Source of the DNA: Hydrogenophaga sp.
Lineage (GTDB): Bacteria > Pseudomonadota > Gammaproteobacteria > Burkholderiales > Burkholderiaceae_C
Direction of reading: 5' to 3'
Length of the DNA stretch: 64,000 nucleotides
Assembly: GCF_018780385.1 (NCBI RefSeq)
Contig: NZ_JADMJO010000007.1
Location: forward strand, 1-64,000
In this document: piece after piece, positions 1 to 64,000 of the stretch
Position numbering within the stretch: the first letter of the stretch is position 1
Layout: each line of letters opens with the position of its first letter
The notes under the pieces: generated by a model
Told to the model about the DNA's origin: nothing
The model's database searches: none
What the model saw: the letters and a program-made list of their open reading frames with translations, nothing else
Made by a program: the position numbers and the translations under genes

Positions 1-58
1 CGCAGGTTAGGTTCGTCCTTGTGGACTCGCCCTCCTGCTTCCCGTTGAACTGCGGAAT

Positions 59-292
59 GTGAACCACACCGCGAGCACCAACGGTCGCGAGTATAACGGG
101 GAGGCCCAGTACTCACCATGCAGCGCCCGGTTCGTGCCCCCTCCCGTAGGTCTCGACCACACACAGCCTGGAAAGCCCACGGACAACGGGCTTATCGAGT
201 CGTTCAACGGTCGCTTGACCGCTATCACGTCGGCCAAGTTGCACTTGGAGCAGCGCCGGAGGCAAGCCGATACCGCTCGCGGACACAGCTAG
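59..292 (+). pseudogene. IS3-family transposase fragment
   Basis: The translation carries the C-terminal signature of an IS3-family OrfB (DDE) transposase. Around positions 150-230 it reads QPGKPTDNGLIESFNGRL, the segment that holds the last acidic residue of the catalytic triad. The match fades after about 240, where the family would continue with its conserved C-terminal helix. There is no start region, no OrfA and no visible terminal inverted repeat, so this is a relic. It marks old insertion activity at the left edge. Family call is firm; the exact IS cannot be named. Confidence 0.75.
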
Positions 293-360
293 GAAAATCA
301 TCACAAATCCCGCGACAAGGACGCCAGACCCAAGGGGGGCGCTACTCCAAGGGTGTCCGA

Positions 361-828
361 GGTTCACTTCATTGTGGGTTCCGCCTTGCTGCTCTGCTGG
401 GCGTGGGTCAAGCAGCCGTTGGACTTGCTGCCGGTCTGCTGATCCAGAGGCTGTTCTTCGCCCCCGCCGACCTGCCGCAGTACGGCATGAACGTCACAAC
501 ACTGCAGGTGCCGCTGTTCGCCACCGCCGCACTGGCCCACAAGGTGATCCCCGCTGACGTAGGCTACGCCGACATCCGCTCTGCGCATACACTGGAGCTG
601 TATCTGGCCCACTAGGGCGGCATCGTTTTGTGGGTGGGCTTCTGGGCTCTCTACAGCCAGGGCTTTGACGCCGATAACCTTTCCAGCATCGGAAGCTTCG
701 CCGCGGCCTACATGACAGTCGTGTTGCTTGACCCCTGATCGACCTCGCCATCCTGGCCATTGCCAAGACGCTGCGCCTTCTCGAAGGCACCTCGCTGGTG
801 GAGCGCAGTCTTAACAACGTAGCCTGAC
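361..828 (+). pseudogene. Broken membrane protein gene of unknown family
   Basis: One reading frame gives hydrophobic stretches typical of a multi-pass membrane protein, but it is interrupted. A TAG at about 613-615 splits two otherwise continuous segments (ending LYLAH, resuming GGIVLWVGFWALYSQ). Near 736 a one-base shift is needed to continue as LIDLAILAIAKTLRLLEG, which ends in RSLNNVA and a TGA at 826-828. The N-terminal part also seems to change frame near 440. I do not recognise the family. Its position six bases before cobO suggests it was once cotranscribed with it. The reconstructed shifts are inference. Confidence 0.45.
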
Positions 829-833
829 CCACT

Positions 834-1403
834 ATGAACATTGAAGCTCTACCAGTCCAACCGTATGTGGACGCGCAACAAGAGGAACGGCGCGGTTTGA
901 TAACAGTGCACACTGGTTCCGGCAAGGGTAAGAGCACGGCCGCATTAGGCTTGGCCCTGCTTGAGCACGGCCATGGCAAGGAGGTGAAGGTTTACCAGTT
1001 CATGAATATGCCGACGACGCGGTTCGGAGAACATCGCCTTCTCGAGCAGCTCGGCATACCTATTGAGGGTCTTGGCGACGGCTTTAGTTGGAAGAGCTGC
1101 GATATGCACCACTCGGCCGGACTCGTGTTGCAAGGCTGGGCCAAAGCCGAGGCTACGATCCGCGCTGGCAAACACTCCCTAGTGGTGCTGGACAAAATCA
1201 TGTTTCCGCTGTGCCACGGTTGGATACCCCTGGATGCCGTTCTCGCCTGCCTGCTGGAGCTCCAGCAGCACGTGCACGTGGTGCTCACCGGGCGCGGTGC
1301 TCCTGCAAAGCTGATCGAGCTGGCCGATACGGTGACAGAAATGACGTTGATAAAGCATCATTTCAAAGCGGGCGTGCCAGCCCAGCGAGGCATCGATGAC
1401 TGA
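834..1403 (+). CDS. cobO: CobO/BtuR-type corrinoid adenosyltransferase, possibly impaired
   Basis: A 189-residue protein of the ATP:cob(I)alamin / cob(I)yrinic acid a,c-diamide adenosyltransferase family, which transfers the 5'-deoxyadenosyl group of ATP to cobalt in cytoplasmic corrinoid synthesis or salvage. Visible marks are the P-loop THTGSGKGKS (about residues 25-35), the GFSWKS segment near 82, the VLTGRGAP segment near 150 and the C-terminal HHFKAGVPAQRGI. Length is normal for the family. Two oddities: the conserved VLDE strand reads VVLDK, so the acidic Walker-B-like partner is a lysine, and the next residues (MFPLCHG) also drift from the usual form. With a broken gene upstream and no intact gene downstream, this could be a recently dead copy that still looks open. 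Confidence 0.75.
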   Translation: MNIEALPVQPYVDAQQEERRGLITVHTGSGKGKSTAALGLALLEHGHGKEVKVYQFMNMPTTRFGEHRLLEQLGIPIEGLGDGFSWKSCDMHHSAGLVLQGWAKAEATIRAGKHSLVVLDKIMFPLCHGWIPLDAVLACLLELQQHVHVVLTGRGAPAKLIELADTVTEMTLIKHHFKAGVPAQRGIDD

Positions 1404-2212
1404 TGAAGGCTGGTGCGGGCTGTAGGCCATCGGGTTTGTCCAAAGAGACGGTGCTCATAGCGGGGGATCACCCGCCAAAGTTCCCGCCACGAAGGAATGG
1501 TGGGGGGGCTCAAACTCCAGATCGCGGTGTCACCATGCGCTCCATCGGCGACGGCGGAGAACAGGAACGCCAGCGTGCTCAGCAGTACCGGCTATGGCAG
1601 AACGCACTGTCGATACGCTGGCTGGTCACTTCAGGACTATTGGGCCGCATTGCCGCTGACTTCGATCGCGATGCAGTGCGGATGGACGTCGACGATCGGC
1701 AACGTCATTGAGCGGGCTGTAGGACGCAACACTTATGGTCGCTATTTGCTTTCTACATCAGCGCTTTGACAAAACTATTGCCGCTCAGGGTCGGGAGCAC
1801 CAACTCGCCTTAAGCACATGCGGTAGTTCGCTTACGGACCGCTATCAATGATGGCCAAATACCCGGTCCTGAGCGTGAAGCGGCCATACTCATGGTCGAC
1901 CGTCTAATGACCGTTGACGGCCGACGCTGCCAGCCATGAGCTCAATCCCTAATGACTCAGTTCAGTCTTGAACGATCTTCCGGGCATCGGCCGGCGGTGC
2001 GCAGCGTTTGCGGACGATAGGCTGGAGCTATGAGATTGCGTTCTTCCCCACGTCGCAGTCATCCCGTCTTTTGAAATGCAATCCAGCCCGACAGATTTTC
2101 AGTAACGCTACAGCTCGAGCCGGCCATGCGTAAATCGGGTAGGTGCGTTACGACAAATTTGAAGCTGGCATCTAGAAAATTTGACGCCTCCTTTCAAGGC
2201 CGCATGGCGCTG
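1404..2212. other. About 800 bases without a convincing gene
   Basis: No frame here gives a recognisable protein on either strand. The stretch after cobO would be a natural place for further cobalamin genes, and short fragments (for example one reading AERTVDTLAGHF near 1595) could be worn remnants of such a gene, but that is too weak to call. Around 1850-1930 there are GACCG and GGCCGA motifs like the first half of the ~84-bp repeat found later in the window, without its hairpin core. Confidence 0.4.
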
Positions 2213-5200
2213 TCATTTGCGTTCACGTCGCCCACCGACTCCCACCGTTGCCAGTGCTTCACAACGTTCGGCGTCAAGCGGTTGCCCTGCCTCCCAAAAC
2301 CGCAAAGCTGCTGCGCTAAAGCGCGAAGCCGTTTCATCACGATGGCGTCCTTCGGCGACACCGACATGTCCGCACACTTCCTGGTGGGCTGCGTACCAGG
2401 CGGGCTGGCGCATGACCACGTTGGCCAGGTAGGCGCATTGCTCTTCGTGTTGGTGCGCCAGGTCGATCTCGCCAGCGCGCGCGGCCGCAATGGCCGCCGG
2501 TACCGCGAAGGTGATTCGGCAACCTGGGCACGTCTCCAAAGGTCCACGAACCGATTCGCTGGCATCCTCCATCACGTGCAGCGCTGCAGCCGGATCATCG
2601 GCATGCAAGCTGATTCGGGTGCCGTAGATGCGGTCCAGCAGGTGGAATCCGATGTCGGTCTGCCTTGCAACGTCCAACGCTTCGTCAATCAAGGCACGGG
2701 CTTCATCGCGGTGCCCTTCGTGTAAAGACACTTCGGCCAGCCGCTGCAGCGACAGTGCCTCCCCCACCGGCCCGCTGATGGCACGGTGCAGGCGGGCCCC
2801 TTCACGCAGGTGGATCCGGGCAGCGCTCAGATCCCCGGCCAGCCACTCCGCTTCGCCTCGCAACGTCGTTCCAAACGCCAGGCCGCGCGCTGCACCGATC
2901 CGCCGCGCTTCGGTGCAGAGGGCTTCTGCAAACGCGATCACATCGGAATACGGGCGAGCGCCGTAGAGAAACCGTTGGGTGATGCACAGATGGCCGTCGA
3001 ACACCCGCACCGCCAGGTGCGGAACATGGCTGGTCTCCTGCAAGTCGGCCCACACGCTGCGGTGCAGATCACCGCGTGCGTGCGCCGCAGCCGCCTGCGC
3101 CCAGGATGCGATCACCAGCGAACTGGTGTCCCCTGTTTGCAGCGCGAGCTTGCGTGCAATGGCCGCCTTCTCGGTGCCCATCGCCGGATCGGCCGCACCC
3201 AGCGCAGCCGCGCCACTCCAGGCCAGTGCTTCGCACAGGCGCCCCTCGACCGACGTGGGGTGAACGCCTTCCAGTGCGAGCAGTGCACCTTTGGGATCGC
3301 CCTGCTTGACCTGTGCAAGCGCGGCCTTGGCTCGCAGGTCGTGGCTGCCCGGCTCCCCCGCAGCGTTGGCTGCGAGGCGGTACGCGAACAAGGCGGCGGG
3401 GTCGCCTTGGGCATCCAGCGCCTCGGCGCGCAGCCGCAACGCCTCCGCATGCCCTCCGTCCACGGCCAGCAGCGGTTCGAGCTGACGCAACGCGTCACCG
3501 AAAGCGGCCAGGCGCATGGATTCACGCGCTGCTGCCAACCACCAGACCACGGCTTCACGGGGCAGACCACCGGCTTGCCAATGTGCGGCAATGCGCCCCG
3601 GCGAACCCTCGCACTCGACGAGTGCCTGCGCAATCAACCGGTGCATCTTGACGCGTCGATGCGGAGCAATCTGCGCCAACAAGGCCTCACGCACCAGCGC
3701 GTGCCGAAACAGATAGCGCCCGTTGGACACCACCAGAACACCCGCCTCAAGTGCGCCGTCCAGTGCCGGGAAGGCCTGAACCTGAGCCTGCGTGGCCAAC
3801 GCGGTGACGGTGTCGACATCGAATTCATCGCCTGCCAGCGCCAGCCAGTTGAGCAGCGCCAGGGAAGCCGGCGGTGCATCGCACAAGCGCTCCGTGATCG
3901 CATCCGACGTGCTGGCGGGCAGCCGTTGCAGACCGCCCGACGCGACGCAGCGCGCAAGCTCGATGGCGACAAAGGGGTTGCCCTGCGCTTTGCCAGCAAT
4001 GTGTTCAACCAGCTTCTGATCCGCAGGTGGCGCCATCACGCGCTGCACGAGTCGACACACCTCGTCATTGCCCAATGGGTGCAAGTCCAGCATCTGCAAC
4101 ACCCCGACGCGCTCCAGCCGAGCCAGCCCGCGTGCCAGTGCGGCATCTTGAGCCATGGGCCGGACCGTCATCAGCACACACAGCGGGGCACCGGCCATCG
4201 TCAGCTGGATGAGCACTTCGGCGTCGGAATCTTCAGCAAGGTGGGCGTCATCCACCTGCACCAGCAAATCGCTTCCAGCGTACCCACACATGAGCAGACG
4301 TCGCACGGCGCCCACCACCTGGTGCCGGCTCAGAGGACCCGGGAGTTTTTGAGCGGGAGCGGCCAAGGAGGTGAGCTGTGCGAGCACCGCATGTGCCGGT
4401 GCGCCAATCCGGTCGAGCACACTTCGGTCTTGCAGGATCAGGCGCTCGGCCATGGAGATGACCACACAGTAAGGACGACCGCTTTCGGTGGCGTCCACAC
4501 GCAGCACCTGCCAGCCTCGCTGGCGCGCTTCTGTCTCGACCTCCCTGCTCAACGCACTCTTTCCGATGCCGGCAGGTCCCCTCAGTACGATGCCTCCGGG
4601 TCGCTGATTGGCCGGCACTTGTATCCACGCAACGATCCGGGCCAGTTCGGCAGTGCGGCCCACAAAGGCAGGCCCGTCAGCCTGCAGGCCCGCAATGCAT
4701 CGGTCATACAGGACGCGCGTCCGGGCATCGGGCGTCACGCCCAGTTCATGCTGGAGCACCTCGCGCAGGTGGGCATACCAATGCAGGGCCGAGGCGCGGT
4801 TGCCTTTGTCCAGCGCCTGTTGCATCAGTTCACGGTGCGCAGCCTCGTCTGTGGGCTCCAGCGTGGCAAGCCGTTCCCACTGGGCGCTGGCGCGCAGCAG
4901 CGCGAGCAGCCGGGCACGAAGCCGCTCCCGGGTGGCTTCGGTCCACGGTTCGTAGCGCGACCCTGGCAGCACATCGCCCGTGTAGAGCTGCGCGGCGCTT
5001 GCGCACGCGGCTGGATCGGCCTGGCGAAGCGCTGCATCTGCCAGTGCTTCGAAGGCATCAACATCAACCTCGGCAACACCATGAGGCCACAACACCAGCT
5101 CGCCTCCCGCGATGGTGATGGCGTCATGCCGACCCAGCGCCTGGCGCGCGTGAAACACCGATTTGCGCAAGTTGGCCGCGCCCGCTTCAGGCTCCAGCTG

Positions 5201-5404
5201 AGGCCACAACGCGTCGATGATCAGATCCTTCGTGGCGCGCCGTCCAGGCTGCAGACTGAGCAGCTGGACAAGGTGCGAGGCGCGCAGGCTTGGCCAGCGC
5301 TCGGCCGGTAGATCGACGCCCTCTGCAACGACCGTGAAGCGGCCCAACAGACAGATCGAAAGTCGTCCGGCGGCGTGGGCTGGGTGCGGGTTGGCGGTGT
5401 TCAT
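2213..5404 (-). CDS. SARP-type transcriptional activator with AAA ATPase and TPR domains
   Basis: A large (about 1063 residues) cytoplasmic regulator. The N-terminus has an OmpR-like winged helix (about residues 15-100, LRKSVFHARQALG) followed by a bacterial transcriptional activation domain (about 100-250, ending HELGVTPDARTRVLYDR). Next comes an AAA/NACHT-like ATPase with Walker A GPAGIGKS near residue 275 and a Walker B-like LLVQVDDAH. The C-terminal half is helical and TPR-like. This layout matches the SARP/MalT-like STAND regulators, where ligand binding and ATP drive activation. I chose the ATG at 5404; a GTG 45 bases upstream (5449) is also in frame, and neither has a strong ribosome site. 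It diverges from the small protein and truncated haemoglobin, which are likely targets. Confidence 0.85.
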   Translation of the reverse strand: MNTANPHPAHAAGRLSICLLGRFTVVAEGVDLPAERWPSLRASHLVQLLSLQPGRRATKDLIIDALWPQLEPEAGAANLRKSVFHARQALGRHDAITIAGGELVLWPHGVAEVDVDAFEALADAALRQADPAACASAAQLYTGDVLPGSRYEPWTEATRERLRARLLALLRASAQWERLATLEPTDEAAHRELMQQALDKGNRASALHWYAHLREVLQHELGVTPDARTRVLYDRCIAGLQADGPAFVGRTAELARIVAWIQVPANQRPGGIVLRGPAGIGKSALSREVETEARQRGWQVLRVDATESGRPYCVVISMAERLILQDRSVLDRIGAPAHAVLAQLTSLAAPAQKLPGPLSRHQVVGAVRRLLMCGYAGSDLLVQVDDAHLAEDSDAEVLIQLTMAGAPLCVLMTVRPMAQDAALARGLARLERVGVLQMLDLHPLGNDEVCRLVQRVMAPPADQKLVEHIAGKAQGNPFVAIELARCVASGGLQRLPASTSDAITERLCDAPPASLALLNWLALAGDEFDVDTVTALATQAQVQAFPALDGALEAGVLVVSNGRYLFRHALVREALLAQIAPHRRVKMHRLIAQALVECEGSPGRIAAHWQAGGLPREAVVWWLAAARESMRLAAFGDALRQLEPLLAVDGGHAEALRLRAEALDAQGDPAALFAYRLAANAAGEPGSHDLRAKAALAQVKQGDPKGALLALEGVHPTSVEGRLCEALAWSGAAALGAADPAMGTEKAAIARKLALQTGDTSSLVIASWAQAAAAHARGDLHRSVWADLQETSHVPHLAVRVFDGHLCITQRFLYGARPYSDVIAFAEALCTEARRIGAARGLAFGTTLRGEAEWLAGDLSAARIHLREGARLHRAISGPVGEALSLQRLAEVSLHEGHRDEARALIDEALDVARQTDIGFHLLDRIYGTRISLHADDPAAALHVMEDASESVRGPLETCPGCRITFAVPAAIAAARAGEIDLAHQHEEQCAYLANVVMRQPAWYAAHQEVCGHVGVAEGRHRDETASRFSAAALRFWEAGQPLDAERCEALATVGVGGRRERK

Positions 5405-5536
5405 GACAGGCAGTGTGGGCCGTCTCGACGGGCTCGACAAGTGCCCCACGCGCCAGGAACGTTTCAGGAACGGGCGATGGAAATGATGGGCTCAAGTCGT
5501 GCAATCCCGCGCGGCTTGCCAACCCAGGAGCACCCC

Positions 5537-5743
5537 ATGAACACCGAACGCATTCAGGTTCCCCTGTCCACCCATGGACAAGCCCGCCTCGACATCCCGG
5601 CCCCCTTGACACAAGAACTGCTGACCGTGCTTGAGCAGTCGTTTGCACAAACCCTCGCCCGTCTGCGTCGCGGACTGTCGGTGGATGCCCTCGATCCCGC
5701 GCTTGTCGAGTACGCCTCGTGGATGCCGGCCGGTCGGCAGTGA
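5537..5743 (+). CDS. Small protein of unknown function upstream of truncated haemoglobin
   Basis: A 68-residue soluble protein beginning MNTERIQVPLS, with an AGGAG ribosome site seven bases before the ATG. It has no membrane segment, no cysteine pair and no motif I recognise. The middle (about residues 20-50) is predicted helical with leucines at heptad-like spacing, ending in a short YASWMP tail. It sits 49 bases upstream of the truncated haemoglobin start and diverges from the SARP regulator, so the pair is probably one transcript under that regulator. The good ribosome site and compact context support a real gene; function is unknown. Confidence 0.65.
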   Translation: MNTERIQVPLSTHGQARLDIPAPLTQELLTVLEQSFAQTLARLRRGLSVDALDPALVEYASWMPAGRQ

Positions 5744-5792
5744 AAAGTGCGCCAGCACCCTCTCAGACAACCCCACCACCAGGAGAACCACC

Positions 5793-6524
5793 ATGCAAAC
5801 CGTTTCTGCCTCCACCCTGTACGAACGCCTGGGCAGCCACGACGGCATCGCCCGCATCACGCGCGAGCTGATCAAGAACCACCTGAGCAACCCGCTGGTG
5901 AAGACCCGCTACGAAAACATCAAGGATCTCGAACGCGTCGAGCAGCGCGTGGTGGAGTTCTTTTGTGCCGGCGCGGGCGGACCCGAGTCCTACAGCGGCC
6001 AGGACATGCTGGCCACACACCGGGGCATGAACGTGAGTGAACAGGAGTTCATCACGGTGATCGATGACGCGATGGACGCTTTGGAGAAGTGCGGTGTCGA
6101 GCCGTCCACGGCTGTCAAAAGCAGCCGCTCGACGCCGCTCTCGACCCTGAAGCGACGTTGGTCCGCTCGAAATCGTCGTCCGCAATGGGCGGGTAACCCA
6201 AATTCGACACCCCGGTGGCACGCGCACGCGCCAGCCGGAGCCAGGGGTGTCGACTCCTTGGCAACCTCTCGGGTTGCCACCAGCCACGATGGCCGGCACA
6301 CCGGGCCCCGAGTCGGGGCGGCGCGGGCACGGCAATCAGAAGCTTGCCCACTCGTCGTTGGTACTGGTCTTCTGAGCTGTTGGCTCGGCCGTTCGGGCCG
6401 CTCTGGGTGCATGGGCTTGGTGTGCCGAATGGGCTGCGGACTTGGTGCCTGTGCCCTCTTGCCAAAGGCCGGGCGCGTCACGTTCTTCGCACGCGCCGGG
6501 CTGCAGCGCTCGGCAGCGCTCTAG
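5793..6524 (+). CDS. Group 1 truncated haemoglobin with a replaced C-terminus
   Basis: Residues 1 to about 105 form a group 1 truncated globin: [14 protein letters not shown] at the start, the [10 protein letters not shown] segment, [10 protein letters not shown], and [12 protein letters not shown], whose histidine is the expected proximal haem ligand. Such proteins bind O2, NO or CO in the cytoplasm. Start ATG has AGGAGAACC before it. The family normally ends near 120-125 residues with a helix like VLAILYSLK; here the match stops after EKCGVEPS and the frame runs on for over 120 low-complexity, Arg/Ser-rich residues overlapping the antisense chemotaxis pseudogene. The tail is probably not native: the gene has likely lost its last helix through the rearrangement that begins near 6105. 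A short hairpin (stem TGGCAACC) lies at 6259-6279. Confidence 0.75.
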
Positions 6525-7049
6525 TCCTGGGCTGTAGCCAGCGCCAGGGCCCCAGGCGCCAACTTGAACCTGCTGACTACCTGCACCAGCGTCTGGGCCT
6601 GGGTCTTCAGGCTTTCGGCGGCGGCAGCGCTTTCTTCCACCAGCGCGGCGTTCTGCTGGGTGGCTTGGTCCATCTGGGTCACTGCCTGGCCGACCTGACC
6701 AACGCCGTTGCTCTGCTCGACCGAGGCCGAGCTGATTTCGCCGACGATGTCGGTCACGCGGCGGATCGAGGTCACCACCTCGTCCATGGTCTGTCCAGCC
6801 TGACCCACCAACGCTGTTCCCTGCTCGACACGTTCCACGCTGGCACTAATCAGACTCTTGATTTCCTTGGCCGCGTCAGCGCTGCGCCAGGCTGCGCACC
6901 TCGCTGGCCACCACCGCGAATCCTCGACCCTGCTCGCCGGCACGCGCAGCCTCCACTGCGGCATTCAGCGCCAGGATATTGGTCTGGAGGGCAATGCCAT
7001 CGACAGTGCCGATGATGTCGGCAATGCGGCGCGAGCTGTCGCTGATGAG
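6336..7049 (-). pseudogene. Methyl-accepting chemotaxis protein, C-terminal fragment with frameshifts
   Basis: Three reading frames together give the cytoplasmic signalling hairpin and tail of a chemotaxis receptor. Reading from 7049: [20 protein letters not shown], then [20 protein letters not shown] and SEVRSLAQR, all typical of the MCP signalling domain. Near 6892 the frame breaks; the missing bases look like one lost copy of a GCAGC tandem. It resumes [12 protein letters not shown] up to [16 protein letters not shown], stops at 6521, and another frame supplies a tail ending NDEWASF with TGA at 6336-6338, resembling the CheR-docking pentapeptide. The N-terminal sensor, membrane segments and HAMP are absent: the gene is cut at the junction with maleylacetate reductase. 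Confidence 0.85.
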
Positions 7050-8048
7050 CGCGGGTTCCAGTAGGGGTTGCTGACCCCAATGTCGGCCGCGCGGTCCACG
7101 TCCGCCGCCTGCATGCCGATGTCTTTCAGCGCCACCGGCGCTCCGTTGTCGCGAGCGAGGTCAAACAGTGCCGCTGCGGCGCTGACCTGGTCGGTGGTGC
7201 CGAGGGCGCGGGCCATGCGGGACATCGCATCGGGCACGGCCTCAGCCTTGAATGCCATGGCCTGCGGGAGCACCACGGTATGCACCTCGGCGTGTGGCAG
7301 GTTGAAGCTGCCGCCCAGGGTGTGGCAGCGCTTGTGGTGCAGTGCCATGCCCACGTTACCCAACACCGTGCCACACAGCCAAGCACCGTACAGCGCGTCG
7401 CCGCGCGCTTTCACGTCGTCTGCACTTTGGCGAATGGCAGGCAAGGCCTGCGCAAGGGCGCGGATGCCTTCTTCGGCCATCAGGTTCATCACTGGGTTGC
7501 TGTCTTGTGCGTACAGCCCCTCAGCTGCGTGGGCGATCGCATTCATGCCGCTGGTCACGCTCATTGCAACCGGCAGGCTCAGGGTCAGCTCAGGGTCTTA
7601 GATGACGGTGCGTGGCAAAACGCGCGCGTCTTTGCCTGTCTTTTCAGGCCGGCTTCGGTGATGCCATAGATGGGGGTCATTTCGCTGCCGGCGTAGGTCG
7701 TGGGGATCGCCAGAATGGGTAATCCTGAACCCAGCGCGATGGCTTTTCCCAGACCCGTGGTGGACCCACCGCCGATGGCGATGGCGCAATCGGCGCCCAG
7801 GCGGTGAGCGACTTCGCGCGCCTCCTTGGCGGTCTCGATGGTACATGCATCACTGCCCGGGAGAAGATGCCTGCGGCACGGCTGCCCAGGCGGTCCGCCA
7901 CCATCTGTGCCTGCGGCGCCTGCTCGGGCGTTGACAGAACCAGTGCACGCCTCGCTCCAAGCAGGTCGATCTCGTGCTCCAGATGCACCAGAGAGCCCGC
8001 ACCGAACACCACGCGCGACGGCTGTCCGTTGTAGACAAAGTCTTTCAT
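7050..8048 (-). pseudogene. Maleylacetate reductase, inactivated
   Basis: An iron-containing alcohol-dehydrogenase-family protein matching maleylacetate reductase, which reduces maleylacetate to 3-oxoadipate with NAD(P)H after ring cleavage of hydroxyquinol or chlorocatechols. Pieces in order: MKDFVYNGQPSRVVFGAGSL at the start, the nucleotide motif IGGGSTTGLGKAIAL, IPTTYAGSEMTPIYGITE, SVTSGMNAIAHAAEG, and HHKRCHTLGGSFNLPHAEVH with metal-region histidines. It is broken four ways: a one-base loss near 7842, another in an A-run near 7648, a TAA at 7598-7600 where the family has Tyr in TVIYDPEL, and loss of about the last 25 residues after NPYWNPR, where the sequence passes into the MCP fragment. 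The start is one base from the end of the dioxygenase, as in an operon. Confidence 0.85.
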
Positions 8049-8049
8049 C

Positions 8050-8916
8050 TCACCGACCGTGTTGAGCGTTGCTTTCGTCTGCGCGATCTTGCGCTCGATT
8101 GAGCACGAAGTCGTACGTCAGCTGGTAGCTACCATCGGGTTGCGGCGCCCAATCGCACACCAGGGACTGGCGCACACCGAACACGGCATCCGAGTCCAAG
8201 TAGTCGCTGTTCTTCCTGAATACGTGGGTGATCAGGGTCTCAAACCCGGGTGCCGTAATCATGAAGTGCAGGTGGGCCGGGCGCCAGGGGTGGCGACCGG
8301 TGGCTTCCAGCATCTGGCCGAATGGACCGTCGTGCGGAATCGCGTAGGGCACCGCAACAATGGATCGGAAGTGGTATTACCCATGAGCGTCTGCGGTCAC
8401 GATGCCGCGTGACTGGGCGTGGTCGAGGTCTGGGTGCTGCACGTCGTAAAGACCATCGTCATCGGACTGCCACACGTCGATCACCGCTCCGGGCACAGGC
8501 TCACCGTCAAGCCCTTTCACCTTGCCGCGCACCAGGCAGGGCGTGCCATTGGCACCGTTGGCGATGTCTTCGCCCAGTTCGTAGCGTGGAGCGCCCTCCA
8601 CATGAAAGGGGCCAAAAACGGTGGACTCGGTGCAACCCTCGGGCTTGTCATTGTTCATCGCCACGGTCAGCATTGACAGGCCCAACACATCGGACAACAG
8701 GATGAACTCCTGGCGCTTGTCATCGGTGATGTGTCCGCAACGGGTCAAAAAATCGATGCCCTGAAACCAATCTTGCTCGGTCAGTTTGACCTCGTGCGCG
8801 AAGGCATGCAGGTGCTGAACCAGGCTCGTCATGATCTCCTTCAAACGGGCGTCCGGCGTGTTGGAAAAGCTGGCGACGACGGCCTGGGTGATGTTGTTTT
8901 GGTTGAGGTTGCGCAT
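8050..8916 (-). pseudogene. Hydroxyquinol 1,2-dioxygenase with one internal stop
   Basis: An intradiol ring-cleavage dioxygenase of the hydroxyquinol type, converting benzene-1,2,4-triol to maleylacetate with a non-haem Fe(III). The N-terminal helical cap (LKEIMTSLVQHLHAFAHEVKL) and TESTVFGPFH are present, with iron ligands at DGLYDV (Tyr), YHFRS (Tyr) and RPAHLHF (two His). A single TAA at 8377-8379, just before the second ligand Tyr (DAHG-stop-YHFRS), splits the 288-codon frame; on both sides the frame is otherwise intact, so this looks recent. A polypeptide ending there would lack three of four iron ligands. It heads a two-gene operon with maleylacetate reductase. The symbol chqB would fit an intact copy. 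Confidence 0.88.
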
Positions 8917-9192
8917 AGTGGCTCTTGGTGGGGCGTGATGACGGGTTTCTCTGTCAATCGGTTGTGCGGCCGATCACTTGATCAAGCTCGTCGGGAAACC
9001 AGCCATGACACTGCTCTTGTCCGTACTGTGCGCCCGCACCGGTATCAATGATTCAACTCGGCGCCAGAACTCATCACTCACCGCCCACGATTCGACCCGC
9101 TTGCGTGACACCATGCATTCGCCCCTCGCCGCTTGAAGTATGGCTCAGGGCGATGGTTTACTCTTTACGTATAAGTTCTTAGTCGCCTGGCC

Positions 9193-10356
9193 TCAGCGCG
9201 CGAGCGAGGCCGCTTCGGTGGCGGCGAACTCGGCACGCAGCGCGCTGCCGTGGGCATCGAGCACCGGTGCCTCACGGTAGCTGTCGTCGTCCCACTCAGT
9301 GATCCAGGGAAGGGCGGGCACGTCGGCGGCGTGGCCGTTCACGTTCATGCGGCGCGTGCGCAGCTGCGGGTGCGAGATCAGGTCCTGCACAGAGTTGACG
9401 CTGCCGAAGGCGGTCTTCGCGGTAGTAAGACGATCGATCGCCTCAGCCGAGGTGAGGGTGGCGAACACTTCGGACACGGTGCCGTCCACCAACGGGCGGT
9501 TGGCCACGCGCGCCGCATTGTTGTGGAAGCGCGGATCGGCCGGCAGGTTGGGCCGGCGCAGCACCTCGCGGCAGAAGTCCACCCACTCGCGCTCGTTCTG
9601 GATAGACACCAAGATGTCGCGGCCATCGGCGCAGGTGAAGGCGCCGTAGGGTGCAATGGACGGGTGCTTGAGGCCCACGCGTTCTGGCGCCTTGCCGCCA
9701 TGGCGTGTCTGCAGGAACGGCACACCCATGAGTTCAGTGGCCGAGTCGAACAGCGACACCTTGATGCCCGAGCCCTGGCCGGTGCGCTCGCGCAGAAACA
9801 GCGCCTGCTGAATACCGATAAGTGCATTCATGCCGGCGGTGATGTCGCACAGCGACACACCGATGCGGCCCCACTCCCCCGGCGCGCCGCTGATGGACAC
9901 CAGCCCGCTTTCGGCCTGGATCAGCAGGTCGTAGGCCTTCATGAGCTGCAGGCTGCCGTGGTCGCCGTAGCCGGAGATGTCGCAGGTGATTAGGCGCGGG
10001 TGGCGCCGGCGCAGGGCCTCAGATCCGATGCCCAGCCGTGCCGTGGCGCCAGGCGCCAGGTTCTGGATGAACACATCGGCCCGGGTCAGCATGCGCTCCA
10101 GCAGCGCCATGTCGTCGGGCTGCTTGAGGTCTAGCGCGATCGATTCCTTGCCGCGGTTAATCCACACGAAGTAAGACGACTCCCCGTGCACCGCATGGTC
10201 GTAGCCGCGTGCAAAGTCGCCCTCGGGGCGCTCGATCTTGATGACCCGCGCGCCGGCATCGCCCAGGCGGCTGGTGCACCAGGGCGCGGCCACGGCCTGC
10301 TCCAGCGCCACCACGAGGATGCCGTCAAGCGGCTTGGCTTTTTGGTGTCCGCTCAT
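9193..10356 (-). CDS. CaiB/BaiF family III CoA-transferase
   Basis: A 387-residue cytoplasmic enzyme of the family III CoA-transferases, which move CoA between carboxylic acids. It starts MSGHQKAKPLDGILVVALEQAVAAP, keeps GARVIKIERP, the LITCDISGYG segment and VSLCDITAGMNA, where the Asp is the expected catalytic residue. Start chosen at the ATG at 10356, which has GGGGAG upstream, over a GTG 18 bases earlier. It lies 19 bases after the aldehyde dehydrogenase on the same strand, so the two are cotranscribed. The likely role is to activate an acid made by that dehydrogenase or imported by the Liv operon; the acid cannot be told from sequence. A decayed paralogue lies at 27967-28886. Confidence 0.9.
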   Translation of the reverse strand: MSGHQKAKPLDGILVVALEQAVAAPWCTSRLGDAGARVIKIERPEGDFARGYDHAVHGESSYFVWINRGKESIALDLKQPDDMALLERMLTRADVFIQNLAPGATARLGIGSEALRRRHPRLITCDISGYGDHGSLQLMKAYDLLIQAESGLVSISGAPGEWGRIGVSLCDITAGMNALIGIQQALFLRERTGQGSGIKVSLFDSATELMGVPFLQTRHGGKAPERVGLKHPSIAPYGAFTCADGRDILVSIQNEREWVDFCREVLRRPNLPADPRFHNNAARVANRPLVDGTVSEVFATLTSAEAIDRLTTAKTAFGSVNSVQDLISHPQLRTRRMNVNGHAADVPALPWITEWDDDSYREAPVLDAHGSALRAEFAATEAASLAR

Positions 10357-10375
10357 GTGCGCTCCCCGGTGCACT

Positions 10376-11884
10376 TTAGCCGTGGTGGTGCACCACCGTC
10401 TTGACGGTGCTCATTTCTTCCAGGGCAATGAACCCCTTCTCGCGCCCGTGGCCACTGCGCTTGGTGCCCCCGAACGGAAGCTCGATGCCGCCACCGGCAC
10501 CATAGCAGTTGATGAACATCTGCCCGGTCTTAATGCGCTTGGCGATACGCGCCTGGCGGTCACCGTCGCGCGTCCACACGCTGGCCACCAGCCCGTATTC
10601 GGTGCCATTGGCAATGCGCACCGCGTCTTCCTCGTCGTCAAACGGGATGGCTGCCAGCACCGGACCGAACACCTCTTCCTGCGCCAGGCGTGAGGCCGGG
10701 TCGACCGGGCCGAACACCGTCGGCGGCACGAAGTGGCCGCCTGCAGGCAGCGTGGCTGGCATCGGGGTCTGCACCATCACCGGCACGCCGGTGCCGGCGT
10801 TCTCCTCGATGTAGCGCAGCACACGCTCAGCCTGTCGCGCATTGATGACAGGGCCGAGGTCGGGGTCCTGCTCGGGGGTGCCGATGCGCAGGGCGCGGAA
10901 CTTGTCGTTCACGCGCTGCATGAAGCTGTCGAAGATGCTGCGCTCGACCAGCACGCGACTGCCGGCCGAGCAGGTCTGGCCGGTGTTCTGGGTGATGGCC
11001 TTGACCACGGTCGTGGCGGCTTTCTCGAGGTCGGCATCCGCAAACACCACCTGTGGGGACTTGCCACCGAGCTCGAGTACTACCGGCACGTAGTTCTTTG
11101 CCGCAGCGGCCTGCACGAGTTCGCCGGCCTGGGGCGAACCGGTGAAGGTGATGAAATCGATACCGCGGTGGCCCGACAGTGCAGCACCCGCCTCGGGGCC
11201 TATGCCGGTGACGATATTGATGCTGCCAGGTGGGAAGCCCACCTCGTGCGCCAGTTGCGCCATCTCGAGGCAGCTGAGGCAGGCCTCCTCGGAGGGCTTG
11301 AGCACGGTGGCGTTGCCCATTGCCAGGGCCGGCGCGATGGTACGACCGAACATCTGGGCCGGGTAGTTCCACGGAATGATGTGGCCGGTAACGCCGTGCG
11401 GCTCGCGCACGAGCTTTACGTCATAGCCCGCCAAGAATGGGATGGTGTGACCGTGGATCTTGTCAGCAGCGCCACCGTAGAACTCGAAGTAGCGCACGAG
11501 GGCCTGCAGGTCGTTGCGCGCCACTGTGATGGGCTTGCCCGTGTCGTTCGCCTCGATCCAGGACAGACGCTCGGCCTCGTCAGACACACGCTGCGCCAGT
11601 TTCATGAGCAGCCGGCCGCGCTCGGTGGGTGTCATGCGGCCCCATGGGCCGTCGAGCGCGGCGCGGGCGGCGGTCACGGCACGGTCGATCTCGGCGCTGC
11701 CGCCGCGCGCCAGGTGGCCCAGCAGCTCACCGGTGGCCGGCGCCTGCGTGGGCACGGTGCGACCGTCTGCCGAGGCGACCCACTGGCCGTCAATGAAGTG
11801 GCGGTGCGTCTGCGCCACGATGGGGCTGCCGGTAGGCATGCTGAGGCGGCCGGGCACGGCGGGGATGGCGGCGATGGTGGTCAT
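10376..11884 (-). CDS. NAD(P)-dependent aldehyde dehydrogenase
   Basis: A 502-residue aldehyde dehydrogenase oxidising an aldehyde to its acid. Motifs in order: HIIPWNYPAQMF (nucleotide-site Asn), VLKPSEEA, FTGSPQAGE, catalytic Glu in VLELGGKSP near residue 270, and catalytic Cys in NTGQTCSAGSR near 303, then QEEVFGPVL and LPFGGTKRSGHGRE. All residues needed for activity are visible. The ATG at 11884 is preceded by GGAG at a good distance; the open frame runs on upstream but only as a shadow of the binding-protein gene. First gene of a minus-strand pair with the CoA-transferase, diverging from the transporter operon across about 225 bases that should hold both promoters. Substrate unknown. 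Confidence 0.93.
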   Translation of the reverse strand: MTTIAAIPAVPGRLSMPTGSPIVAQTHRHFIDGQWVASADGRTVPTQAPATGELLGHLARGGSAEIDRAVTAARAALDGPWGRMTPTERGRLLMKLAQRVSDEAERLSWIEANDTGKPITVARNDLQALVRYFEFYGGAADKIHGHTIPFLAGYDVKLVREPHGVTGHIIPWNYPAQMFGRTIAPALAMGNATVLKPSEEACLSCLEMAQLAHEVGFPPGSINIVTGIGPEAGAALSGHRGIDFITFTGSPQAGELVQAAAAKNYVPVVLELGGKSPQVVFADADLEKAATTVVKAITQNTGQTCSAGSRVLVERSIFDSFMQRVNDKFRALRIGTPEQDPDLGPVINARQAERVLRYIEENAGTGVPVMVQTPMPATLPAGGHFVPPTVFGPVDPASRLAQEEVFGPVLAAIPFDDEEDAVRIANGTEYGLVASVWTRDGDRQARIAKRIKTGQMFINCYGAGGGIELPFGGTKRSGHGREKGFIALEEMSTVKTVVHHHG

Positions 11885-12109
11885 AGGTCTGTCTCCGGTG
11901 GTGCGTGGAATGGGTGGATTGTGGAAAGCCGAGCCCCCGGCTGGAATTGCTTTTGTGCGAAGCGTGCATTGCCGAGGCCGCAACACGTCCGTTGCGTCGG
12001 GCTTAACTCTGCTTTGCCCACTTCGAAATAGTCCAACCCGGCCATCGGCCCGACACTGCGTCGGCGCCGGCCCCTGACCTTCACGGTCATCACAACCAGG
12101 AGACAAACC

Positions 12110-13306
12110 ATGCAACGTCCCACCGCCATCCTCTCGGCACTTGCCTGCGCTGCGGCGCTGGCTTCGTTCGCGCCGCCCGCACACGCACAAGAGCGCACCA
12201 TCAAGATCTATGGCATGGGCGCCAAGAGCGGCGTCGTGCGCATCTTCGGCATCCAGAGCGAGGCCGCCATGCAGGCCGCGGCCGACCAGATCAACGCCGC
12301 CGGTGGCGTGACGCTGGGCGATGGAGCGAAGGCGAAGATCGTCATCGACTACCTCGACGACCGCTGCAGCGCTGAAGAAGGCATCAACGTGTTGCGCCGC
12401 ATCGCTTCGCAGCCCGATGCCATCGTGGCCGTGGGCCCGACCTGCAGCAACGTGGCCGAGCCGGTATTCGGCATCCTGCAGAAGAAGGCCGGCGACGCGA
12501 GCGACTCGGGTATTCAGTTCCCGCTGTACACCGACGTGGCAGCCAAAGGTGGTCTGGCCTCGATTTCCGAATGGTCGTTCCGCAACGTGCCCAGCGAAGC
12601 CGCCATGTACAAGTCGGTGTTCGAGTGGGTGGGTGCAACCCGCAAGGAGCTCAAGACCTTCTGGGGCGGTGTCGAGAAGGACTTCGCACACAGCAATGCA
12701 ACCTACAACGTGATGAAGGACAACGCTGGCAAGGTGGGCTTGGAGGTGCTGGGCCAGAGCGAGTGGTTGTTGGCCGACACCACCTTCAGCACCCAGGTGC
12801 GCGAGATGAAGCGCGCCAACCCCGACGTGGTGGCTATCTCGGCCCACCCGTTCACCACCTGCGGCGTGCTCAAGGAGATGCAGCGCCAGGGTGTCAAGCC
12901 CAAGCTCGTCATCGGCCTGACCAGCTCGTCGAGCATGGAGACGCTGCAGGGCTGTGCGCAGCAGGCCGAAGGCATCATCATCCCGACCAGCTTCGCCCCC
13001 GTGACAGCCGAGGCCAAGGCCGCAGCAGAAGCGGTAGCGGCGAAGAAATCCAACATGGACCTGCACAACGCGGCTGCCTGGGAGAACATCTTCACGCTCA
13101 AGAAGATCATCGAAGAGCAGAAGATCATGGGCAAACCCGATACTGTGGCGGCCGACCGCCAGAAGATGCGCCAGGGCCTGGCTGCGCTCAAGCAGACGCA
13201 GGGCCTGCTCGGTCCGATTGAGCGCGCGGCCGACCGGGAGGCGATCAAGCCCTTCCTGTTCGTGCAGGCCAAGGGCGGCGCCTGGACCGTGGCCCACAAG
13301 CCTTGA
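12110..13306 (+). CDS. Periplasmic substrate-binding protein of a Liv-type ABC importer
   Basis: A 398-residue type I periplasmic binding protein of the branched-chain amino acid / organic acid class. A signal peptide is plain: basic start, hydrophobic core, cleavage after APPAHAQ. The mature part has the two-lobed Peripla_BP_6 pattern (AAMQAAADQINAAGG, the LRRIASQPDAIVAVGP segment, WGGVEKDFAHSN, PDVVAISAHPF). It binds the substrate and delivers it to the LivHM permeases. It is the first gene of the operon, followed by a hairpin that probably reduces transcription into the permease genes. Relatives import amino acids, but also aromatic acids and small amides, so the ligand is not predictable. 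The ATG has CAGGAGACAAACC before it. Confidence 0.92.
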   Translation: MQRPTAILSALACAAALASFAPPAHAQERTIKIYGMGAKSGVVRIFGIQSEAAMQAAADQINAAGGVTLGDGAKAKIVIDYLDDRCSAEEGINVLRRIASQPDAIVAVGPTCSNVAEPVFGILQKKAGDASDSGIQFPLYTDVAAKGGLASISEWSFRNVPSEAAMYKSVFEWVGATRKELKTFWGGVEKDFAHSNATYNVMKDNAGKVGLEVLGQSEWLLADTTFSTQVREMKRANPDVVAISAHPFTTCGVLKEMQRQGVKPKLVIGLTSSSSMETLQGCAQQAEGIIIPTSFAPVTAEAKAAAEAVAAKKSNMDLHNAAAWENIFTLKKIIEEQKIMGKPDTVAADRQKMRQGLAALKQTQGLLGPIERAADREAIKPFLFVQAKGGAWTVAHKP

Positions 13307-13331
13307 CCGGCTTGTCCGGTTCTAAGCCGGA

Positions 13332-13357
13332 GGCGCCCCGCGCGGGGCGCCTTCTTT
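13332..13357 (+). terminator. GC-rich hairpin with T-rich tail, likely partial terminator
   Basis: A perfect inverted repeat (GGCGCCCCGC and its complement) is followed by TTCTTT. It lies 25 bases after the binding-protein stop and just before the first permease. This position is common in ABC operons, where it lets part of the transcription stop so that binding protein exceeds permease. Confidence 0.65.
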
Positions 13358-13379
13358 GCACACCCAACGCTCCCGCTCC

Positions 13380-14264
13380 ATGACCTACCTCGACCTGCTG
13401 GACCTGACGCAGTCGGTGATCGATGGCGTGCTGTTCGGCACCATCTACGCACTGATCGGCATTGGCTTCACGCTCATATTCGGCGTGATGCACAAGATCA
13501 ACCTGTCGTACGCGGCCGCGTCGGTGGGGGCTGCCTACCTCAGTCTGCTCATCGCGCAGACCGCACCGCCGGCGCTGGTGTTTTTGGCCGCGGCGCTGGT
13601 TGGCGGTGTGCTGGGCGCGTTGGTGTACGTGGTGTGCTTCCGCTTCCTGCCCCTCAACAAGCCGCTGGCTACGCTGATGTCTACCGTGGGCATGCTGCTG
13701 CTCATTGAGGAAGCCATCGTGCATGCCACCGCCGGTATGCCGCAGAACTACCCTGCTATGTGGGTGGGCTCCAACATCGACATCGGGCCGCTCTCGCTGC
13801 GCGGCGACCTGCTGTTCGTGTTCGTGCTGGGCTGCGCCGCCATGGTCGGCCTGACGCTGCTGCTCAAACGCACCCGCCTGGGGCTGGCCACTCGCGCCGT
13901 GTCGCAGCAGGCCACGGCCGCCCGCCTGTGCGGCATGAACATCACCACCACCAACCTCAGCACCTTCGTCATCGCGGGGCTGCTGGGCGGCATCGCCGGG
14001 GCCATGGCCGGAGCCGCCATCGGCGTGCTGTCCCCGCTGCTCACGCTGCCGCTTACCGTCAAGGGTTTGGTGGTCACCGTGATTGGCGGGCTGGGCAGCA
14101 TCCCGGGCGCCATCGTGGCCGGCCTGCTGGTGGGAGGGTTCGAGAACCTGTTCCAGTACTGGCGCGGCGTCACCGAGCGCGACATCTACGTGATGCTGCT
14201 GCTGTTCGCCTTTCTGGTGTTCCGTCCGGGCGGGCTGTTCAAACCGCCGGCTGGCCGCGACTGA
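13380..14264 (+). CDS. LivH-type permease (first copy)
   Basis: A 294-residue inner-membrane permease of the LivH family with about eight hydrophobic segments. Family marks are FGTIYALIGIGFTLIFGVMHKINLSYAA at the start and AIGVLSPLLTLPLTVKGLVVTVIGGLGSIPGAIV, the cytoplasmic loop that docks the ATPase. It forms a heterodimer with LivM in the importer. Start set at the ATG at 13380; the frame opens 24 bases earlier with a TTG inside the terminator hairpin, which is unlikely. LivM follows after 12 bases. Confidence 0.92.
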   Translation: MTYLDLLDLTQSVIDGVLFGTIYALIGIGFTLIFGVMHKINLSYAAASVGAAYLSLLIAQTAPPALVFLAAALVGGVLGALVYVVCFRFLPLNKPLATLMSTVGMLLLIEEAIVHATAGMPQNYPAMWVGSNIDIGPLSLRGDLLFVFVLGCAAMVGLTLLLKRTRLGLATRAVSQQATAARLCGMNITTTNLSTFVIAGLLGGIAGAMAGAAIGVLSPLLTLPLTVKGLVVTVIGGLGSIPGAIVAGLLVGGFENLFQYWRGVTERDIYVMLLLFAFLVFRPGGLFKPPAGRD

Positions 14265-14276
14265 AAGAGACACTCC

Positions 14277-15212
14277 ATGGACTTCTATCTCGGACTAGCA
14301 CAGGTCATCGGCGTGCACACCTTGCTGGGCCTGTCGGCCTGGTGCGTGCTGCAAACCGGTCAGGTGTCGCTGGCGCAGGGCGGCTTCTTCGCGGTGGGCG
14401 CTTATGCCGCCGGCATGCTCACGTCGATGGCCGGCTGGCCGCTGTGGCTGGCGCTGCCGGCGGCCGCCTTCATAGCGGCCGTAGTTGCCATCGCGGTGGG
14501 TTTTCCCGCGCTGCGGGTCAAGGGCCTGATGCTGGTCGTGGCCACCACCGCGTTCGCCGAAATCGTTCGCCTGTTCTTCTTCAACCTCACCTGGCGCGTG
14601 CCGGGCCCCGAAGGAACGCCGATTGGCCCCGACGGCAGTCTGGGCTTCGGCGGCATTCGCTACTTCCCAAGCAACGGCTGGACCTCGACCGAGATCGTGC
14701 TGCTGATCTGGGGTCTGGTGCTGATGGTGATGGCGGTGCTCGCGTGGCTGGACCGCTCGCGTGTCGGCACCCTCTGGCGTGCCGTGGGCGAGGACGAGGT
14801 GGCCGCCCAGAGCGTGGGCGTCAACCTGACTGCCGCCAAGGTGTCTGCCTTCGGCATCGGCGGCGCCATCGCGGGCGTGGCCGGCAGCGTGTTCGCGCAC
14901 TACACCACGCATATCGAGCACTCCAACTTCACCATCCTGCTGGCCACCTTCGCCATTGCCTACCCCATTCTGGGCGGGCTCTCCAGCCTGTTCGGCACCG
15001 TGCTGGCCGTGGTTTTCATCCAGGGCATCCTGATTGAGGGCCTGCGTTTCCTAGGTGACTGGCGCAGCCTGCTGTTCGGGGCGCTCATCCTGTTGATGAT
15101 GCTGGTGCGTCCCAGCGGCATGATCACCTCGCCACTGGGTCGGTTGCTGCGCGGTGGCCGTGCGCCGGACGGCCAGAGCGATGCGGGCAACAAGGAGAAA
15201 GCCCATGCTTGA
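14277..15212 (+). CDS. LivM-type permease (first copy)
   Basis: A 311-residue inner-membrane permease of the LivM family. It shows GQVSLAQGGFFAVGAYAAG near the start, FPALRVKGLMLVVATTAFAEIVRL in the middle, and the ATPase-contact region AGVAGSVFAHYTTHIEHSNF with FAIAYPILGGLSSLFGTVL. It pairs with the LivH upstream. Its stop overlaps the start of LivG by eight bases, which points to coupled translation and one complex. Charged C-terminal tail (DAGNKEKAHA). Confidence 0.92.
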   Translation: MDFYLGLAQVIGVHTLLGLSAWCVLQTGQVSLAQGGFFAVGAYAAGMLTSMAGWPLWLALPAAAFIAAVVAIAVGFPALRVKGLMLVVATTAFAEIVRLFFFNLTWRVPGPEGTPIGPDGSLGFGGIRYFPSNGWTSTEIVLLIWGLVLMVMAVLAWLDRSRVGTLWRAVGEDEVAAQSVGVNLTAAKVSAFGIGGAIAGVAGSVFAHYTTHIEHSNFTILLATFAIAYPILGGLSSLFGTVLAVVFIQGILIEGLRFLGDWRSLLFGALILLMMLVRPSGMITSPLGRLLRGGRAPDGQSDAGNKEKAHA

Positions 15213-15966
15213 GTTGCAGCAGCTCAGCCGCCATTTCGGTGGCGTCAAGGCCCTGGACCAGCTCGACCTGACGGTGCGCAAGGGAGAGATCCTGGGTCTG
15301 ATCGGACCGAACGGCTCGGGCAAGAGCACCACCGTCAACTTGATTGCAGGCCTGTATGCGCCTACCACCGGGGCGCTGCGCTTCAAGGGGCAGGACATCG
15401 GCCAGTTGCCGGTGCACACACGCGCGGAGCTCGGGATCGCGCGCACCTTCCAGAACATCCGACTGTTCGGCAATCTGACGGTTTGGCAGAACGTCTGGGC
15501 AGCGCGCGTGGTGCGCGAGGGCGGCTGGTCGGGCCTGAAGGCGCGCTGGCTGGCCTCCGGCCATCAGGCGCGCGAGGAGGTGCAGCGCCTGTTGGCCTTC
15601 AGCAACCTGGCCGACAAGGCCGATGTGCTTGCGGGCAATCTCGCTTTCGGCGAACAGCGCCGCCTCGAACTGGCGCGCGCCGCGGCATCGGGCGCCGAGC
15701 TGCTGCTGCTGGACGAGCCTGCCGCCGGCATGAACGCCGAAGAGATCGAAGAACTCGACCAGCGCATCCGGGAGCTGCGAGATCGCGGCCACACGATCCT
15801 GCTAATCGAGCACCACATGGAGCTGGTGATGGAGGTCTGCGACCGCGTGGCGGTGCTCAACTTCGGTCGCAAGATCGCCGAAGGCACACCCGCCCAGGTG
15901 CAGCAGGACCCGGCCGTGCGTGCGGCCTACCTGGGCGCCGACGACTCCGTGGCCCAGGCCGCCTGA
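15205..15966 (+). CDS. LivG-type ATP-binding protein
   Basis: A 253-residue ABC ATPase of the LivG class on the cytoplasmic side of the importer. Walker A is GPNGSGKS (about residues 34-41), Q-loop RTFQNIRLF, signature NLAFGEQRRLELARA, which replaces the canonical LSGGQ as is usual in LivG, Walker B LLLLDEPAAGM and switch His in IEHHMELV. Start is the ATG at 15205 with AAGGAG upstream; the frame opens earlier within livM but without a site. Only one LivG and one LivF are present for two permease pairs. Confidence 0.93.
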   Translation: MLELQQLSRHFGGVKALDQLDLTVRKGEILGLIGPNGSGKSTTVNLIAGLYAPTTGALRFKGQDIGQLPVHTRAELGIARTFQNIRLFGNLTVWQNVWAARVVREGGWSGLKARWLASGHQAREEVQRLLAFSNLADKADVLAGNLAFGEQRRLELARAAASGAELLLLDEPAAGMNAEEIEELDQRIRELRDRGHTILLIEHHMELVMEVCDRVAVLNFGRKIAEGTPAQVQQDPAVRAAYLGADDSVAQAA

Positions 15967-15980
15967 CCGAGGAAACAACC

Positions 15981-16697
15981 ATGCTGATCATTGAAGGACT
16001 GGCCACGGCCTACGGCAAGATCGAAGCGCTCAAGGGGGTGGACCTGACGGCGCAGAGCGGGCAGGTGACCTGTCTGCTGGGCCCTAACGGCGCGGGAAAG
16101 ACCACGCTCATGATGACCGTGGCGGGCATCCTCAGGCCAAAGACGGGCTCGATCCGTTTCGAGGGTGAAGAGCTGGTGGGCAAGTCCAGCGCCGACATCG
16201 TGGCGCGCGGTCTGGCCCTGGTGCCCGAGAACCGGCTGGTGTTCCCTGTGCTCAGCGTGCGCGAGAACCTCATGGCTGGAGCCTTCCGCCGGCGCGACCG
16301 CAACGCCATCCGCGACGACATCGACCGCATGTTCGTTCGCTTCCCGCGTCTGAAGGAACGGGTGGACCAGATGGCGGGCACCTTGTCGGGTGGCGAACAG
16401 CAGATGTTGGCGGTGGCACGGGCGCTGATGTCGCGGCCACGCCTGCTGTTGATGGATGAGCCGTCGGTGGGTCTGGCCCCGCTGGTGGTGGCCGAGATAT
16501 TCCAGATCATCCGGCAGCTGCACGCAGAAGGGGTGAGCATCTTCCTGGTCGAGCAGAACGCCCACATGGCGCTTAAGGTGGCGCAGCACTTCTACCTGAT
16601 GGAGCAGGGTCGCGTGACCTTCTCGGGCAATCCGGGCGAGATGAGCAGCGATGACGTGATCCAGCGCGCCTACCTCGGGCAGCGTCGGGCTGCCTGA
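15981..16697 (+). CDS. LivF-type ATP-binding protein
   Basis: A 238-residue ABC ATPase of the LivF class, the usual partner of LivG. Walker A GPNGAGKT, Q-loop LVPENRLVFPVLSV, signature TLSGGEQQMLAVARALM, Walker B LLLMDEPSVGL and switch His region VEQNAHMAL are all in place. The ATG at 15981 is preceded by GAGGAAACAACC. It lies 14 bases after livG and eight before the second livH, in the middle of the operon, so it probably powers both permease pairs. Confidence 0.93.
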   Translation: MLIIEGLATAYGKIEALKGVDLTAQSGQVTCLLGPNGAGKTTLMMTVAGILRPKTGSIRFEGEELVGKSSADIVARGLALVPENRLVFPVLSVRENLMAGAFRRRDRNAIRDDIDRMFVRFPRLKERVDQMAGTLSGGEQQMLAVARALMSRPRLLLMDEPSVGLAPLVVAEIFQIIRQLHAEGVSIFLVEQNAHMALKVAQHFYLMEQGRVTFSGNPGEMSSDDVIQRAYLGQRRAA

Positions 16698-16704
16698 GTC
16701 GCAG

Positions 16705-17652
16705 GTGCGTGTGGTGCAAGACCTGCTGCAACGCACGCTCGATGGCTGGCTTGAAGGATCGGCTTACGCACTCGTCGGCCTGGGCCTGACCCTGACGTTC
16801 GGCACGCTGCGCCGCCTCAATCTTGCCTACGGAGCCACCGCCATGCTGGCCGCTTACGTGGGCGCTTGGTTGTTCACCCGCCATGCCGTGCCGGCCTGGG
16901 GCGTGGCGCTGTGCGTGATCGGCGGAGCTGCGCTGATCGGTCTGTATGTCGAGCGCCTTTGCTTCGGCGCGCTGGGTCGGGCCGATGGTCACGAAGGGCG
17001 TGGCAGCGCGATGCGCTTGGGCAGCGGCTTCGACGGGCGCGAGGTGGTTGCGCTGGCGTCGAGCTTTGCGCTCTGGATGCAGCTTGAACAGCTCGCGGTC
17101 AACCTGTTACCGCGGCACCTCAATGCCTTTCCGCATCTGTCCTCGTCCACCGAGTGGGCCTGGCTCGGTCTGTACCTGAGGCCGGATCGGCTGGTGGTGG
17201 CCTTGCTCGCCATTGGGCTGACCCTGGCCCTGGGCATATGGCTGCAACGTACGCGCGGTGGTCTGGCCTGGCGGGCCACCGCCACCCAGCGCACGGCGGC
17301 CGGGCTAGTGGGCATCGCCGTCGGCCGCGTGCAGGCCACGGCCTTTCTGGTGGCCTGCGCGTTGTCCGGCGTGGCAGCTTTTGCAGTGCTGGCCATCGAA
17401 GGCCAGGTCACGCCCATGCTGGGCATGTGGATGCTCACCAAGGGCCTGGTGGCGGCCATGCTGGGAGGTCTGGGCAGCGTGCGCGGCGTGCTCTGGGGTG
17501 GCTGGCTGCTGGGCATCGTGGAAGCGCATGCGCAAGCGGCATTCGGCCCGGTGGGGCGGGAGTTCGCCAGCTGGGCCTTGTTGTTCGCCGTGCTGGTGCT
17601 GGGGCCGGCCGGGCTCCGTGGGCTGCAGGGGAGAGTGGTTCATGCCGGTTGA
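16705..17652 (+). CDS. LivH-type permease (second copy)
   Basis: A second LivH-family permease of 315 residues, clearly different from the first. It keeps EGSAYALVGLGLTLTFGTLRRLNLAYGA at the N-terminus and GQVTPMLGMWMLTKGLVAAMLGGLGSVRGVLWGG at the ATPase-contact loop. An extra polar stretch of about 25 residues (GRADGHEGRGSAMRLGSGFDGRE, near 92-114) lies between membrane segments and is absent from the first copy. It starts at a GTG seven bases after livF, with no strong ribosome site, so translation may depend on coupling. Having a second permease set after livF without its own ATPase is unusual. Confidence 0.88.
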   Translation: MRVVQDLLQRTLDGWLEGSAYALVGLGLTLTFGTLRRLNLAYGATAMLAAYVGAWLFTRHAVPAWGVALCVIGGAALIGLYVERLCFGALGRADGHEGRGSAMRLGSGFDGREVVALASSFALWMQLEQLAVNLLPRHLNAFPHLSSSTEWAWLGLYLRPDRLVVALLAIGLTLALGIWLQRTRGGLAWRATATQRTAAGLVGIAVGRVQATAFLVACALSGVAAFAVLAIEGQVTPMLGMWMLTKGLVAAMLGGLGSVRGVLWGGWLLGIVEAHAQAAFGPVGREFASWALLFAVLVLGPAGLRGLQGRVVHAG

Positions 17653-18541
17653 TCAGGCCATCGGACTCGCGACCGACATCGCGATCTTCTCGCTGCTGGC
17701 GCTGTCGGCCTACCTCGTGCTGCTGGTGGGGCGCATCTCGTTCGGGCAGCAGGCCTATTTCGGAGTCGGTGCCTATGCGTCGGGGCTGGCGTCCACACTG
17801 GCCCAATGGCCCCTGAGCCTGGCGCTGCTGCTCGGCATGGTTGTGGGGGCTGTGCTGTCGGTGATGCTGGCGTTCCCGACGCTGCGTCTGTCCGGTCTGA
17901 ACTATGCGGTGGCCACGCTGGCGCTGGCCGAGATGATGCGTATCGGCCTCCTGAGTTGGCACTTCACGCACGAGATCGACGGCCAACCGGTGGGGCCGCA
18001 GGGTGCGGACGGTTTCCGTGACATCCGCTGGCTGCTGGAGAACGATGTTTCCCCCGGCTTCTTTCTATTGATCTGCGCGGGCACGCTGCTGGGGGTGTTG
18101 CTGGCGCTAGCTTGGCTGCGCCCTCGCCGTCTTGGACTGGCGTTGCGGCAGGTGGGCCACGACGAAGCACTGGCCGCCAGCCAGGGCCTGCCGGTGCTGC
18201 GGCTACAGCTGTTTGCGGTGGGCCTGGCGGGCGCGCTGGCCGCACTGGGGGGTGGGCTGTACGCGCACCGCGCCACCTACATCGAGCCCGCGCTGTTCGA
18301 TTCCATGTTGGGCGTACACGCGGTGGGGTACGCGCTGATCGGCGGGCTGGGCACGGCGCTGGGGCCGCTGATCGGCGTGGCCTTCGACATCGGACTGCTC
18401 GAAGCCACCAAGGTCTTTGCCGGCTGGCGCATGGTCGTCTTCGGCGGGCTGGTCGCGCTGTTCCTGCGATACCGGCCCCGGGGCCTGCTCGACGAAGTCA
18501 CCGTGCACCGATTGTCCCGATTCCTACGGAGGAAAACATGA
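17642..18541 (+). CDS. LivM-type permease (second copy)
   Basis: A second LivM-family permease of 299 residues: GRISFGQQAYFGVGAYASG near the start, FPTLRLSGLNYAVATLALAEMMRI, and the contact region LGGGLYAHRATYIEPALFDSM with VGYALIGGLGTALGPLIGV. Its ATG at 17642 overlaps the end of the second livH by eleven bases, and its TGA overlaps the ATG of the YtkA-like gene, so the three are tightly coupled. It should form the second membrane pair with the LivH upstream. Confidence 0.9.
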   Translation: MPVDQAIGLATDIAIFSLLALSAYLVLLVGRISFGQQAYFGVGAYASGLASTLAQWPLSLALLLGMVVGAVLSVMLAFPTLRLSGLNYAVATLALAEMMRIGLLSWHFTHEIDGQPVGPQGADGFRDIRWLLENDVSPGFFLLICAGTLLGVLLALAWLRPRRLGLALRQVGHDEALAASQGLPVLRLQLFAVGLAGALAALGGGLYAHRATYIEPALFDSMLGVHAVGYALIGGLGTALGPLIGVAFDIGLLEATKVFAGWRMVVFGGLVALFLRYRPRGLLDEVTVHRLSRFLRRKT

Positions 18542-18969
18542 TGAAACGCCTGTGCATAGCTGCAGCCTTGCTGTCGTTGCTCCAGCCAGTGGCCGCACAG
18601 ACCCGCCGACCGCAGGTGGACCTGCAGTGCGACGCCCATGGCCTGGGCCCGATTCTGGATTGCCGCGTAGGACTGCGCACCGCGCAGGGCGAGCCCATGA
18701 GCGGCGCCAGCGTCACGCTGGGCGCCACGATGCCGTCGATGCCCATGGCCCATTCGGTGCGGCCGGTGAAGGCGGTGCCGGGCGTGGCGCCGGGAGAATA
18801 CCGTGGCGAACTCGCGCTCGAGATGGGTGGCTCCTGGGCGATCGAGATCGACATCGCCGGCCCGGTGCGCGAGCGCGTGGTGCGCGTGCTGCTCGCCGAG
18901 GAATGCGCCGACAACGGCCGTTGCCTGGCCCGGCCGGCGCGCCCGGGGACCGCACCCCACAAACATTGA
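18538..18969 (+). CDS. Secreted YtkA/FixH-like domain protein
   Basis: A 143-residue protein with a signal peptide (MMKRLCIAAALLSLLQPVAAQ) and a single beta-sandwich domain that resembles the YtkA/FixH-like family: GEPMSGASVTLGATMPSMPMAHSV followed by PGEYRGELALEMGGSWAIEIDI. The methionine-rich TMPSMPMAH segment is like metal- or ligand-binding loops in that family. Cysteines at DLQCDAHG and ILDCRVG could form a disulfide. A GGAGG site sits well before the ATG. It is translationally coupled to the second livM and may work with the importer at the periplasmic side, although this role is not described to my knowledge. The tail is Pro/Arg-rich with a second Cys pair (EECADNGRC). Confidence 0.7.
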   Translation: MMKRLCIAAALLSLLQPVAAQTRRPQVDLQCDAHGLGPILDCRVGLRTAQGEPMSGASVTLGATMPSMPMAHSVRPVKAVPGVAPGEYRGELALEMGGSWAIEIDIAGPVRERVVRVLLAEECADNGRCLARPARPGTAPHKH

Positions 18970-19006
18970 ACATCCACTCCCATTCACCAACCCAGGAGAC
19001 CGCACT

Positions 19007-19765
19007 GTGTCATCAACCCCTTTGCTCGACGGCCGGACCGTCATCGTCACCGGTGCGGCCACCGGCATTGGCCAGGCATTTTCGCTGGCTTGCAGCGCCC
19101 AGGGCGCGCGCATCGTGGTGGCCGACATGGGCCCGGCCGACGAGACCATGGACCTCATCGCCCGGGCCGGCGGACAGGCGCTGTACGTGCGCGCCGATGT
19201 GGCCGACGACGCGTCCACGCAGGCCATGGCCGCGGCCGCCCTGCAGCGATTCGGCCGCATAGACGGCCTGATCAACAACGCAGCCTACTTTCGCGAGGTC
19301 AAGCTGACCGATTTCGAGGACATCGACCCGGCCCAGTGGGACCGCATCTTCGCAGTCAACGTGAAGGGCGTGTGGAACTGCTGCAAGGCCGTGATGCCCT
19401 CCATGCGTGCTCAAGGCAGCGGTGCCATCGTGAATATCGCGTCGGTGGTGGCGGTGGCGGGCCAACCCGGCTATCTGCACTACGTGGCCACCAAAGGCGC
19501 GGTGCTGTCCATGACCAAGGGTCTGGCCAAGGAGGTCGGCAAGCACGGCGTACGGGTGAACTGCATCGCGCCGGGCTTCGTCATCACCGACGCTACGAAG
19601 AACCGCCCCATCGAGTGGCAGCAGTCGTTCCTGAAGGCTCGCGCCATCGGGCGCGAGCAGCGGCCGGACGATCTCGTCGGCACCGCCGTGTACATGCTGT
19701 CCGACCTGTCGGGCTTCGTGTCGGGACAAACGCTGGTGGTCGACGGTGGCCACATCATGTACTGA
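19007..19765 (+). CDS. Short-chain dehydrogenase/reductase
   Basis: A 252-residue classical SDR, an NAD(P)-dependent oxidoreductase. Cofactor motif TGAATGIG near residue 15, an acidic residue in VVADMG near 40 favouring NAD(H), NNAA near 88, catalytic Ser in VNIASVVAV near 140, and YVATKGAV with the Tyr and Lys near 155-160; the C-terminus keeps PGFVITDATKN and the tail SGQTLVVDGGH. Starts at a GTG with CAGGAG before it. Part of the transporter operon, so it probably oxidises or reduces a hydroxyl or keto intermediate of the imported compound. Confidence 0.92.
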   Translation: MSSTPLLDGRTVIVTGAATGIGQAFSLACSAQGARIVVADMGPADETMDLIARAGGQALYVRADVADDASTQAMAAAALQRFGRIDGLINNAAYFREVKLTDFEDIDPAQWDRIFAVNVKGVWNCCKAVMPSMRAQGSGAIVNIASVVAVAGQPGYLHYVATKGAVLSMTKGLAKEVGKHGVRVNCIAPGFVITDATKNRPIEWQQSFLKARAIGREQRPDDLVGTAVYMLSDLSGFVSGQTLVVDGGHIMY

Positions 19766-19812
19766 AGACCGCCGGACAACCTCACAAGAACACACCTCAC
19801 CGGAGACATTCC

Positions 19813-20751
19813 TTGACCGACATCGTTCTTCACAACTACGCGCTCTCGCCCTTCTCGGAAAAGATCCGCACTACCCTGGGCCTCAAGCGCATCGCCTGGC
19901 GATCGGTGGATGTGGCGCCGCTGCCACCGCGTCCCCTGCTGGCCGCGCTCACCGGTGGCTATCGCCGAATCCCGGTGCTGCAGATCGGGGCCGACATCTA
20001 CTGCGACACCAATGCCATCCTGCCCGCGCTGGAGCGCCTGCAACCCGAACCGTCGCTGTACCCGAATGATTGCGAGGGCCTGGCGCGCGGCATGGCATTT
20101 GCATGGGAGCGGGCGGTCTGGATCCCCACCATCGGCGTGCTGGTGCACTACATTGGTGACGCATTGCCGCCGGAGTTCATCAAGGACCGCAAGGAGGGCT
20201 ATCTGGGCATCGACATCAGCAAGCCGGCGATGGCGCCCGGACTGCCGCACCACCTGCAGGTGCTGCATGCCCAGTACAGCTGGCTCAAATCGGCGCTGGC
20301 GGCGGCGCGTGTCCGCGGCTACGATTTCCTGTTCGGTCCCACCCCCAGCGTGCTCGACCTAGCCTGCTGGCAGACGACCTTCCTGCTGCGTAAGAACTCG
20401 CCGCCCGAGGTGGATGTGCTGGCCGGCCTGCAAGGACTGGAGGCCTGGTACGACCGCCTGGCAGCCGTCGGTCACGGATATGTTACGCCGATGATGCCCG
20501 AAGAAGCGCTGGCGGCCGCAGCGGCCGCGCGCCCCGCGCCCGTCACCCACCTGCGCCCCGACGGCGACCCGGCCGGTCTCAAGCCAGGCGCCGCCGTCGT
20601 GGTGACCCCCGACGACAACGCGCGCGTGCCGGTGCACGGCACGCTGGTGGCCGCCAGCGACGCCCAGGTGGTGATCCACCGCCACGACTCGCAGGCCGGC
20701 GACCTGCACTTGCACTTTCCCCGCCTGGGGTTCGACGTGCTGCCCGCCTGA
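19813..20751 (+). CDS. Glutathione S-transferase-like protein with extra C-terminal domain
   Basis: A 312-residue protein. Residues 1-80 are a thioredoxin-fold GST N-domain (LHNYALSPFSEKIRTTLGLKRI, then RRIPVLQIGADIYCDTNAIL with the cis-Pro and the glutathione-binding DTN); residues 90-235 are the helical C-domain. The last 75 residues (from about APVTHLRPDGD to LGFDVLPA) form an additional beta-rich segment not part of the usual ~210-residue GST. Start is a TTG with CGGAGA upstream. The protein sits between the SDR and the SnoaL-like gene in the operon; GST-like enzymes in such operons often take part in isomerisation or ether/thioether cleavage, but that is inference. Confidence 0.82.
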   Translation: MTDIVLHNYALSPFSEKIRTTLGLKRIAWRSVDVAPLPPRPLLAALTGGYRRIPVLQIGADIYCDTNAILPALERLQPEPSLYPNDCEGLARGMAFAWERAVWIPTIGVLVHYIGDALPPEFIKDRKEGYLGIDISKPAMAPGLPHHLQVLHAQYSWLKSALAAARVRGYDFLFGPTPSVLDLACWQTTFLLRKNSPPEVDVLAGLQGLEAWYDRLAAVGHGYVTPMMPEEALAAAAAARPAPVTHLRPDGDPAGLKPGAAVVVTPDDNARVPVHGTLVAASDAQVVIHRHDSQAGDLHLHFPRLGFDVLPA

Positions 20752-20776
20752 TTCCGCCGACCAAGGAGACCAGATC

Positions 20777-21193
20777 ATGACAACGGAAGCCAACAAACAG
20801 CTCTGCCGCGACTACTTCACCGCCTTCCTCAAGAGAGACGTAGCCTGGATGCAGAAGCACATCGCACCGACCTTCGTGCGCCACGATCCGGGACTGCCCT
20901 TCGAGGTGCGTGGGCCGGCAGGTGTGGCACAGCTCCACGACGCCCTGATGCCGGCCTTTCCCGACATGAGGTTGCCGTTGGAGGATTTCGTGGCCGAAGG
21001 CGAGAAGGTGTTGGTGCGCCTGCGCGTCCAAGCCACGCACACCGGGCCGTTTGGCGACATGCCCGCGACCGGGCGCAAGATCGACATCGGTGTGCTCGAT
21101 CTGTTCCAGATCCGCGATGGCGTGCTTATCGAACACTGGGCGCTGCTCGACAACCTGGGCATGCTCAAGCAACTCGGCGCGCTGCCGGCCTGA
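20777..21193 (+). CDS. SnoaL-like (NTF2-fold) protein
   Basis: A 138-residue cone-shaped NTF2-fold protein of the SnoaL type. The pattern is clear: helical start ANKQLCRDYFTAFLKRD, AFPDMRLPLEDFVAEGEKVLVRLRVQATHTGPF in the central sheet, and IGVLDLFQIRDGVLIEHWALLD near the end. Such proteins act as small isomerases, hydratases or cyclases with a polar residue in the cone. A CAAGGAGACC site precedes the ATG. Its operon place between two GST-like genes suggests a catabolic step, not polyketide cyclisation. Confidence 0.82.
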   Translation: MTTEANKQLCRDYFTAFLKRDVAWMQKHIAPTFVRHDPGLPFEVRGPAGVAQLHDALMPAFPDMRLPLEDFVAEGEKVLVRLRVQATHTGPFGDMPATGRKIDIGVLDLFQIRDGVLIEHWALLDNLGMLKQLGALPA

Positions 21194-21215
21194 CCCTCGC
21201 CCACAGGAGACACAT

Positions 21216-21821
21216 ATGCACTTGCTGGCCAACACCACCTCGCCCTACGTCCGACTCGCGCGTATGGCGCTGATCGAAAAAGGCGTCGAGGTCGAACCCA
21301 CCATCGTCGATCCCTGGGCGGACGATCCCCGCCTGCGCGCAGCCAACGCGGCCACCCGCGTGCCCACGCTGGTGCTGGACGACGGAACGCCCATGACTGA
21401 AAGCCTGCTCATCGTGCAGTGGCTGGAAGCCACCCGACCCGGTACGCCCAGCCTGCTGGGCAGCGATCCTGCCGGTGTCCTGTCGCGAACCGGCATCGCG
21501 CTCGGTGTGATCGATGCAGCCGTGCACACCATCATCATCCGCAAGGTGACGGCGCCAGCCCTGTTCGACGAGACGCCGGTGGGGCTGCGGAGGCGCCGCT
21601 CGATGCTCGAGGGCATGCAGCGACTGGAGGCGATGGCTGCGGAGGGCCGCTTGCGTACCGACGATGCGCCCACGCTGGACGCGCTGGCCGCGATTGACGC
21701 ACTCGACTACCTTGATTTCCGCTTCACCGATGCGCCGTGGTTGCCCGCGATGCCGGCGCTGCGTGACCTGGGCGCGGCGCTGGCGCAACGGCCGTCGGTG
21801 CAGCGCACCCGCCCGCACTGA
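21216..21821 (+). CDS. Glutathione S-transferase
   Basis: A 201-residue GST. The N-domain has ANTTSPYVRLARMALIEKGVEVE, ATRVPTLVLDDGTPMTESLLIVQWL with the cis-Pro and the ES pair that contacts glutathione; the rest is the helical C-domain. CAGGAGA precedes the ATG. It is the last gene of the long plus-strand transcript that begins with the binding protein and ends 16 bases before the convergent lyase gene. It differs strongly from the GST-like protein at 19813 and is not its duplicate. Confidence 0.88.
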   Translation: MHLLANTTSPYVRLARMALIEKGVEVEPTIVDPWADDPRLRAANAATRVPTLVLDDGTPMTESLLIVQWLEATRPGTPSLLGSDPAGVLSRTGIALGVIDAAVHTIIIRKVTAPALFDETPVGLRRRRSMLEGMQRLEAMAAEGRLRTDDAPTLDALAAIDALDYLDFRFTDAPWLPAMPALRDLGAALAQRPSVQRTRPH

Positions 21822-21837
21822 GCGGCGTGCTGGCAGG

Positions 21838-22653
21838 TCAGCGCGCGGCGGCCAGCACGCGCTGCGCGCGCTGCAGCACCGGGCGATCGATCATCGCGCC
21901 GTCAAGCTGTGTGGCCGCGCCATCGCCCGCTGCCGCCACCACGCGCCGGGCCCACTCAATGTCGGCCGCGCTTGGGGCAAACATGGCGTTCACTGTGGCC
22001 ACCTGTCTGGGGTGGATGCACAGCTTGGCACCGAACCCCAGCCGGCGCGCCTCGCCCGCATCTGCCAGAAGTGCCGCATCGTCGTCTAGCCGCGCAGTCA
22101 CGCCGTCCACAGGCGCTGGCAGGCCGGCCACACGCGCGGCCCACACCAGGGTGGAGCGTGCGTGGCGCAATGCCTCGCGGTCGTCGGGATCGATGCCACC
22201 CAGGTCCAGTGCGTAGTCGATGCTGCCGAAGGCCAGGCCGACGACCGCCGGCACCTCGCCCAGCCGGGGCGCCATCGCCAGGCCCTGCGCGCTCTCGATC
22301 AGTGCCAGAACGGGGCAGCCAGGGGGCAGGGCGCGCAGTTCGTCCAGCCCTTGTGTCTTGGGCAGGACGATGCCTGGTGCCGGCAAGGCTTGCCATAGGT
22401 CTAGGTCGGCGGAGGCTTCGCGTGTGCCCATGGCGTTGATGCGCAGCCAAAGGGTGCCAGGCGCTGCGCTGGCCATCGGCGCTGCGGCGTTGGCCAGTGC
22501 AGCGCGCGCGGCGGCCTTGTCCGCCGGTGCCACCGCGTCCTCCAGATCGATGATGACCGCATCCGCGCCACTAGTCAGCGCTTTGTCCAGCCGCTCCAGA
22601 CGGGTGGCGGGCAAGAACAGGAAGCTGCGCGGCGGGCGGGTGGCGATGTTCAT
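21838..22653 (-). CDS. HpcH/HpaI (CitE-like) CoA-ester lyase
   Basis: A 271-residue TIM-barrel lyase of the CitE-like HpcH/HpaI family, acting on malyl-CoA, citramalyl-CoA or similar 3-hydroxyacyl-CoA esters. Seen: RSFLFLPATRLERLDKAL at the start, IIDLEDAVAPADK, RINAMGTREASADLD, VLPKTQG, LIESAQGL with the metal-binding Glu, and FGSIDYALDLG with the metal-binding Asp. Convergent with the plus-strand operon and followed by the LysR gene on the same strand. It would split a CoA ester produced via the CoA-transferase, consistent with one pathway. A decayed paralogue is at 26093-26563. Confidence 0.9.
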   Translation of the reverse strand: MNIATRPPRSFLFLPATRLERLDKALTSGADAVIIDLEDAVAPADKAAARAALANAAAPMASAAPGTLWLRINAMGTREASADLDLWQALPAPGIVLPKTQGLDELRALPPGCPVLALIESAQGLAMAPRLGEVPAVVGLAFGSIDYALDLGGIDPDDREALRHARSTLVWAARVAGLPAPVDGVTARLDDDAALLADAGEARRLGFGAKLCIHPRQVATVNAMFAPSAADIEWARRVVAAAGDGAATQLDGAMIDRPVLQRAQRVLAAAR

Positions 22654-22721
22654 GGCCGCGATGATGGCCAGGGTATCCGCTCAAGGCAATTGCCCGCTGG
22701 CGAAGCCAGCCTTGCAGCGGT

Positions 22722-23624
22722 TTAAACCCCGGCTTCCTCGCGGGCGGCGCAGCCTTGCAAATGCATCAGCAAGGCGCCCAGCGCAGAGGTCGGGTCTGCC
22801 ACGGTGCGTGTACACAGCAACATGCGGCGGGATGCCCAAGGATCGGCGAGCGGCAGCACCTGGAGGTTCATCGACTGGGCGGTGCCTCGCGCGGCCTGCA
22901 TGGGCAACACGCCGATGCCCAGGCCGGCCTCGACCGCGCGGCACACAGCCTCGAAGCTGCGCACCTGCACACGCAGCGCCATGGGCTTCATCAGACCGGT
23001 GGCGTGGGCTTCCAGCAGGCGAGTGAGGGAGCTCCCGCCCTCCAGACCGACCAGGTCGTGGTCCAGCAGGTCGCTGAAGGTGACGCGCTCGGGCAAGGCC
23101 AACTTTGGCGGCGCAACCGCCGCGAGCTGATCGTGGCGATACGGCAGCGTGGCCAGACCCACGGTGTCCACACCCTCGACGACCACTCCCAGGTCGATGT
23201 CGCCACTGCGTAGCTTGCGGATGGCATCGGCGCTCCAGCATTCCTCCAGCACCAGCCGAATGTCCGGACGCGTGGGATGGAAACTGGCAATGTCGGCCGG
23301 CAGGAATTGCGCCATCGCCGAGGTGTTGCCGTGGATTCGCAGCACCGCGGTGTGACCGGAGCCGTAGTTGGTCATCTCGGCGCGCATGTGGTGCACGGTG
23401 GCGATCACCTCGCGCGCAAGCACCAGCAGGCGCTCGCCCGCAGCCGTGAGATCCAGCCCGCGCGAATGCCGCTCGAACAGCTGCGCCTTGAACTGATGTT
23501 CCAGAAGCGACAGGCGCCGGCTGGCCGCTGGCACGGTGATGAAGCTTGCTTCGGCCGCGCGCGTGAGGTTGCGGGTCTCGGCCGCGCGGATGAAAAGCAC
23601 CAGGGAGTCGAGGTCGGGCAGCAT
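22722..23624 (-). CDS. LysR-family transcriptional regulator
   Basis: A 300-residue LysR-type regulator. The winged helix spans about residues 5-65 (LVLFIRAAETRNLTRAAEASFITVPAASRRLSLLE), followed by a periplasmic-binding-like effector domain from about 90. It diverges from the SDR gene at 23807, with 182 bases between, and lies next to the lyase, so it probably controls this catabolic block in response to a pathway intermediate. The truncated LysR at 31181 has a related N-terminus and a similar place beside the second cluster. Confidence 0.92.
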   Translation of the reverse strand: MLPDLDSLVLFIRAAETRNLTRAAEASFITVPAASRRLSLLEHQFKAQLFERHSRGLDLTAAGERLLVLAREVIATVHHMRAEMTNYGSGHTAVLRIHGNTSAMAQFLPADIASFHPTRPDIRLVLEECWSADAIRKLRSGDIDLGVVVEGVDTVGLATLPYRHDQLAAVAPPKLALPERVTFSDLLDHDLVGLEGGSSLTRLLEAHATGLMKPMALRVQVRSFEAVCRAVEAGLGIGVLPMQAARGTAQSMNLQVLPLADPWASRRMLLCTRTVADPTSALGALLMHLQGCAAREEAGV

Positions 23625-23806
23625 AGGTGGTCACGCAGGAAGGACTCAAGTATCCCCCTGCCACCGGGCAATGGACCCGACCATGCCTCGGTGAAAACCC
23701 GGATCTGCAAGGCGTGCAAGCCTGCGTTTGCAGATCGGCAATGGCCTTGACCCCGGTCGCGCCGCACACTGCACGCGTACCTTGGAACACCACGACGGAG
23801 GAGACC

Positions 23807-24556
23807 ATGCGACTCAAGGAAAAGACCATCATCGTTACCGGCGCGGCCAGCGGCTTCGGCGCCGGCATAGCGCTGGCCTGCGCGCGCGAGGGCGCGCACG
23901 TGGTGCTGGCCGACATCAACGAAGCCGGCGCGCGTGAGGTAGCCACACGCTGTGGCGGTCGCAGCGTTGGCGTTCGCTGCGACGTGACCTCGCGCCGCGA
24001 CGTGGCCGACCTGGTGGCGGGTGCGCGCGAGCGTTTCGGCCGTATCGACGTGGTGGTGAACAACGCGGGTTGGACGCACCGCAACCAGCCGCTGCTTGAC
24101 GTGGACGAGGCTACCTTCGACCGCGTGTTCGCGATCAACGTGAAGTCGATTTACCACATGACGCACGAGGTGGTGCCAGTGATGCGCGCTCAGGGCGGTG
24201 GAGTGATCCTCAACGTGGGCTCCACTGCCGGCATCCGACCGCGGCCGGGTCTCACCTGGTACAACGCCAGCAAGGGCGCGGTCAACCTGCTGTCCAAGTC
24301 AATGGCCGTGGAACTCGGCCCCGACCGCATTCGCGTCAACTCCATCTGTCCCGTCATCGGCGAGACTGCGCTGCTCGAGGCCTTCATGGGCATGCCCGAC
24401 ACGCCCGAGAACCGCGCGCGCTTCATAGCTACCATCCCGCTCGGGAGGCTGTCGCGGCCCGACGACGTGGCCAACGCTGCGGTGTTCCTCGCCAGCGATG
24501 AAGCAGCCTTCATCTCGGGCGTCGAGTTCCCGGTGGACGGCGGCCGCACCGTCTGA
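23807..24556 (+). CDS. Short-chain dehydrogenase/reductase
   Basis: A 249-residue classical SDR. Motifs: TGAASGFG near residue 12, acidic VLADINEAG for NAD(H), NNAG near 85, NVGSTAGI with catalytic Ser, YNASKGAV with Tyr and Lys near 150-154, and the C-terminal SGVEFPVDGGRTV. The ATG follows GGAGGAGACC. It diverges from the LysR gene and is likely under its control. Only about a third of its residues match the SDR at 19007 by eye, so the two probably act at different steps. Confidence 0.92.
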   Translation: MRLKEKTIIVTGAASGFGAGIALACAREGAHVVLADINEAGAREVATRCGGRSVGVRCDVTSRRDVADLVAGARERFGRIDVVVNNAGWTHRNQPLLDVDEATFDRVFAINVKSIYHMTHEVVPVMRAQGGGVILNVGSTAGIRPRPGLTWYNASKGAVNLLSKSMAVELGPDRIRVNSICPVIGETALLEAFMGMPDTPENRARFIATIPLGRLSRPDDVANAAVFLASDEAAFISGVEFPVDGGRTV

Positions 24557-24737
24557 GCCGCGAGTGATATTTATCCTCACATCTCGTATCTGCTGAGGTC
24601 AGCTCTCGCAGGGCGCTTGACTTCGGCCTTGCCATGGGTGCGTTTACCAAGAGCGGTGTCCTGCACGCCAGGGGCTGCTGGCTGTCTTAGCGCGGGTATG
24701 GGCGATGAAAAGATGAAAGAAACACGGGAGCATGTCC

Positions 24738-25880
24738 ATGCCTAATTTGTTTTCCCCCTACACGCTCAAGGGTGTCACGCTTCGCAATCGCATCGCGATG
24801 TCGCCGATGACGATGTATCGGTGCACACCGGACGCGAAGATGAATGATTTCCACGTGATGCTGATGGGCTCGCGTGCGGCCGGTGGATTCGGCTTGGTCT
24901 TCACCGAACAGATCGCCATCACACCCGACGGCCGTACCAGCACCGCGTGCGCCGGGCTCTGGGAGGACGAGCAGATCGAAAGCCTGGCTCGCGTGGTCAG
25001 GATAATCAAGGGCATGGGCGCGGTACCAGCGATTCAGCTTGGCCATACCGGCCGCAAGGGAAGCGAGCAACTGCCTTGGGAGGGTAAGCGGCAGATTGCT
25101 CCAGACCACCCTGATGGCTGGCAAGTGCGCGGCCCCTCGCCCATTCCCTTTGGCGGGCGCTTCCCATACCCCGTGAATGAGCTCAGCGTAGCGGAGATCC
25201 ATGATTTACATCGGGCCTATGCGGCCGCCGCAAAACGGGCGATCGCGGCTGGGTTCGAGTGGCTGGAGATGCATTTCGCGCATGGTTACCTCGGTGCGAG
25301 TTTTTTCTCTCCCTTGGCCAATCAACGCACGGATGCGTACGGCGGAACACTTGACAAGCGCCTGCGCTTTCATCGAGAGGCACTAGACGCGGTACGCGCC
25401 GTTTGGCCCGAGCGGCTGCCCTTGACGATGCGTCTGGGTACTGATGATTTCCATGAAGACGGCGTGAAGTTCGACGACGCGGTCTGGGCGATCGCTCAAT
25501 TGAAGGTTCACGGGCTGGATCTTGCAGACCTGAGCATCGGCATGAACACCGACGAGATGCGCGAGCCACCGTTCTCCCGTGCTGCTTTCATGGTGGAGCG
25601 GGGAAGCCGCGTACGCAGAGAGGTTGGTATTCCGGTGGCGGCTAGCTGGAACCTGGGCCAGCCAGCAGTGGCGGACCAGGTCATACGTGACGAACTCGTT
25701 GATCTGGTGTTCCTCGGACGGCCGGCACTGGCCAACCCGCACTGGCCGATCTGGGCGGCGCGGGAGCTTGCACACGCTGACCCCTTCTCGCTGCTCCCGC
25801 AGGACTGGTCGTGGTGGCTGAAGAATCGGCCGGGCTCAGAGAATTCGCATGGTTGGCCACCAATGGCAATCGCCAACTGA
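24738..25880 (+). CDS. Old yellow enzyme family NAD(P)H:flavin oxidoreductase
   Basis: A 380-residue FMN TIM-barrel ene-reductase of the YqjM/NamA-like class. It begins MPNLFSPYTLKGVTLRNRIAMSPM, keeps QLGHTGRKGS, the substrate-anion pair in FAHGYLGASFFSPLANQRTD preceded by EMH (His-x-x-His), and ADLVFLGR-like VDLVFLGRPALANP for phosphate binding. The residue equivalent to the redox-tuning Cys of YqjM is Thr (SPMTMY). I chose the ATG at 24738 because GGGAG lies seven bases upstream; the ATG at 24732 is too close to it. Probably reduces an alkene or dienoyl intermediate. Confidence 0.9.
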   Translation: MPNLFSPYTLKGVTLRNRIAMSPMTMYRCTPDAKMNDFHVMLMGSRAAGGFGLVFTEQIAITPDGRTSTACAGLWEDEQIESLARVVRIIKGMGAVPAIQLGHTGRKGSEQLPWEGKRQIAPDHPDGWQVRGPSPIPFGGRFPYPVNELSVAEIHDLHRAYAAAAKRAIAAGFEWLEMHFAHGYLGASFFSPLANQRTDAYGGTLDKRLRFHREALDAVRAVWPERLPLTMRLGTDDFHEDGVKFDDAVWAIAQLKVHGLDLADLSIGMNTDEMREPPFSRAAFMVERGSRVRREVGIPVAASWNLGQPAVADQVIRDELVDLVFLGRPALANPHWPIWAARELAHADPFSLLPQDWSWWLKNRPGSENSHGWPPMAIAN

Positions 25881-25915
25881 GTAAGATTAGACGCCATGGC
25901 GCGAGAATCGCTCAG

Positions 25916-26069
25916 AGTCTTGGTAACGCTCGGCCCATCCACAAGTACAGCAGCGCACCGGTCACCAGTGACCGCGTGAAACCGAGCTCGGCGTCGCCAC
26001 TGCGGTAAAGGAGCATCGCCGCCAGCGGCGGGCCCACGACCCGGCTGAGTCCGTAAAAGGCGATTGCCG
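25916..26069 (-). pseudogene. C-terminal fragment of an MFS-type transporter
   Basis: On the minus strand the translation reads AAIAFYGLSRVVGPPLAAML and ends LLYLWMGRALPRL with a stop at 25916-25918. It looks like the last membrane helix or two of a major-facilitator permease, with nothing upstream to make a full gene. It lies downstream of the lyase pseudogene in the same direction, so it may be the worn-down transporter gene of that cluster. Call rests on hydrophobic pattern and the GP-rich loop only. Confidence 0.45.
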
Positions 26070-26092
26070 CCTATGGCAGACGAACCTTGACA

Positions 26093-26563
26093 TCATGGTC
26101 GTCTCGAGTCAGTAGCGGTCATCTGAGAGAACGCGATCCTCGCGGACCCAACGGCCGGCTTCAGCGGAAAGAACACGCAAGAGCCGGTGTTGCTGACCCT
26201 GTCGACGTGCGCCCACACATGCGCCAGCTGAGCTAATGACTCTTCCTTGGGCACGACCACCCCGGCCAGGCCCTGGACGGCGAGCTGATTCACCAGCGCC
26301 AGATCATCTTCATGTCAAGGTGTGCCCGCTGCATTGATGCGCACCAGCAGGCGCGAGTGCTCGGCCTCGTCCAGGGTCACAAGCGCCTGCGCCAGATAGA
26401 AGCGCGCGATCGACTTTTCGACCAGCGCCACAGTGTCTTCCAAGTCCACGATCACCGCGCCTGCACCACTGCCGAGGGCCTTGGCTAGGCGCTCCGGACG
26501 GTTGGTTGGCACGAACAAAAAGGTGAAGACCGAGGCCAGCGTGGACAGGGTGGATGTGTTCAT
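26093..26563 (-). pseudogene. HpcH/HpaI CoA-ester lyase, truncated and with nonsense codon
   Basis: The N-terminal part of a CitE-like lyase: FTFLFVPTNRPERLAKALGS, VIVDLEDTVALVEKS, LLVRINAAGTP. There a TGA at 26315-26317 stands where the family has Trp or another residue (RINAxGTPW), after which the same frame goes on as HEDDLALVNQLAVQGLAGVVVPKEES. The match then dissolves near 26190, well before the metal-binding Glu and Asp. So about two thirds of the gene is missing. Its ATG overlaps the stop of the MmgE/PrpD gene, showing the original operon order. By position it was the lyase of the second CoA cluster. Confidence 0.85.
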
Positions 26564-27924
26564 GGATTCAGCAAAACTCCGACACGGTCAGCGCTAGCGA
26601 TTTGCCACAGGCCATCGATGGCGGTCTGCATTTGCGCGGGTGTGGCGCCGCCGCTGTAGGCCGCCAGCCGCAAAGCCTTGTCGGTGATTTCCGAGCGGGT
26701 CAGCGTATTGCCCGGGTCGCCCTTGGGTTCGTCCACCCGTCCGTTTAGCGCGCGGCCATCGGTGGTGTACACCGTGACCTTGCCGATCCAGCGCTGCGGG
26801 TAGGCGGTATCGACTTCGTCGTCTAGTTGCATCTCGACCTTGTCGCAAAACGACACGGTATCGGCGCTCTTAAAGTGCTGATCAAAGGCGTTGAGATCGG
26901 CGTGCTCGAAGCGTGCCACCAGTGCCAATACAGTGCCCATGGAAAACTTGCTCTGGTGCACCGTGCTCGGGTTGACCACCGGGCCCAGCACGTCGATCGC
27001 GCCCTGGTGCACATGCGCGACCACGCGCGCTACATCGCCGGGACGCAGACTGTTGGCCTTTATCACCTGCAGCAGCGCGTCGGCGGCGGGGTGGGTGTGG
27101 CGGCACGACGCATGGAACTTGAACGAGGTTTCGACCGTGGCCCAGCGCTGGCCTAGCCCGTCCACCAGTTTAGCGGGGTCGGCGTCGCTGGACATGCCAG
27201 CGGCCATGCCTTGCGGTCCTTCAAAAATTTGTGCCGCACCGGTGAAACCATCCAGCGCCAGGTAGGCCGACATCAAGCCGACAGCGGCAGCGTGCGCGGT
27301 GTGCAACTGTTTGCTGTCGGACGCGGTGCGCAAAAATTCCCACAACCCAGCTGACTGCATTCCTGCTGAGCCTAAGGCATGCAGCATCTGCGCGCTGTTG
27401 AGACCGAGCAGATTGCCGACGGCTGCCGCTGCGGCCAAAGTGCCTGCGGTGCCGGTGGTGTGGAACACCTTGTAGTGCGAGCGCCCGAGGAATTCACCGA
27501 CCCGAATACCCACTTCGTAACCCGCCACCGAGGCGGACAAGAAGCGCGCGCCGCTGGCCCCGATGGCCTGCGCTACCGCCAACGCAGCAGGGAAGACAAC
27601 AGCAGCCGGGTGGAACACCGAGCCGTTGTGCACATCGTCCTGCTCGGCCACGTGGGAAGCGGCGGCGTTTACCATCGCTGCGAGATAGGGGCTGGTGCGA
27701 AGCCGGTTCACGATGACTTCCGATGGGCCACCAGGCTCGCTTGCGCCACCCATGGCCAATGCAAAGCGCGCGATGCTGTCCACCGGGCGCGAGCCATGCC
27801 CAGCCACGGCCGAGCCGAACCAGTCAACCAGCAGGTCTTCTGTTTTTCGAACCACGGTCTCGGGAATCTGCTCGAACCGCAGTTCGGCAGAAAAAGTGGC
27901 GAGTTGGGCGCTCGGGGGCGTCAT
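26560..27924 (-). CDS. MmgE/PrpD family protein
   Basis: A 454-residue member of the MmgE/PrpD fold, which includes 2-methylcitrate dehydratase and cis-aconitate decarboxylase. Typical segments: LLVDWFGSAVAGHGSRPVDS, MVNAAASHVAEQDDVHNGSVFHPAAVVFPAALAVA (with the DDVH motif), FHTTGTAGTLAAAAAVGNLLGL, and FKFHASCRHTHPAADAL. These hold the expected Asp, His and Lys/Arg surroundings of the active site. The first in-frame ATG (27945) lacks a ribosome site; the ATG at 27924 has a weak GAAAGAA. The gene is intact between two pseudogenes. Its family can make or use C5/C6 dicarboxylates, which fits the neighbours, but the exact reaction is open. Confidence 0.85.
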   Translation of the reverse strand: MTPPSAQLATFSAELRFEQIPETVVRKTEDLLVDWFGSAVAGHGSRPVDSIARFALAMGGASEPGGPSEVIVNRLRTSPYLAAMVNAAASHVAEQDDVHNGSVFHPAAVVFPAALAVAQAIGASGARFLSASVAGYEVGIRVGEFLGRSHYKVFHTTGTAGTLAAAAAVGNLLGLNSAQMLHALGSAGMQSAGLWEFLRTASDSKQLHTAHAAAVGLMSAYLALDGFTGAAQIFEGPQGMAAGMSSDADPAKLVDGLGQRWATVETSFKFHASCRHTHPAADALLQVIKANSLRPGDVARVVAHVHQGAIDVLGPVVNPSTVHQSKFSMGTVLALVARFEHADLNAFDQHFKSADTVSFCDKVEMQLDDEVDTAYPQRWIGKVTVYTTDGRALNGRVDEPKGDPGNTLTRSEITDKALRLAAYSGGATPAQMQTAIDGLWQIASADRVGVLLNP

Positions 27925-27966
27925 ATGGGTTCTTTCGAGCGGCATGTGGGTTGCAGTGCAGGAGGT

Positions 27967-28886
27967 TCAGATAGCGCCCAAAGCGCGCACCGTAGCAATC
28001 GCGGTGGCGGTCAGGCCGGTTTCGGCCAGGATAGCTTCGCTGTGCTGGCCGACGGCAGGCACCGGGTCCATGCGGTAGTCGAAGGCGTTGCTGCGGCCCG
28101 GTGGCAACAGGGCAGGTATGTCGCCCTCGGGCGATCCCACGCTGCGCCAACGCTCACGCGCCTGGAGCTGGGGGTGGGCCCAGAGACCGGCCATGTCGTT
28201 CATGCGAGCGTTGGCGATCTGCGCCTGTTCCAGCAACGCGCAGACTTGGTCGGCGTTCAGCGCGCCAAACGCGGCCAGCAGAATGGCCTTGAGCGCATCG
28301 CGGTTCTGGTTACGGCGCTCGTTTTTGTTAAAGCGCGGGTCGTTGGCCAACGCGGGGTTCTTCAACACCGTGGCGCAAAACGCTTTCCACTCGCGCTCGT
28401 TCAGCAGGCCCAGCATCACGGTGCTGCCGTAGCCAGCGGCAAAAGCGCCGTAGGGGTAGACGTTAGCGTGGGCGGCGCCACTCCGCGGTGGCGGAGACGC
28501 GCCCTCGAAGGCGTAGTAAATCGGAAAGGACATCCATTCGCCTAGCGCTTCGAGCATGGACACGTTGATGTGGCTGCCCACCCCGGTGGTCCCGCGCAGC
28601 AGCAGAGCCGACAGCACGCTGGTGTAAGCGTACATGCCGGCGGCAATGTCGGCTACCGACTTGCTGGGCACCTCGGGCGTGCCAGTGACAGAGAGGAACC
28701 CGGCCTCGCTCTGGATCAGCAAGTCGTAAACCTTTTTGCCGCGGTAGGGGCCGTCTTCGCCGTAACCCGAGATGTCGCACGCGACGGTGCAGGAATGGCG
28801 TGCTCGAGCGAGACCACTGTGATGCCGTCGAGCGACCGACGTTTCTGTGCGCGCTTCTCTGCTGTGAGAACTGACGTTCTCGTCAT
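27967..28886 (-). pseudogene. CaiB/BaiF CoA-transferase with internal deletion
   Basis: The start is intact: an ATG at 28886 gives MTRTSVLTAEKRAQKRR followed by SLDGITVVSLEHAIPAP, the usual N-terminal strand. About 110 codons of the family are then missing; the sequence jumps in a changed frame to CDISGYGEDGPYRGKKVYDLLIQSEAGF and continues to a normal C-terminus, including SVADIAAGMYAY with the catalytic Asp. Compare the intact paralogue at 9193-10356, where EQAVAAPW is separated from CDISGYG by about 110 residues. The lost part holds the CoA/adenine-binding half of domain one, so no function is expected. Junction near 28785-28800. Confidence 0.88.
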
Positions 28887-28895
28887 GCCCAGTAC

Positions 28896-30059
28896 TCAGA
28901 ACGAACGCGGCAAGTCGAGCAAGTGCTCTGCCACGTAGGAATAGATCAGGTTGGTTGAGATCGGGGCCACCTGATAGAGCCGCGTCTCGCGGAACTTGCG
29001 CTCCACGTCGTATTCGGTGGCGAAACCAAAACCACCGTGGAACTGGATGCAGGCGTTGGCCGCCTCCCAGCTCGCCTTGGCCGCCAGGTACTTGGCCATA
29101 TTGGCCTGAGCGCCGCAGGGCAGGTCGGCGTCGAACAGTTCGCAAGCCTTGTAGCGCATCAAGTTGGCGGCTTCGACTTCGATGTAGGCGTCGGCGATGG
29201 GGAACTGCACGCCCTGGTTCTGCCCGATCGGGCGGCCGAACACCACGCGTTCGCGCACGTATTTCGTTACCCGGTCGAGAAACCAGTAGCCATCGCCAAT
29301 GCATTCCGCCGCGATCAGCGTGCGCTCGGCGTTCAGGCCGTCGAGGATGTACTTGAACCCTTCGCCTTCTTTGCCGATGAGGTTGTCTTCGGGGATTTCG
29401 AGGTTCTCAAAGAATAGCTCGTTGGTCTCGTGGTTGACCATGTTCGCAATGGGTCGCACTGTCATACCGCTTTTTTCTGCCTCGCGCAAATCGACCATGA
29501 AGATGCTCATACCCTGGGTCTTTTTCTTGACCTCGGCGAGCGGCGTAGTTCGCGCCAGCAGAATCATCCAGTCGGAATGCTGCACCCGGGAGATCCAGAC
29601 CTTCTGGCCGTTCACCACGTATTTGTCGCCCTTTTTTACCGCCGTGGTCTTGAGCTGGGTGGTGTCGGTGCCGGTAGTGGGCTCGGTCACGCCCATGGAC
29701 TGCAGCCGCCATTCGCCGGTGGCGATCTTGGGCAGGTACAAGGATTTTTGCTCAGCAGATCCGTGACGCAGCAAAGTGCTCATGTTGTACATCTGACCGT
29801 GGCAGGCGCCAGAATTGCCACCGCTACGGTTGATCTCTTCCATGATCACCGAAGCCTCTGCTAGGCCCAGGCCGGAGCCGCCAAAGTCAGCCGGAATCAT
29901 GGCGGCCAACCAGCCGGCCTTGGTCAGCGCGTTGACGAAGGCCTCGGGGTAGCCGCGCTGTTCGTCGATCTCTCGGTGGTAGGCATCTGGAAACTCTGCG
30001 CACAGCGCGCGCACGGCGTCGCGAATGTCCTGGTACTGGTCGGAGGTGGTCTTGATCAT
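28896..30059 (-). CDS. Acyl-CoA dehydrogenase
   Basis: A 387-residue FAD-dependent acyl-CoA dehydrogenase. It has GWLAAMIPADFGGSGLGLAEASVIMEEI, MGVTEPTTGTDTTQLKTTAVKKGDKYVVNGQKVWISR in the middle sheet, ERTLIAAECIGDGYWFLDRVTKYVRERVVFGRPIGQNQ, and FHGGFGFATEYDVERKFRETR near the C-terminus. It introduces a double bond into an acyl-CoA in the cytoplasm and passes electrons to ETF. It lies between the deleted CoA-transferase and the MaoC-like hydratase, 10 and 37 bases apart, in one operon. All domains are complete, so it can function even though partners have decayed. Confidence 0.92.
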   Translation of the reverse strand: MIKTTSDQYQDIRDAVRALCAEFPDAYHREIDEQRGYPEAFVNALTKAGWLAAMIPADFGGSGLGLAEASVIMEEINRSGGNSGACHGQMYNMSTLLRHGSAEQKSLYLPKIATGEWRLQSMGVTEPTTGTDTTQLKTTAVKKGDKYVVNGQKVWISRVQHSDWMILLARTTPLAEVKKKTQGMSIFMVDLREAEKSGMTVRPIANMVNHETNELFFENLEIPEDNLIGKEGEGFKYILDGLNAERTLIAAECIGDGYWFLDRVTKYVRERVVFGRPIGQNQGVQFPIADAYIEVEAANLMRYKACELFDADLPCGAQANMAKYLAAKASWEAANACIQFHGGFGFATEYDVERKFRETRLYQVAPISTNLIYSYVAEHLLDLPRSF

Positions 30060-30096
30060 GAAATTTGGGTTGTTGATGTGATTCGAGGTCCAGCGC

Positions 30097-30981
30097 TCAG
30101 GCCAGCGTGGCGCTGCCCTGCATAGTTAGCCAGCCTTCGTTATCCTGGGCCCAGAGGCGAACGGTCTTGCCGTCGGCCGACAGCTGGCCATTGAGTCGGA
30201 AGGCGTACAGGTCAAACGTGGGTCGCACCGCTCGAAATTCAAACGACTGGATGCTCGCCTCAGGCCGTTGTCGGCGCACCAGGTCTACCAGCAAAGTCGC
30301 GATCAGTGGCCCGTGCACGATCAGGCCCGGATAGCCCTCGACCTCGGTAGCGTAGCTTCGGTCGTAGTGGATGCGGTGACCATTGAAGGTGAGCGCTGAA
30401 TAGCGGAACAGCAGCACGGGGTCGGGCACCACTTCCCGCTGCCATGCGGCGGTGGCCTCGGCGGCAATGGGCCTGGGCACCGCGTCGTCTCGCCGGGCCG
30501 CTGCTCGGTAAACAATGTCGTGCTCCTCGGTGAGTGTCAGTCCCCGCTGGTTGTACATCTCGTGCTCAACCAGCACAAATAGCAGGTCCCCACTGCGTCC
30601 TGCCTTGTGCTCGACGGACGCGATCCTGGAGATCCGGCTAACTGCATCGCCGACCAAAAGCGGGTTCTCCGCCTGCCACCGCAGTCGCCCACCTGCCCAC
30701 ATTCGCCGGGGCAGCGGCACGGGTGGCAGAAAGCCGCCTCGCTTGGCATGCCCATCGACGCCAAGCTCGCTTTGGCGTGGGTGCTGCAGAAAGTAGAGCC
30801 AGTGCCACAGGGGCGGCACCACGGCACCCAACGCCGGGTCGGGATCGCCGCGGTCGAGCGCAGCTGACAAGGCACGCAGCGGCGCCGGGGTGATGTCGTC
30901 TTTGGAGGCTTCCGTGCAACCGACCCAGCTGCGCAAGTCCGCCAGCGTAATGGCATCTAGGGCACGGATGTCTTCGCTCAT
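30097..30981 (-). CDS. MaoC/HTD2-like enoyl-CoA hydratase
   Basis: A 294-residue double hot-dog hydratase of the mesaconyl-CoA / 3-methylfumaryl-CoA hydratase type. N-terminal half: LRSWVGCTEASKDDITPAPLRALSAALDRGDPDP, PPLWHWLYFL and GHAKRGGFLPPVPLPRRMWAGG; C-terminal half: FRYSALTFNGHRIHYDRSYATEVEGYPGLIVHGPLIATLLVDL, where Asn, His and Asp/Tyr form the hydratase motif. Itaconyl-CoA hydratases are built the same way. Start is the ATG at 30981 with AGGAAGG-like sequence upstream. First gene of the minus-strand cluster and divergent from the LysR fragment. Confidence 0.85.
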   Translation of the reverse strand: MSEDIRALDAITLADLRSWVGCTEASKDDITPAPLRALSAALDRGDPDPALGAVVPPLWHWLYFLQHPRQSELGVDGHAKRGGFLPPVPLPRRMWAGGRLRWQAENPLLVGDAVSRISRIASVEHKAGRSGDLLFVLVEHEMYNQRGLTLTEEHDIVYRAAARRDDAVPRPIAAEATAAWQREVVPDPVLLFRYSALTFNGHRIHYDRSYATEVEGYPGLIVHGPLIATLLVDLVRRQRPEASIQSFEFRAVRPTFDLYAFRLNGQLSADGKTVRLWAQDNEGWLTMQGSATLA

Positions 30982-31180
30982 GATCTGCAGGAAGGAGGTA
31001 CAAGATTGGGCACAGCCCCTATGGTCACTATAGTGGACTACCTGAGCAATCTTTGATTTCGAAAGCGGTGCTTTGGCATTTCCGAAGGGCATGCTTGAAC
31101 TCTTCCCGGCGTTAGCGCTGCGTCCCCATCGCTTGCCCCGGCTGGGAAGCCAGTCCGGCGCAACCAAATCGCTTCTGCCC

Positions 31181-31639
31181 ATGCACTTTGATCTGGTCGA
31201 CTTGCGTCTAATTGTTCGGGTAGCCGAACTCAATAGCCTCACCCGTGGCGCTGAAAGCTCGTACATCTCCCTGGCGGCAGCCAGCACTCGCATCAAGAAC
31301 CTGGAGGAAAGCGTCGGGGCCAAACTGCTGTACCGCAGCAGTCAAGGCATGACGCTGACCCAGCCTGGCAAGACCTTTTTGCAGCACGCCATTGCAGTGC
31401 TGGGCCAAATCGAAAACATGCGCGGCGACATGCAGGAGTACGCAAATGGCATCAAAGGCCAGCTTCGCATCTTCTCCAACGCAACCGCCCTGTGCGAGTT
31501 TTTGCCACCGGTTCTAGGTAGTTACCTGAAGAACCATCCGGACATCAACATTCATCTGCGCGAGATGCTCAGCCACGACATCGTGCGTGCGGTGCTCGAT
31601 GGTTCCGCCGATATTGGGGTCGTAGCGGGTTCCGTGTGA
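31181..31639 (+). pseudogene. LysR-family regulator, truncated after about 152 residues
   Basis: The winged helix and linker of a LysR regulator are complete (FDLVDLRLIVRVAELNSLTRGAESSYISLAAASTRIKNLEE, then QHAIAVLGQIENMRGDMQEY), and the first part of the effector domain follows up to VLDGSADIGVVAGSV. A TGA at 31637-31639 ends the frame, and no continuation is seen in the other frames, so some 150 residues of the effector domain are gone. The loss coincides with entry into accessory DNA. A protein of this length might still bind DNA but could not sense an inducer in the normal way. Confidence 0.85.
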
Positions 31640-31690
31640 GTGTCGCTCAACGGGTCCAATTTGTACGACTGCTTCTGGCCGCGCGCGTGC

Positions 31691-32083
31691 TTAGCTGGCA
31701 GCTCTCGCTGCAAGGTCCTGACCAATCATGAGGCGATGCCCGTCCGGCGTTGCCACCAGGAACTCACGCATGCCATGCGGCTTGTCCGCCGGTGGCTGTT
31801 GTATCAACGCGCCCCGGCTGACGAGTTCTTCATGGAGTGCATCAACGTCATCGACATGCAAGTATCCGAAGTAGCTGTGGTCGCCCGTCGCAGACGGCGG
31901 GACGGCATCTGGACAATGCCCAACCATGATGCGTACGTCCCTGCGCGAAAGAAGCTGCCACCCAGTCCCCTCGGGCCATTCAACTCTGAAATCAAGGGCA
32001 TCTCTGAAGTAGGCAGCATTCCGAGCGAGGTCCGGCACAGCGAGGACGAACGAAAACGGACGTAACCTGTTTGGCTTCGGCAT
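31691..32083 (-). CDS. VOC-family (glyoxalase/bleomycin-resistance-like) protein
   Basis: A 130-residue protein of the vicinal oxygen chelate fold with two beta-alpha-beta-beta-beta modules. Motifs: FVLAVPDLARNAAYFRDALDFRVEW, then SYFGYLHVDDVDALHEELVSRGALI and PHGMREFLVATPDGHRLMIGQ, whose Glu and His are possible metal ligands. Members include dioxygenases, glyoxalases and drug-sequestering proteins; the specific role is not readable. It stands alone between a truncated LysR gene and the first copy of the 84-bp repeat, as a cassette-like single gene. Confidence 0.82.
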   Translation of the reverse strand: MPKPNRLRPFSFVLAVPDLARNAAYFRDALDFRVEWPEGTGWQLLSRRDVRIMVGHCPDAVPPSATGDHSYFGYLHVDDVDALHEELVSRGALIQQPPADKPHGMREFLVATPDGHRLMIGQDLAARAAS

Positions 32084-32132
32084 CGGATTTCCTCTTCGAG
32101 GTATGACTGATGCAGTGGATTCTGCCCTTGCT

Positions 32133-32216
32133 GTGAATGACGGCTCTTGGCCGATTCCTGAAGTCTAGCTTTGGAGCTGGGGAACAGCTACCCATCAAGA
32201 TGGGATCGCCGGCCGC
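32133..32216 (+). repeat. ~84-bp structured dispersed repeat, copy A
   Basis: First of four copies (others at 43742, 44433, 52551). It starts GTGAATGACGGCT, has TTGGCCGATTCC, then a hairpin AGCTG-GGGAA-CAGCT and an inverted repeat CCCATC-AA-GATGGG, and ends GGGATCGCCGGCCGC. The outer GGCCGATTCC can pair with the GGGATCG...GGCC end. Not coding. It sits just before an integrase fragment. Confidence 0.85.
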
Positions 32217-32231
32217 TTGCGGTGGACGGGA

Positions 32232-32345
32232 GATATTTGACGGTTGGTCGGCATTGTGAGAAACGCATCCACCTCCGCAGCGCTCATGTCGCGCGGGTGC
32301 CGCATCCTTTCACGGCCATGCCAGCGAATGAAAAGCGGGCCCTGA
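32232..32345 (-). pseudogene. Integron-integrase/XerC-like recombinase, N-terminal fragment
   Basis: About 38 codons read FIRWHGRERMRHPRDMSAAEVDAFLTM, which is the SAM-like core-binding domain sequence of IntI-type integrases found in environmental proteobacteria (family form: FIRWHG..MRHPRDMGAAEVxAFLTxLA). The match ends on both sides and the catalytic domain is absent. It shows that a tyrosine recombinase gene once lay here, immediately beside repeat copy A. Whether it was a true integron integrase or a related XerC-like transposon enzyme cannot be told from this piece. Confidence 0.65.
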
Positions 32346-32364
32346 GAAGCATGCAACCGATACA

Positions 32365-32388
32365 TCAATACGCTGTACAGCGTATTGA
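32365..32388. promoter_or_regulatory. 24-bp perfect palindrome, operator-like
   Basis: Twelve bases (TCAATACGCTGT) are followed directly by their exact reverse complement. The form, centred on TGTACA, is like operators of small dimeric repressors, such as antitoxins. A start codon lies 14 bases downstream (32402) but its frame gives no recognisable protein, so the regulated gene seems lost. Confidence 0.45.
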
Positions 32389-33137
32389 GCATTCTGGGCG
32401 TATGAACGGGCGGGGCAGGGTGAGCATCCCACTTCAACCTGTCTTGTCCCAGCAGGGGCACGCTAAATCTGCGGTTATATGTAGACGCCGTGCTCCTTGC
32501 ACACCAGTTTACTCCGGACGAGTTGAGTGCCTTGCCGTGTTGCAAGGAGTTCGATCGGCCGTTGCCCGCGGAAATCCTCGTGCCCTTCGAATTACCTTCG
32601 AGCGATTGCTCGGCTTCATTAAAAGGGGTGAAGTTGACCTGACGTAGAGAAATCGAAGGCAAGCCATTCCGCGACTTTTCAGTGGCAAACCTGTTCCGGT
32701 GATGAACTACTTGATATAAAAACTAGACCGATGTCGGATGAAACGAGGCGGCTGCGCCGTGTCGGTGTACCAATGCATCCGCAAAGAGGGTCTCAGTTTC
32801 TGCCGTCGTTCAGATCGGGCGGAGCAGATCTCCCGTCACCCCGGCACTTCCGAGAATAATAAAAGTCATATAACTAGCGGTCACTTCATGCCCAGCAGAC
32901 ACGCGATCCTGAAAAATCTGGGGTGGCGGGGGGCCCTTTGGTTGACCTTTCTGTTTTTTCTATTTTCCATCTCGCATCTTTGGCGCCGCTTTGCCTCGAC
33001 TTCTATTGTGTTTTTTGGTTCTGCAGAAGAGGTTTATCAGGATAGAGGGGGAGCAAGACTTGATATAAATAGCTATTCATATATCTTTATTTCCACGAAG
33101 ACCCACCTCCCCAGCAACCCATGCTTGCATCACCGCC
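32389..33137. other. 750 bases without a convincing gene, partly AT-rich
   Basis: No frame matches a known protein. From about 32860 to 33120 the base composition drops well below that of the surroundings, with stretches such as ATATAAATAGCTATTCATATA. The 12-base sequence ACTTGATATAAA occurs twice, at 32709-32720 and 33058-33069, both looking like -10 promoter elements. The second may drive the operon that starts at 33138. A possible frame from 32888 (MPSRHAILKNLGWRGALWLT) has one hydrophobic stretch but loses coding character and is not called. Confidence 0.4.
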
Positions 33138-33569
33138 ATGAACCCACCGAACCGCCAACCCTTTGTCCTGGGCAGTGGGCTGCACGATGTGCCCCTCGAT
33201 GTGGGGTGCATCTGCCCGGTCTTCGGCCGCGAGGAGGTCGCCAACCCGCGCGTCGGGCGCTGCGTCGATGACCTGATGTACCTCTCGAACTCCGCCGAGC
33301 ACTTCCTCGCGCCCATCCCCGATCTGTGGGCCATCTTTCTGCTGTCCCTGACGCCGCCCGCGCCACCGGTGGACATCGGAGAGGGCAAGTTCGCGCGCCG
33401 GCACGACCCCGGCGCCTTCAAAGGCCTGCTGATGGAACAGCTGCACGAGATGAACAACCTGCACCAGCTCCACGCGCTCGATATGCCCACGCGACAGCGC
33501 ATCTTCCAGAGCGCCATGTCTGCGGTCGACGCCACGACCATGGGCCACCCGGAAGGGCCACAATCATGA
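33138..33569 (+). CDS. Unknown protein, first gene of the recombinase-like/DnaB module
   Basis: A 143-residue protein starting MNPPNRQPFVLGSG. It has no signal peptide or clear membrane helix, though LAPIPDLWAIFLLSL near residues 57-71 is hydrophobic. The last third (LLMEQLHEMNNLHQLHALDMPTRQRIFQSAMS) is helical. I do not recognise the family. Its stop codon overlaps the next start as ATGA, so the two proteins are made together, which suggests they interact. High GC in all codon third positions supports a real gene. Confidence 0.6.
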   Translation: MNPPNRQPFVLGSGLHDVPLDVGCICPVFGREEVANPRVGRCVDDLMYLSNSAEHFLAPIPDLWAIFLLSLTPPAPPVDIGEGKFARRHDPGAFKGLLMEQLHEMNNLHQLHALDMPTRQRIFQSAMSAVDATTMGHPEGPQS

Positions 33570-35068
33570 AAACCCGCCAGCCCCCCCGCGCGCCATCACC
33601 CGCTGACGTGGACGGCGGCGCACCGCGCAAACGCGGCAGGCCGCGCATCCACCCCCTGACAACCCCGCTGCCGCCCGAGTTGCCCCCTCCGGTGCCACCC
33701 GCGCGGGGCCGTACCCATCCCAATGCTCCCAGCCACGAGGAGGTCATCCACGGGTATTCACAGGTGTGCCGGACCCGGGTGGAGCCGAAACCGTTGAAAC
33801 AGAGCAGCGTGCGCGCCAATGCCGTGCTGTGGGGCGCCTGGTGCCGCTGGCTCGCTGCCCAAGCCCTGCACTGGAGCGACACAACGCCGCAGACCGTCAG
33901 CACGTTTCTCAGTGGCCCGGCGCCCAGCCTGCGCCGCCAGCACCGCCCCGCGCGCAACCCCTCCAGGATGTCCAGCCTCACCCAGGTGCGCTATTTCAGC
34001 GTCCTCAAAGGGGCCTACGAATACGCCAAACACAAGAAATGGATCGATGAGGCGCCCACCGTCGGTGAGCTGCAGCCCGAGTACGTGGCCAAGGATGCAC
34101 AGGGCGGGGTGTTGCCCCCCGGGGTGCTTGCGCGCCTGCAGAACACGCGCCAGCTGCAGGAGATCTTCTCCCCCACCTCCGACACCAAAAGCCACTGGCG
34201 ACTGCTGCGCGACCGCGCCGCCGTGGCGCTGGTGGCCGAGTGCGGCATCACCACGGCCGAACTCATCGAGCTCCAGCTGCGCGACCTCGGCGCCGGCCCC
34301 CACACCATCCTCCAGGCCATGGCCCAGGCCGCGCAGCGCACGCTGCCGGGCAGCGAGCGCGAAGGCACGCCACCCACCCCCACCCTCAACCTGATCAACC
34401 CGGCCATCGACAACCCGGCAGGTGCCCGCATGCCCGCCGCCCCGGTGGTGCTGACCGTGCGCCCCTCCCAGCCCCACAGCGAACGCGCCCTCAACGGCCG
34501 CAGCTTCGTGCTGCCCGCCCGGGTGTGCGAGGTCTTGCTCCCGTGGGTGGCGCAGCGCGAGGCGATGCTCACCGACATGGCCGCCAGGCACGTCCCGCTC
34601 GCGCGCCGGGAGTCCCACTTGAAGAAACACAGTCTGAACGGGCCGCTGTTCCCGTCGCGCCAGTCCCGCAAAGACGAGGAGGGACAACCGATCAAGGACC
34701 GGTTTTTCCCGATGGAGCCGGCAGCGGTGTACCTGATCTTCAAGCGCGCGTTTGCGGGGCTTGACCCCGCCACAGGCGAAGGCGTTCGGGGCACTCCGCG
34801 CACCGCGCAAGGGACCTCGGTGATCCGCAACACCCTGATCCACCACTGGCTGCGCACCATGCCCGAAGAGGAGGCAAAGACCCGCGCAGGCTTCAAGACA
34901 CTGGAGGGCATGCGCGTGATCGCGCGCGCCGCCGGCATCACCACGCAAAGCACGACCAGCCCCGATTCCAAAGCCCAAGGCGAGATCGCGGGGGCAGACA
35001 ACCGCATTGACAAGAACGGGCAACCCGGCCAGAAAACGGTACGCCGCGAAAAAGGAAATGGCGCGTGA
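33566..35068 (+). CDS. Degenerate tyrosine-recombinase-like protein with AT-hook
   Basis: A 500-residue protein. Near residue 22 it carries KRGRPRIHP, an AT-hook-like DNA-binding motif, within a Pro-rich leader. Residues about 60-170 resemble the core-binding domain of phage-type integrases (YFSVLKGAYEYAKHKKWIDEAP). Residues about 205-480 resemble the catalytic domain (RDRAAVALVAECGITTAELIELQLRDL; later TSVIRNTLIHHWLRTMPEEEAKTRAGFKTLEGM), but the first catalytic Arg (usually in TGLR) reads GIT, the HxxR box is not normal and no C-terminal catalytic Tyr is seen. It is therefore probably a DNA-binding relative without strand-transfer activity. Both its ends overlap neighbours (ATGA, GTGA), so it is translationally coupled to a DnaB helicase. 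Confidence 0.65.
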   Translation: MKTRQPPRAPSPADVDGGAPRKRGRPRIHPLTTPLPPELPPPVPPARGRTHPNAPSHEEVIHGYSQVCRTRVEPKPLKQSSVRANAVLWGAWCRWLAAQALHWSDTTPQTVSTFLSGPAPSLRRQHRPARNPSRMSSLTQVRYFSVLKGAYEYAKHKKWIDEAPTVGELQPEYVAKDAQGGVLPPGVLARLQNTRQLQEIFSPTSDTKSHWRLLRDRAAVALVAECGITTAELIELQLRDLGAGPHTILQAMAQAAQRTLPGSEREGTPPTPTLNLINPAIDNPAGARMPAAPVVLTVRPSQPHSERALNGRSFVLPARVCEVLLPWVAQREAMLTDMAARHVPLARRESHLKKHSLNGPLFPSRQSRKDEEGQPIKDRFFPMEPAAVYLIFKRAFAGLDPATGEGVRGTPRTAQGTSVIRNTLIHHWLRTMPEEEAKTRAGFKTLEGMRVIARAAGITTQSTTSPDSKAQGEIAGADNRIDKNGQPGQKTVRREKGNGA

Positions 35069-36651
35069 AACACGACGAGTTCGAAGACATCAGCCAGCCC
35101 CCGCCGCCCGGTGGCGGCCTGTTCGACCCGACCCCGCGTTCCAACGGCGCAGAGCCGCAGGCCGAATTCGCTTCTGCGCGAGCCCAAGCCCATGGGAACA
35201 CGCCCCGGCATCAGCAACGCACCGTCCACGCTGCCCCCGCGCCCATCGAACCGCCTTCCAGTTTTGACGCGCCCGATTCCTTCAGCGCGGCTCCCGGCGA
35301 TGCCGGCACCGCCCTGCTGCGCGTGCCCCCGCACTCCGTGGAGGCCGAGTCGAGCGTGCTGGGCGGCTTGCTCTTGGACAACAGCGCCTGGGACCGGGTG
35401 GGCGACCTCCTGCGCCCCGACGATTTCTACCGATACGAGCACCGGCTGGTGTTCGAGACGGTGGAGCACCTGGTCAACGCGTCTCAAGCCGCCGATGTGG
35501 TCACGGTTTTTGAGCGCCTGCGCAGCCTGGGCAAGGACGAGAGCGCCGGCGGGCTGCAGTACCTCAACTCGCTGGCCCAGTACGTCCCTTCGGCCGCCAA
35601 CATCCGCCGCTACGCCGAGCTCGTTCGCGAGCGCGCCATCCTGCGCCGCCTCATCTCCGCCAGCGACGAGATCGCCACCTCCGCCATGAACCCGCAGGGG
35701 CGCGACGTGGCCACCATCCTCGACGAGGCCGAGCAGAAGGTGTTTCACATCGGGGAGCAGGGCTCCCGGATGAAGGACGGCTTCCAGTCCATGCACAACC
35801 TCGTGGCCCAGCTGATCGACGATGTCTCGGCTCGGGCAGACAACCCCAGCGATGTCACCGGCGTGCCCACCGGCTACATCGACCTGGACCGCATGACCTC
35901 GGGGCTGCAGGCGGGCGACCTGGTGGTGCTGGCCGCGCGTCCCAGCATGGGCAAAACCGCCTTCGCCATCAACATCGCCGAGCACGTGGCGCTGCACGAG
36001 GACAAGGCGGTGGCGGTGTTTTCGATGGAGATGGGGGCGTCCCAACTGGCGCTGCGCATCGTGGGCTCCATCGGGCGCATCCACCAGAGCCACCTGCGCA
36101 GCGGCAAACTCACCGACGATGAGTGGCCGCGGCTCACCGAAGCCATCGAGAAACTGCGCAACGTGCGCCTGCACATCGATGACAGTCCGGGCCTCAAACC
36201 TTCCGAGCTTCGCGCCAACGCGCGGCGGCTGGCTCGACAGACAGGCGGGCTGGGGCTGATCGTGGTCGACTACCTGCAGCTCATGAGCGGCAACAACGAT
36301 GGGGACAACCGCGCCTCCGAGATTGGGGAGATTTCGCGCGGCCTGAAGATGCTGGCCAAGGAACTGCAGTGCCCGGTGATTGCGCTCTCGCAGCTCAACC
36401 GCAGTGTGGAAGCGCGAGCCGACAAGCGTCCGATGATGAGCGACTTGCGCGAGTCCGGCGCCATCGAGCAGGACGCCGACATCATCATGTTCATCTACCG
36501 CGATGAGTACTACACCAAGGATGCTTGCAAGGAGCCAGGCGTTGCCGAAATCATCATCGGAAAACAGCGAAACGGCCCGACCGGAATTGTCAAGCTCGCC
36601 TTTTTAAGCTCGCTGACTCGCTTCGAAGACATGTCGAACATGGACTACTGA
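35065..36651 (+). CDS. dnaB: Replicative DNA helicase DnaB (accessory, element-borne copy)
   Basis: A 528-residue hexameric helicase of the DnaB family. The N-terminal helical domain begins near residue 90 (PPHSVEAESSVLGGLLLDNSAWDRVGDLL); the RecA-like motor has Walker A AARPSMGKT near residue 294, Walker B LIVVDYLQLM near 398, and LSQLNRSVEARADKRPMMSDLRESGAIEQDADIIMFIYRDEYY at the end. It is longer than chromosomal DnaB (about 460-470) owing to an 85-residue Pro/Gly-rich leader. It starts at a GTG overlapping the preceding stop. A second dnaB in accessory DNA normally serves replication of a plasmid or integrative element. The usual chromosomal neighbours (rplI, alr) are absent. Confidence 0.9.
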   Translation: MKHDEFEDISQPPPPGGGLFDPTPRSNGAEPQAEFASARAQAHGNTPRHQQRTVHAAPAPIEPPSSFDAPDSFSAAPGDAGTALLRVPPHSVEAESSVLGGLLLDNSAWDRVGDLLRPDDFYRYEHRLVFETVEHLVNASQAADVVTVFERLRSLGKDESAGGLQYLNSLAQYVPSAANIRRYAELVRERAILRRLISASDEIATSAMNPQGRDVATILDEAEQKVFHIGEQGSRMKDGFQSMHNLVAQLIDDVSARADNPSDVTGVPTGYIDLDRMTSGLQAGDLVVLAARPSMGKTAFAINIAEHVALHEDKAVAVFSMEMGASQLALRIVGSIGRIHQSHLRSGKLTDDEWPRLTEAIEKLRNVRLHIDDSPGLKPSELRANARRLARQTGGLGLIVVDYLQLMSGNNDGDNRASEIGEISRGLKMLAKELQCPVIALSQLNRSVEARADKRPMMSDLRESGAIEQDADIIMFIYRDEYYTKDACKEPGVAEIIIGKQRNGPTGIVKLAFLSSLTRFEDMSNMDY

Positions 36652-36701
36652 TTCACAGTCGTCAACACTCAAACTGAACCCAACCTGGAGAGCTTTCGGC
36701 A

Positions 36702-37895
36702 ATGGCCGCGGTGATGATCATGGCGTACGACGCGCTCGGCGAGATCCGTTTCGTCGGTGATGTGACCAAGGGGGCAGGGTGCGGCTGCTTCTGCCCGACC
36801 TGCAAAAGTCCGCTGGTGGCCAAGCAGGGCAACGAGTACGAATGGCACTTCGCGCACGAGGCCTCACAGGAGCGTCCCGAGTGCGCGGTCGGCGCGGAAA
36901 ACCTCGCACGAAGCCTCGGCATCGAACACCTGCGCCAACTGCACGCGCGCGGCGCGCTGGTGCTGCCGCTCTACACGACCAACGCCAGCATGAGCACGCT
37001 GTGGCTCTCCCGATCGCAGCCGGTGACATGGGGTGCGCAGCTGGTGGGACCCCTCACATGGCGCGATGCGCCGACCAAGGACCAGCCGGTGGCCACCGGA
37101 ATGCTCGAGACGGGCGCGCCGATGACGTTCTTCGTCCAGGTGGGCGGCATGTCCAGCCCTTCTCTGGACGATCTGCCCGAGGACTGCGCCTACGCCACGT
37201 TGGTGGTGGTCCCTTCGTGGCCACGCGGAACCAGAACGCGCCAGGAGGCGATGGCCGCACTCACGCAAACCGCGCAGATCCACTGGGGCTACCAGCCCGA
37301 CTCGTACGGCATGCGCGCGTCGGCTCAACGTGAGATCGATGCGATGGAGCGGCGGGCGCACGAGATCGCCGCCGAAAACGAACGCCAGCGCTCGCTGGCG
37401 GCGGGCATGCGTTGGGCGGCCATCGCCAAGGCCAGAAGCCACAACTTGGCGGCTGCGCTCCAAGCCAGTCCGCACGGTGCGATCACGCCCCCACAAAACA
37501 CCGCAGCGGCGCCGCCGCCGATGAGCCGGGTTCCGGCCAAGGCCGATCCCGAAGCCCGCTTCCCCCAGTACCCGGGCCATGCACCAGGCTGCAACTTCCA
37601 GTACTTTCGCCTCGGCCCCCAAGAGGCCTGGGTGTTTTACGAACTGGACAAAGAGTTCGTCACGCAGCGCGGCATGGCGCCTGCCGCCGACAAGCCACAG
37701 AAGGTCTGGGGCATTGCGCCGGCGCATGGACACACCGAGGGATGGGATGAATGCCTGCCGCCCAGCGTGGGCAGGGGCGACATCGATGCGGGCATCTACT
37801 GGGTGCGTGACCTCATGTCCGCAGTCGGTTTCCTGAGCCCGCGCTCAAAGGGCTCCAGCTCGGGCCACGATCCCGCAGAGTTCGATGGCCTGTGA
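36702..37895 (+). CDS. CoiA-like competence/nuclease family protein
   Basis: A 397-residue protein whose first 90 residues fit the CoiA-like pattern: a zinc-ribbon-like CGCFCPTCKSPLVAKQG, then YEWHFAHEASQERPECAVGAENLARSLGIEHLRQL, which places His and Glu as in the predicted nuclease core of that family. The middle contains a coiled-coil stretch (REIDAMERRAHEIAAENERQRSL, about 208-230), followed by a Pro-rich linker and a C-terminal domain (NFQYFRLGPQEAWVFYELDKEF) that I do not recognise. A TGGAGAG site lies before the ATG. It follows dnaB by 50 bases in the same direction. Related proteins process incoming DNA in competence; here it may act on element DNA. Confidence 0.65.
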   Translation: MAAVMIMAYDALGEIRFVGDVTKGAGCGCFCPTCKSPLVAKQGNEYEWHFAHEASQERPECAVGAENLARSLGIEHLRQLHARGALVLPLYTTNASMSTLWLSRSQPVTWGAQLVGPLTWRDAPTKDQPVATGMLETGAPMTFFVQVGGMSSPSLDDLPEDCAYATLVVVPSWPRGTRTRQEAMAALTQTAQIHWGYQPDSYGMRASAQREIDAMERRAHEIAAENERQRSLAAGMRWAAIAKARSHNLAAALQASPHGAITPPQNTAAAPPPMSRVPAKADPEARFPQYPGHAPGCNFQYFRLGPQEAWVFYELDKEFVTQRGMAPAADKPQKVWGIAPAHGHTEGWDECLPPSVGRGDIDAGIYWVRDLMSAVGFLSPRSKGSSSGHDPAEFDGL

Positions 37896-38088
37896 GGCGC
37901 GCTCGTATCGGCGGGGCCCGCTCGGCTGGTCGCCATCGCTGGCGCTGATCGCAGCCAGCACCTAAACTTTCTCCACCTTTCGCAATTGCGACTGCCGCAT
38001 GCCCTGTGCATGCAATCAACGTCCTGACGGGAACATCCCGTTGGGGGTGCTCCTTGTCAGGTTTCAACAACCTCAAGGAGTACAAAAA

Positions 38089-38196
38089 ATCGGATACCTA
38101 GAAATCCTTGTGGCACTCGCGCCGGGAATGCTCACTGCAGTTCTGGGTCTGGTGGTGACGCTGTGGGAGCCGATGAAAATGCGGCTCAAGGAGTAA
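38089..38196 (+). CDS. Possible very small membrane protein
   Basis: An open frame ending LEILVALAPGMLTAVLGLVVTLWEPMKMRLKE contains one clear membrane helix with a positive tail. A strong AAGGAG lies at 38075-38080, but the codon at the right distance is ATC, a very rare start; the first ATG in frame is far upstream (37999) without a ribosome site, and GTG at 38110 would leave 28 residues. The next small gene begins 15 bases later behind another AAGGAG. Listed because helix and site occur together; the start is unresolved. Confidence 0.3.
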   Translation: MGYLEILVALAPGMLTAVLGLVVTLWEPMKMRLKE

Positions 38197-38211
38197 CGTG
38201 AAATCCCCGAG

Positions 38212-38490
38212 ATGGTGGATCGTGGGAGAGAAATCGCCCACGACCTGTCGCTGCTGGGCTCTGGTGCTGCCGCCTACATCGGTTGCCGCGACGAGGACAT
38301 CGTTCTCATCGCTTTCACCTTTGCATGGTTTGTCGCCTTTTCGACAATCGCAAACAGAGCTGCCCTTTGGGCCACAGAGCTACGTGACCGCGATGAGAAA
38401 AAGGCACATCGAAAGATGGCTGGAACCATGCGCAGCATTGCTCGTGACGTCGTCCGCGCTGAGCTTGAGCGAAGCAAGAAGGACCTTTAG
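38212..38490 (+). CDS. Small membrane protein of unknown function
   Basis: A 92-residue protein starting MVDRGREIAHDLSLL with a central hydrophobic helix (DIVLIAFTFAWFVAFSTIAN, about residues 28-47) and a long basic, Lys/Arg-rich C-terminal helix (ELRDRDEKKAHRKMAGTM). The nearest AAGGAG is 18 bases before this ATG, which is rather far; no better start is in frame. It is followed two bases later by another small membrane protein. This and its two neighbours form a compact set that ends at the terminator at 38804. Confidence 0.5.
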   Translation: MVDRGREIAHDLSLLGSGAAAYIGCRDEDIVLIAFTFAWFVAFSTIANRAALWATELRDRDEKKAHRKMAGTMRSIARDVVRAELERSKKDL

Positions 38491-38492
38491 AA

Positions 38493-38771
38493 ATGAATGG
38501 CCTCACGCGAAGCACAAGCCGTTGCGTTTCGTGGGGCACGCCCTACAATCATCACATCAACATGCAGCACATACTGAACACGATCATGTCAACCGCCGAT
38601 CTGCTCAAAATCATCATGCTCGTAGGCATCATCTTCGCGCTCTTGGCCAGCCGTTGGATCAGCAAGCAAACCGCAATCCTGGCCGAAGAAAATCGCCGCG
38701 CGGATCAGAAGATCGACTATCTGGAAGATCGTTCGACGCCCTCTGGGCGCCGCGCTAGAGCAGACGCTTAA
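38493..38771 (+). CDS. Small membrane protein with coiled tail
   Basis: A 92-residue frame with one membrane helix (LLKIIMLVGIIFALLASRWI, about residues 37-56) and a charged helical tail (AEENRRADQKIDYLEDR). AAGGA lies nine bases before the first ATG, inside the preceding gene. The first 22 residues look non-natural, so translation from the ATG codons at 38562 or 38586 (MSTADLLKIIM) is also possible. Function unknown; the topology is like small phage or toxin-related membrane proteins, which is only a resemblance. Confidence 0.45.
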   Translation: MNGLTRSTSRCVSWGTPYNHHINMQHILNTIMSTADLLKIIMLVGIIFALLASRWISKQTAILAEENRRADQKIDYLEDRSTPSGRRARADA

Positions 38772-38803
38772 GTACCCGCAACAGAGCCGCAATAGCTCAA
38801 CCC

Positions 38804-38842
38804 CAAAACGCCCTCAGCTACCAGCTGGGGGCGTTTTGCTTT
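38804..38842 (+). terminator. Intrinsic terminator
   Basis: AAAACGCCC and GGGCGTTTT flank a short loop, and the second arm runs into TTTTGCTTT. It closes the transcript that contains the dnaB module and the small membrane proteins. Confidence 0.8.
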
Positions 38843-39041
38843 GTGGTGAGTGCACAGAGGAAGTGCTTGCATCCTTTGGACCGCCACGGGTGGTCGTGAT
38901 AGCTTGCACTACAGCCCCGGTAGCAAGAAACTTCAGGCACCTCTCGCTCCATGAGAAAGCTGCGTGCCCTGTGCACGCCACATCACTTCCTGCCACCGGG
39001 CCCAGTCCAGGTGGGATTGAGGCCCTCACACGAGACCTCAC

Positions 39042-39330
39042 ATGGAAATCCACAAGATGCTGTGCCTGAGCAGGGCGCACCTGACCTTTTCGACGCGCAC
39101 GCTGCTCGAACAGGACGAACTGCCGGGCTAGATCTTCTTCCCGAAAGACAGTCACGGCTGGTTCACGCATGTGCCCGAGCAGCGGCTGCTGCAGGCCACG
39201 CTGATCAATGCACCGACGGAACTGAGCGACTGCCTGACGCTGGCTTGTGCCCGCGGCTTCCAGTGGCTCATGTTCGACTCCCACGGCCCTACGCTGGACA
39301 GCGTTGCCGTTGTAGGTCGTGCTGAAAATG
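39042..39330 (+). pseudogene. DUF5983-like gene with internal TAG
   Basis: The start MEIHKMLCLSRAHLTFSTRTLLE and the later TELSDCLTLACARGFQWLMFDSHGPTLDSVAVV match small plasmid- and island-borne DUF5983 proteins (family form: ILSTAHLT... and GFxWLMFDxDGPTLDxLPVF). A TAG at 39129-39131 interrupts after DELPG, with the frame resuming IFFPKDSHGWFTHVP. Beyond VVG the family pattern ends without a stop, and the same frame stays open into the next gene. Remnants of another protein (YIEQEFDRKSQRPALVVAYTL, then a TAG, then AFAEKKHAGLKSGK) can be read in a different frame at about 39390-39515. Confidence 0.65.
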
Positions 39331-39518
39331 GCAGACATCAAAGTCGATGCAGGTGTATCGCTGCCGACGAAGCCCAGGCTTATGTCGCTACATCGAGCAA
39401 GAATTCGACCGGAAGAGTCAGCGCCCGGCGCTGGTTGTTGCCTATACTCTTCACGCCTTTCTGGTCAAGGAGTAGGCCTTCGCCGAAAAGAAACACGCCG
39501 GCCTCAAGAGTGGAAAAA

Positions 39519-40703
39519 ATGAGCAGCGTTCTGAAAATACACACCGCACACTCAACCCAAAGTGCCAACGGCGGCACTATCAAGGCCGAACTGGACACGC
39601 TGATTTCGACCGAGTCGTGGCGCAAGCGCTTGGACAAGCGCCGCATGTACTGGTTGCGCGAGCTCGATCACCTCAAGGCGGCCGTCAACGGACTGACGGT
39701 CGCTCCCAGTCCCATGCTGCGTAGAGAGTTGATCTTGGCCTGCGAATTCTTCGGTCTGAAGGCGAGAGACGCCGAACAAGTGCCACACGGAGATCTCGGG
39801 GAGTGGTTGGCCGTTGAGATCGCCCAGCGATGCTCACTGGAGGGCTACAAAATCTATATCGAGAGGCGCTTGGTCGAGCAAAAGAGCCATCATGAATCGA
39901 CCTTGGTTGGCAGCATGGCGTACTACCTCCAGGAGTTTGAGATGCACCGCTTTGCCTATGCAGCTGGCGCAAAGGACATGCTGATGTCCTTCGATGACAC
40001 GATGCGACTGATGAGGCCCCGAGCACTGGAGGTGATGGCCACAAAGCTGTCATGGGATGAGAGGGCAGACGGAACGCCTGAGGCTCTGGTAAGGCATTTT
40101 CCGATGGATTTGCTGGACACCCTGAGCAACTTCGGCAGGGATGCGTTCACCGAGGACCAATCGCCCGAGCACGTCACCGACTATTTGCTGCGCGACCATC
40201 CCCGCGCGATGGTGCAAGCTGGTCTTTGCGTTGCAAGATGGGCGCTTGAAGAACGGGAAGCGTCGCACGTACGATCACCACGCACTCGCTTTGCTGGAAC
40301 GGGAATCCCCAACCCCAACGGCGATCCCTGGCACGGCCACATGCCATCGCCTGTTGAAATCGTCGACTCCATTGCTCGCAAGATATCGATGATCCGCGAG
40401 GGTTTCGCTGGCTTTGAGATCCAGCAGAGCGCAGGATTGATGGATGGAAATGGCCGAAACTCCGTGATCGTGCGGGTTCAAGACAACGATTTCCTAATCG
40501 ACATACGCGGTTTGTACACGACCCTTACACGCGCGATGGTGCTTGAGATCGAGGCTGAGCGCGCGCAGCACCAAGCGCAGCATGCGTTCGCAGTGGTGGG
40601 GGACGCCTTGACGATGGCTGCTCGCAAAGCCGTGAGCGGCACAGCTGTGCAGCTGGTCGACGAAGTGGCGCTGTATGAGAGCGTGGCTGCGTTGCTGCCC
40701 TGA
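39519..40703 (+). CDS. Unknown 394-residue protein
   Basis: A long soluble, mostly helical protein starting MSSVLKIHTAHS, with many charged residues and no recognised motif. It contains SMAYYLQEFEMHRFAYAAGAKDMLMSFDDTM in the middle and MVLEIEAERAQHQAQHAFAVVGDALTMAARKAV near the end, which look like helical bundle segments. Codon use is less extreme in GC than the catabolic genes. The ribosome site before the ATG is weak (CAAGAG). The open frame extends upstream, without a stop, back into the DUF5983 remnant, so a longer fused product (from 39132) cannot be excluded. No family can be named. Confidence 0.6.
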   Translation: MSSVLKIHTAHSTQSANGGTIKAELDTLISTESWRKRLDKRRMYWLRELDHLKAAVNGLTVAPSPMLRRELILACEFFGLKARDAEQVPHGDLGEWLAVEIAQRCSLEGYKIYIERRLVEQKSHHESTLVGSMAYYLQEFEMHRFAYAAGAKDMLMSFDDTMRLMRPRALEVMATKLSWDERADGTPEALVRHFPMDLLDTLSNFGRDAFTEDQSPEHVTDYLLRDHPRAMVQAGLCVARWALEEREASHVRSPRTRFAGTGIPNPNGDPWHGHMPSPVEIVDSIARKISMIREGFAGFEIQQSAGLMDGNGRNSVIVRVQDNDFLIDIRGLYTTLTRAMVLEIEAERAQHQAQHAFAVVGDALTMAARKAVSGTAVQLVDEVALYESVAALLP

Positions 40704-41062
40704 CCTCGACCAGTTTCGGAGCCGGAGCCTTTTCGTGCATAGTCTGCTCGACCTGTGCTTTTTTTGGTTTTCTGGGCGCGAGGCAAGTCTTCGGTGCGTC
40801 CGATACTGGGGCTTGCAATCCTGACGTCGGTTGTTGCCTAACCGGTGCTTGGCGTCTACACCCCGTGGAGACGCATCCATTGAAGTAGCGGTTGAAGGTT
40901 CCGCTTCGCACGTCGAGGCAATTAAGTTTTTTGCCTGCACTGTGCTTCTCCGTAATGACGTTCAGAAAGTCGCCACATTAGATTTGGGTTGACCCGCCGC
41001 GGCTACCATGATGTTCATCGGTCACGACCGGACATTCGCTCACTTCGTTCAATCGATTTTTT
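40704..41062. other. 360 bases with no gene seen
   Basis: No frame on either strand gives a recognisable protein and no clear terminator or promoter is visible. Base composition is lower in GC than the adjacent genes. The tautomerase gene starts at its right edge without a good ribosome site. Confidence 0.4.
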
Positions 41063-41458
41063 ATGCCGTACCTTCAGTTAGACGTGACCTGCAGCTATTC
41101 CGTAGGCGACAAGAAACGGTTGGCCGCGGCGATGAGTAAAACCTACGCACGCATGATGTCCGTGGACATTCGGCGAATCAGCGTCGCCATCCGTGAGCTG
41201 GGCGAGGGCGGGGTGTGGCGCATTCCAGAGATGGGGGACGAGCCGACTCCCGTCTCAATGCTTATGTTGGACATCCGCAGAGGCCGGCCCGCCGAGCTGC
41301 GAATGCAAGTAGCAAAGGCCCTCTGCGAGCACTGCGTTGACATTCTCGGTCTGCAAGAGAACCGACTCAACGTCGAGTTCACTCAGCACGACGGGGACGA
41401 GATGTACCACCCGGCGCTTGGCGGTTACAGCCCAGACTGGAAGCCCGGCGAGGCGTGA
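41063..41458 (+). CDS. Tautomerase-superfamily protein
   Basis: A 131-residue protein of the tautomerase (4-oxalocrotonate tautomerase-like) superfamily. After removal of Met the N-terminus is Pro (MPYLQLDV), the catalytic base of the family. Two beta-alpha-beta halves can be seen: residues 2-60, and from MLMLDIRRGRPAELRMQVAKALCEHCVDILGL to ENRLNVEFTQHDGDEMYHPAL. The Arg pair in DIRRGR is placed like substrate-binding arginines in trimeric members such as malonate semialdehyde decarboxylase and cis-CaaD. It may isomerise a dienol acid or act on a halo- or semialdehyde acid. It stands alone, next to a HipA remnant. Confidence 0.8.
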   Translation: MPYLQLDVTCSYSVGDKKRLAAAMSKTYARMMSVDIRRISVAIRELGEGGVWRIPEMGDEPTPVSMLMLDIRRGRPAELRMQVAKALCEHCVDILGLQENRLNVEFTQHDGDEMYHPALGGYSPDWKPGEA

Positions 41459-41599
41459 GACAGCGCTGAGAGCCTGAGACCGAGACCGTCTACATTCGGC
41501 CGAGGCTGTGTGAAAACTCCGTTGAGCCACGTTTTCAGGGGTCCTTCATCCGCGGAGTTGGCGCACAGAGAGGCGTATTTACCGTTGGGCACGTAGGTG

Positions 41600-42047
41600 G
41601 TGGATGTGGCGCCGCGCTTGACATGTTGCATCCGTCCGGCCATGAGAATTTGTTCCTCCGGTGCACAAAGCCCGAAGGTGAGGGCGCCCATGCCGCGCTT
41701 GCCCATGAGGCCAGGCGGTCCAAAGAGGTGATGGCGTCCTTGGCGATGCCCTTGTCTGTTATCCAGGCGTCGATCAGCGCATTGCCGAAGTCGTCGGGGA
41801 GGGCGTCGGCCAGGAGCGCGGGCAGGCGCTTGAACGTCGGCTCGGGCAGATCCGTGAAGATGAAGGGCTCGCGGGCTTGCGCCAAGGGCATCTGCAGCGG
41901 TGCCAGTTCAATGCCGCTCCTCACCCACGCCGGGGCGTATTGGAAGGCGTAGTAGTTCTTCGTGGGCTCGCGCGCGACGGCGCCCACCAGTTTTCCCCAC
42001 GCTCTGACCTCTACGGCGTCGACGCTCTGGTGGGGGTTGAGTCCCAC
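41600..42047 (-). pseudogene. HipA-type kinase, N-terminal remnant
   Basis: The translation AVEVRAWGKLVGAVAREPTKNYYAFQYAPAW, then SGIELAPLQMPLAQAREPFIFTDLPEPTFKRLPALLADALPDDFGNALIDAW, is the N-terminal domain of HipA-like serine/threonine kinases of toxin-antitoxin systems. After LDRLA the frame shifts; the next frame gives MGKRGMGALTF, the expected continuation, and the match stops soon after. The kinase core and the partner hipB are missing. A one-base change plus truncation have left only this third of the gene. Confidence 0.85.
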
Positions 42048-42123
42048 GTGTCCTCGTGGCGAGCGTTGACCAGACGCCAGAACTGCGGCCCCGGCGCATC
42101 AGGCGATGCTTGACGCGAGATGA

Positions 42124-42306
42124 GAGCGACAGGCTCGCGCCCTGGACCAGCCCGCGGCCGAGCCGGCCAAGCGCGCCAGCAAGTACGGCAACCAGAAAAC
42201 CGTGGTCGACGGCATCACTTTCGACAGCAAGGCCGAGGTCGCGCGCTGGGTGGAGCTCAAGACCATGGAACGCGCCGGCCTCATCACCCATCCGCGGGCG
42301 CCTGAC
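42124..42306 (+). pseudogene. DUF1064-like (phage nuclease-type) remnant
   Basis: About 45 codons read SKYGNQKTVVDGITFDSKAEVARWVELKTMERAGLI, the conserved N-terminal block of DUF1064 proteins from phages and mobile elements, whose conserved acidic residues suggest a small nuclease. Upstream the frame is closed by a TGA at 42121 and no start precedes the block; downstream the sequence changes to unrelated residues after THPRAP. So it is a fragment. The same frame runs open to 42921 but without further family features. Confidence 0.6.
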
Positions 42307-42540
42307 GCAAGCTCTTGCGCCAAAGCCATTGCTGATGAGCTCACAGAAAACGCTTCAGTCATCGTGATTCCCAAATCGGTCGATGCTGCCGTGGTTGTGG
42401 GTAACGGCGCGACCCCCACCGCTGGGGCCTTCCTCGTCGTCATCACCGCCACCAGCCCCACTTGCCATCCCTTTGATTGCAAGGAAGATGACAAAACCCA
42501 CCACACCCAAAATAAGGAGAGATTCCATTTCGTTCCCCTT

Positions 42541-42888
42541 TCATTTGTTCAAGCGCCGCTCAGGCAGCGCCATGTTCTTTTTCATGGAGAACGCCATCGT
42601 GGCCACCGTTTTCACATACGCCAGCCGCTGACCGAACGTCTTGGGCTCAGGCATATCCCGCAGTCCCAGTTCGTCAACCATTTCCTCCAGAAGCGGGTCC
42701 AAGTGCGCGGCGTGCCTCCACTCCAGCACCACCACCTCGGGGCGGCTGATGCGCAGCTTGATCTTCAGGAGATCGCGGCCGTAAACGCTCCCCAGCAGCC
42801 AGTGAGGCTCTTTGACGGCAGCCTCGATAGGAGCGTAGTGATCGCGGAAGTCTGCAACGGTCATATCGATTTCGGCCAGATAAGACAA
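42541..42888 (-). CDS. Unknown protein of about 115 residues
   Basis: A plausible soluble protein reading LAEIDMTVADFRDHYAPIEAAVKEPHWLLGSVYGRDLLKIKLRISRPEVVVLEW near its start and ending in a basic tail (FSMKKNMALPERRLNK). No ATG fits: a TTG at 42888 has GAGAGG five bases upstream and is my choice; the frame opens 48 bases earlier with another TTG. I do not recognise the family. It lies just beyond a terminator that closes the genes upstream, so it needs its own promoter. Confidence 0.5.
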   Translation of the reverse strand: MSYLAEIDMTVADFRDHYAPIEAAVKEPHWLLGSVYGRDLLKIKLRISRPEVVVLEWRHAAHLDPLLEEMVDELGLRDMPEPKTFGQRLAYVKTVATMAFSMKKNMALPERRLNK

Positions 42889-42961
42889 TTTCGCCCTCTC
42901 TTTCGGTTTGCTTGCTATTAGGTTCACACGTATCAAGCTCGTGTCAAGGGCGCTTGGAGCG

Positions 42962-42995
42962 AAAAAAAAGGGGGCGACCTAGTCGCCCCTTCTTT
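42962..42995 (-). terminator. Intrinsic terminator
   Basis: GGGGCGAC and GTCGCCCC form the stem around CTA. On the minus strand it is followed by eight T residues, so it terminates the two small genes at 43012-43543. On the plus strand the tail is weaker (TTCTTT). Confidence 0.8.
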
Positions 42996-43011
42996 CCACT
43001 CCTTCCCGCAA

Positions 43012-43409
43012 TCAAGCCACCGCTTTTCTGTTCCGTGTGTGTTCGAACGCTTGGCCGAACATGCTCTTGAAGCTTGCATCGAAAGGGCTTGCAACCGAGG
43101 CCCCTTCCTCCAGTGGCCCCGCGACATCGACCTGTGCGGTCTCTGAATCGGCAGAGGGAGTTGACGAAAGCTGCGGCGTTGGGACCTGGACTGGTGCTGA
43201 AGTGGGCATATGGCCGAGGTGCTTCAAACCAATCCGACTCATAGTCATTCGGATCTGGTAGCCCAGCTGGATCAAATGCAGGACCTCCATATTGAGCCCG
43301 GCAGGGTTGATGCCTTTGAGGTAATCCTGGGACCCACTGCCATCGGGGGATATGGAGATCCGGATCAGCAAAACGCCCCCGGCTTCTCCGTCCGTTTTCG
43401 CTGAGCCAT
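43012..43409 (-). pseudogene. Unknown small protein, one-base frameshift near its start
   Basis: An ATG at 43409 with a strong AAAGGAG begins MAQRKRTEKPGAFC and stops after 14 codons. If one base is added to the run of five C (plus strand) at 43376-43380, the frame goes on as MAQRKRTEKPGG and then LLIRISISPDGSGSQDYLKGINPAGLNMEVLHLIQLGYQIRM to a natural end at 43012, just before the terminator. The C-terminal third is Ser/Pro/Thr-rich. Without the extra base the only start is a TTG at 43371. I read it as a real gene with a one-base deletion or a sequencing error. No family recognised. Confidence 0.55.
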
Positions 43410-43543
43410 GATTTGCTCCTTTCGATCGGCGGTTTCCCCTCGTCGACCAACATGTAGTGCATAGCTCCGCGCATGAGCGCCAGATAGGAGCCCACGTCGA
43501 TGGCTCGCGCGGGTACAGTGATTATGTGTGCGTCGCGTTTCAT
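43365..43543 (-). CDS. Unknown small protein overlapping the next gene
   Basis: Starts with an ATG at 43543 behind CGGAGAG and reads MKRDAHIITVPARAIDVGSY followed by LALMRGAMHYMLVDEGKPPIERSKSWL. In the sequence as given the frame does not stop until 42944. With the one-base correction proposed for the overlapping gene, it stops at the TGA at 43365-43367 and has about 59 residues. The strong ribosome site and the consistent overlap favour the short form. Function unknown. Confidence 0.5.
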
Positions 43544-43741
43544 TGGACTCTCCGAGAAAAATGGCTGCATAAAGGTGTGCTGCCGGGAATTTTTTGGAGC
43601 CTGCGTATTTCGGACCACCTGGACACCAAGTTCGACACCGTTGACATAAAGTTCGGCACCGCAGTCAACGAACTTCACCGGCCACACTGAAGAGAACCCC
43701 ACGAGGCCCACTGATCGCTTGAAAAGGCTGGCGATACATAG

Positions 43742-43825
43742 GCGGCCGTCGATCCCATCTTGATGGGTAGCTGACCCCCAGCTCCAAGGCTAGACTTCGG
43801 CACTCGGCCATCAGCGGCCATTCAC
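43742..43825 (-). repeat. ~84-bp structured dispersed repeat, copy B
   Basis: Minus-orientation copy of the repeat at 32133. The hairpin loop differs (AGCTG-GGGGT-CAGCT) while the stem is kept, and CCCATCAAGATGGG is identical. The left end reads GTGAATGGCCGCTGATGGCCGA. Confidence 0.85.
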
Positions 43826-44432
43826 CTCGTCGTGTCTATCGTCAACACTGACTTCGGACGTTCGTCGTCAAAGTTGATTCGCAAGCGCAAGCGAAGCGCC
43901 TAAGTGTCCTTGTCATTAAACGGGGCCTTTTTAGCCGACGATCTTCGCTACCGCTCCCAAGATGGTCGCCCATGGAGTTGATGGGTCATCCAACATGTGC
44001 ATGGTCTCGATGGTCGATGGAAGTTTTCTCCTCCCCCATTTGGGGTAGACACGTCTTTGAGCCAGAACGTACCCTGCAATCCGCAGCGCTGAACCGGTGT
44101 TACAAAGCAACATGGAAATTCGCGGTCAAGCGAATAGAACCCGTCGAAACACAGACCTCAGTCCCAGTACACGTTATCTATGCGCCCGGCGATGAATTCA
44201 GATGACGCGTCCACTTTTGGGTCAGAGCAGTCAAGCTTCATTCGTTCGCTGTCGGCGCGACGTGTTTTTTTCTCAGCCTTGTTAGCAGCATCGTTCACCT
44301 CTGACTCGAGGGAGCAAGTGCCACTGGTTCTGATCGCGTCGATTAGCACGCTTGAGCCTGTATCTAAGCGCAGCGAATGCGTAACTCAGGCGGAATAGAT
44401 ATCAACACCACTGAACGGCACGGGTCTTGTAA
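43826..44432. other. 600 bases between two repeat copies, no gene seen
   Basis: Flanked by repeat copies B and C in the same orientation. Several short frames exist on both strands but none has a ribosome site with plausible protein character. GC content is lower than in the catabolic regions. Two same-direction repeat copies enclosing a short non-coding segment resemble a cassette or a deletion remnant. Confidence 0.4.
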
Positions 44433-44517
44433 GCGGCCGGCGATCCCATGTTGATGGGTAGCTGTTCCCCAGCGCCAAGGCTAGACTGCAGGAATCGGCC
44501 ATGAGAGGGCATTCAAC
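44433..44517 (-). repeat. ~84-bp structured dispersed repeat, copy C
   Basis: Minus-orientation copy. GCTG-GGGAA-CAGC stem is kept; the second inverted repeat is CCCATCAACATGGG, which still leaves five paired bases. Ends in TTGAATGCCCTCTCATGGCCGATTCC on the minus strand side. Confidence 0.85.
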
Positions 44518-44656
44518 CAACCCCGACTTGATTGCGCAGCAATGGACCCAGGATGGCTATTTCTTGTGCTTAGGGTAAGCCTTGGTAGGCTGAAATAAGC
44601 CAACCTGCGAAGCTGGTTCGGCTTGATTGAATTGCTAGGCCAAGCGCCCCAAGTTC

Positions 44657-44887
44657 TCACGGCAGCGGCCCTATGCGTGAAAGGATTGAAGGGGTATTGC
44701 GGTACGCACTCAGCATCGCATTGATGCCTAAGAGTCCGAGGCCAAGAGCTGCAAGTAGGGGGCCGATTGTGCGGTCGGAAACGACCAACACTACGATTGC
44801 GATGATGGTGAAGAACGCACCAAACCCGCCTGTGACCAGCCGATGCGTCATTGATTTTGTTGCGGGGGCCAGATCAGTGTTCTTCAT
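44657..44887 (-). CDS. Small membrane protein, two helices
   Basis: A 76-residue protein from an ATG with GTGAGG upstream: MKNTDLAPATKSMTHRLVTGG, a first membrane helix (FGAFFTIIAIVVLVVS), a short charged turn (DRTIG) and a second helix (PLLAALGLGLLGINAMLSAY), then a basic tail. It has the form of a helical hairpin in the inner membrane. No family recognised and no partner gene nearby. Ribosome site and topology make it credible. Confidence 0.6.
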   Translation of the reverse strand: MKNTDLAPATKSMTHRLVTGGFGAFFTIIAIVVLVVSDRTIGPLLAALGLGLLGINAMLSAYRNTPSILSRIGPLP

Positions 44888-45258
44888 TCGAGCCTCACTT
44901 TGATTTGAACCGCAAATCGCTTGATCAGGTGCGCGAAAAGGTTCGCTACTCACATTAGAGCCTACAAATCGAGAAGGTTTACCTCTGTGGGGCAAGGCAT
45001 TAGTGTTGTGAAGTGGCAAAAGGCGACCGAACCCGGTGCTCTTGGAGGGTTGAAAGTCCGCTTTGCAGACAATGCGTGAAAGCCCGCTCTGGGCCCATCG
45101 GCGACAGCGACAACGCCGATCACACCGCCAAGAAGCGGTCGCTCGACAATCCCACATAACCGAACACCGAGCGTGTGAGGACGTTGTCGAGGTGCTAGCG
45201 GATGTGCGCGATGCGACCGCTGCCAGCGCAGGGTGACCGAGAGTGCCACTGCGCGAAA
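44888..45258. other. 370 bases with no gene seen
   Basis: The open frames that cross this stretch are extensions of neighbours on the minus strand or shadows. No motif, hairpin or RNA gene was found. It probably contains the promoter of the small membrane protein and the 3' end region of the hydrolase gene. Confidence 0.4.
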
Positions 45259-46440
45259 TCATTCCCGCAGAAACGCGTCGATCTCGGCGAGGAAGATCGG
45301 CCAGGCCGGCTCGCCAGGCACGGGCACATGATTTTCTGATTCGAGAGCGACGAAGCGCGCGTTCGGCAGGGCTGCGGCCAGGCGCTGCCCCTCCTCAAAC
45401 GGCACGGCGTTGTCGTAGCGGCTGTGCAGCACGAGGGTCGGCGCCGACACCTGCTTGAGTAGATCGACGACATCGATGTCGTCACTGGCCATGCGCGTGC
45501 GGATGGCCGCGTCGGCCGACATCGCCATGCGTTGCAGATCCGCCAGAGCGCGGACTTGCGCGTTTGACATGCCGGGGAAGTAGAGCGTGCCGAAACTGCG
45601 CAGAAAGGATGAGTGCTCGTCGCCCCAGCCATGGCGCATCAGTGTCAAGTAGGCCTGCCCCGTTTCGCGATCCTTTTGCGAGCCGCGCTTGTTTCGGCCC
45701 AGCGCAAAAGCACCATTGAGGATGATCTTCGACACCCGGTCGGGGTGACGCGCCGCATGCGCGATCGCGACCGGCGCGCCCTGCGAGATACCGAGCAGCG
45801 CGTAACGCGGGAGATCCAGCGTGTCCACCACGGCCTGCAGATCACGCTCGAAGGTGTCGAACGAGAGCTCGGGCACGTAGCGCTCCGACAGGCCGCTGCC
45901 GCGGCCGTCGTAGCGGATAAGCCGCAGGCGCTCGGCGAGAAACTGGTACAGCCCACCTCGAAACGACACCTGCCACTCATGCTCAAGGTGATTGAACCAG
46001 GTCGGGGTCCGCACCAGCGGCAGCCCGCGTCCGACTTCGGCGATCGCCAGCCTGACCCCGTCAGCAGTGCGGCAATCGTCAATCCCCTGAACGGCCAGAG
46101 TCGGTGTCAGTGTCGCCTCAGATTCCACCGTGCGCAGCGCGGCCTCGGCCGCGAAGAGGTAGCCGCGCCTCGGCAAGGTACGGATGATTCGGTGTTCGCT
46201 GTCCGACAGGGCCTGCCGCACGTCACTGACGCATTGAACCAGCGCGTCATCGGTGACCACGACGCCAGGCCATAGCGTGTCCAGGAGTTCCTGCTTTGAA
46301 ACCACGCGCCCGGCGTTGACCATCAGATGGCGCAGTACATCGAAGGCCTTGGGGCGTAACTCGATGGCGTTGCCGTCACGCCGTAACACGCACTGCTGGA
46401 GGTCCAGCCGGAAGCGTTCGAAATCTACGAATTGGGGCAT
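45259..46440 (-). CDS. Winged-helix DNA-binding domain fused to alpha/beta hydrolase
   Basis: A 393-residue fusion. Residues 1-105 are an OmpR/ToxR-type winged helix (FRLDLQQCVLRRDGNAIELRPKAFDVLRHLMVNAGRVVSKQELLDTLWPGVVVTDDALVQCVSDVRQAL, then RTLPRRGYLF). Residues about 125-390 are an alpha/beta hydrolase with nucleophile GISQGAP, acid in HSRYDNAVPFEEG and histidine in ESENHVPVP. The ATG at 46440 is chosen; the frame opens earlier without support. It diverges from the cupin gene across about 165 bases. Proteins of this build may use the hydrolase part to sense or hydrolyse a ligand and act on nearby promoters. Confidence 0.88.
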   Translation of the reverse strand: MPQFVDFERFRLDLQQCVLRRDGNAIELRPKAFDVLRHLMVNAGRVVSKQELLDTLWPGVVVTDDALVQCVSDVRQALSDSEHRIIRTLPRRGYLFAAEAALRTVESEATLTPTLAVQGIDDCRTADGVRLAIAEVGRGLPLVRTPTWFNHLEHEWQVSFRGGLYQFLAERLRLIRYDGRGSGLSERYVPELSFDTFERDLQAVVDTLDLPRYALLGISQGAPVAIAHAARHPDRVSKIILNGAFALGRNKRGSQKDRETGQAYLTLMRHGWGDEHSSFLRSFGTLYFPGMSNAQVRALADLQRMAMSADAAIRTRMASDDIDVVDLLKQVSAPTLVLHSRYDNAVPFEEGQRLAAALPNARFVALESENHVPVPGEPAWPIFLAEIDAFLRE

Positions 46441-46607
46441 GGCGGAAAGGGTGACAGCCGCGAAGGTGAGTTCTGAGCGCAAGTTTCGGCGAAATTTCGC
46501 CTCGGGTTCGTTACGCGGTGATGGTGCGCCGCCAACATCACGAACGTCAACTGCATGTTGTACAGCCCTCCAGCTGCGCAGCGCCACCCACCAATGGGGA
46601 GATTACT

Positions 46608-47099
46608 GTGGCTCACCAAACCTTGATTGGCCGTCCATTGCTGACCGGAATGCTGTGGTCCTTGCTGTTCTCGTTATGCCTGGCCGGCTCGATTGCCGGC
46701 GCACAAGCACCTGCCAAAGAGCGATCAGTGACCTGGACTGTGAGCGATCCGCAGCTCGAATGGGCCCCCTGCCCGCCCTTCTTGCCGAAAGGGTGCGGTA
46801 TCGCCGTCCTTCGCGGCGACCCCGCAAAAGACAACGTTGACGTGTTCTTCAAAGTACCTGCCAAGTCGACGATTCCGCTTCATCTGCACACATCGCCAGA
46901 GCGCATGGTGCTGGTAGCGGGTGAGCTTCATGTCACCTATGACGGTCACGAGAAGGCGGTTCTCAAGGTGGGTACGTATGCCTACGGCCCGGCCGGACTA
47001 CCCCACAAGGGCTACTGCGCCAGCGACGTTCCCTGTGTCCTCTTCATAGCATTTGAGTCGCCTTTGGATGCGGTGCCGGTTGCCAGCACGACAAAGTAG
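46608..47099 (+). CDS. Secreted single-domain cupin
   Basis: A 163-residue protein with a signal peptide (basic start, LLTGMLWSLLFSLCLAGSIAGAQA) and one cupin barrel. The metal motif is PLHLHTSPERMVLVAGEL (His, His, Glu), and the second motif is YGPAGLPHKGYC with His. Start chosen at a GTG (46608) with GGGGAG nearby; earlier frames lack a site. It probably sits in the periplasm as a metal-binding oxygenase- or binding-type cupin. It is followed after 37 bases by the acyl-CoA-dehydrogenase-like gene and lies opposite the winged-helix hydrolase, which may regulate both. Confidence 0.82.
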   Translation: MAHQTLIGRPLLTGMLWSLLFSLCLAGSIAGAQAPAKERSVTWTVSDPQLEWAPCPPFLPKGCGIAVLRGDPAKDNVDVFFKVPAKSTIPLHLHTSPERMVLVAGELHVTYDGHEKAVLKVGTYAYGPAGLPHKGYCASDVPCVLFIAFESPLDAVPVASTTK

Positions 47100-47136
47100 C
47101 CGCAATGATGTCCAACTCGACAAACGGAGACCCCGC

Positions 47137-48300
47137 ATGACTGACTTCCGACCTTCTCTGAGCGAGCTGCGCGCCGCGCTACCCGATCTGGCTGCCGAGG
47201 CCAAGGCGCGCGCGGAGGAATTCGAAACCCTGCGCCGGCTGGCGCCGGACTTCATCGCCAAGCTCAAGCAGGCGGGGGTGATGAGAATGTTGGTGCCAGC
47301 CGAGGTCGGCGGCTACGGCGTCTCGCTGACGGAAGGGCTCGAGATGCTGATGACCCTCGCCGAGGCCGATGCGTCCACCGGCTGGGTCTGTGCCCACGGT
47401 AACATTTGCGCGGCCTTGATCCATGCCTCCGCCGAACCGCGGCTGTGCGACGAATTCTTCGCCGATCCGGCCGCGTACGCCTCCTGGAGCAACCTGCCCC
47501 GAGTGCAGGCCGTGGAAGAGGCCGAGGGCCTCCGTATCACGGGTTCCTGGGGTTTCGAGTCAGGCTGCACGGGCGCGACCTTCGTCGGCGGCATGGTGAT
47601 GCTGCCGCCGGTCGCCGCTGGCGCCGCGCCGCGCATGGTGGCTGCGCTCGCACCCATCCACGAGGCCCGAATCGAAGATACCTGGGACCCGATTGGCCTG
47701 GCCGGTACCGGAAGCCATGACGTTCACTTCGATGAAGTTTTCGTGCCCTGGCGCCGTACCTTTCCCTGGCCGTTCGGGATCGCCGTGGCACCGTATCCGG
47801 CTGCGGTGGTCGTCGGCGGTGCATGGTTCATCACGATCGCAGCAGCGGCGACACACCTTGGTCTTGCGCGCCGGGCGCTCGACGAGGCCCGTAACGAGCT
47901 GCACGGCAAAATCAACCGCATCACCCAGAGACCGCTGCTCGAAAACCCGGCCACCCAGCGCAGGCTGGAAGCGGCGGAGGGGCTGTGGTGGGCTTGCCGC
48001 GCCGGCTTGCGCGAAGCGCTCACCGAGGTCTGGGACAGCGCCTTGCGCGGAGAGCCTGCCACCACTGCCCAACGCATCCAAGCCCGCGTGGCCGGCGTTA
48101 CGGCTGTCCAACGTGGAGCCGAGATCGTGCGCGAGGCCTACGACGCGTCCGGGGCGAGTGCCTTGCGCCGTAGCGGCCCCATGCAGCGGCTGCTGCGCGA
48201 CGCCAGTTGCCTGACCCATCACATTTCGTCGAATCTTGCGTCGTACGAGATGACAGGCCGCGTACGTTGCCAAATCGACGAACTGAACGCCCGGATCTAG
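47137..48300 (+). CDS. Acyl-CoA dehydrogenase-fold flavin monooxygenase or dehydrogenase
   Basis: A 387-residue protein of the acyl-CoA dehydrogenase fold, type-2 branch, which contains two-component flavin-dependent hydroxylases such as HsaA and 4-hydroxyphenylacetate 3-hydroxylase relatives. Seen: RRLAPDFIAKLKQAGVMRMLVPAEVGGYGVSLTEGLEMLMTLAEADASTGWV, SGSWGFESGCTGATFVGG as the middle sheet, and TWDPIGLAGTGSHDVHFDEVFVP. The catalytic Glu region of true dehydrogenases is not evident, and the C-terminus (CLTHHISSNLASYEMTGRV) carries the histidines seen in the hydroxylase branch. No flavin reductase gene lies next to it. ATG with ACGGAGA upstream. Confidence 0.82.
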   Translation: MTDFRPSLSELRAALPDLAAEAKARAEEFETLRRLAPDFIAKLKQAGVMRMLVPAEVGGYGVSLTEGLEMLMTLAEADASTGWVCAHGNICAALIHASAEPRLCDEFFADPAAYASWSNLPRVQAVEEAEGLRITGSWGFESGCTGATFVGGMVMLPPVAAGAAPRMVAALAPIHEARIEDTWDPIGLAGTGSHDVHFDEVFVPWRRTFPWPFGIAVAPYPAAVVVGGAWFITIAAAATHLGLARRALDEARNELHGKINRITQRPLLENPATQRRLEAAEGLWWACRAGLREALTEVWDSALRGEPATTAQRIQARVAGVTAVQRGAEIVREAYDASGASALRRSGPMQRLLRDASCLTHHISSNLASYEMTGRVRCQIDELNARI

Positions 48301-48947
48301 GCGGAGTCGTCTCGCTGCCCCCCCCGGCCGCCGGAGCTACGCACAGCCCGCGTGCCTGCGATACGCTCGTAGCGCCCAGAATCGAGTTTGCGGTCTCGAC
48401 AGCATGGCGTGGCATCGGGTGAGGGCCTGTCGACGAGGCTGGCTGCCATCAAGCAGTCGGTGATTAGCGACACCTAATGGCCGATCTGGGTCATGCTACC
48501 GGGGCGCGTTTGCTTGAGGAAGAACATCTAGAGGAGGCGCCGCAAAACGCCGTGTCAGCGCCACACATTGGCTTGCAATGTCTGCAGCACCTCCGGCAGC
48601 TGACTCTCGATCCCTGCGATCTGGAGGAACTGAGTGACCGCGATGTGGCAATCGCTGAGGGCTCAGCTCTTCATCGCGACTGTCCGCTGCCGCTGCAGAC
48701 CAGTTATTGGTGTCAAGTTGCCATTCGACTGCAGTGGGCCCGAAGAAGACCCTCGCCGGTCGATGGACCCAACGCGCGGACGGCTTCCGATCAACTCCCG
48801 TGAGATCTACCCCGCCGGACGGGCCGTTTGGTCGAAAGCCGACACTCACCCGCGCGCCGGATGTCGAACGGCCCGACTTCACAGCCGATCAGCGGCGAGA
48901 CCGCGATGATCCCGGTTGCCTCCTCGAGCGGTGCGGCCTTGTGCCTC
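48301..48947. other. 650 bases between convergent genes, no gene seen
   Basis: Neither strand shows a frame with recognisable protein or a ribosome site. One minus frame near 48570-48660 reads IAVTQFLQIAGIESQLPEVLQTLQANV, which has protein character, but it is bounded by stops and matches nothing I know; it may be the worn remnant of a gene. Confidence 0.4.
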
Positions 48948-50186
48948 TTATCGGGCGCGAGGCTTTGCGTGCTGATAGGTTGCCTTTTCCATCTCAAGGA
49001 AGCCCGCTACCGAGGTCGGATCGGCGAACGGGAAGATCTGGGTCGCCCAATACCCGCCGATGCCGTTCGCGCGATCGATCCAGTAGTACAGGTTAGCGAG
49101 GCCGGCCCATGCGAGCGCACCAGCCGGCCGACCCGTGGGTGCTTCTTCCTCGTTGATCATGAACGTGAGTGCCCAGGTCTTGGGCATGCCGGGGAAGAAC
49201 TCGGCGTCATTGGACAGCCGTGGCCTCGATACGGGCAGGATGGACGCCGCCGTCTTGGTCGCATCGACGCCGGGCAGCATCTTCACGTGCATGCCCTTGG
49301 GCAAATGATTGCGGGATGCCATCTCGACTGTTTCCGGTCGCAGGATCTGCTCTCCGCTGTCGCTGCGTCCGTCGTTGAGCCACATGCGGATGAACTTCAC
49401 ATAGTCCGACGCGGTCCCGTAGAGGCCGTGCCCTCCCATGTGGACCTCCGGATCCTGCGGCAAAGTCACCCCGTTGAGCGGAACAAGCGAACCATCGCGA
49501 TCCTCGCGCGCGTGAATCGTTGCTTGCCGGGACTGCATGGAGGGGGTCATCGTGAAGGCGGTGTCGGCCATCCCGAGTGGACCGAGAACCCTCGATTGCA
49601 TGACCTCGCCGAGCCGCTTGCCCGTAATGCCCTCGAGCACCATGCCGGCCCAATCGATGTTGCTCCCGTAGGACCACTGCTCGCCCGGATCAAACAGAAG
49701 TGGCGTCTTGATCGACTTCCACGACGCGTCGACCACCCAGGGCTGACCCTGCTCGTTGGCGAGGCGGGTGTACGTCTCGTTGAAGAAGTCGTAGCTGAAG
49801 CCGGCTGTGTGCGTGAGCAGGTGACGTGTCGTGATGTCGCGCTTCGGTGGGCGCAGCCTGGGTTGCCCGTCCTTGCCAAAGCCCTCGATGACCATGATGT
49901 CGGCAAGTTGGGTCGCGTACTCCTTCGCAGGCGCGTCGAGGTCGAGAAGACCCTCTTCCACCAGTTGCAAGCAAGCCGTTCCTGCGATGGCCTTGGTGGT
50001 CGAAAATATCGCGCACACGGTGTCGGGTTCAAACGACTCGCCGGTTCCGGTGTTGCGGACACCGCGCGCGCCTTCGTAGATCGTGCCGCGGCGGTCAGTC
50101 ACCGCCGCCGATACCCCGGGCACGCGGGGTGTGCCTGTCGTCACGCCATCGAGAACGGCGTCGATTGCCTTAGTCAGTTCGGTCAT
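48948..50186 (-). CDS. Serine hydrolase, class C beta-lactamase/EstB-like
   Basis: A 412-residue esterase-type serine hydrolase of the beta-lactamase class C fold. The nucleophile motif is FSTTK (Ser-x-x-Lys, near residue 63), the Tyr motif is WSYGSN near 170, and the third motif region is GGHGLYG near 255. [14 protein letters not shown] and [10 protein letters not shown] are family hallmarks. No signal peptide, so cytoplasmic; such enzymes (EstB, LovD-like) hydrolyse or transfer acyl esters and rarely beta-lactams. Followed on the same strand only after convergent space; upstream lies the PucR-type regulator, read in the same direction. Confidence 0.9.
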
Positions 50187-50387
50187 TGTTGTCTCCGTGT
50201 TGTTGAACTACCGCCACATGCCAAGTGCCGGAGCGCGGAACGTCGGCGTGAGGTCGGAACGATGACCCCGCCCAACCCGTCTCCGGCGGCGACGTGTGGC
50301 AACGAGAAGATAGCAACACGCTGGGTGGCCAGTAACCGCCGACCGGCGCGCCTGGAGGGACCGAATCCCGCCATTTGGCGGTTGAGA

Positions 50388-51422
50388 CTAGCGACTGGTG
50401 GGCGGTGGCAGGTCCAGCGCCGACGAATGCCGAACGCGCCAGGCGAGGAAGGCGAGGCCGACGCGGGTTCGGCCGATGCCGTCGAGTGGGTCGAACGACA
50501 GCAAGTCGCGAATGGTCTCCAGTCTCGCCTGCATCGTGCTGTGGTGGACACCGGCAATGCGAGATGCGTCACGGATAGACGCGGAGCGAAGCAGCGCATC
50601 CAGAGTTCGCACGGCCCACGGATGCTGCATGACGCCTTCGAGTTCCTCGACATCGAGCAACGGTCTATCGACCGAGCACTGGGCGAGCAGATCGATGAGA
50701 CCGCCATAGTCGTCTGCGACGACAACGGGCACATCGGGCACAGCGCACAGACGCAAGCTCACGAGTGCTGTCGCCAGCGATCGGTGGAGGTCGTCGATCC
50801 CCGCCGCCACCCCGATCCCGCAGGGGCTGGCGTCGATGTGTTTCACCTCGGCGCGCAGTAAGCACACGTGCAGCGGACCGTAGCGGGTGTTGACGACGTC
50901 TTCCAGCAGGTCGCGGTGTTGCTTCCATGTCGCGAAGAGCGGCAAGGTGGCAACGCGGTACTTCAAGTGCGGCGCCAATCCGAGTTTGGCAGCCGTAGCG
51001 TGGCGATGCTCCACGTCAACGTTGACGTCGAGCAGATCGCCGAGTCGACGCAATGGATCTTCCGCCTGGTGCCCGCTGCGGATGGCCAGCGCAAGTGCGA
51101 GGCGCTCGAGGACCATCGCATCGTTCACATGGGCTGGCCCCTGCCGCTCCAGCCACACGGTCATGCCGTTTGCTTCCAGGGAGCCTTCTCTCGGCGCTGC
51201 GGCGCTGCCCTTCAGGGTCTGCCCGTCCGGTGCGACGCGGAGCGTGCGCTCTGATTGATGCCCGGCGAACCCCGCTACACAGCCCGAGAGCGAGGCTGCT
51301 GCCCCGAGCAGCCCCTGGATGTTGACGCCACCTCGAACCAATTCGTCGAAGCACGCGATGATCCTCAACGCCAGGCTGGCGTTGGGGTCAAGGGCCTTCA
51401 GTCGAGCCAGCAGTTCCTGCAT
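50388..51422 (-). CDS. PucR/CdaR-type helix-turn-helix regulator
   Basis: A 344-residue protein whose C-terminus ends in the PucR-type HTH (HPWAVRTLDALLRSASIRDASRIAGVHHSTMQARLETIRDLLSF), preceded by a GGDEF-like or sensory region with weak homology (VSLRLCAVPDVPVVVADDYGGL). The N-terminal 200 residues may be a ligand-sensing domain. Start chosen at the ATG at 51422; the first in-frame start (51461) overlaps the hydrolase gene. It lies seven bases downstream of the alpha/beta hydrolase in one transcript and upstream of the serine hydrolase, and probably regulates both. Confidence 0.8.
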   Translation of the reverse strand: MQELLARLKALDPNASLALRIIACFDELVRGGVNIQGLLGAAASLSGCVAGFAGHQSERTLRVAPDGQTLKGSAAAPREGSLEANGMTVWLERQGPAHVNDAMVLERLALALAIRSGHQAEDPLRRLGDLLDVNVDVEHRHATAAKLGLAPHLKYRVATLPLFATWKQHRDLLEDVVNTRYGPLHVCLLRAEVKHIDASPCGIGVAAGIDDLHRSLATALVSLRLCAVPDVPVVVADDYGGLIDLLAQCSVDRPLLDVEELEGVMQHPWAVRTLDALLRSASIRDASRIAGVHHSTMQARLETIRDLLSFDPLDGIGRTRVGLAFLAWRVRHSSALDLPPPTSR

Positions 51423-51429
51423 ACAGTCC

Positions 51430-52434
51430 TCAATCGCCCAACACGCGTGACATCCATCCACTGCGCGTGGCGATCATTCCACGTGACAGTGCGGTATGCG
51501 GCGCGAAGATGTCGAACGCATGGAACCCACCCGGCCACACGTGAAGCTCGGCCTGCCCGCCGGCATTCCACAGGGCGTCCGCATAGGCCACGGTTTCGTC
51601 GCGAAATATCTCGGCGCTACCGACGTCGAGAAACGCGGGTGGTAGGTCGCAAAGCTCAGTTGCACGAGCCGGCGCGGCATACGGCGACACATCCGGACCA
51701 CCGCGCGCTTCGCCAAGCAGCGCGCCCCAGCCGGTCTCGTTGCTCACGCGATCCCAGACGCCGATGCCATCGAACTGAAGCGTGGACTTCGTGATGCCGC
51801 GGTCGTCCAGCATGGGGTAGTCGAGCAGCTGACCGCACAGGCGGGGACCGCCCCTATCGCGCGCCGCGAGGGCTGCACCGGCCGCCAAACCTCCCCCTGC
51901 GCTGGCGCCCGCGATCAGCAGGCGATCGAGGCGCACGCCGAGCGACTCCGCATGCAATGCCATCCATTCCAGTGCCGCGTAAACATCTTCCCGCGGATAA
52001 GGATCGCGATACTCTGGCGCCAGGCGGTACTCGATCGACACGAGCACGACGCCCAGCTGTTCGACGAAATCGATCATCCGGTCCAACCCACTGAACCGAT
52101 CGCCGAACATCAGACCCCCGGAATGCACGAAAAGCACACCGGGGCGCTGCCCGGAGGCACGCTCGTGACGGAAGACGGACGCCTTGAGAGGGTGACCCTC
52201 GTAACCCTCGAAGACGCGTTCCTCGCAGCGGATGTTTCGCCCGCCGATCAGCGTTTCGAGAGGCGGCCCTGCGTAGGACACCCGCATGAAGTCGATCAGG
52301 TCGCTGGTCACAGTCGGCGGGAACATTCCGCCCACGATCGCCAAGCCTGCGCGCAGTTCAGGATCAAAGGTCGGTCGGTCGAGCCGCGCTTGTCGGCCCA
52401 CCCCCTCGACCACCCCCTGGGTGAGCTCCTTCAT
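51430..52434 (-). CDS. Alpha/beta hydrolase, hormone-sensitive-lipase family
   Basis: A 334-residue esterase of the HSL (family IV) type. The oxyanion motif appears as HSGGLMFGD, a variant of HGGG, the nucleophile is in GASAGGGLAAG, and the histidine in WPGGFHAFDIF; the acid is probably in LDVGSAEIFRDE. IEYRLAPEYRDPYPREDVYAALEWM is a strong family mark. Start set at the ATG at 52434 with AAGGAA upstream; a GTG 15 bases earlier is less likely. Together with the serine hydrolase and the PucR-type regulator it forms a small ester-degradation group. Repeat copy D lies just upstream. Confidence 0.9.
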   Translation of the reverse strand: MKELTQGVVEGVGRQARLDRPTFDPELRAGLAIVGGMFPPTVTSDLIDFMRVSYAGPPLETLIGGRNIRCEERVFEGYEGHPLKASVFRHERASGQRPGVLFVHSGGLMFGDRFSGLDRMIDFVEQLGVVLVSIEYRLAPEYRDPYPREDVYAALEWMALHAESLGVRLDRLLIAGASAGGGLAAGAALAARDRGGPRLCGQLLDYPMLDDRGITKSTLQFDGIGVWDRVSNETGWGALLGEARGGPDVSPYAAPARATELCDLPPAFLDVGSAEIFRDETVAYADALWNAGGQAELHVWPGGFHAFDIFAPHTALSRGMIATRSGWMSRVLGD

Positions 52435-52550
52435 CTCGAGTTCCTTCACGAACGTCTGCTTGTGGCTAAGTCACGCTGAAGATTGAGCGCGCCTCTTTGA
52501 GTGAAAACCTAAATTACCCGTTTAGGAGAGAGGATTCTCCGGCACTTCCC

Positions 52551-52632
52551 GAAGGACCGGTTGTGGCCGATTCCCGAAGTTTGGCCTTGGAGCTGGCGAA
52601 CGGCTACCCATCAAGATGGGATCGCAGGCCGC
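52551..52632 (+). repeat. ~84-bp structured dispersed repeat, copy D
   Basis: Plus-orientation copy, the most diverged. Stem AGCTG-GCGAA-CGGCT keeps pairing through a G-T pair, and CCCATCAAGATGGG is identical to copies A and B. It lies in the 355-base non-coding gap between the hydrolase and the kinase gene; nothing else was seen in that gap. Confidence 0.8.
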
Positions 52633-52789
52633 TTTCCATTGACCGTCAAGATGAACGAGAGAGGCCGAACGCCAGAAATCCAGTCACGCCAATTACGACC
52701 CAATCCGGACCCTCGGTGTGGCACAAGGCCATGTGAGTCGCTAATTTCTCGCGTACGCCAAAGCAGCTACTCTGGCGCCCAGCGACAAA

Positions 52790-53959
52790 TCAGCCCGATA
52801 CTTGATCCGTCGTTACAGCAGGGAGGTTGATCAGCGAAAACGTGAGTGTGAACTCCGCTCCCTCGCCAGGGGACCCCTTGGCACGAACAGCGCCTCCATG
52901 ACGCTCGACGATCCGGCGTACATTGGCCAAACCCATTCCCTCGCCAATGAACTCGTCATTGGAATGCAAGCGCCGGAACGGCTTGAACAGTTGATCGGCC
53001 AATTTCGAATCAAAGCCTGCTCCGTTGTCTGAAAAGCGGATTTCAGCAGCGCTTGAGGGTGAAGCCACGGCCCGAATGGCGATGTGAGCGACCTCTTTTC
53101 CCGAGGTGTATTTGATCGCGTTGCTGAGCAAGTTGACGAAGGCCTGCAAAAGCAAGCCCTCCTGACCCAATATGCATGGCAGTGGACCAACGTCCCAGAT
53201 GATATTGCGGCCCTGGGTAAGGAGGTTGACCGCGTTCAGTGCGTCCCGCAGTACTTTATCGAGCTCGACAGGAGCCATCGCCATCGGTTGGTCCCCCAGG
53301 CGTGCGAAATCCAGCAGGTCTTTCACCATGCGAAGCGCCAAATTTCCCGACTCGACGCCCAGTCCGAGCATCTTCGGGTCGGGTAACTCTTGATTGATCG
53401 CATCTTCCCGAGCGATTTCCAGAATCCCGCGCATATTGACAAGGGGGCCGCGAAGATCGTGCGAAATGCGGGCAGCGAAGGCATCCAGCTCACCGTTCAC
53501 CGCCACAAGCTGTTCAAATTGCCGCTGGACCTCCGCCTCCAGGCGGCGATTGCTTGCGCGCAGCCGCTGAACTTCCAGTGCGCGCTCGATCACCGGGAGT
53601 AGCGTGGTCGCGCGAAAAGGTTTCTGTATGCAGTCGATCGCGCCACTTCGCATTGCCTCCACCACCGAGGGAACGCTTGCCTTGCCGGTCATCAGCACTA
53701 CGACCACATCGGGGACTGCGTTCTGGAGAAGTCGGGTGAGTTCTATGCCGTCCATCTCCGGCATCTGAAGGTCCGTCAGGACGAGATGGAAAGTGGTGGC
53801 TCGTGCCCGTTCAAGCGCGGTTGCCGGACTGTCGCACACTTCGACCTCATATCCCTCATCACTCAGCGTATCCAGCAATGCGTCGCGCTGCGCAGGATCA
53901 TCATCGACGACCAGCAGCCGGTAGCCTGATGGGGTCGACGGTGCGTTTTTGTGGAGCAT
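52790..53959 (-). CDS. Response regulator-histidine kinase hybrid (REC-HisKA-HATPase)
   Basis: A 389-residue soluble protein. Residues 12-130 form a receiver domain (LLVVDDDPAQRDAL, phospho-acceptor Asp in LVLTDLQMPEMDG, LMTGKA, QKPFR). A coiled linker leads to HisKA with the H-box FAARISHDLRGPLVNMRG near 168, and the HATPase has NLLSNAIKYT (N box), FSDNGAGF (G1) and GEGMGLANVRRIVERHGG (G2). Such proteins take phosphate from another kinase and are often partners of a membrane sensor. It diverges from the 1508-residue sensor kinase across about 270 bases, so the pair likely forms one circuit. Confidence 0.93.
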   Translation of the reverse strand: MLHKNAPSTPSGYRLLVVDDDPAQRDALLDTLSDEGYEVEVCDSPATALERARATTFHLVLTDLQMPEMDGIELTRLLQNAVPDVVVVLMTGKASVPSVVEAMRSGAIDCIQKPFRATTLLPVIERALEVQRLRASNRRLEAEVQRQFEQLVAVNGELDAFAARISHDLRGPLVNMRGILEIAREDAINQELPDPKMLGLGVESGNLALRMVKDLLDFARLGDQPMAMAPVELDKVLRDALNAVNLLTQGRNIIWDVGPLPCILGQEGLLLQAFVNLLSNAIKYTSGKEVAHIAIRAVASPSSAAEIRFSDNGAGFDSKLADQLFKPFRRLHSNDEFIGEGMGLANVRRIVERHGGAVRAKGSPGEGAEFTLTFSLINLPAVTTDQVSG

Positions 53960-54232
53960 GACGGAGCTTTGACCTTCGGTACTGGCGCTGAGTTGGTGGT
54001 GAAAAAGCGATGCGAAACAAAAACACGTCAGTGAAAGGTATCACTCAATTGCAATTCGGGGCAAACATGGTGCCTTGTTTTTTCGTCTTTGCGTGAACTG
54101 TGCCCACCCCACTCGCACAAGGGTCGTTTTTCGCACAATGCCGGTGATGGAATCACGCAGGGCGTGCCCTGAAACATCTGTAAATTTGATTCGTTCGTCG
54201 GACGGTCGATACAAACTCAACACTCGCCGTCC

Positions 54233-57200
54233 ATGTACAAACCCCACCCCAACACCAACATGTCCATGCGCTCGAATTCAATGGAGAAACCTGGGATCCG
54301 CAGCCTGATCACAGGGCTGTTGATGATCGCGGCGCTGCCCGGCTTGGCGATGGTCACCTATGGCTACATGGGCGTTCGAGACGACGCGGTTGCCCGAGCA
54401 CGCGAAGAGGTCCGAGCGGCAGCCGAGATGGCGGCAGCCACCGAGGAGCAGATGGTCGAAGGTGTGCGACAGACCCTGGCCACCGTGGCAAGCGGCCCCT
54501 CGGTCAGACGCAACGACCTCCTCGACCTGTGCAACGAATACGTAACCAACATCTCTCGGACTTTTCCGAACTATGGGTCGATCAGCGTCTTTAACTTGCA
54601 AGGGCGCCCCAGATGCCTGAGCGATGCCAGCACAAAAGCGATCACGGTGAGCGAGCGCTCCGCGTTTGAACGTGCTGTTGCAAGCCGGCAGTTCGCCATG
54701 GACGACTATTCCATGGAGGCGTCCACGGATGGTGATGAGATCGGCTTTGCCTTGCCCGTCTTCGACTACGCGGAAACGGTTACAGGCGTGGCCTATGCAA
54801 CATTGAATCTTTCCCACGTCTCCGCCCGGCTGGATTCGCTCTCGGTGTCCGAATCGGTCACCGTCATGATTACTGACGGGAAAGGGACCGTTCTCGCCAC
54901 GAACAAGCGGGACGTTCAAGACATTGGTACTTCCATTTCGAATCCTGCGCTGCTGCAGCGCATCGCGAGGTCGGCGCCAGAAGGTCGAGTGATTCCAGCC
55001 GACACCGAAGAGGACTGGTTGCACGAGGTGGTGCGGGTCGGTGAAATGAACTCCGAGCCGATCTACGCCATTGCCAGTGCCAAACGCAGTGACATCCTTG
55101 CTGAGCCCCTTGAGCGCCTGCAGCTTCAACTGATCATCCTCGCGCTGAGTTGTGCAGTGGGTATCGTTTTGGCCATGCGACTGGCCGAACGGCAATTCAT
55201 CAGCCCAATCAGCGCACTGCTAAAGCGAATGGAGGCGGCAGCCCAACAAAAAACAGCTCCACCATCTACTGGACACGTGGCAAATGCGCCCAGCCGTGAG
55301 TTCGCTGCTTTGGAGAAGACCTTCACGAGCATGCTGCAGGAGTTGAACAAAAAGGATGCCCAACTGAACAAAGCGCAGGAAATCACCCGCGTTGGGTTCT
55401 TCCAACTCGACCTTGAAAAGCAGGTCTATACCGGTTCCGCTTCACTTCGCGATATTTTCGGACTGGAAAAAGCTTTTCTAGAGTCGTCCACTGAAAAGTC
55501 ATTAACGCCGGCCCAATATCTATCGATGATCCACCCAGAAGACAGGGAAAGAGTGCGCCAGCACAGAACGATGGTGCTTGAAGGCAAGAAACCTGAGCAC
55601 ATCCAATACCGGATCATTCGTCCCGATGGAGAAACCCGTTGGATCGACGCCTTCGGCTTTGTAGAGCATGACTCACAGGGAAAGCCGATCCTCTACGCTG
55701 GTGCGTTGCAGGATGTCTCAGAGCAACACCGCCTACGCAGGCTCTACCAGGTCCAGAGCAAGATCAATGAGGCGATTTTGTCGGCACGCTCGGTTCAAGA
55801 CTTGTTCGAAAGGGTTTGTAGCATCTGTGTAGCCCACGCAGAAATGCGGATGGCGTGTGTTGCTGCTGTTGACCCACAGAAAGGTACCGTCACGGTAGTA
55901 GCGAGCGCAGGACACGATGAGGGCTACACGGACATCCTAAGTACTGAATTGCTTGATGTGGCAACGCTCGACCTCCCAATTCCAACCGCTTTGCGCACAG
56001 CCAAATTGGCAGTGTCCAACAACCTTGCCACTGCGCTCCAAAAACACCGCTGGGCAGTGGAGGCTGCTCGGCGTCGGTACCGTTCTGTTGCCGCAGTGCC
56101 GTTCAAGACCGCAGGTCAAGCTACCAAAGCCCTTGTGCTCATGGCATCCGAGACCGAATATTTCCAGGCGGCCGAATGTCGTCAGCTCGAAGCCATCGGG
56201 GAGAGCCTGGCCGCTGCGGTGAATCATCTGAACGAAGAGGCGCGCAGGCGCGATCGAGAGGAGCGGCTGAAGCTGCTGGAAACCTGCATCGCGCGGCTCA
56301 ACGACATTGTCTTGATCACCGAAGCGGAGCCTTTTGGCGAACCTGGCCCCAGGATCTTGTTTGTCAATGACGCTTTCGAACGACTGACGGGCTACGCCAA
56401 GGAAGAAGTGATAGGGAAGACTCCGCGCATCTTGCAAGGGCCCAAAACCGACCGCCAAGTGCTGGACCGTATTCGTCATCATCTCGAACGTTGGGAGCCT
56501 GTGCGCGAGGAGATCATCAATTACACCAAGGATGGTCGAGAAATCTGGCTGGAGTTGGACATTGTCCCTGTGGCCGATGAAACCGGTTGGTACACCCACT
56601 GGGTGGCCATTGAGCGTGACATCACTCAGCGCATCGAGCTGAAGCAGCAAAGAGAGCGGGCGCTCATTGAGCTCAAGACGGCACAAGACAGGCTGCTGCG
56701 AGCGCAGACGTTGTCACGGACAGGTCATTGGGAACGCTTTGCAAATGATGGCCCTGCCGTCTGGTCTGCCAGTCTGTTTGAAATCACTGGCAACGACCCC
56801 GAGAAGGGCGTACCAAGTCTTGAGGCCTGCATGTCAAAAGTGCATCCGGAAGACTTTGAGACTTACCTAGCCATCATGAACGATGGTTTCACGCAGGGAA
56901 AGATGCGGCGTTGGACCTATCGGTGCGTGTTTCCAGATGGCCGGGTGAGCTGGTTGGAAGAGACCATCGACGAGCCCAAACGGGATGAATCCGGCGCAGT
57001 CGTGTCAATCAGTGGCACGGTTCAGGACGTGACCGAACGCCTTGAAGGTGAGCAAAATCTCAAGATGCAGCTCGCCCGCACAGTGCTGCTCAACAAGATC
57101 GCACGTGCCACCGACGAACGCCTGAATCTGGGCCGGATCTTCGAGGTGGTGTGTGAGAACCTAGAAGCAGAGTTCGCCGTGGGGATGAGCGCTGCCCTGA

Positions 57201-58759
57201 TTTACGACAGCGATGCGGACGCTTTCGAGGTTGTCCGGATGGGTACTCGCGGAGCCCCGCAATGCCAGTCTTGCGGCTTGAGTGAGGGAATTTTGCTGGC
57301 TGTGGGAAGCGATGCGCTCGACAGGTCTCATGTCGGTGAATTTGTCTACGAACCAGACACCAGGGGGATGCCCTGTGACTTCCCCAAGAAGCTCGCGCAG
57401 GCCGGGCTCGGCTCGGTGGTCTTTGCGCCGATGCGTGCGCAGGGTCGCGTCTTCGGTGTGTTGGTGGCGGCCAGGTCTCTGCCCAATGCATTCAACAGCG
57501 AGGAATGCAACTTTTTAATGCAACTCGCAGAACATGTTGCATTGGCTGCGAGCCACGCACGCCTGTACCAAGACCTTCAACTCGCCTACGAAGAGTTGCA
57601 GGGCGCGCAGCAGGTATCGCTGCAGCAGGAGCGTTTGCGCGTGCTCGGCCAGATGGCCAGCGGTATTGCACACGACATCAACAACGCCATCACACCCATG
57701 GCGCTGTACACCGAGTCCTTGCTGAACAAAGAAAAAGGCCTGAGCGAGCGTGGCAGAAAACAACTCTCCACCATCCAGCTTGCGGTGGACGACGTGGCTG
57801 AGACGGTAGCGCGCATGCGGGAGTTCTATCGGCCAGCGGATGGATTCACGCAGCGAAGCAGCGTGGATCTCAACCGTCTGGTCACACAGGTGGTGGAACT
57901 CACCCGTGCACGGTGGCGCGACATCCCGCAGCAGACAGGGGTTTCCATCGATATGGCACTCAACCTCTCCCCTTCGCTGCCTCAGGTCTCTCTCGTTGAA
58001 GCGGAAATCAGGGACGCCCTGACCAACCTGGTGCTCAACGCGGTGGACGCCATGCCCGAAGGGGGCGATCTGATCGTGGCGACATCGCAAAAGGTCGATG
58101 AAAGCGGTCAGCCTTGCGTCGTCCTGGAAATCTCCGACACCGGCGTGGGCATGGACGAGCAGACGCGCCTGCGGTGCATGGAGCCCTTCTTCACCACCAA
58201 AGGCGAACGAGGCTCTGGTCTTGGATTGTCCATGGTGTACGGCGCGCTGCAGCGCCATGAGGCTGAAATATCCCTCATGAGCGAGCCCGGGAAAGGCACG
58301 ACGTTTGGCATCCGTTTCCTCGCACAGGCTTCATCGGCAACGGGGGGAGGCGATCAGGCAGCAGAGGCGACTTCAGGAAAGCGCAGGAGCCTGAAGATAT
58401 TGTTGATTGATGATGAGGTGGCTCTTCTCAGTGCCTTGAGTGAGATGCTCGAGGGCGAGGGTCATCTGGTGACCTCCGCCGGTGGTGGCCAAGAGGGGCT
58501 GGATCTGTTCAAGGCGAGTTTGAAGGCGGGTGGCTACGATGTGGTCATCACAGATCTCGGCATGCCCCGGGTCGATGGGAATGCGGTGGCCACGGGGGTA
58601 AAAGCCATGTCGCCCAAAACGCCCGTGATCATGTTGACTGGGTGGGGGCGCCGCATGCTGGAAGACGGTGTCTTGCCTCCTTGCGTTGACCATCTGCTTG
58701 GCAAGCCTGCACGCATGGCTTTATTGCGAGAGGCTCTGGTAAGTTGCATGTCGGGTTGA
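54233..58759 (+). CDS. Membrane-bound hybrid histidine kinase with PAS and GAF domains
   Basis: A 1508-residue sensor. A first membrane helix (ITGLLMIAALPGLAMVTYGYM, about 24-46), a periplasmic dCache-like domain (about 50-290) and a second helix (LQLIILALSCAVGIVLAM) come first. Then PAS (about 380-505), GAF (520-670), a PAS of LOV-like form (680-800; GKTPRILQGPKTD has Pro where photoactive LOV domains have the reactive Cys), PAS (820-930), GAF (945-1110), HisKA with GIAHDINN near 1145, HATPase with ISDTGVGM and GSGLGLSMV, and a receiver (LLIDDEVALL, ITDLGMP, LTGWG, GKP) at 1387-1505. Start uncertain: ATGs at 54260 and 54281 are also possible. Confidence 0.92.
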   Translation: MYKPHPNTNMSMRSNSMEKPGIRSLITGLLMIAALPGLAMVTYGYMGVRDDAVARAREEVRAAAEMAAATEEQMVEGVRQTLATVASGPSVRRNDLLDLCNEYVTNISRTFPNYGSISVFNLQGRPRCLSDASTKAITVSERSAFERAVASRQFAMDDYSMEASTDGDEIGFALPVFDYAETVTGVAYATLNLSHVSARLDSLSVSESVTVMITDGKGTVLATNKRDVQDIGTSISNPALLQRIARSAPEGRVIPADTEEDWLHEVVRVGEMNSEPIYAIASAKRSDILAEPLERLQLQLIILALSCAVGIVLAMRLAERQFISPISALLKRMEAAAQQKTAPPSTGHVANAPSREFAALEKTFTSMLQELNKKDAQLNKAQEITRVGFFQLDLEKQVYTGSASLRDIFGLEKAFLESSTEKSLTPAQYLSMIHPEDRERVRQHRTMVLEGKKPEHIQYRIIRPDGETRWIDAFGFVEHDSQGKPILYAGALQDVSEQHRLRRLYQVQSKINEAILSARSVQDLFERVCSICVAHAEMRMACVAAVDPQKGTVTVVASAGHDEGYTDILSTELLDVATLDLPIPTALRTAKLAVSNNLATALQKHRWAVEAARRRYRSVAAVPFKTAGQATKALVLMASETEYFQAAECRQLEAIGESLAAAVNHLNEEARRRDREERLKLLETCIARLNDIVLITEAEPFGEPGPRILFVNDAFERLTGYAKEEVIGKTPRILQGPKTDRQVLDRIRHHLERWEPVREEIINYTKDGREIWLELDIVPVADETGWYTHWVAIERDITQRIELKQQRERALIELKTAQDRLLRAQTLSRTGHWERFANDGPAVWSASLFEITGNDPEKGVPSLEACMSKVHPEDFETYLAIMNDGFTQGKMRRWTYRCVFPDGRVSWLEETIDEPKRDESGAVVSISGTVQDVTERLEGEQNLKMQLARTVLLNKIARATDERLNLGRIFEVVCENLEAEFAVGMSAALIYDSDADAFEVVRMGTRGAPQCQSCGLSEGILLAVGSDALDRSHVGEFVYEPDTRGMPCDFPKKLAQAGLGSVVFAPMRAQGRVFGVLVAARSLPNAFNSEECNFLMQLAEHVALAASHARLYQDLQLAYEELQGAQQVSLQQERLRVLGQMASGIAHDINNAITPMALYTESLLNKEKGLSERGRKQLSTIQLAVDDVAETVARMREFYRPADGFTQRSSVDLNRLVTQVVELTRARWRDIPQQTGVSIDMALNLSPSLPQVSLVEAEIRDALTNLVLNAVDAMPEGGDLIVATSQKVDESGQPCVVLEISDTGVGMDEQTRLRCMEPFFTTKGERGSGLGLSMVYGALQRHEAEISLMSEPGKGTTFGIRFLAQASSATGGGDQAAEATSGKRRSLKILLIDDEVALLSALSEMLEGEGHLVTSAGGGQEGLDLFKASLKAGGYDVVITDLGMPRVDGNAVATGVKAMSPKTPVIMLTGWGRRMLEDGVLPPCVDHLLGKPARMALLREALVSCMSG

Positions 58760-58877
58760 CGCCAGGCATGAGTTGAACCACCAACTGCCTTGCCGATCAG
58801 AGCCAAATAGTGGTTAGCGATTCCAGACCAACCTAGGCTGTGGCTGCTCACATTTGATGGTTTTTTACTTTAAAACA

Positions 58878-60488
58878 ATGAAATTTCCAGTCCCTGAGAA
58901 CGAAGAACAAAGAGTACAGACGCTGCTCGACTTGCAGGTACTCGATTCCCTGCCCAGCCCGGTGTTTGACAGCATCACTGAGCTGGCTGCGAGCATTTGC
59001 GGGACCGACATTGCCTTGATTTCTCTGGTGGACGCTGAGCGGCAGTGGTTCAAGTCTCGCCTGGGATTCGAGCCGAGCGAGACTGGCCGTGACGAGGCCT
59101 TTTGTTCGCACACCATCATGGACTCAAAGTCTGTGCTGGTGGTCAATGACGCAACTCGGGACCCGCGCTTCGCTCAACTTCCGCTGGTGCGCAGCGGCAG
59201 CGTGCGTTTCTATGCGGGCGCCCCCATCACCACCGCCAGCGGGAAAGCTCTGGGCGCTGTGTGTGTGCTGGACCCAGAGAAAAAGGGCTTGTCTGAGGTC
59301 CAGACGCGCCAATTGCAACACCTTGCAAACCTAACGATGGGCCTGATCGAAAACGAGGCCCTGCGCAGGCGCGAGGCGCGCATGATCCTGGACCTGGTTC
59401 GAAAAAACGAGCAGATCATCCGAAGCGTGCTGGACAAGGGGCGCGAGATGGCCGCGTTCATCGACCCTCAGCACCGCTACCTATATGTCAACCCAGCTTT
59501 TGAGCGGTACTGGATTCGGTCGCAGGAGGCCCTGCTGGGCACGCCGGTGCAGGATTTGGTGGGGGACAGGCTGTACCGCGAGGTGTGCAAAGTCGGTATC
59601 AACCAGGCACTCAGCGGTCACGAGTCGATGCTCACTTTTGAGTACAGCTTCCCCGGCAAAGGTCTGCGGCGAATGGAGTTGCTCCACATCCCTGCCCTCA
59701 ACGATGAGGGGCGCGTGCATGGGGTGGTTGAGCGTCATCGCGACGTGACGGAACTTGCCGAGCAGGCCGATCTGCTGCGCAGCCATGCCTCCGAACTGGA
59801 GGTCCGGCGGGTCTCGCTGGACCGTTACCTCCACGCCATCTCGCACGAGCTCAAGCAACCGGTGAACGCGATCAACAACGCCACGCCGGTGCTGATGGCC
59901 AAGTTGGACGGCACGCTGCCTGAGCTCGAGCAGAAATGTTTGACTTACATCGAGCGCGGTGGGCGCCGCCTGGCTCGCTTGCTGGAGGATATGCGCCTGT
60001 TCGGGGAACTGGATGGGCGCACTCTGACGGTGGCTCGTCACAATGTCCGCTCACTGCTGGAAGAGAGTGTGATGCATCTGCGCGATGAAATTAAGCAGCG
60101 TCAGGCCACGGTGGATCTTCAAGTCGATGGCGATCTGTGGGTGGATGCGCCGGTGTTTGAACTGGCCGTCCGCTGCCTACTGGAACACTCCTTGTGGTCC
60201 TCAGATAAAACGCCTGCGCACATCGTTGTGCGGCTCATGAAGGAAGGCGACCAGTTGCGGCTAGAGGTCATCGACCCCAGCGTTGCGAACCCTCTGCCAG
60301 TCATCGGGTCTGAACGTGTTCATCAATACACCAGCGCCCTGCCAGCATCCACGCTGTCTGTCGCGGAATTCACGGTGATGAACGACGCTGTCTTTCTGGT
60401 CGTCGGCCTCGAACGACTAAGATCCGACTTGAGCGGCTGGTCGATTGATCGGCCTGCGACTTTGAGCATGAACATGGCAAGAAGTTGA
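58878..60488 (+). CDS. GAF-PAS histidine-kinase-like protein with degenerate ATP domain
   Basis: A 536-residue soluble protein. Residues 1-160 are GAF (VPENEEQRVQTLLDLQVLDS, LISLVDAERQWFKSRLGF, FCSHTI, GAPITTASGKALGAVCVLD); about 190-305 PAS; about 320-390 HisKA with a normal H box (YLHAISHELKQPVNAINNA). The last part aligns in position with a HATPase domain but lacks its motifs: the N-box region reads LAVRCLLEHSLWSS with no Asn, and VIDPSVANP stands where DxGxG is needed; no GxGLGL follows. It probably cannot bind ATP and may be a scaffold or phospho-relay partner. Start at the ATG at 58878; earlier starts lack support. Confidence 0.88.
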   Translation: MKFPVPENEEQRVQTLLDLQVLDSLPSPVFDSITELAASICGTDIALISLVDAERQWFKSRLGFEPSETGRDEAFCSHTIMDSKSVLVVNDATRDPRFAQLPLVRSGSVRFYAGAPITTASGKALGAVCVLDPEKKGLSEVQTRQLQHLANLTMGLIENEALRRREARMILDLVRKNEQIIRSVLDKGREMAAFIDPQHRYLYVNPAFERYWIRSQEALLGTPVQDLVGDRLYREVCKVGINQALSGHESMLTFEYSFPGKGLRRMELLHIPALNDEGRVHGVVERHRDVTELAEQADLLRSHASELEVRRVSLDRYLHAISHELKQPVNAINNATPVLMAKLDGTLPELEQKCLTYIERGGRRLARLLEDMRLFGELDGRTLTVARHNVRSLLEESVMHLRDEIKQRQATVDLQVDGDLWVDAPVFELAVRCLLEHSLWSSDKTPAHIVVRLMKEGDQLRLEVIDPSVANPLPVIGSERVHQYTSALPASTLSVAEFTVMNDAVFLVVGLERLRSDLSGWSIDRPATLSMNMARS

Positions 60489-60606
60489 CGACCTGGTCGC
60501 AGAGGTCTGGCGCAGGGTGATGACCGGAGAAAAGAAAAAGCGTAAAGTATCAGAGCGGGCTGCACGAAGAGAGCTGTCACTCATAACCTGACGATGGGCT
60601 GCGGAT

Positions 60607-62676
60607 ATGAAGGAACTTCAAAGCTCTTTGGAAGAGGCCGCACGCCTTGCGGTTCTTGATCAAATTGGAGTCGCGTCAGTACAGGCTGACGCCATCTTCG
60701 ATTCCTTGGTCAGCGCCGTATCAAGTACCTTGAGCGTCCACATTTCGGCGCTGATGTTGGTTGATGCCGAGCAGCAATGGACGTTTTGCTCTGTCGGTTG
60801 GGATAGTTTCCGGTCTTCGTCGCGCGATTCCAGCTTCTGTGCTTATTCCATTCTTGACGACGCTGTGTTTGAAGTCGAAGACACGCGTACGGATGAGAGG
60901 TTTTGCAACAATCCCTTCGTGACAGGCGAGCCCTTTTTCCGGTGGTACGCCGGCGTGGCTCTTTCTGTGAGAGGCCAACGCATCGGTGCACTGTGCGCGA
61001 TGGATACCGCGCCGCGACGCCTGACCTCAATAGAAAAATCGTTTCTCGCGTCCATGGCGGAAATAGCAAGCCGCTTGCTTGAAGAAGGACTGCTCAAGGC
61101 CGAACGTGACCACGCGCTGAAGATCGCTTCCGAGAGCGAGGAGCGCTTGCGCTTTGCGCTCGATGCAGCCGGTATTGGTGACTGGGACATGAACCTGCAG
61201 ACCAATGTCGCGCGGCGTTCGTTGAACCACGATCGCTGTTTTGGCTATGCAGACGCTGTTTCTGAATGGGGCTACGACACATTCCTGAAACATGTCCACG
61301 CCGAGGATAGAGATCGCGTCGACCAGCACTTTCAAGTAGCACTGGCGACGCTTGGTGAGTACGACATAGAGTTCAGGTGTGAGTGGTCAGACGGTTCGAC
61401 CCATTGGCTGTGGTCCAAAGGTCGCTTTTACGCCGACTGCGAAGGCAAGCCTTATCGCGTGGCTGGGATACAGGTTGATGTCACGCCGCGTGTCCAGTCC
61501 GAGGTGCAGCGAATATCCCTTGAATCTCAAGTGCGAGAGGCTCAAAAACATGAGGCGATTGGCACATTGGCCGGCGGTATTGCGCACGATTTCAACAACA
61601 TACTGGGAATCATTCTTGGCAATAGCAAGCTCGCAGCGGAAGACGCGGGATTGAACGCGTCCATCCTCGAATCTCTGGAAGAAATCGAGAAGGCGGGATT
61701 GCGCGGACGAGATCTCGTTCAACAAATCCTTGCATTCAGTCGCAAACAGCCCACCAATCGGGTGGCGGCACAGCCCGGGAAGCTGCTGGGAGACATGACG
61801 AGAATGCTGCGCCCGATGCTGCCAGCACAGGTCTCATTGGTTCTGGAAGTGGACGATGACACGCCACTCATCAACGTTGACCGGGTGCAGATCGACCAGG
61901 TGATGATGAATCTCGTCACCAATGCTGTACACGCGATGGCGTCGAGGGCCGGGACGATTCGAATCTCGGCGAGAGGCTGTACTGTTTCGGACTCCGATAT
62001 CGGCCACGGCTGCCTTCTGGATGGTCCTTGCGTTCTGATCTCTGTGGTCGACAATGGCTCAGGCATGGACATCGAAACCAAGCAGCACCTGTTCGAGCCA
62101 TTCTTCACAACCAAACCAGTGGGTGAGGGCACTGGGCTGGGCCTTTCGGTAGTGGAGGGTATCGTGACTCGGCATGGTGGCAAGATCGTCTTCGACAGCA
62201 CACTGGGGGTCGGCACACGATTTGATCTCTACTTTCCAGTCGCTCAAGAGGAGCGCAGCGGCGAGGTTTCCATCGAAACTCCCGCAACTATTTCCTCGCC
62301 TGTAGTCAAAAGCCGAGTGCTGTATATCGATGACGACGAGGCACTGGTTTTCCTCGTCACCCGCTTGCTGGAGCGGAGCGGGCACGCGGTGACAGCGTTG
62401 GTTTCGTCTGAAGAGGCGCGAGAGTTGCTTCGGACCACTAATGAAAGGTTCGACGTTGTCATCTCCGACTACAACATGCCCGGCGATAACGGCATTGAGG
62501 TACTCAAGGATGTGATGTGCCTAAAGCCAGGTACGCCGGTCGCGCTCATCTCAGGCTACATCACAGACGCCATGCGCGAAGAAGCAGCGAGCGTCGGTGT
62601 AAAGGAAATCATTTTCAAGCCCAATTCTCCCCAGGAACTGGCGCAGGCGATGCACAGGTTGCTACAACCCGATTGA
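60607..62676 (+). CDS. Soluble GAF-PAS hybrid histidine kinase
   Basis: A 689-residue protein with GAF (about 15-160, FCAYSIL and FRWYAGVALSVRGQRIGALCAMD), PAS (about 175-300, AAGIGDWDMNLQTN), HisKA with the H box GGIAHDFNNILGI near 325, HATPase with N box MMNLVTNAVHAM, G1 VVDNGSGM and G2 GEGTGLGLSVV, and a C-terminal receiver (VLYIDDDEALVFL, acceptor Asp in ISDYNMPGDNG, LISGY, FKPN) at about 570-688. All catalytic motifs are intact. It follows the pseudokinase-like gene by 118 bases in the same direction, and the two share the FCS/FCAY-type GAF. Confidence 0.93.
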   Translation: MKELQSSLEEAARLAVLDQIGVASVQADAIFDSLVSAVSSTLSVHISALMLVDAEQQWTFCSVGWDSFRSSSRDSSFCAYSILDDAVFEVEDTRTDERFCNNPFVTGEPFFRWYAGVALSVRGQRIGALCAMDTAPRRLTSIEKSFLASMAEIASRLLEEGLLKAERDHALKIASESEERLRFALDAAGIGDWDMNLQTNVARRSLNHDRCFGYADAVSEWGYDTFLKHVHAEDRDRVDQHFQVALATLGEYDIEFRCEWSDGSTHWLWSKGRFYADCEGKPYRVAGIQVDVTPRVQSEVQRISLESQVREAQKHEAIGTLAGGIAHDFNNILGIILGNSKLAAEDAGLNASILESLEEIEKAGLRGRDLVQQILAFSRKQPTNRVAAQPGKLLGDMTRMLRPMLPAQVSLVLEVDDDTPLINVDRVQIDQVMMNLVTNAVHAMASRAGTIRISARGCTVSDSDIGHGCLLDGPCVLISVVDNGSGMDIETKQHLFEPFFTTKPVGEGTGLGLSVVEGIVTRHGGKIVFDSTLGVGTRFDLYFPVAQEERSGEVSIETPATISSPVVKSRVLYIDDDEALVFLVTRLLERSGHAVTALVSSEEARELLRTTNERFDVVISDYNMPGDNGIEVLKDVMCLKPGTPVALISGYITDAMREEAASVGVKEIIFKPNSPQELAQAMHRLLQPD

Positions 62677-62981
62677 GCGAGTGTCGGGATCGGCCGCGCA
62701 ACGCCCCAGCGGATGCGGTTTCAGTGCTCTCTACGATCTGTCACCGCTCAGCAGCGGCCTGTGGGCCAAGGGCACACTATCCGCCCAATAGTGGAGTTAC
62801 CCGTCAGACGCCGGCTTTCCAGCGGACATCCGCCTTGAGTCATTGTGGTGCATCACTGCTTGCACGCCAGATCAATAGCTTGGCTTTCAGCCGCCGCGGT
62901 CTGGTGAGGTCCGGTCACGCCACATTGATTGTTGGATACAGGGGTTTATGTGACGCTTTGCAGCCTCGCGGACGTCCTCGT
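62677..62981. other. 300 bases between convergent genes, no gene seen
   Basis: No convincing frame or terminator hairpin was found. This is the 3' side of both the kinase gene and the cytochrome c gene, so no promoter is expected either. Confidence 0.4.
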
Positions 62982-63347
62982 TCAGGGCTTGAGCGCCAAG
63001 ATCAGTTCGGCCAACGTACGAGCATCGGCCTCGCTGACGGTGGGCTGTGGCGGCATCATGTCTTCGCCCCACACACCACTGCCTCCTGCCCGGATCTTGG
63101 TAGCGAGCAACGCCACAGCACCGGCGTTACCGGCATAGCGGGCAGCCACTTCATTAAGGTTAGGTCCGTACTTGCGCTTGTCGATCAAGTGGCAGGCGCT
63201 GCAGTTGTTCCGCTGCAAAAGCGTCTGTAGCTGTGCGGTGTCGGCGTTTGCCTTGGGGCTCCAGAACACCGCAAAGCCACCCGCAAGCAATGCAAGCATG
63301 GCCCAGGGCAGTCGGCGCGTGATGGGGGAAGATGGCAAATGATTCAT
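62982..63347 (-). CDS. Small periplasmic c-type cytochrome
   Basis: A 121-residue protein with an N-terminal membrane anchor or signal peptide (ITRRLPWAMLALLAGGFAVFW, cleavage possible after KANA). The haem motif is CSACH near residue 53, and the axial Met is in GEDMMPPQPTVSEADA near 98. It is a class I cytochrome c of the c551/552 type. It lies just downstream of the PQQ-type dehydrogenase gene in the same direction, and is the likely electron acceptor of that enzyme. Start is the ATG at 63347 with a modest CAGG upstream. Confidence 0.9.
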   Translation of the reverse strand: MNHLPSSPITRRLPWAMLALLAGGFAVFWSPKANADTAQLQTLLQRNNCSACHLIDKRKYGPNLNEVAARYAGNAGAVALLATKIRAGGSGVWGEDMMPPQPTVSEADARTLAELILALKP

Positions 63348-63410
63348 AGTCAAACCTGCATGAAGTGACCAACGTTCAATCGGTGGTCGGGGTGGTGAAG
63401 CGGTGATCCA

Positions 63411-63439
63411 TAAAAAAAGCGCTGCCGAGCGGCAGCGCT
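63411..63439 (-). terminator. Intrinsic terminator
   Basis: On the minus strand AGCGCTGCC and GGCAGCGCT flank a four-base loop and are followed by seven T residues. It lies directly after the dehydrogenase gene (63457) and before the cytochrome gene, so it limits read-through between the two. Confidence 0.85.
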
Positions 63440-63456
63440 CCCAGCGCAGAACAGGC

Positions 63457-64000
63457 TCAGTTCGGCGTCACGCGATAAATCATGCCGCTGGCTTCATCGG
63501 CGACGTAAAGCGCGTTGTCCGGGCCCATTGACACGTGACGGAAGCGACCAGCGAATGTCGGCCAGGACAGTTCCTGGCGAGTGGCGGTGGAGCCGTCCTT
63601 GCTGATGTCAAGGATGTCGATGCGGTTGCCTGTCGGCGTGCCGTGGATGCCGATGCCGGCGTAGCCGACGGCCAGACGGCCTTCCCACTCCTTCCACTGC
63701 TTGCCCGTCAGGAACACACTGCCGCACATGCCCTGCGACAGGCCGTTGTTGTTCCAGGCCGGCTTCATGGCGTCGGGGTAGGCACGCACGTCGGTCATGG
63801 ACATGAACGCGCTGCGCTCGGCAGGCGGCATGGCGCCCATCTGGTTAGGCGAGTAGCCGCAGTAGTTGTCCGGGCAGGCGGGGCGTCCGTTGCGGTTGTC
63901 ACGCGGGTCCCAACCACCGTTGCCGCCGTTGACGAGCTTGGTGACCTCGTCGCTGTGCCAAGGGCCGTTCTCCGAAATGAACGGCTCGTTCGTGCCCGGA
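63457..64000 (-). CDS. PQQ-dependent sugar (sorbosone-type) dehydrogenase, C-terminal part
   Basis: About 181 residues running off the right edge. The frame reads GTNEPFISENGPWHSDEVTKLVNGGNGGWDPRDN, then PDNYCGYSPNQMGAMPPAE, and ends AGRFRHVSMGPDNALYVADEASGMIYRVTPN, the last propeller blade of soluble PQQ glucose/sorbosone-type dehydrogenases. The HSDEV... GWDPR segment contains residues typical of the ligand side of that beta-propeller. The N-terminus, with any signal peptide, lies outside the window. Neighbouring cytochrome c supports a periplasmic redox role; the substrate is unknown. Confidence 0.8.
   Translation of the reverse strand, partial: PGTNEPFISENGPWHSDEVTKLVNGGNGGWDPRDNRNGRPACPDNYCGYSPNQMGAMPPAERSAFMSMTDVRAYPDAMKPAWNNNGLSQGMCGSVFLTGKQWKEWEGRLAVGYAGIGIHGTPTGNRIDILDISKDGSTATRQELSWPTFAGRFRHVSMGPDNALYVADEASGMIYRVTPN

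Follow-up and report, generated by a model that had tools for sequence, protein, structure and literature searches.

An inactive tyrosine-recombinase homologue encoded with a plasmid-type DnaB helicase downstream of an AT-rich inverted repeat in Hydrogenophaga and related plasmids

The window, by which we mean the whole 64,000-nucleotide stretch of Hydrogenophaga sp. DNA analysed here, contains a module of four genes, encoding ORF1, a recombinase-like protein (hereafter REC), a DnaB helicase and a CoiA-like protein, preceded by an AT-rich region and followed by two small ORFs (Table 1). The four genes and their overlaps, first described from the sequence alone, were recovered in the ORF calls and the junction sequences, with ATGA at the ORF1/REC junction (33566-33569) and GTGA at the REC/DnaB junction (35065-35068). 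ORF1 gave no family match. The DnaB leader, initially put at 85 residues, is present but is about 87 residues long, because the Pfam DnaB N-domain match starts at residue 88. The description of the last gene product as a CoiA-like zinc/nuclease protein held for the zinc domain (CoiA_N, PF25164, above the cut-off, E=1e-7) but not for the nuclease, for which Pfam gave no match at E values up to 1. As regards a defence role, PADLOC returned no match for ORF1 or REC and a weak match to DruB for the CoiA-like protein (E=0.0016). No RNA family was matched at E values up to 1.

Table 1. Positions of the module and its upstream features in the window.
Feature	Position	Strand	Description
Left arm of long-range inverted repeat	32858-32878		Aligned to L008, L031 and L032; decayed; 24% GC
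Inner motif GAGGTTTATCAGGA..AGGGGGAG	33029-33053	+	Upstream of REC/ORF1 in the window, L008, L009, L031 and L032
Promoter-like TTGATA-16-TATCTT	33060-33092	+	-10 inside right arm (33072-33092)
ORF1	33138-33569	+	143 aa; internally shortened relative to its relatives
REC	33566-35068	+	500 aa; inactive tyrosine-recombinase homologue with N-terminal AT-hook core (presumed)
DnaB helicase, plasmid type	35065-36651	+	528 aa; GTG start; leader of about 87 residues
CoiA_N zinc-domain protein	36702-37895	+	397 aa
Two small ORFs	38212-38771	+	92 aa each; relatives in L009, L030, L031 and L032

The relationship of REC to the tyrosine recombinases, originally a reading of its fold, is borne out by weak matches to the NCBIfam XerC/XerD model (E=1.8e-4, far under the curated cut-off) and to the profile of XerD (PDB 1a0p; E=0.0035). 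By sequence homology, which is weak, REC belongs to the tyrosine recombinase superfamily, and its AlphaFold model, of moderate quality (pLDDT 65.9, pTM 0.51), with helices in the N-terminal part followed by a mixed C-terminal part, is compatible with this assignment. The AT-hook previously noted corresponds to an RGRP sequence at residues 23-26, which we take to be the AT-hook core. REC was aligned to XerC, XerD and a third recombinase, all from its own genome, and five catalytic positions were scored (Arg I, His, Arg II, His/Trp and Tyr; the catalytic Lys lay outside this set). Arg II was the only one of the five to be kept, with Arg I replaced by T, His by S, His/Trp by F and Tyr by I; the loss of the first Arg and of the Tyr, already remarked upon in the sequence-only reading, therefore extends to the His and the His/Trp, and proper alignment did not restore the full catalytic set. 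The same four positions were missing, and Arg II kept, in all 21 rows of the family alignment, XerC and XerD of the genome being intact. Two further relatives filtered out of this alignment (L100 and L101) were inspected by eye and likewise lack Arg I, His and the site Tyr. The shared loss in all 21 rows indicates that the REC lineage is old and inactive, rather than one decayed gene. The dN/dS ratios between the window and L030 (REC 0.29, DnaB 0.10, CoiA 0.20) indicate that REC is under purifying selection despite its dead site. The joining of this enzyme without an active site to a copy of the host helicase, in most cases downstream of a palindromic control region, suggests a disarmed recombinase reused as a DNA-binding protein.

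REC relatives were found in four of 72,556 plasmid records, two of which are apparently copies of one plasmid, and in eight genome contigs; the plasmid setting proposed for the module thus holds for its relatives. A phage or viral source was rejected, as there was no match among 50,697 phage records or in viral contigs. Within the order, 4 of 399 genomes, including the Hydrogenophaga genome itself, had a match at E≤1e-5, two of them weak. At E≤1e-10, the REC profile gave hits in 25 of the 399 genomes from the family, again with this genome included, mostly partial and distant ones. The hosts with names were Hydrogenophaga, Polaromonas, Rhodoferax and one unassigned Burkholderiales bin. Twelve loci (the window, L008-L010 and L030-L037) were considered close. 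Among these, DnaB lies directly 3' of REC in seven, including the window, ORF1 lies 5' of REC in seven (the L030 sequence is cut there) and a CoiA-like gene is found 3' in four (L034 and L035 stop inside dnaB). The gene order is conserved elsewhere, as the full order ORF1-REC-DnaB-CoiA also occurs on plasmid pPBL-H3_B2-1 (L009) and in L031. Two further members, L123 and L124, had no dnaB on the stretches fetched, and L124 has an ORF1; a distant REC relative sits 3' of dnaB on a Diaphorobacter plasmid. No description of a REC-DnaB operon was found in the literature searched.

The module was located on three complete plasmids of 320-360 kb (pPBL-H3_B2-1, pBPS33-1 and JS666 plasmid 1), two of which are typed as conjugative and all of which encode MobH relatives elsewhere. 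One report describes two megaplasmids as unclassified and without mutual similarity (PMC7039861); at the protein level, what these two share includes REC, a large helicase and MobH. Among the three complete plasmids, neither pBPS33-1 nor JS666 plasmid 1 encodes DnaB_C, and DnaB is missing after REC in 5 of the 12 close loci, so REC cannot serve DnaB alone.

The window DnaB matched PF00772 and PF03796 above the cut-offs and has the Walker A motif ARPSMGKT; by these matches it qualifies as a replicative helicase with N and C domains. It is 81% identical to the other DnaB of the genome over residues 79-524. In a FastTree phylogeny of 26 DnaB sequences, in which 17 family sequences were taken as chromosomal from their labels and 4 of the 21 given loci were lost to a motif filter, the plasmid DnaBs of the window, L030, L031 and L009 formed one clade (support 0.93), and that of the Polaromonas locus L036 paired with a DnaB taken as chromosomal (support 0.94). 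Because this clade is separate from the pair of L036 and host sequences, the host dnaB was probably captured at least twice, and the REC-DnaB linkage probably arose at least twice. The DnaBs of the window, L030, L009 and L031 have a common leader with an acidic start (HDEFEDIS, QDDFDDV and IEDFDDI), which in the window begins VKHDEFEDIS; the DnaBs of L034 and L036 are without this leader. The SSB of pPBL-H3 ends in DGFEDVTQTFV, and the acidic motif of the leader is presumably SSB-tail-like.

The AT-rich stretch just upstream of the module (32860-33120) is real and forms the core of a conserved region, with 46% GC against 62.7% for the window, only 0.06% of the 261-bp windows being as low. It contains an inverted repeat that could be identified in 10 of the 11 close loci for which upstream sequence exists (absent from L033; L030 is cut), and an inner motif (GAGGTTTATCAGGA..AGGGGGAG) with zero to two mismatches across the window, L008, L009, L031 and L032. 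The arms are inverted, with a spacing of roughly 110-200 nt, and of 53-55 nt in L123; this variable spacing (about 53-199 nt overall) does not favour a rigid loop. Arm sequence differs between REC groups defined by similarity rather than by a tree: AATAAAA..ATAACTAGC / GCTATTCATATATGTTTTATT in the window, L008, L031 and L032, TTGGTAATTAAAG in L009 and GGTGTAGATTGAA types in L010, L034, L036 and L037. The AT-hook is found in the REC group whose arms are AT-rich. The left arm of the window has 5 mismatches in 21 positions to the right-arm consensus in inverted orientation. With three to four mismatches allowed, the arm pair has a single occurrence, at this site, in all three complete plasmids. 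An exact Polaromonas-type arm pattern was matched in six of seven host genomes searched; the matches in G400 and G402 are at the rec locus and those in G399, G401, G404 and G405 look like chance occurrences. No partner arm was found at L091-L093.

The strength of the repeat was assessed with an 18-nt arm and 100 shuffles of each of 19 upstream regions. Six regions (L031, L009, L010, L037, L019 and L123) beat all 100 shuffles, and the repeat was not significant by this test in the other 13. The number of shuffles performing as well was 15 for the window, 62 for L034, 6 for L036, 6 for L008, 10 for L032, 55 for L033, 28 for L124, 23 for L035 and 42-100 for the distant L117, L121, L125, L126 and L128. 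In the window, L008, L032, L034, L035 and L036 it was alignment that identified the arms, which were not strong enough to stand out alone. The regions upstream of L033, L124 and most of the distant relatives showed nothing comparable, and L117-L122 and L125-L128 had at best 12-13 of 16 arm matches.

With a permissive cut-off, 8 of 11 loci have a -10 element within the right arm; 6 of 11 still do when at least 9 of 12 matches are demanded. A stricter promoter scan of 5.5 kb of the window yielded two sites, one per arm, where 0.6 were expected. The outward promoter through the left arm was observed in the window only; symmetric divergent promoters were rejected for this reason, and the constant feature of the left arm is its complementarity to the right arm. 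With about 200 bp between inverted repeats and a promoter at one arm, the segment could conceivably be an invertible promoter flipped by another, active recombinase; the four aligned Hydrogenophaga-type loci are collinear and no inverted copy was seen among the few loci compared. We regard this reading as very unlikely.

A left arm constant only in its complementarity would also be expected of a single-stranded promoter resembling Frpo, published examples of which have -10, -35 and UP elements and fold through complementary regions (PMC11541004). The arms would then pair on the entering single strand, forming a double-stranded promoter, and drive early expression of ORF1-REC-DnaB-CoiA during establishment, a reading that we regard as doubtful but credible. 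In single-stranded DNA folding of 10 loci (L034 lay outside this set), the arms paired on both strands in seven, with z-scores down to -4.8; folding was strongest for L031, L010, L037, L019 and L123, with only about -1.5 for L009 and L036. However, the window, L008 and L032 folded no better than shuffles (z of +0.1 to +2.6), the folding model of L031 leaves four of the six -35 bases unpaired, and the module would presumably enter the recipient late if oriT adjoins mobH. In L008, most of the arm sequence is still paired on one strand. ORF1 is short or missing at the loci failing this test, a pattern that is loose because L037, L019 and L123 fold well without ORF1.

The AT-rich stretch had first been taken as a candidate replication origin, with REC as an origin-binding initiator or helicase loader. 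The DnaB encoded in the same operon, the low GC content (46%) of the inverted repeat and the presence in L037 of a Rep_3 gene directly upstream of the repeat and REC would all fit such a function. Nevertheless, each of the three complete plasmids encodes a TrfA or Rep_3 initiator at a distance of 83-103 kb from the module. In pPBL-H3_B2-1, trfA is at 3.4 kb, immediately preceded by 15-16 iterons, and the module at 87 kb; in JS666 plasmid 1, TrfA maps to 157 kb, a weak Rep_3-like match to 101 kb and the module to 54 kb; and in pBPS33-1, the Rep_3-like match is at 338-339 kb and the module at 241 kb. The iterons of pPBL-H3 thus adjoin trfA, and in L037 the Rep_3 gene is preceded by three direct repeats. 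No iterons were found in the window between 32600 and 33700, nor any DnaA box (TTWTNCACA) between 32601 and 33200; ORF1 and REC gave no Rep family match, and the locus does not have the features of an iteron replicon. Detrended GC-skew minima, noisy in mosaic plasmids and given little weight, lay at 1 kb in pPBL-H3, 42.5 kb in pBPS33-1 and 130 kb in JS666 plasmid 1; their distances are 3, 44 and 27 kb to the main initiator and 86, 140 and 76 kb to the module, respectively. With separate initiators and iterons elsewhere, an origin at the AT-rich stretch was dropped as the main reading, and we now consider it very improbable.

The window copy lacks about 45 ORF1 residues present in L009 and L031. 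No TrfA was found in its own genome, and the searches for relatives of the MobH and large helicase of pPBL-H3, these two run without a positive control, gave none; the rest of the contig (42 kb) looks metabolic from its ORF list, and the segment 41672-42131 fuses two pieces that are about 4.2 kb apart in pPBL-H3 (hipA and RES-domain genes). Because these plasmid functions were not found in the genome, and since ORF1 is short and the repeat has decayed here, the block has the appearance of a plasmid remnant, the genes of which appear to have remained constrained since the split from L030.

The reading that we prefer, with moderate confidence, is that REC is a repeat-binding protein that regulates the operon and may position a captured plasmid DnaB, with a conventional initiator acting from elsewhere. 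Binding of REC to its own promoter region would fit the matching of arm types to REC groups, the presence of the AT-hook where the arms are AT-rich and the position of the -10 element in the right arm. The module would be an accessory operon of large, mostly conjugative Comamonadaceae plasmids, and REC a tyrosine recombinase whose catalytic activity disappeared long ago and which was probably retained as a sequence-specific DNA-binding protein. REC would recognise the inverted repeat just upstream and, with the -10 box in the right arm, would control its own operon; coupled translation would tie its dosage to that of DnaB. Through this coupling REC would govern, and might locally place, a plasmid-owned DnaB derived from the host chromosome, which may help replication or establishment beside a TrfA or Rep_3 initiator encoded elsewhere. 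The homology, the catalytic loss, the gene order, the conserved repeat and promoter position and the separate initiators are directly supported, and it is the REC-DNA contact, the REC-DnaB contact, autoregulation and the role of DnaB that we infer.

A stronger version, by analogy, would make REC a site-specific helicase recruiter that bridges both arms and hands the co-translated DnaB to the site, the SSB-tail-like acidic motif of the DnaB leader serving as the contact, much as TnsF would call the Tn7 machinery; this we consider unlikely. If it were true, recombinases would be a source of replication adaptors. These plasmids carry a family of inactive tyrosine recombinases kept by selection, apparently for the binding of palindromic sites, and joined, probably more than once, to a host-derived DnaB. 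Because a plasmid offers a single short site and a single protein, each of three functions, namely DNA binding, control of the operon and recruitment of the helicase, is directly testable.

Several known systems resemble parts of this arrangement. As in Frpo, the predicted -10 element of the module would sit in a stem formed by a long inverted repeat; the fold did not appear in the window, on one strand of L008 or in L032. The recombinase-like relaxases TcpM, MobK and MpsA have oriTs upstream of their genes (PMC9299015), and REC is similarly a plasmid or island protein with a cis site upstream of its gene. The repeat might on this basis be an oriT and REC a mobilisation-site accessory protein, as two of the three complete plasmids are typed as conjugative. 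However, TcpM, MobK and MpsA are described there with catalytic residues, and REC is without the catalytic Tyr and Arg I that MpsA reportedly retains; all three complete REC plasmids also encode MobH relatives elsewhere, and this reading appears quite improbable. The Rep_3-DnaB pair of Polaromonas plasmid pE10SP1 is similar in that the gene for a DNA-binding protein overlaps dnaB on a Comamonadaceae plasmid; it differs in that its partner is a Rep_3 initiator, whereas REC matches no Rep family and, in the complete plasmids, is encoded at a distance from the initiator. A further parallel is TnsF, an inactive tyrosine-recombinase homologue with N-terminal zinc fingers that binds comM DNA and is needed for Tn6022 transposition (PMC10293859). 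REC is likewise an inactivated recombinase homologue and, although without chemistry, could bind DNA as TnsF was shown to do. A REC relative in L033 overlaps tniQ and adjoins an AAA/TniB gene and a TnsA-like match below the cut-off; no transposase match was obtained for the likely transposase gene of this element, which is probably Tn7-like. There is no tniQ beside REC in the window, and TnsF-type zinc fingers were not found in REC, which has two Cys only in residues 1-200. Unlike TnsF, with its comM target, REC has a presumed AT-hook core, its own conserved repeat and DnaB as an operon partner.

At the protein level, the plasmids pBPS33-1 and pPBL-H3_B2-1 (pPBL-H3) have in common the catalytically inactive tyrosine-recombinase homologue (REC), a large helicase (73%) and MobH (60%), whereas they are described in a passage of the published account (PMC7039861) as having no mutual similarity. 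pBPS33-1 is typed as non-mobilizable in PLSDB. pPBL-H3, pBPS33-1 and the close REC loci L031 and L034 each carry, upstream of the module and on its strand, a helicase/methylase-like gene, whose counterpart in JS666 plasmid 1 sits about 45 kb upstream of the module. The 1,719-aa protein of pPBL-H3 (L009 3441-8597), which has relatives on other plasmids and loci, weakly matched helicases of DISARM and BREX.

pPBL-H3_B2-1 also carries 15-16 iterons upstream of trfA, in an oriV-like array (L011 2032-3321). In L123, a further member, the REC gene has a near-perfect inverted repeat, and a Rep_3-like match (1-457) lies about 7 kb from it on the same contig. The acidic motif at the start of the DnaB leader resembles, in sequence, the tail of the pPBL-H3-encoded SSB.

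A dispersed repeat of about 73 bp, with copies 85-93% identical, is present in the window and the close REC locus L030, and copies in inverted orientation flank the plasmid-like block on both sides. Window positions 41672-42131 consist of two pieces of the pPBL-H3 hipA and RES-domain genes (93% and 90% identical), about 4.2 kb apart in pPBL-H3 and joined at 42038 in the window.

Coordinates of the compared motifs and repeat copies
Feature	Sequence	Positions
Leader acidic motif/SSB comparison	window	35065-35094
	L009 (pPBL-H3)	13288-13314
	L031	9403-9429
	L011 (pPBL-H3)	33735-34382
Repeat of about 73 bp	window	32144-32218; 43739-43817; 44421-44510; 52564-52634
	L030	8945-9017

On a Diaphorobacter plasmid (L018 8977-11473), the gene immediately after dnaB encodes an inactive protein distantly related to REC. 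In another REC locus (L033 1866-9143), a gene for an inactive tyrosine-recombinase homologue overlaps tniQ, in a region also encoding AAA/TniB and, by a weak match, a TnsA-like protein. This region is probably a Tn7-like element, and its recombinase homologue may be a TnsF-like target selector of another lineage.
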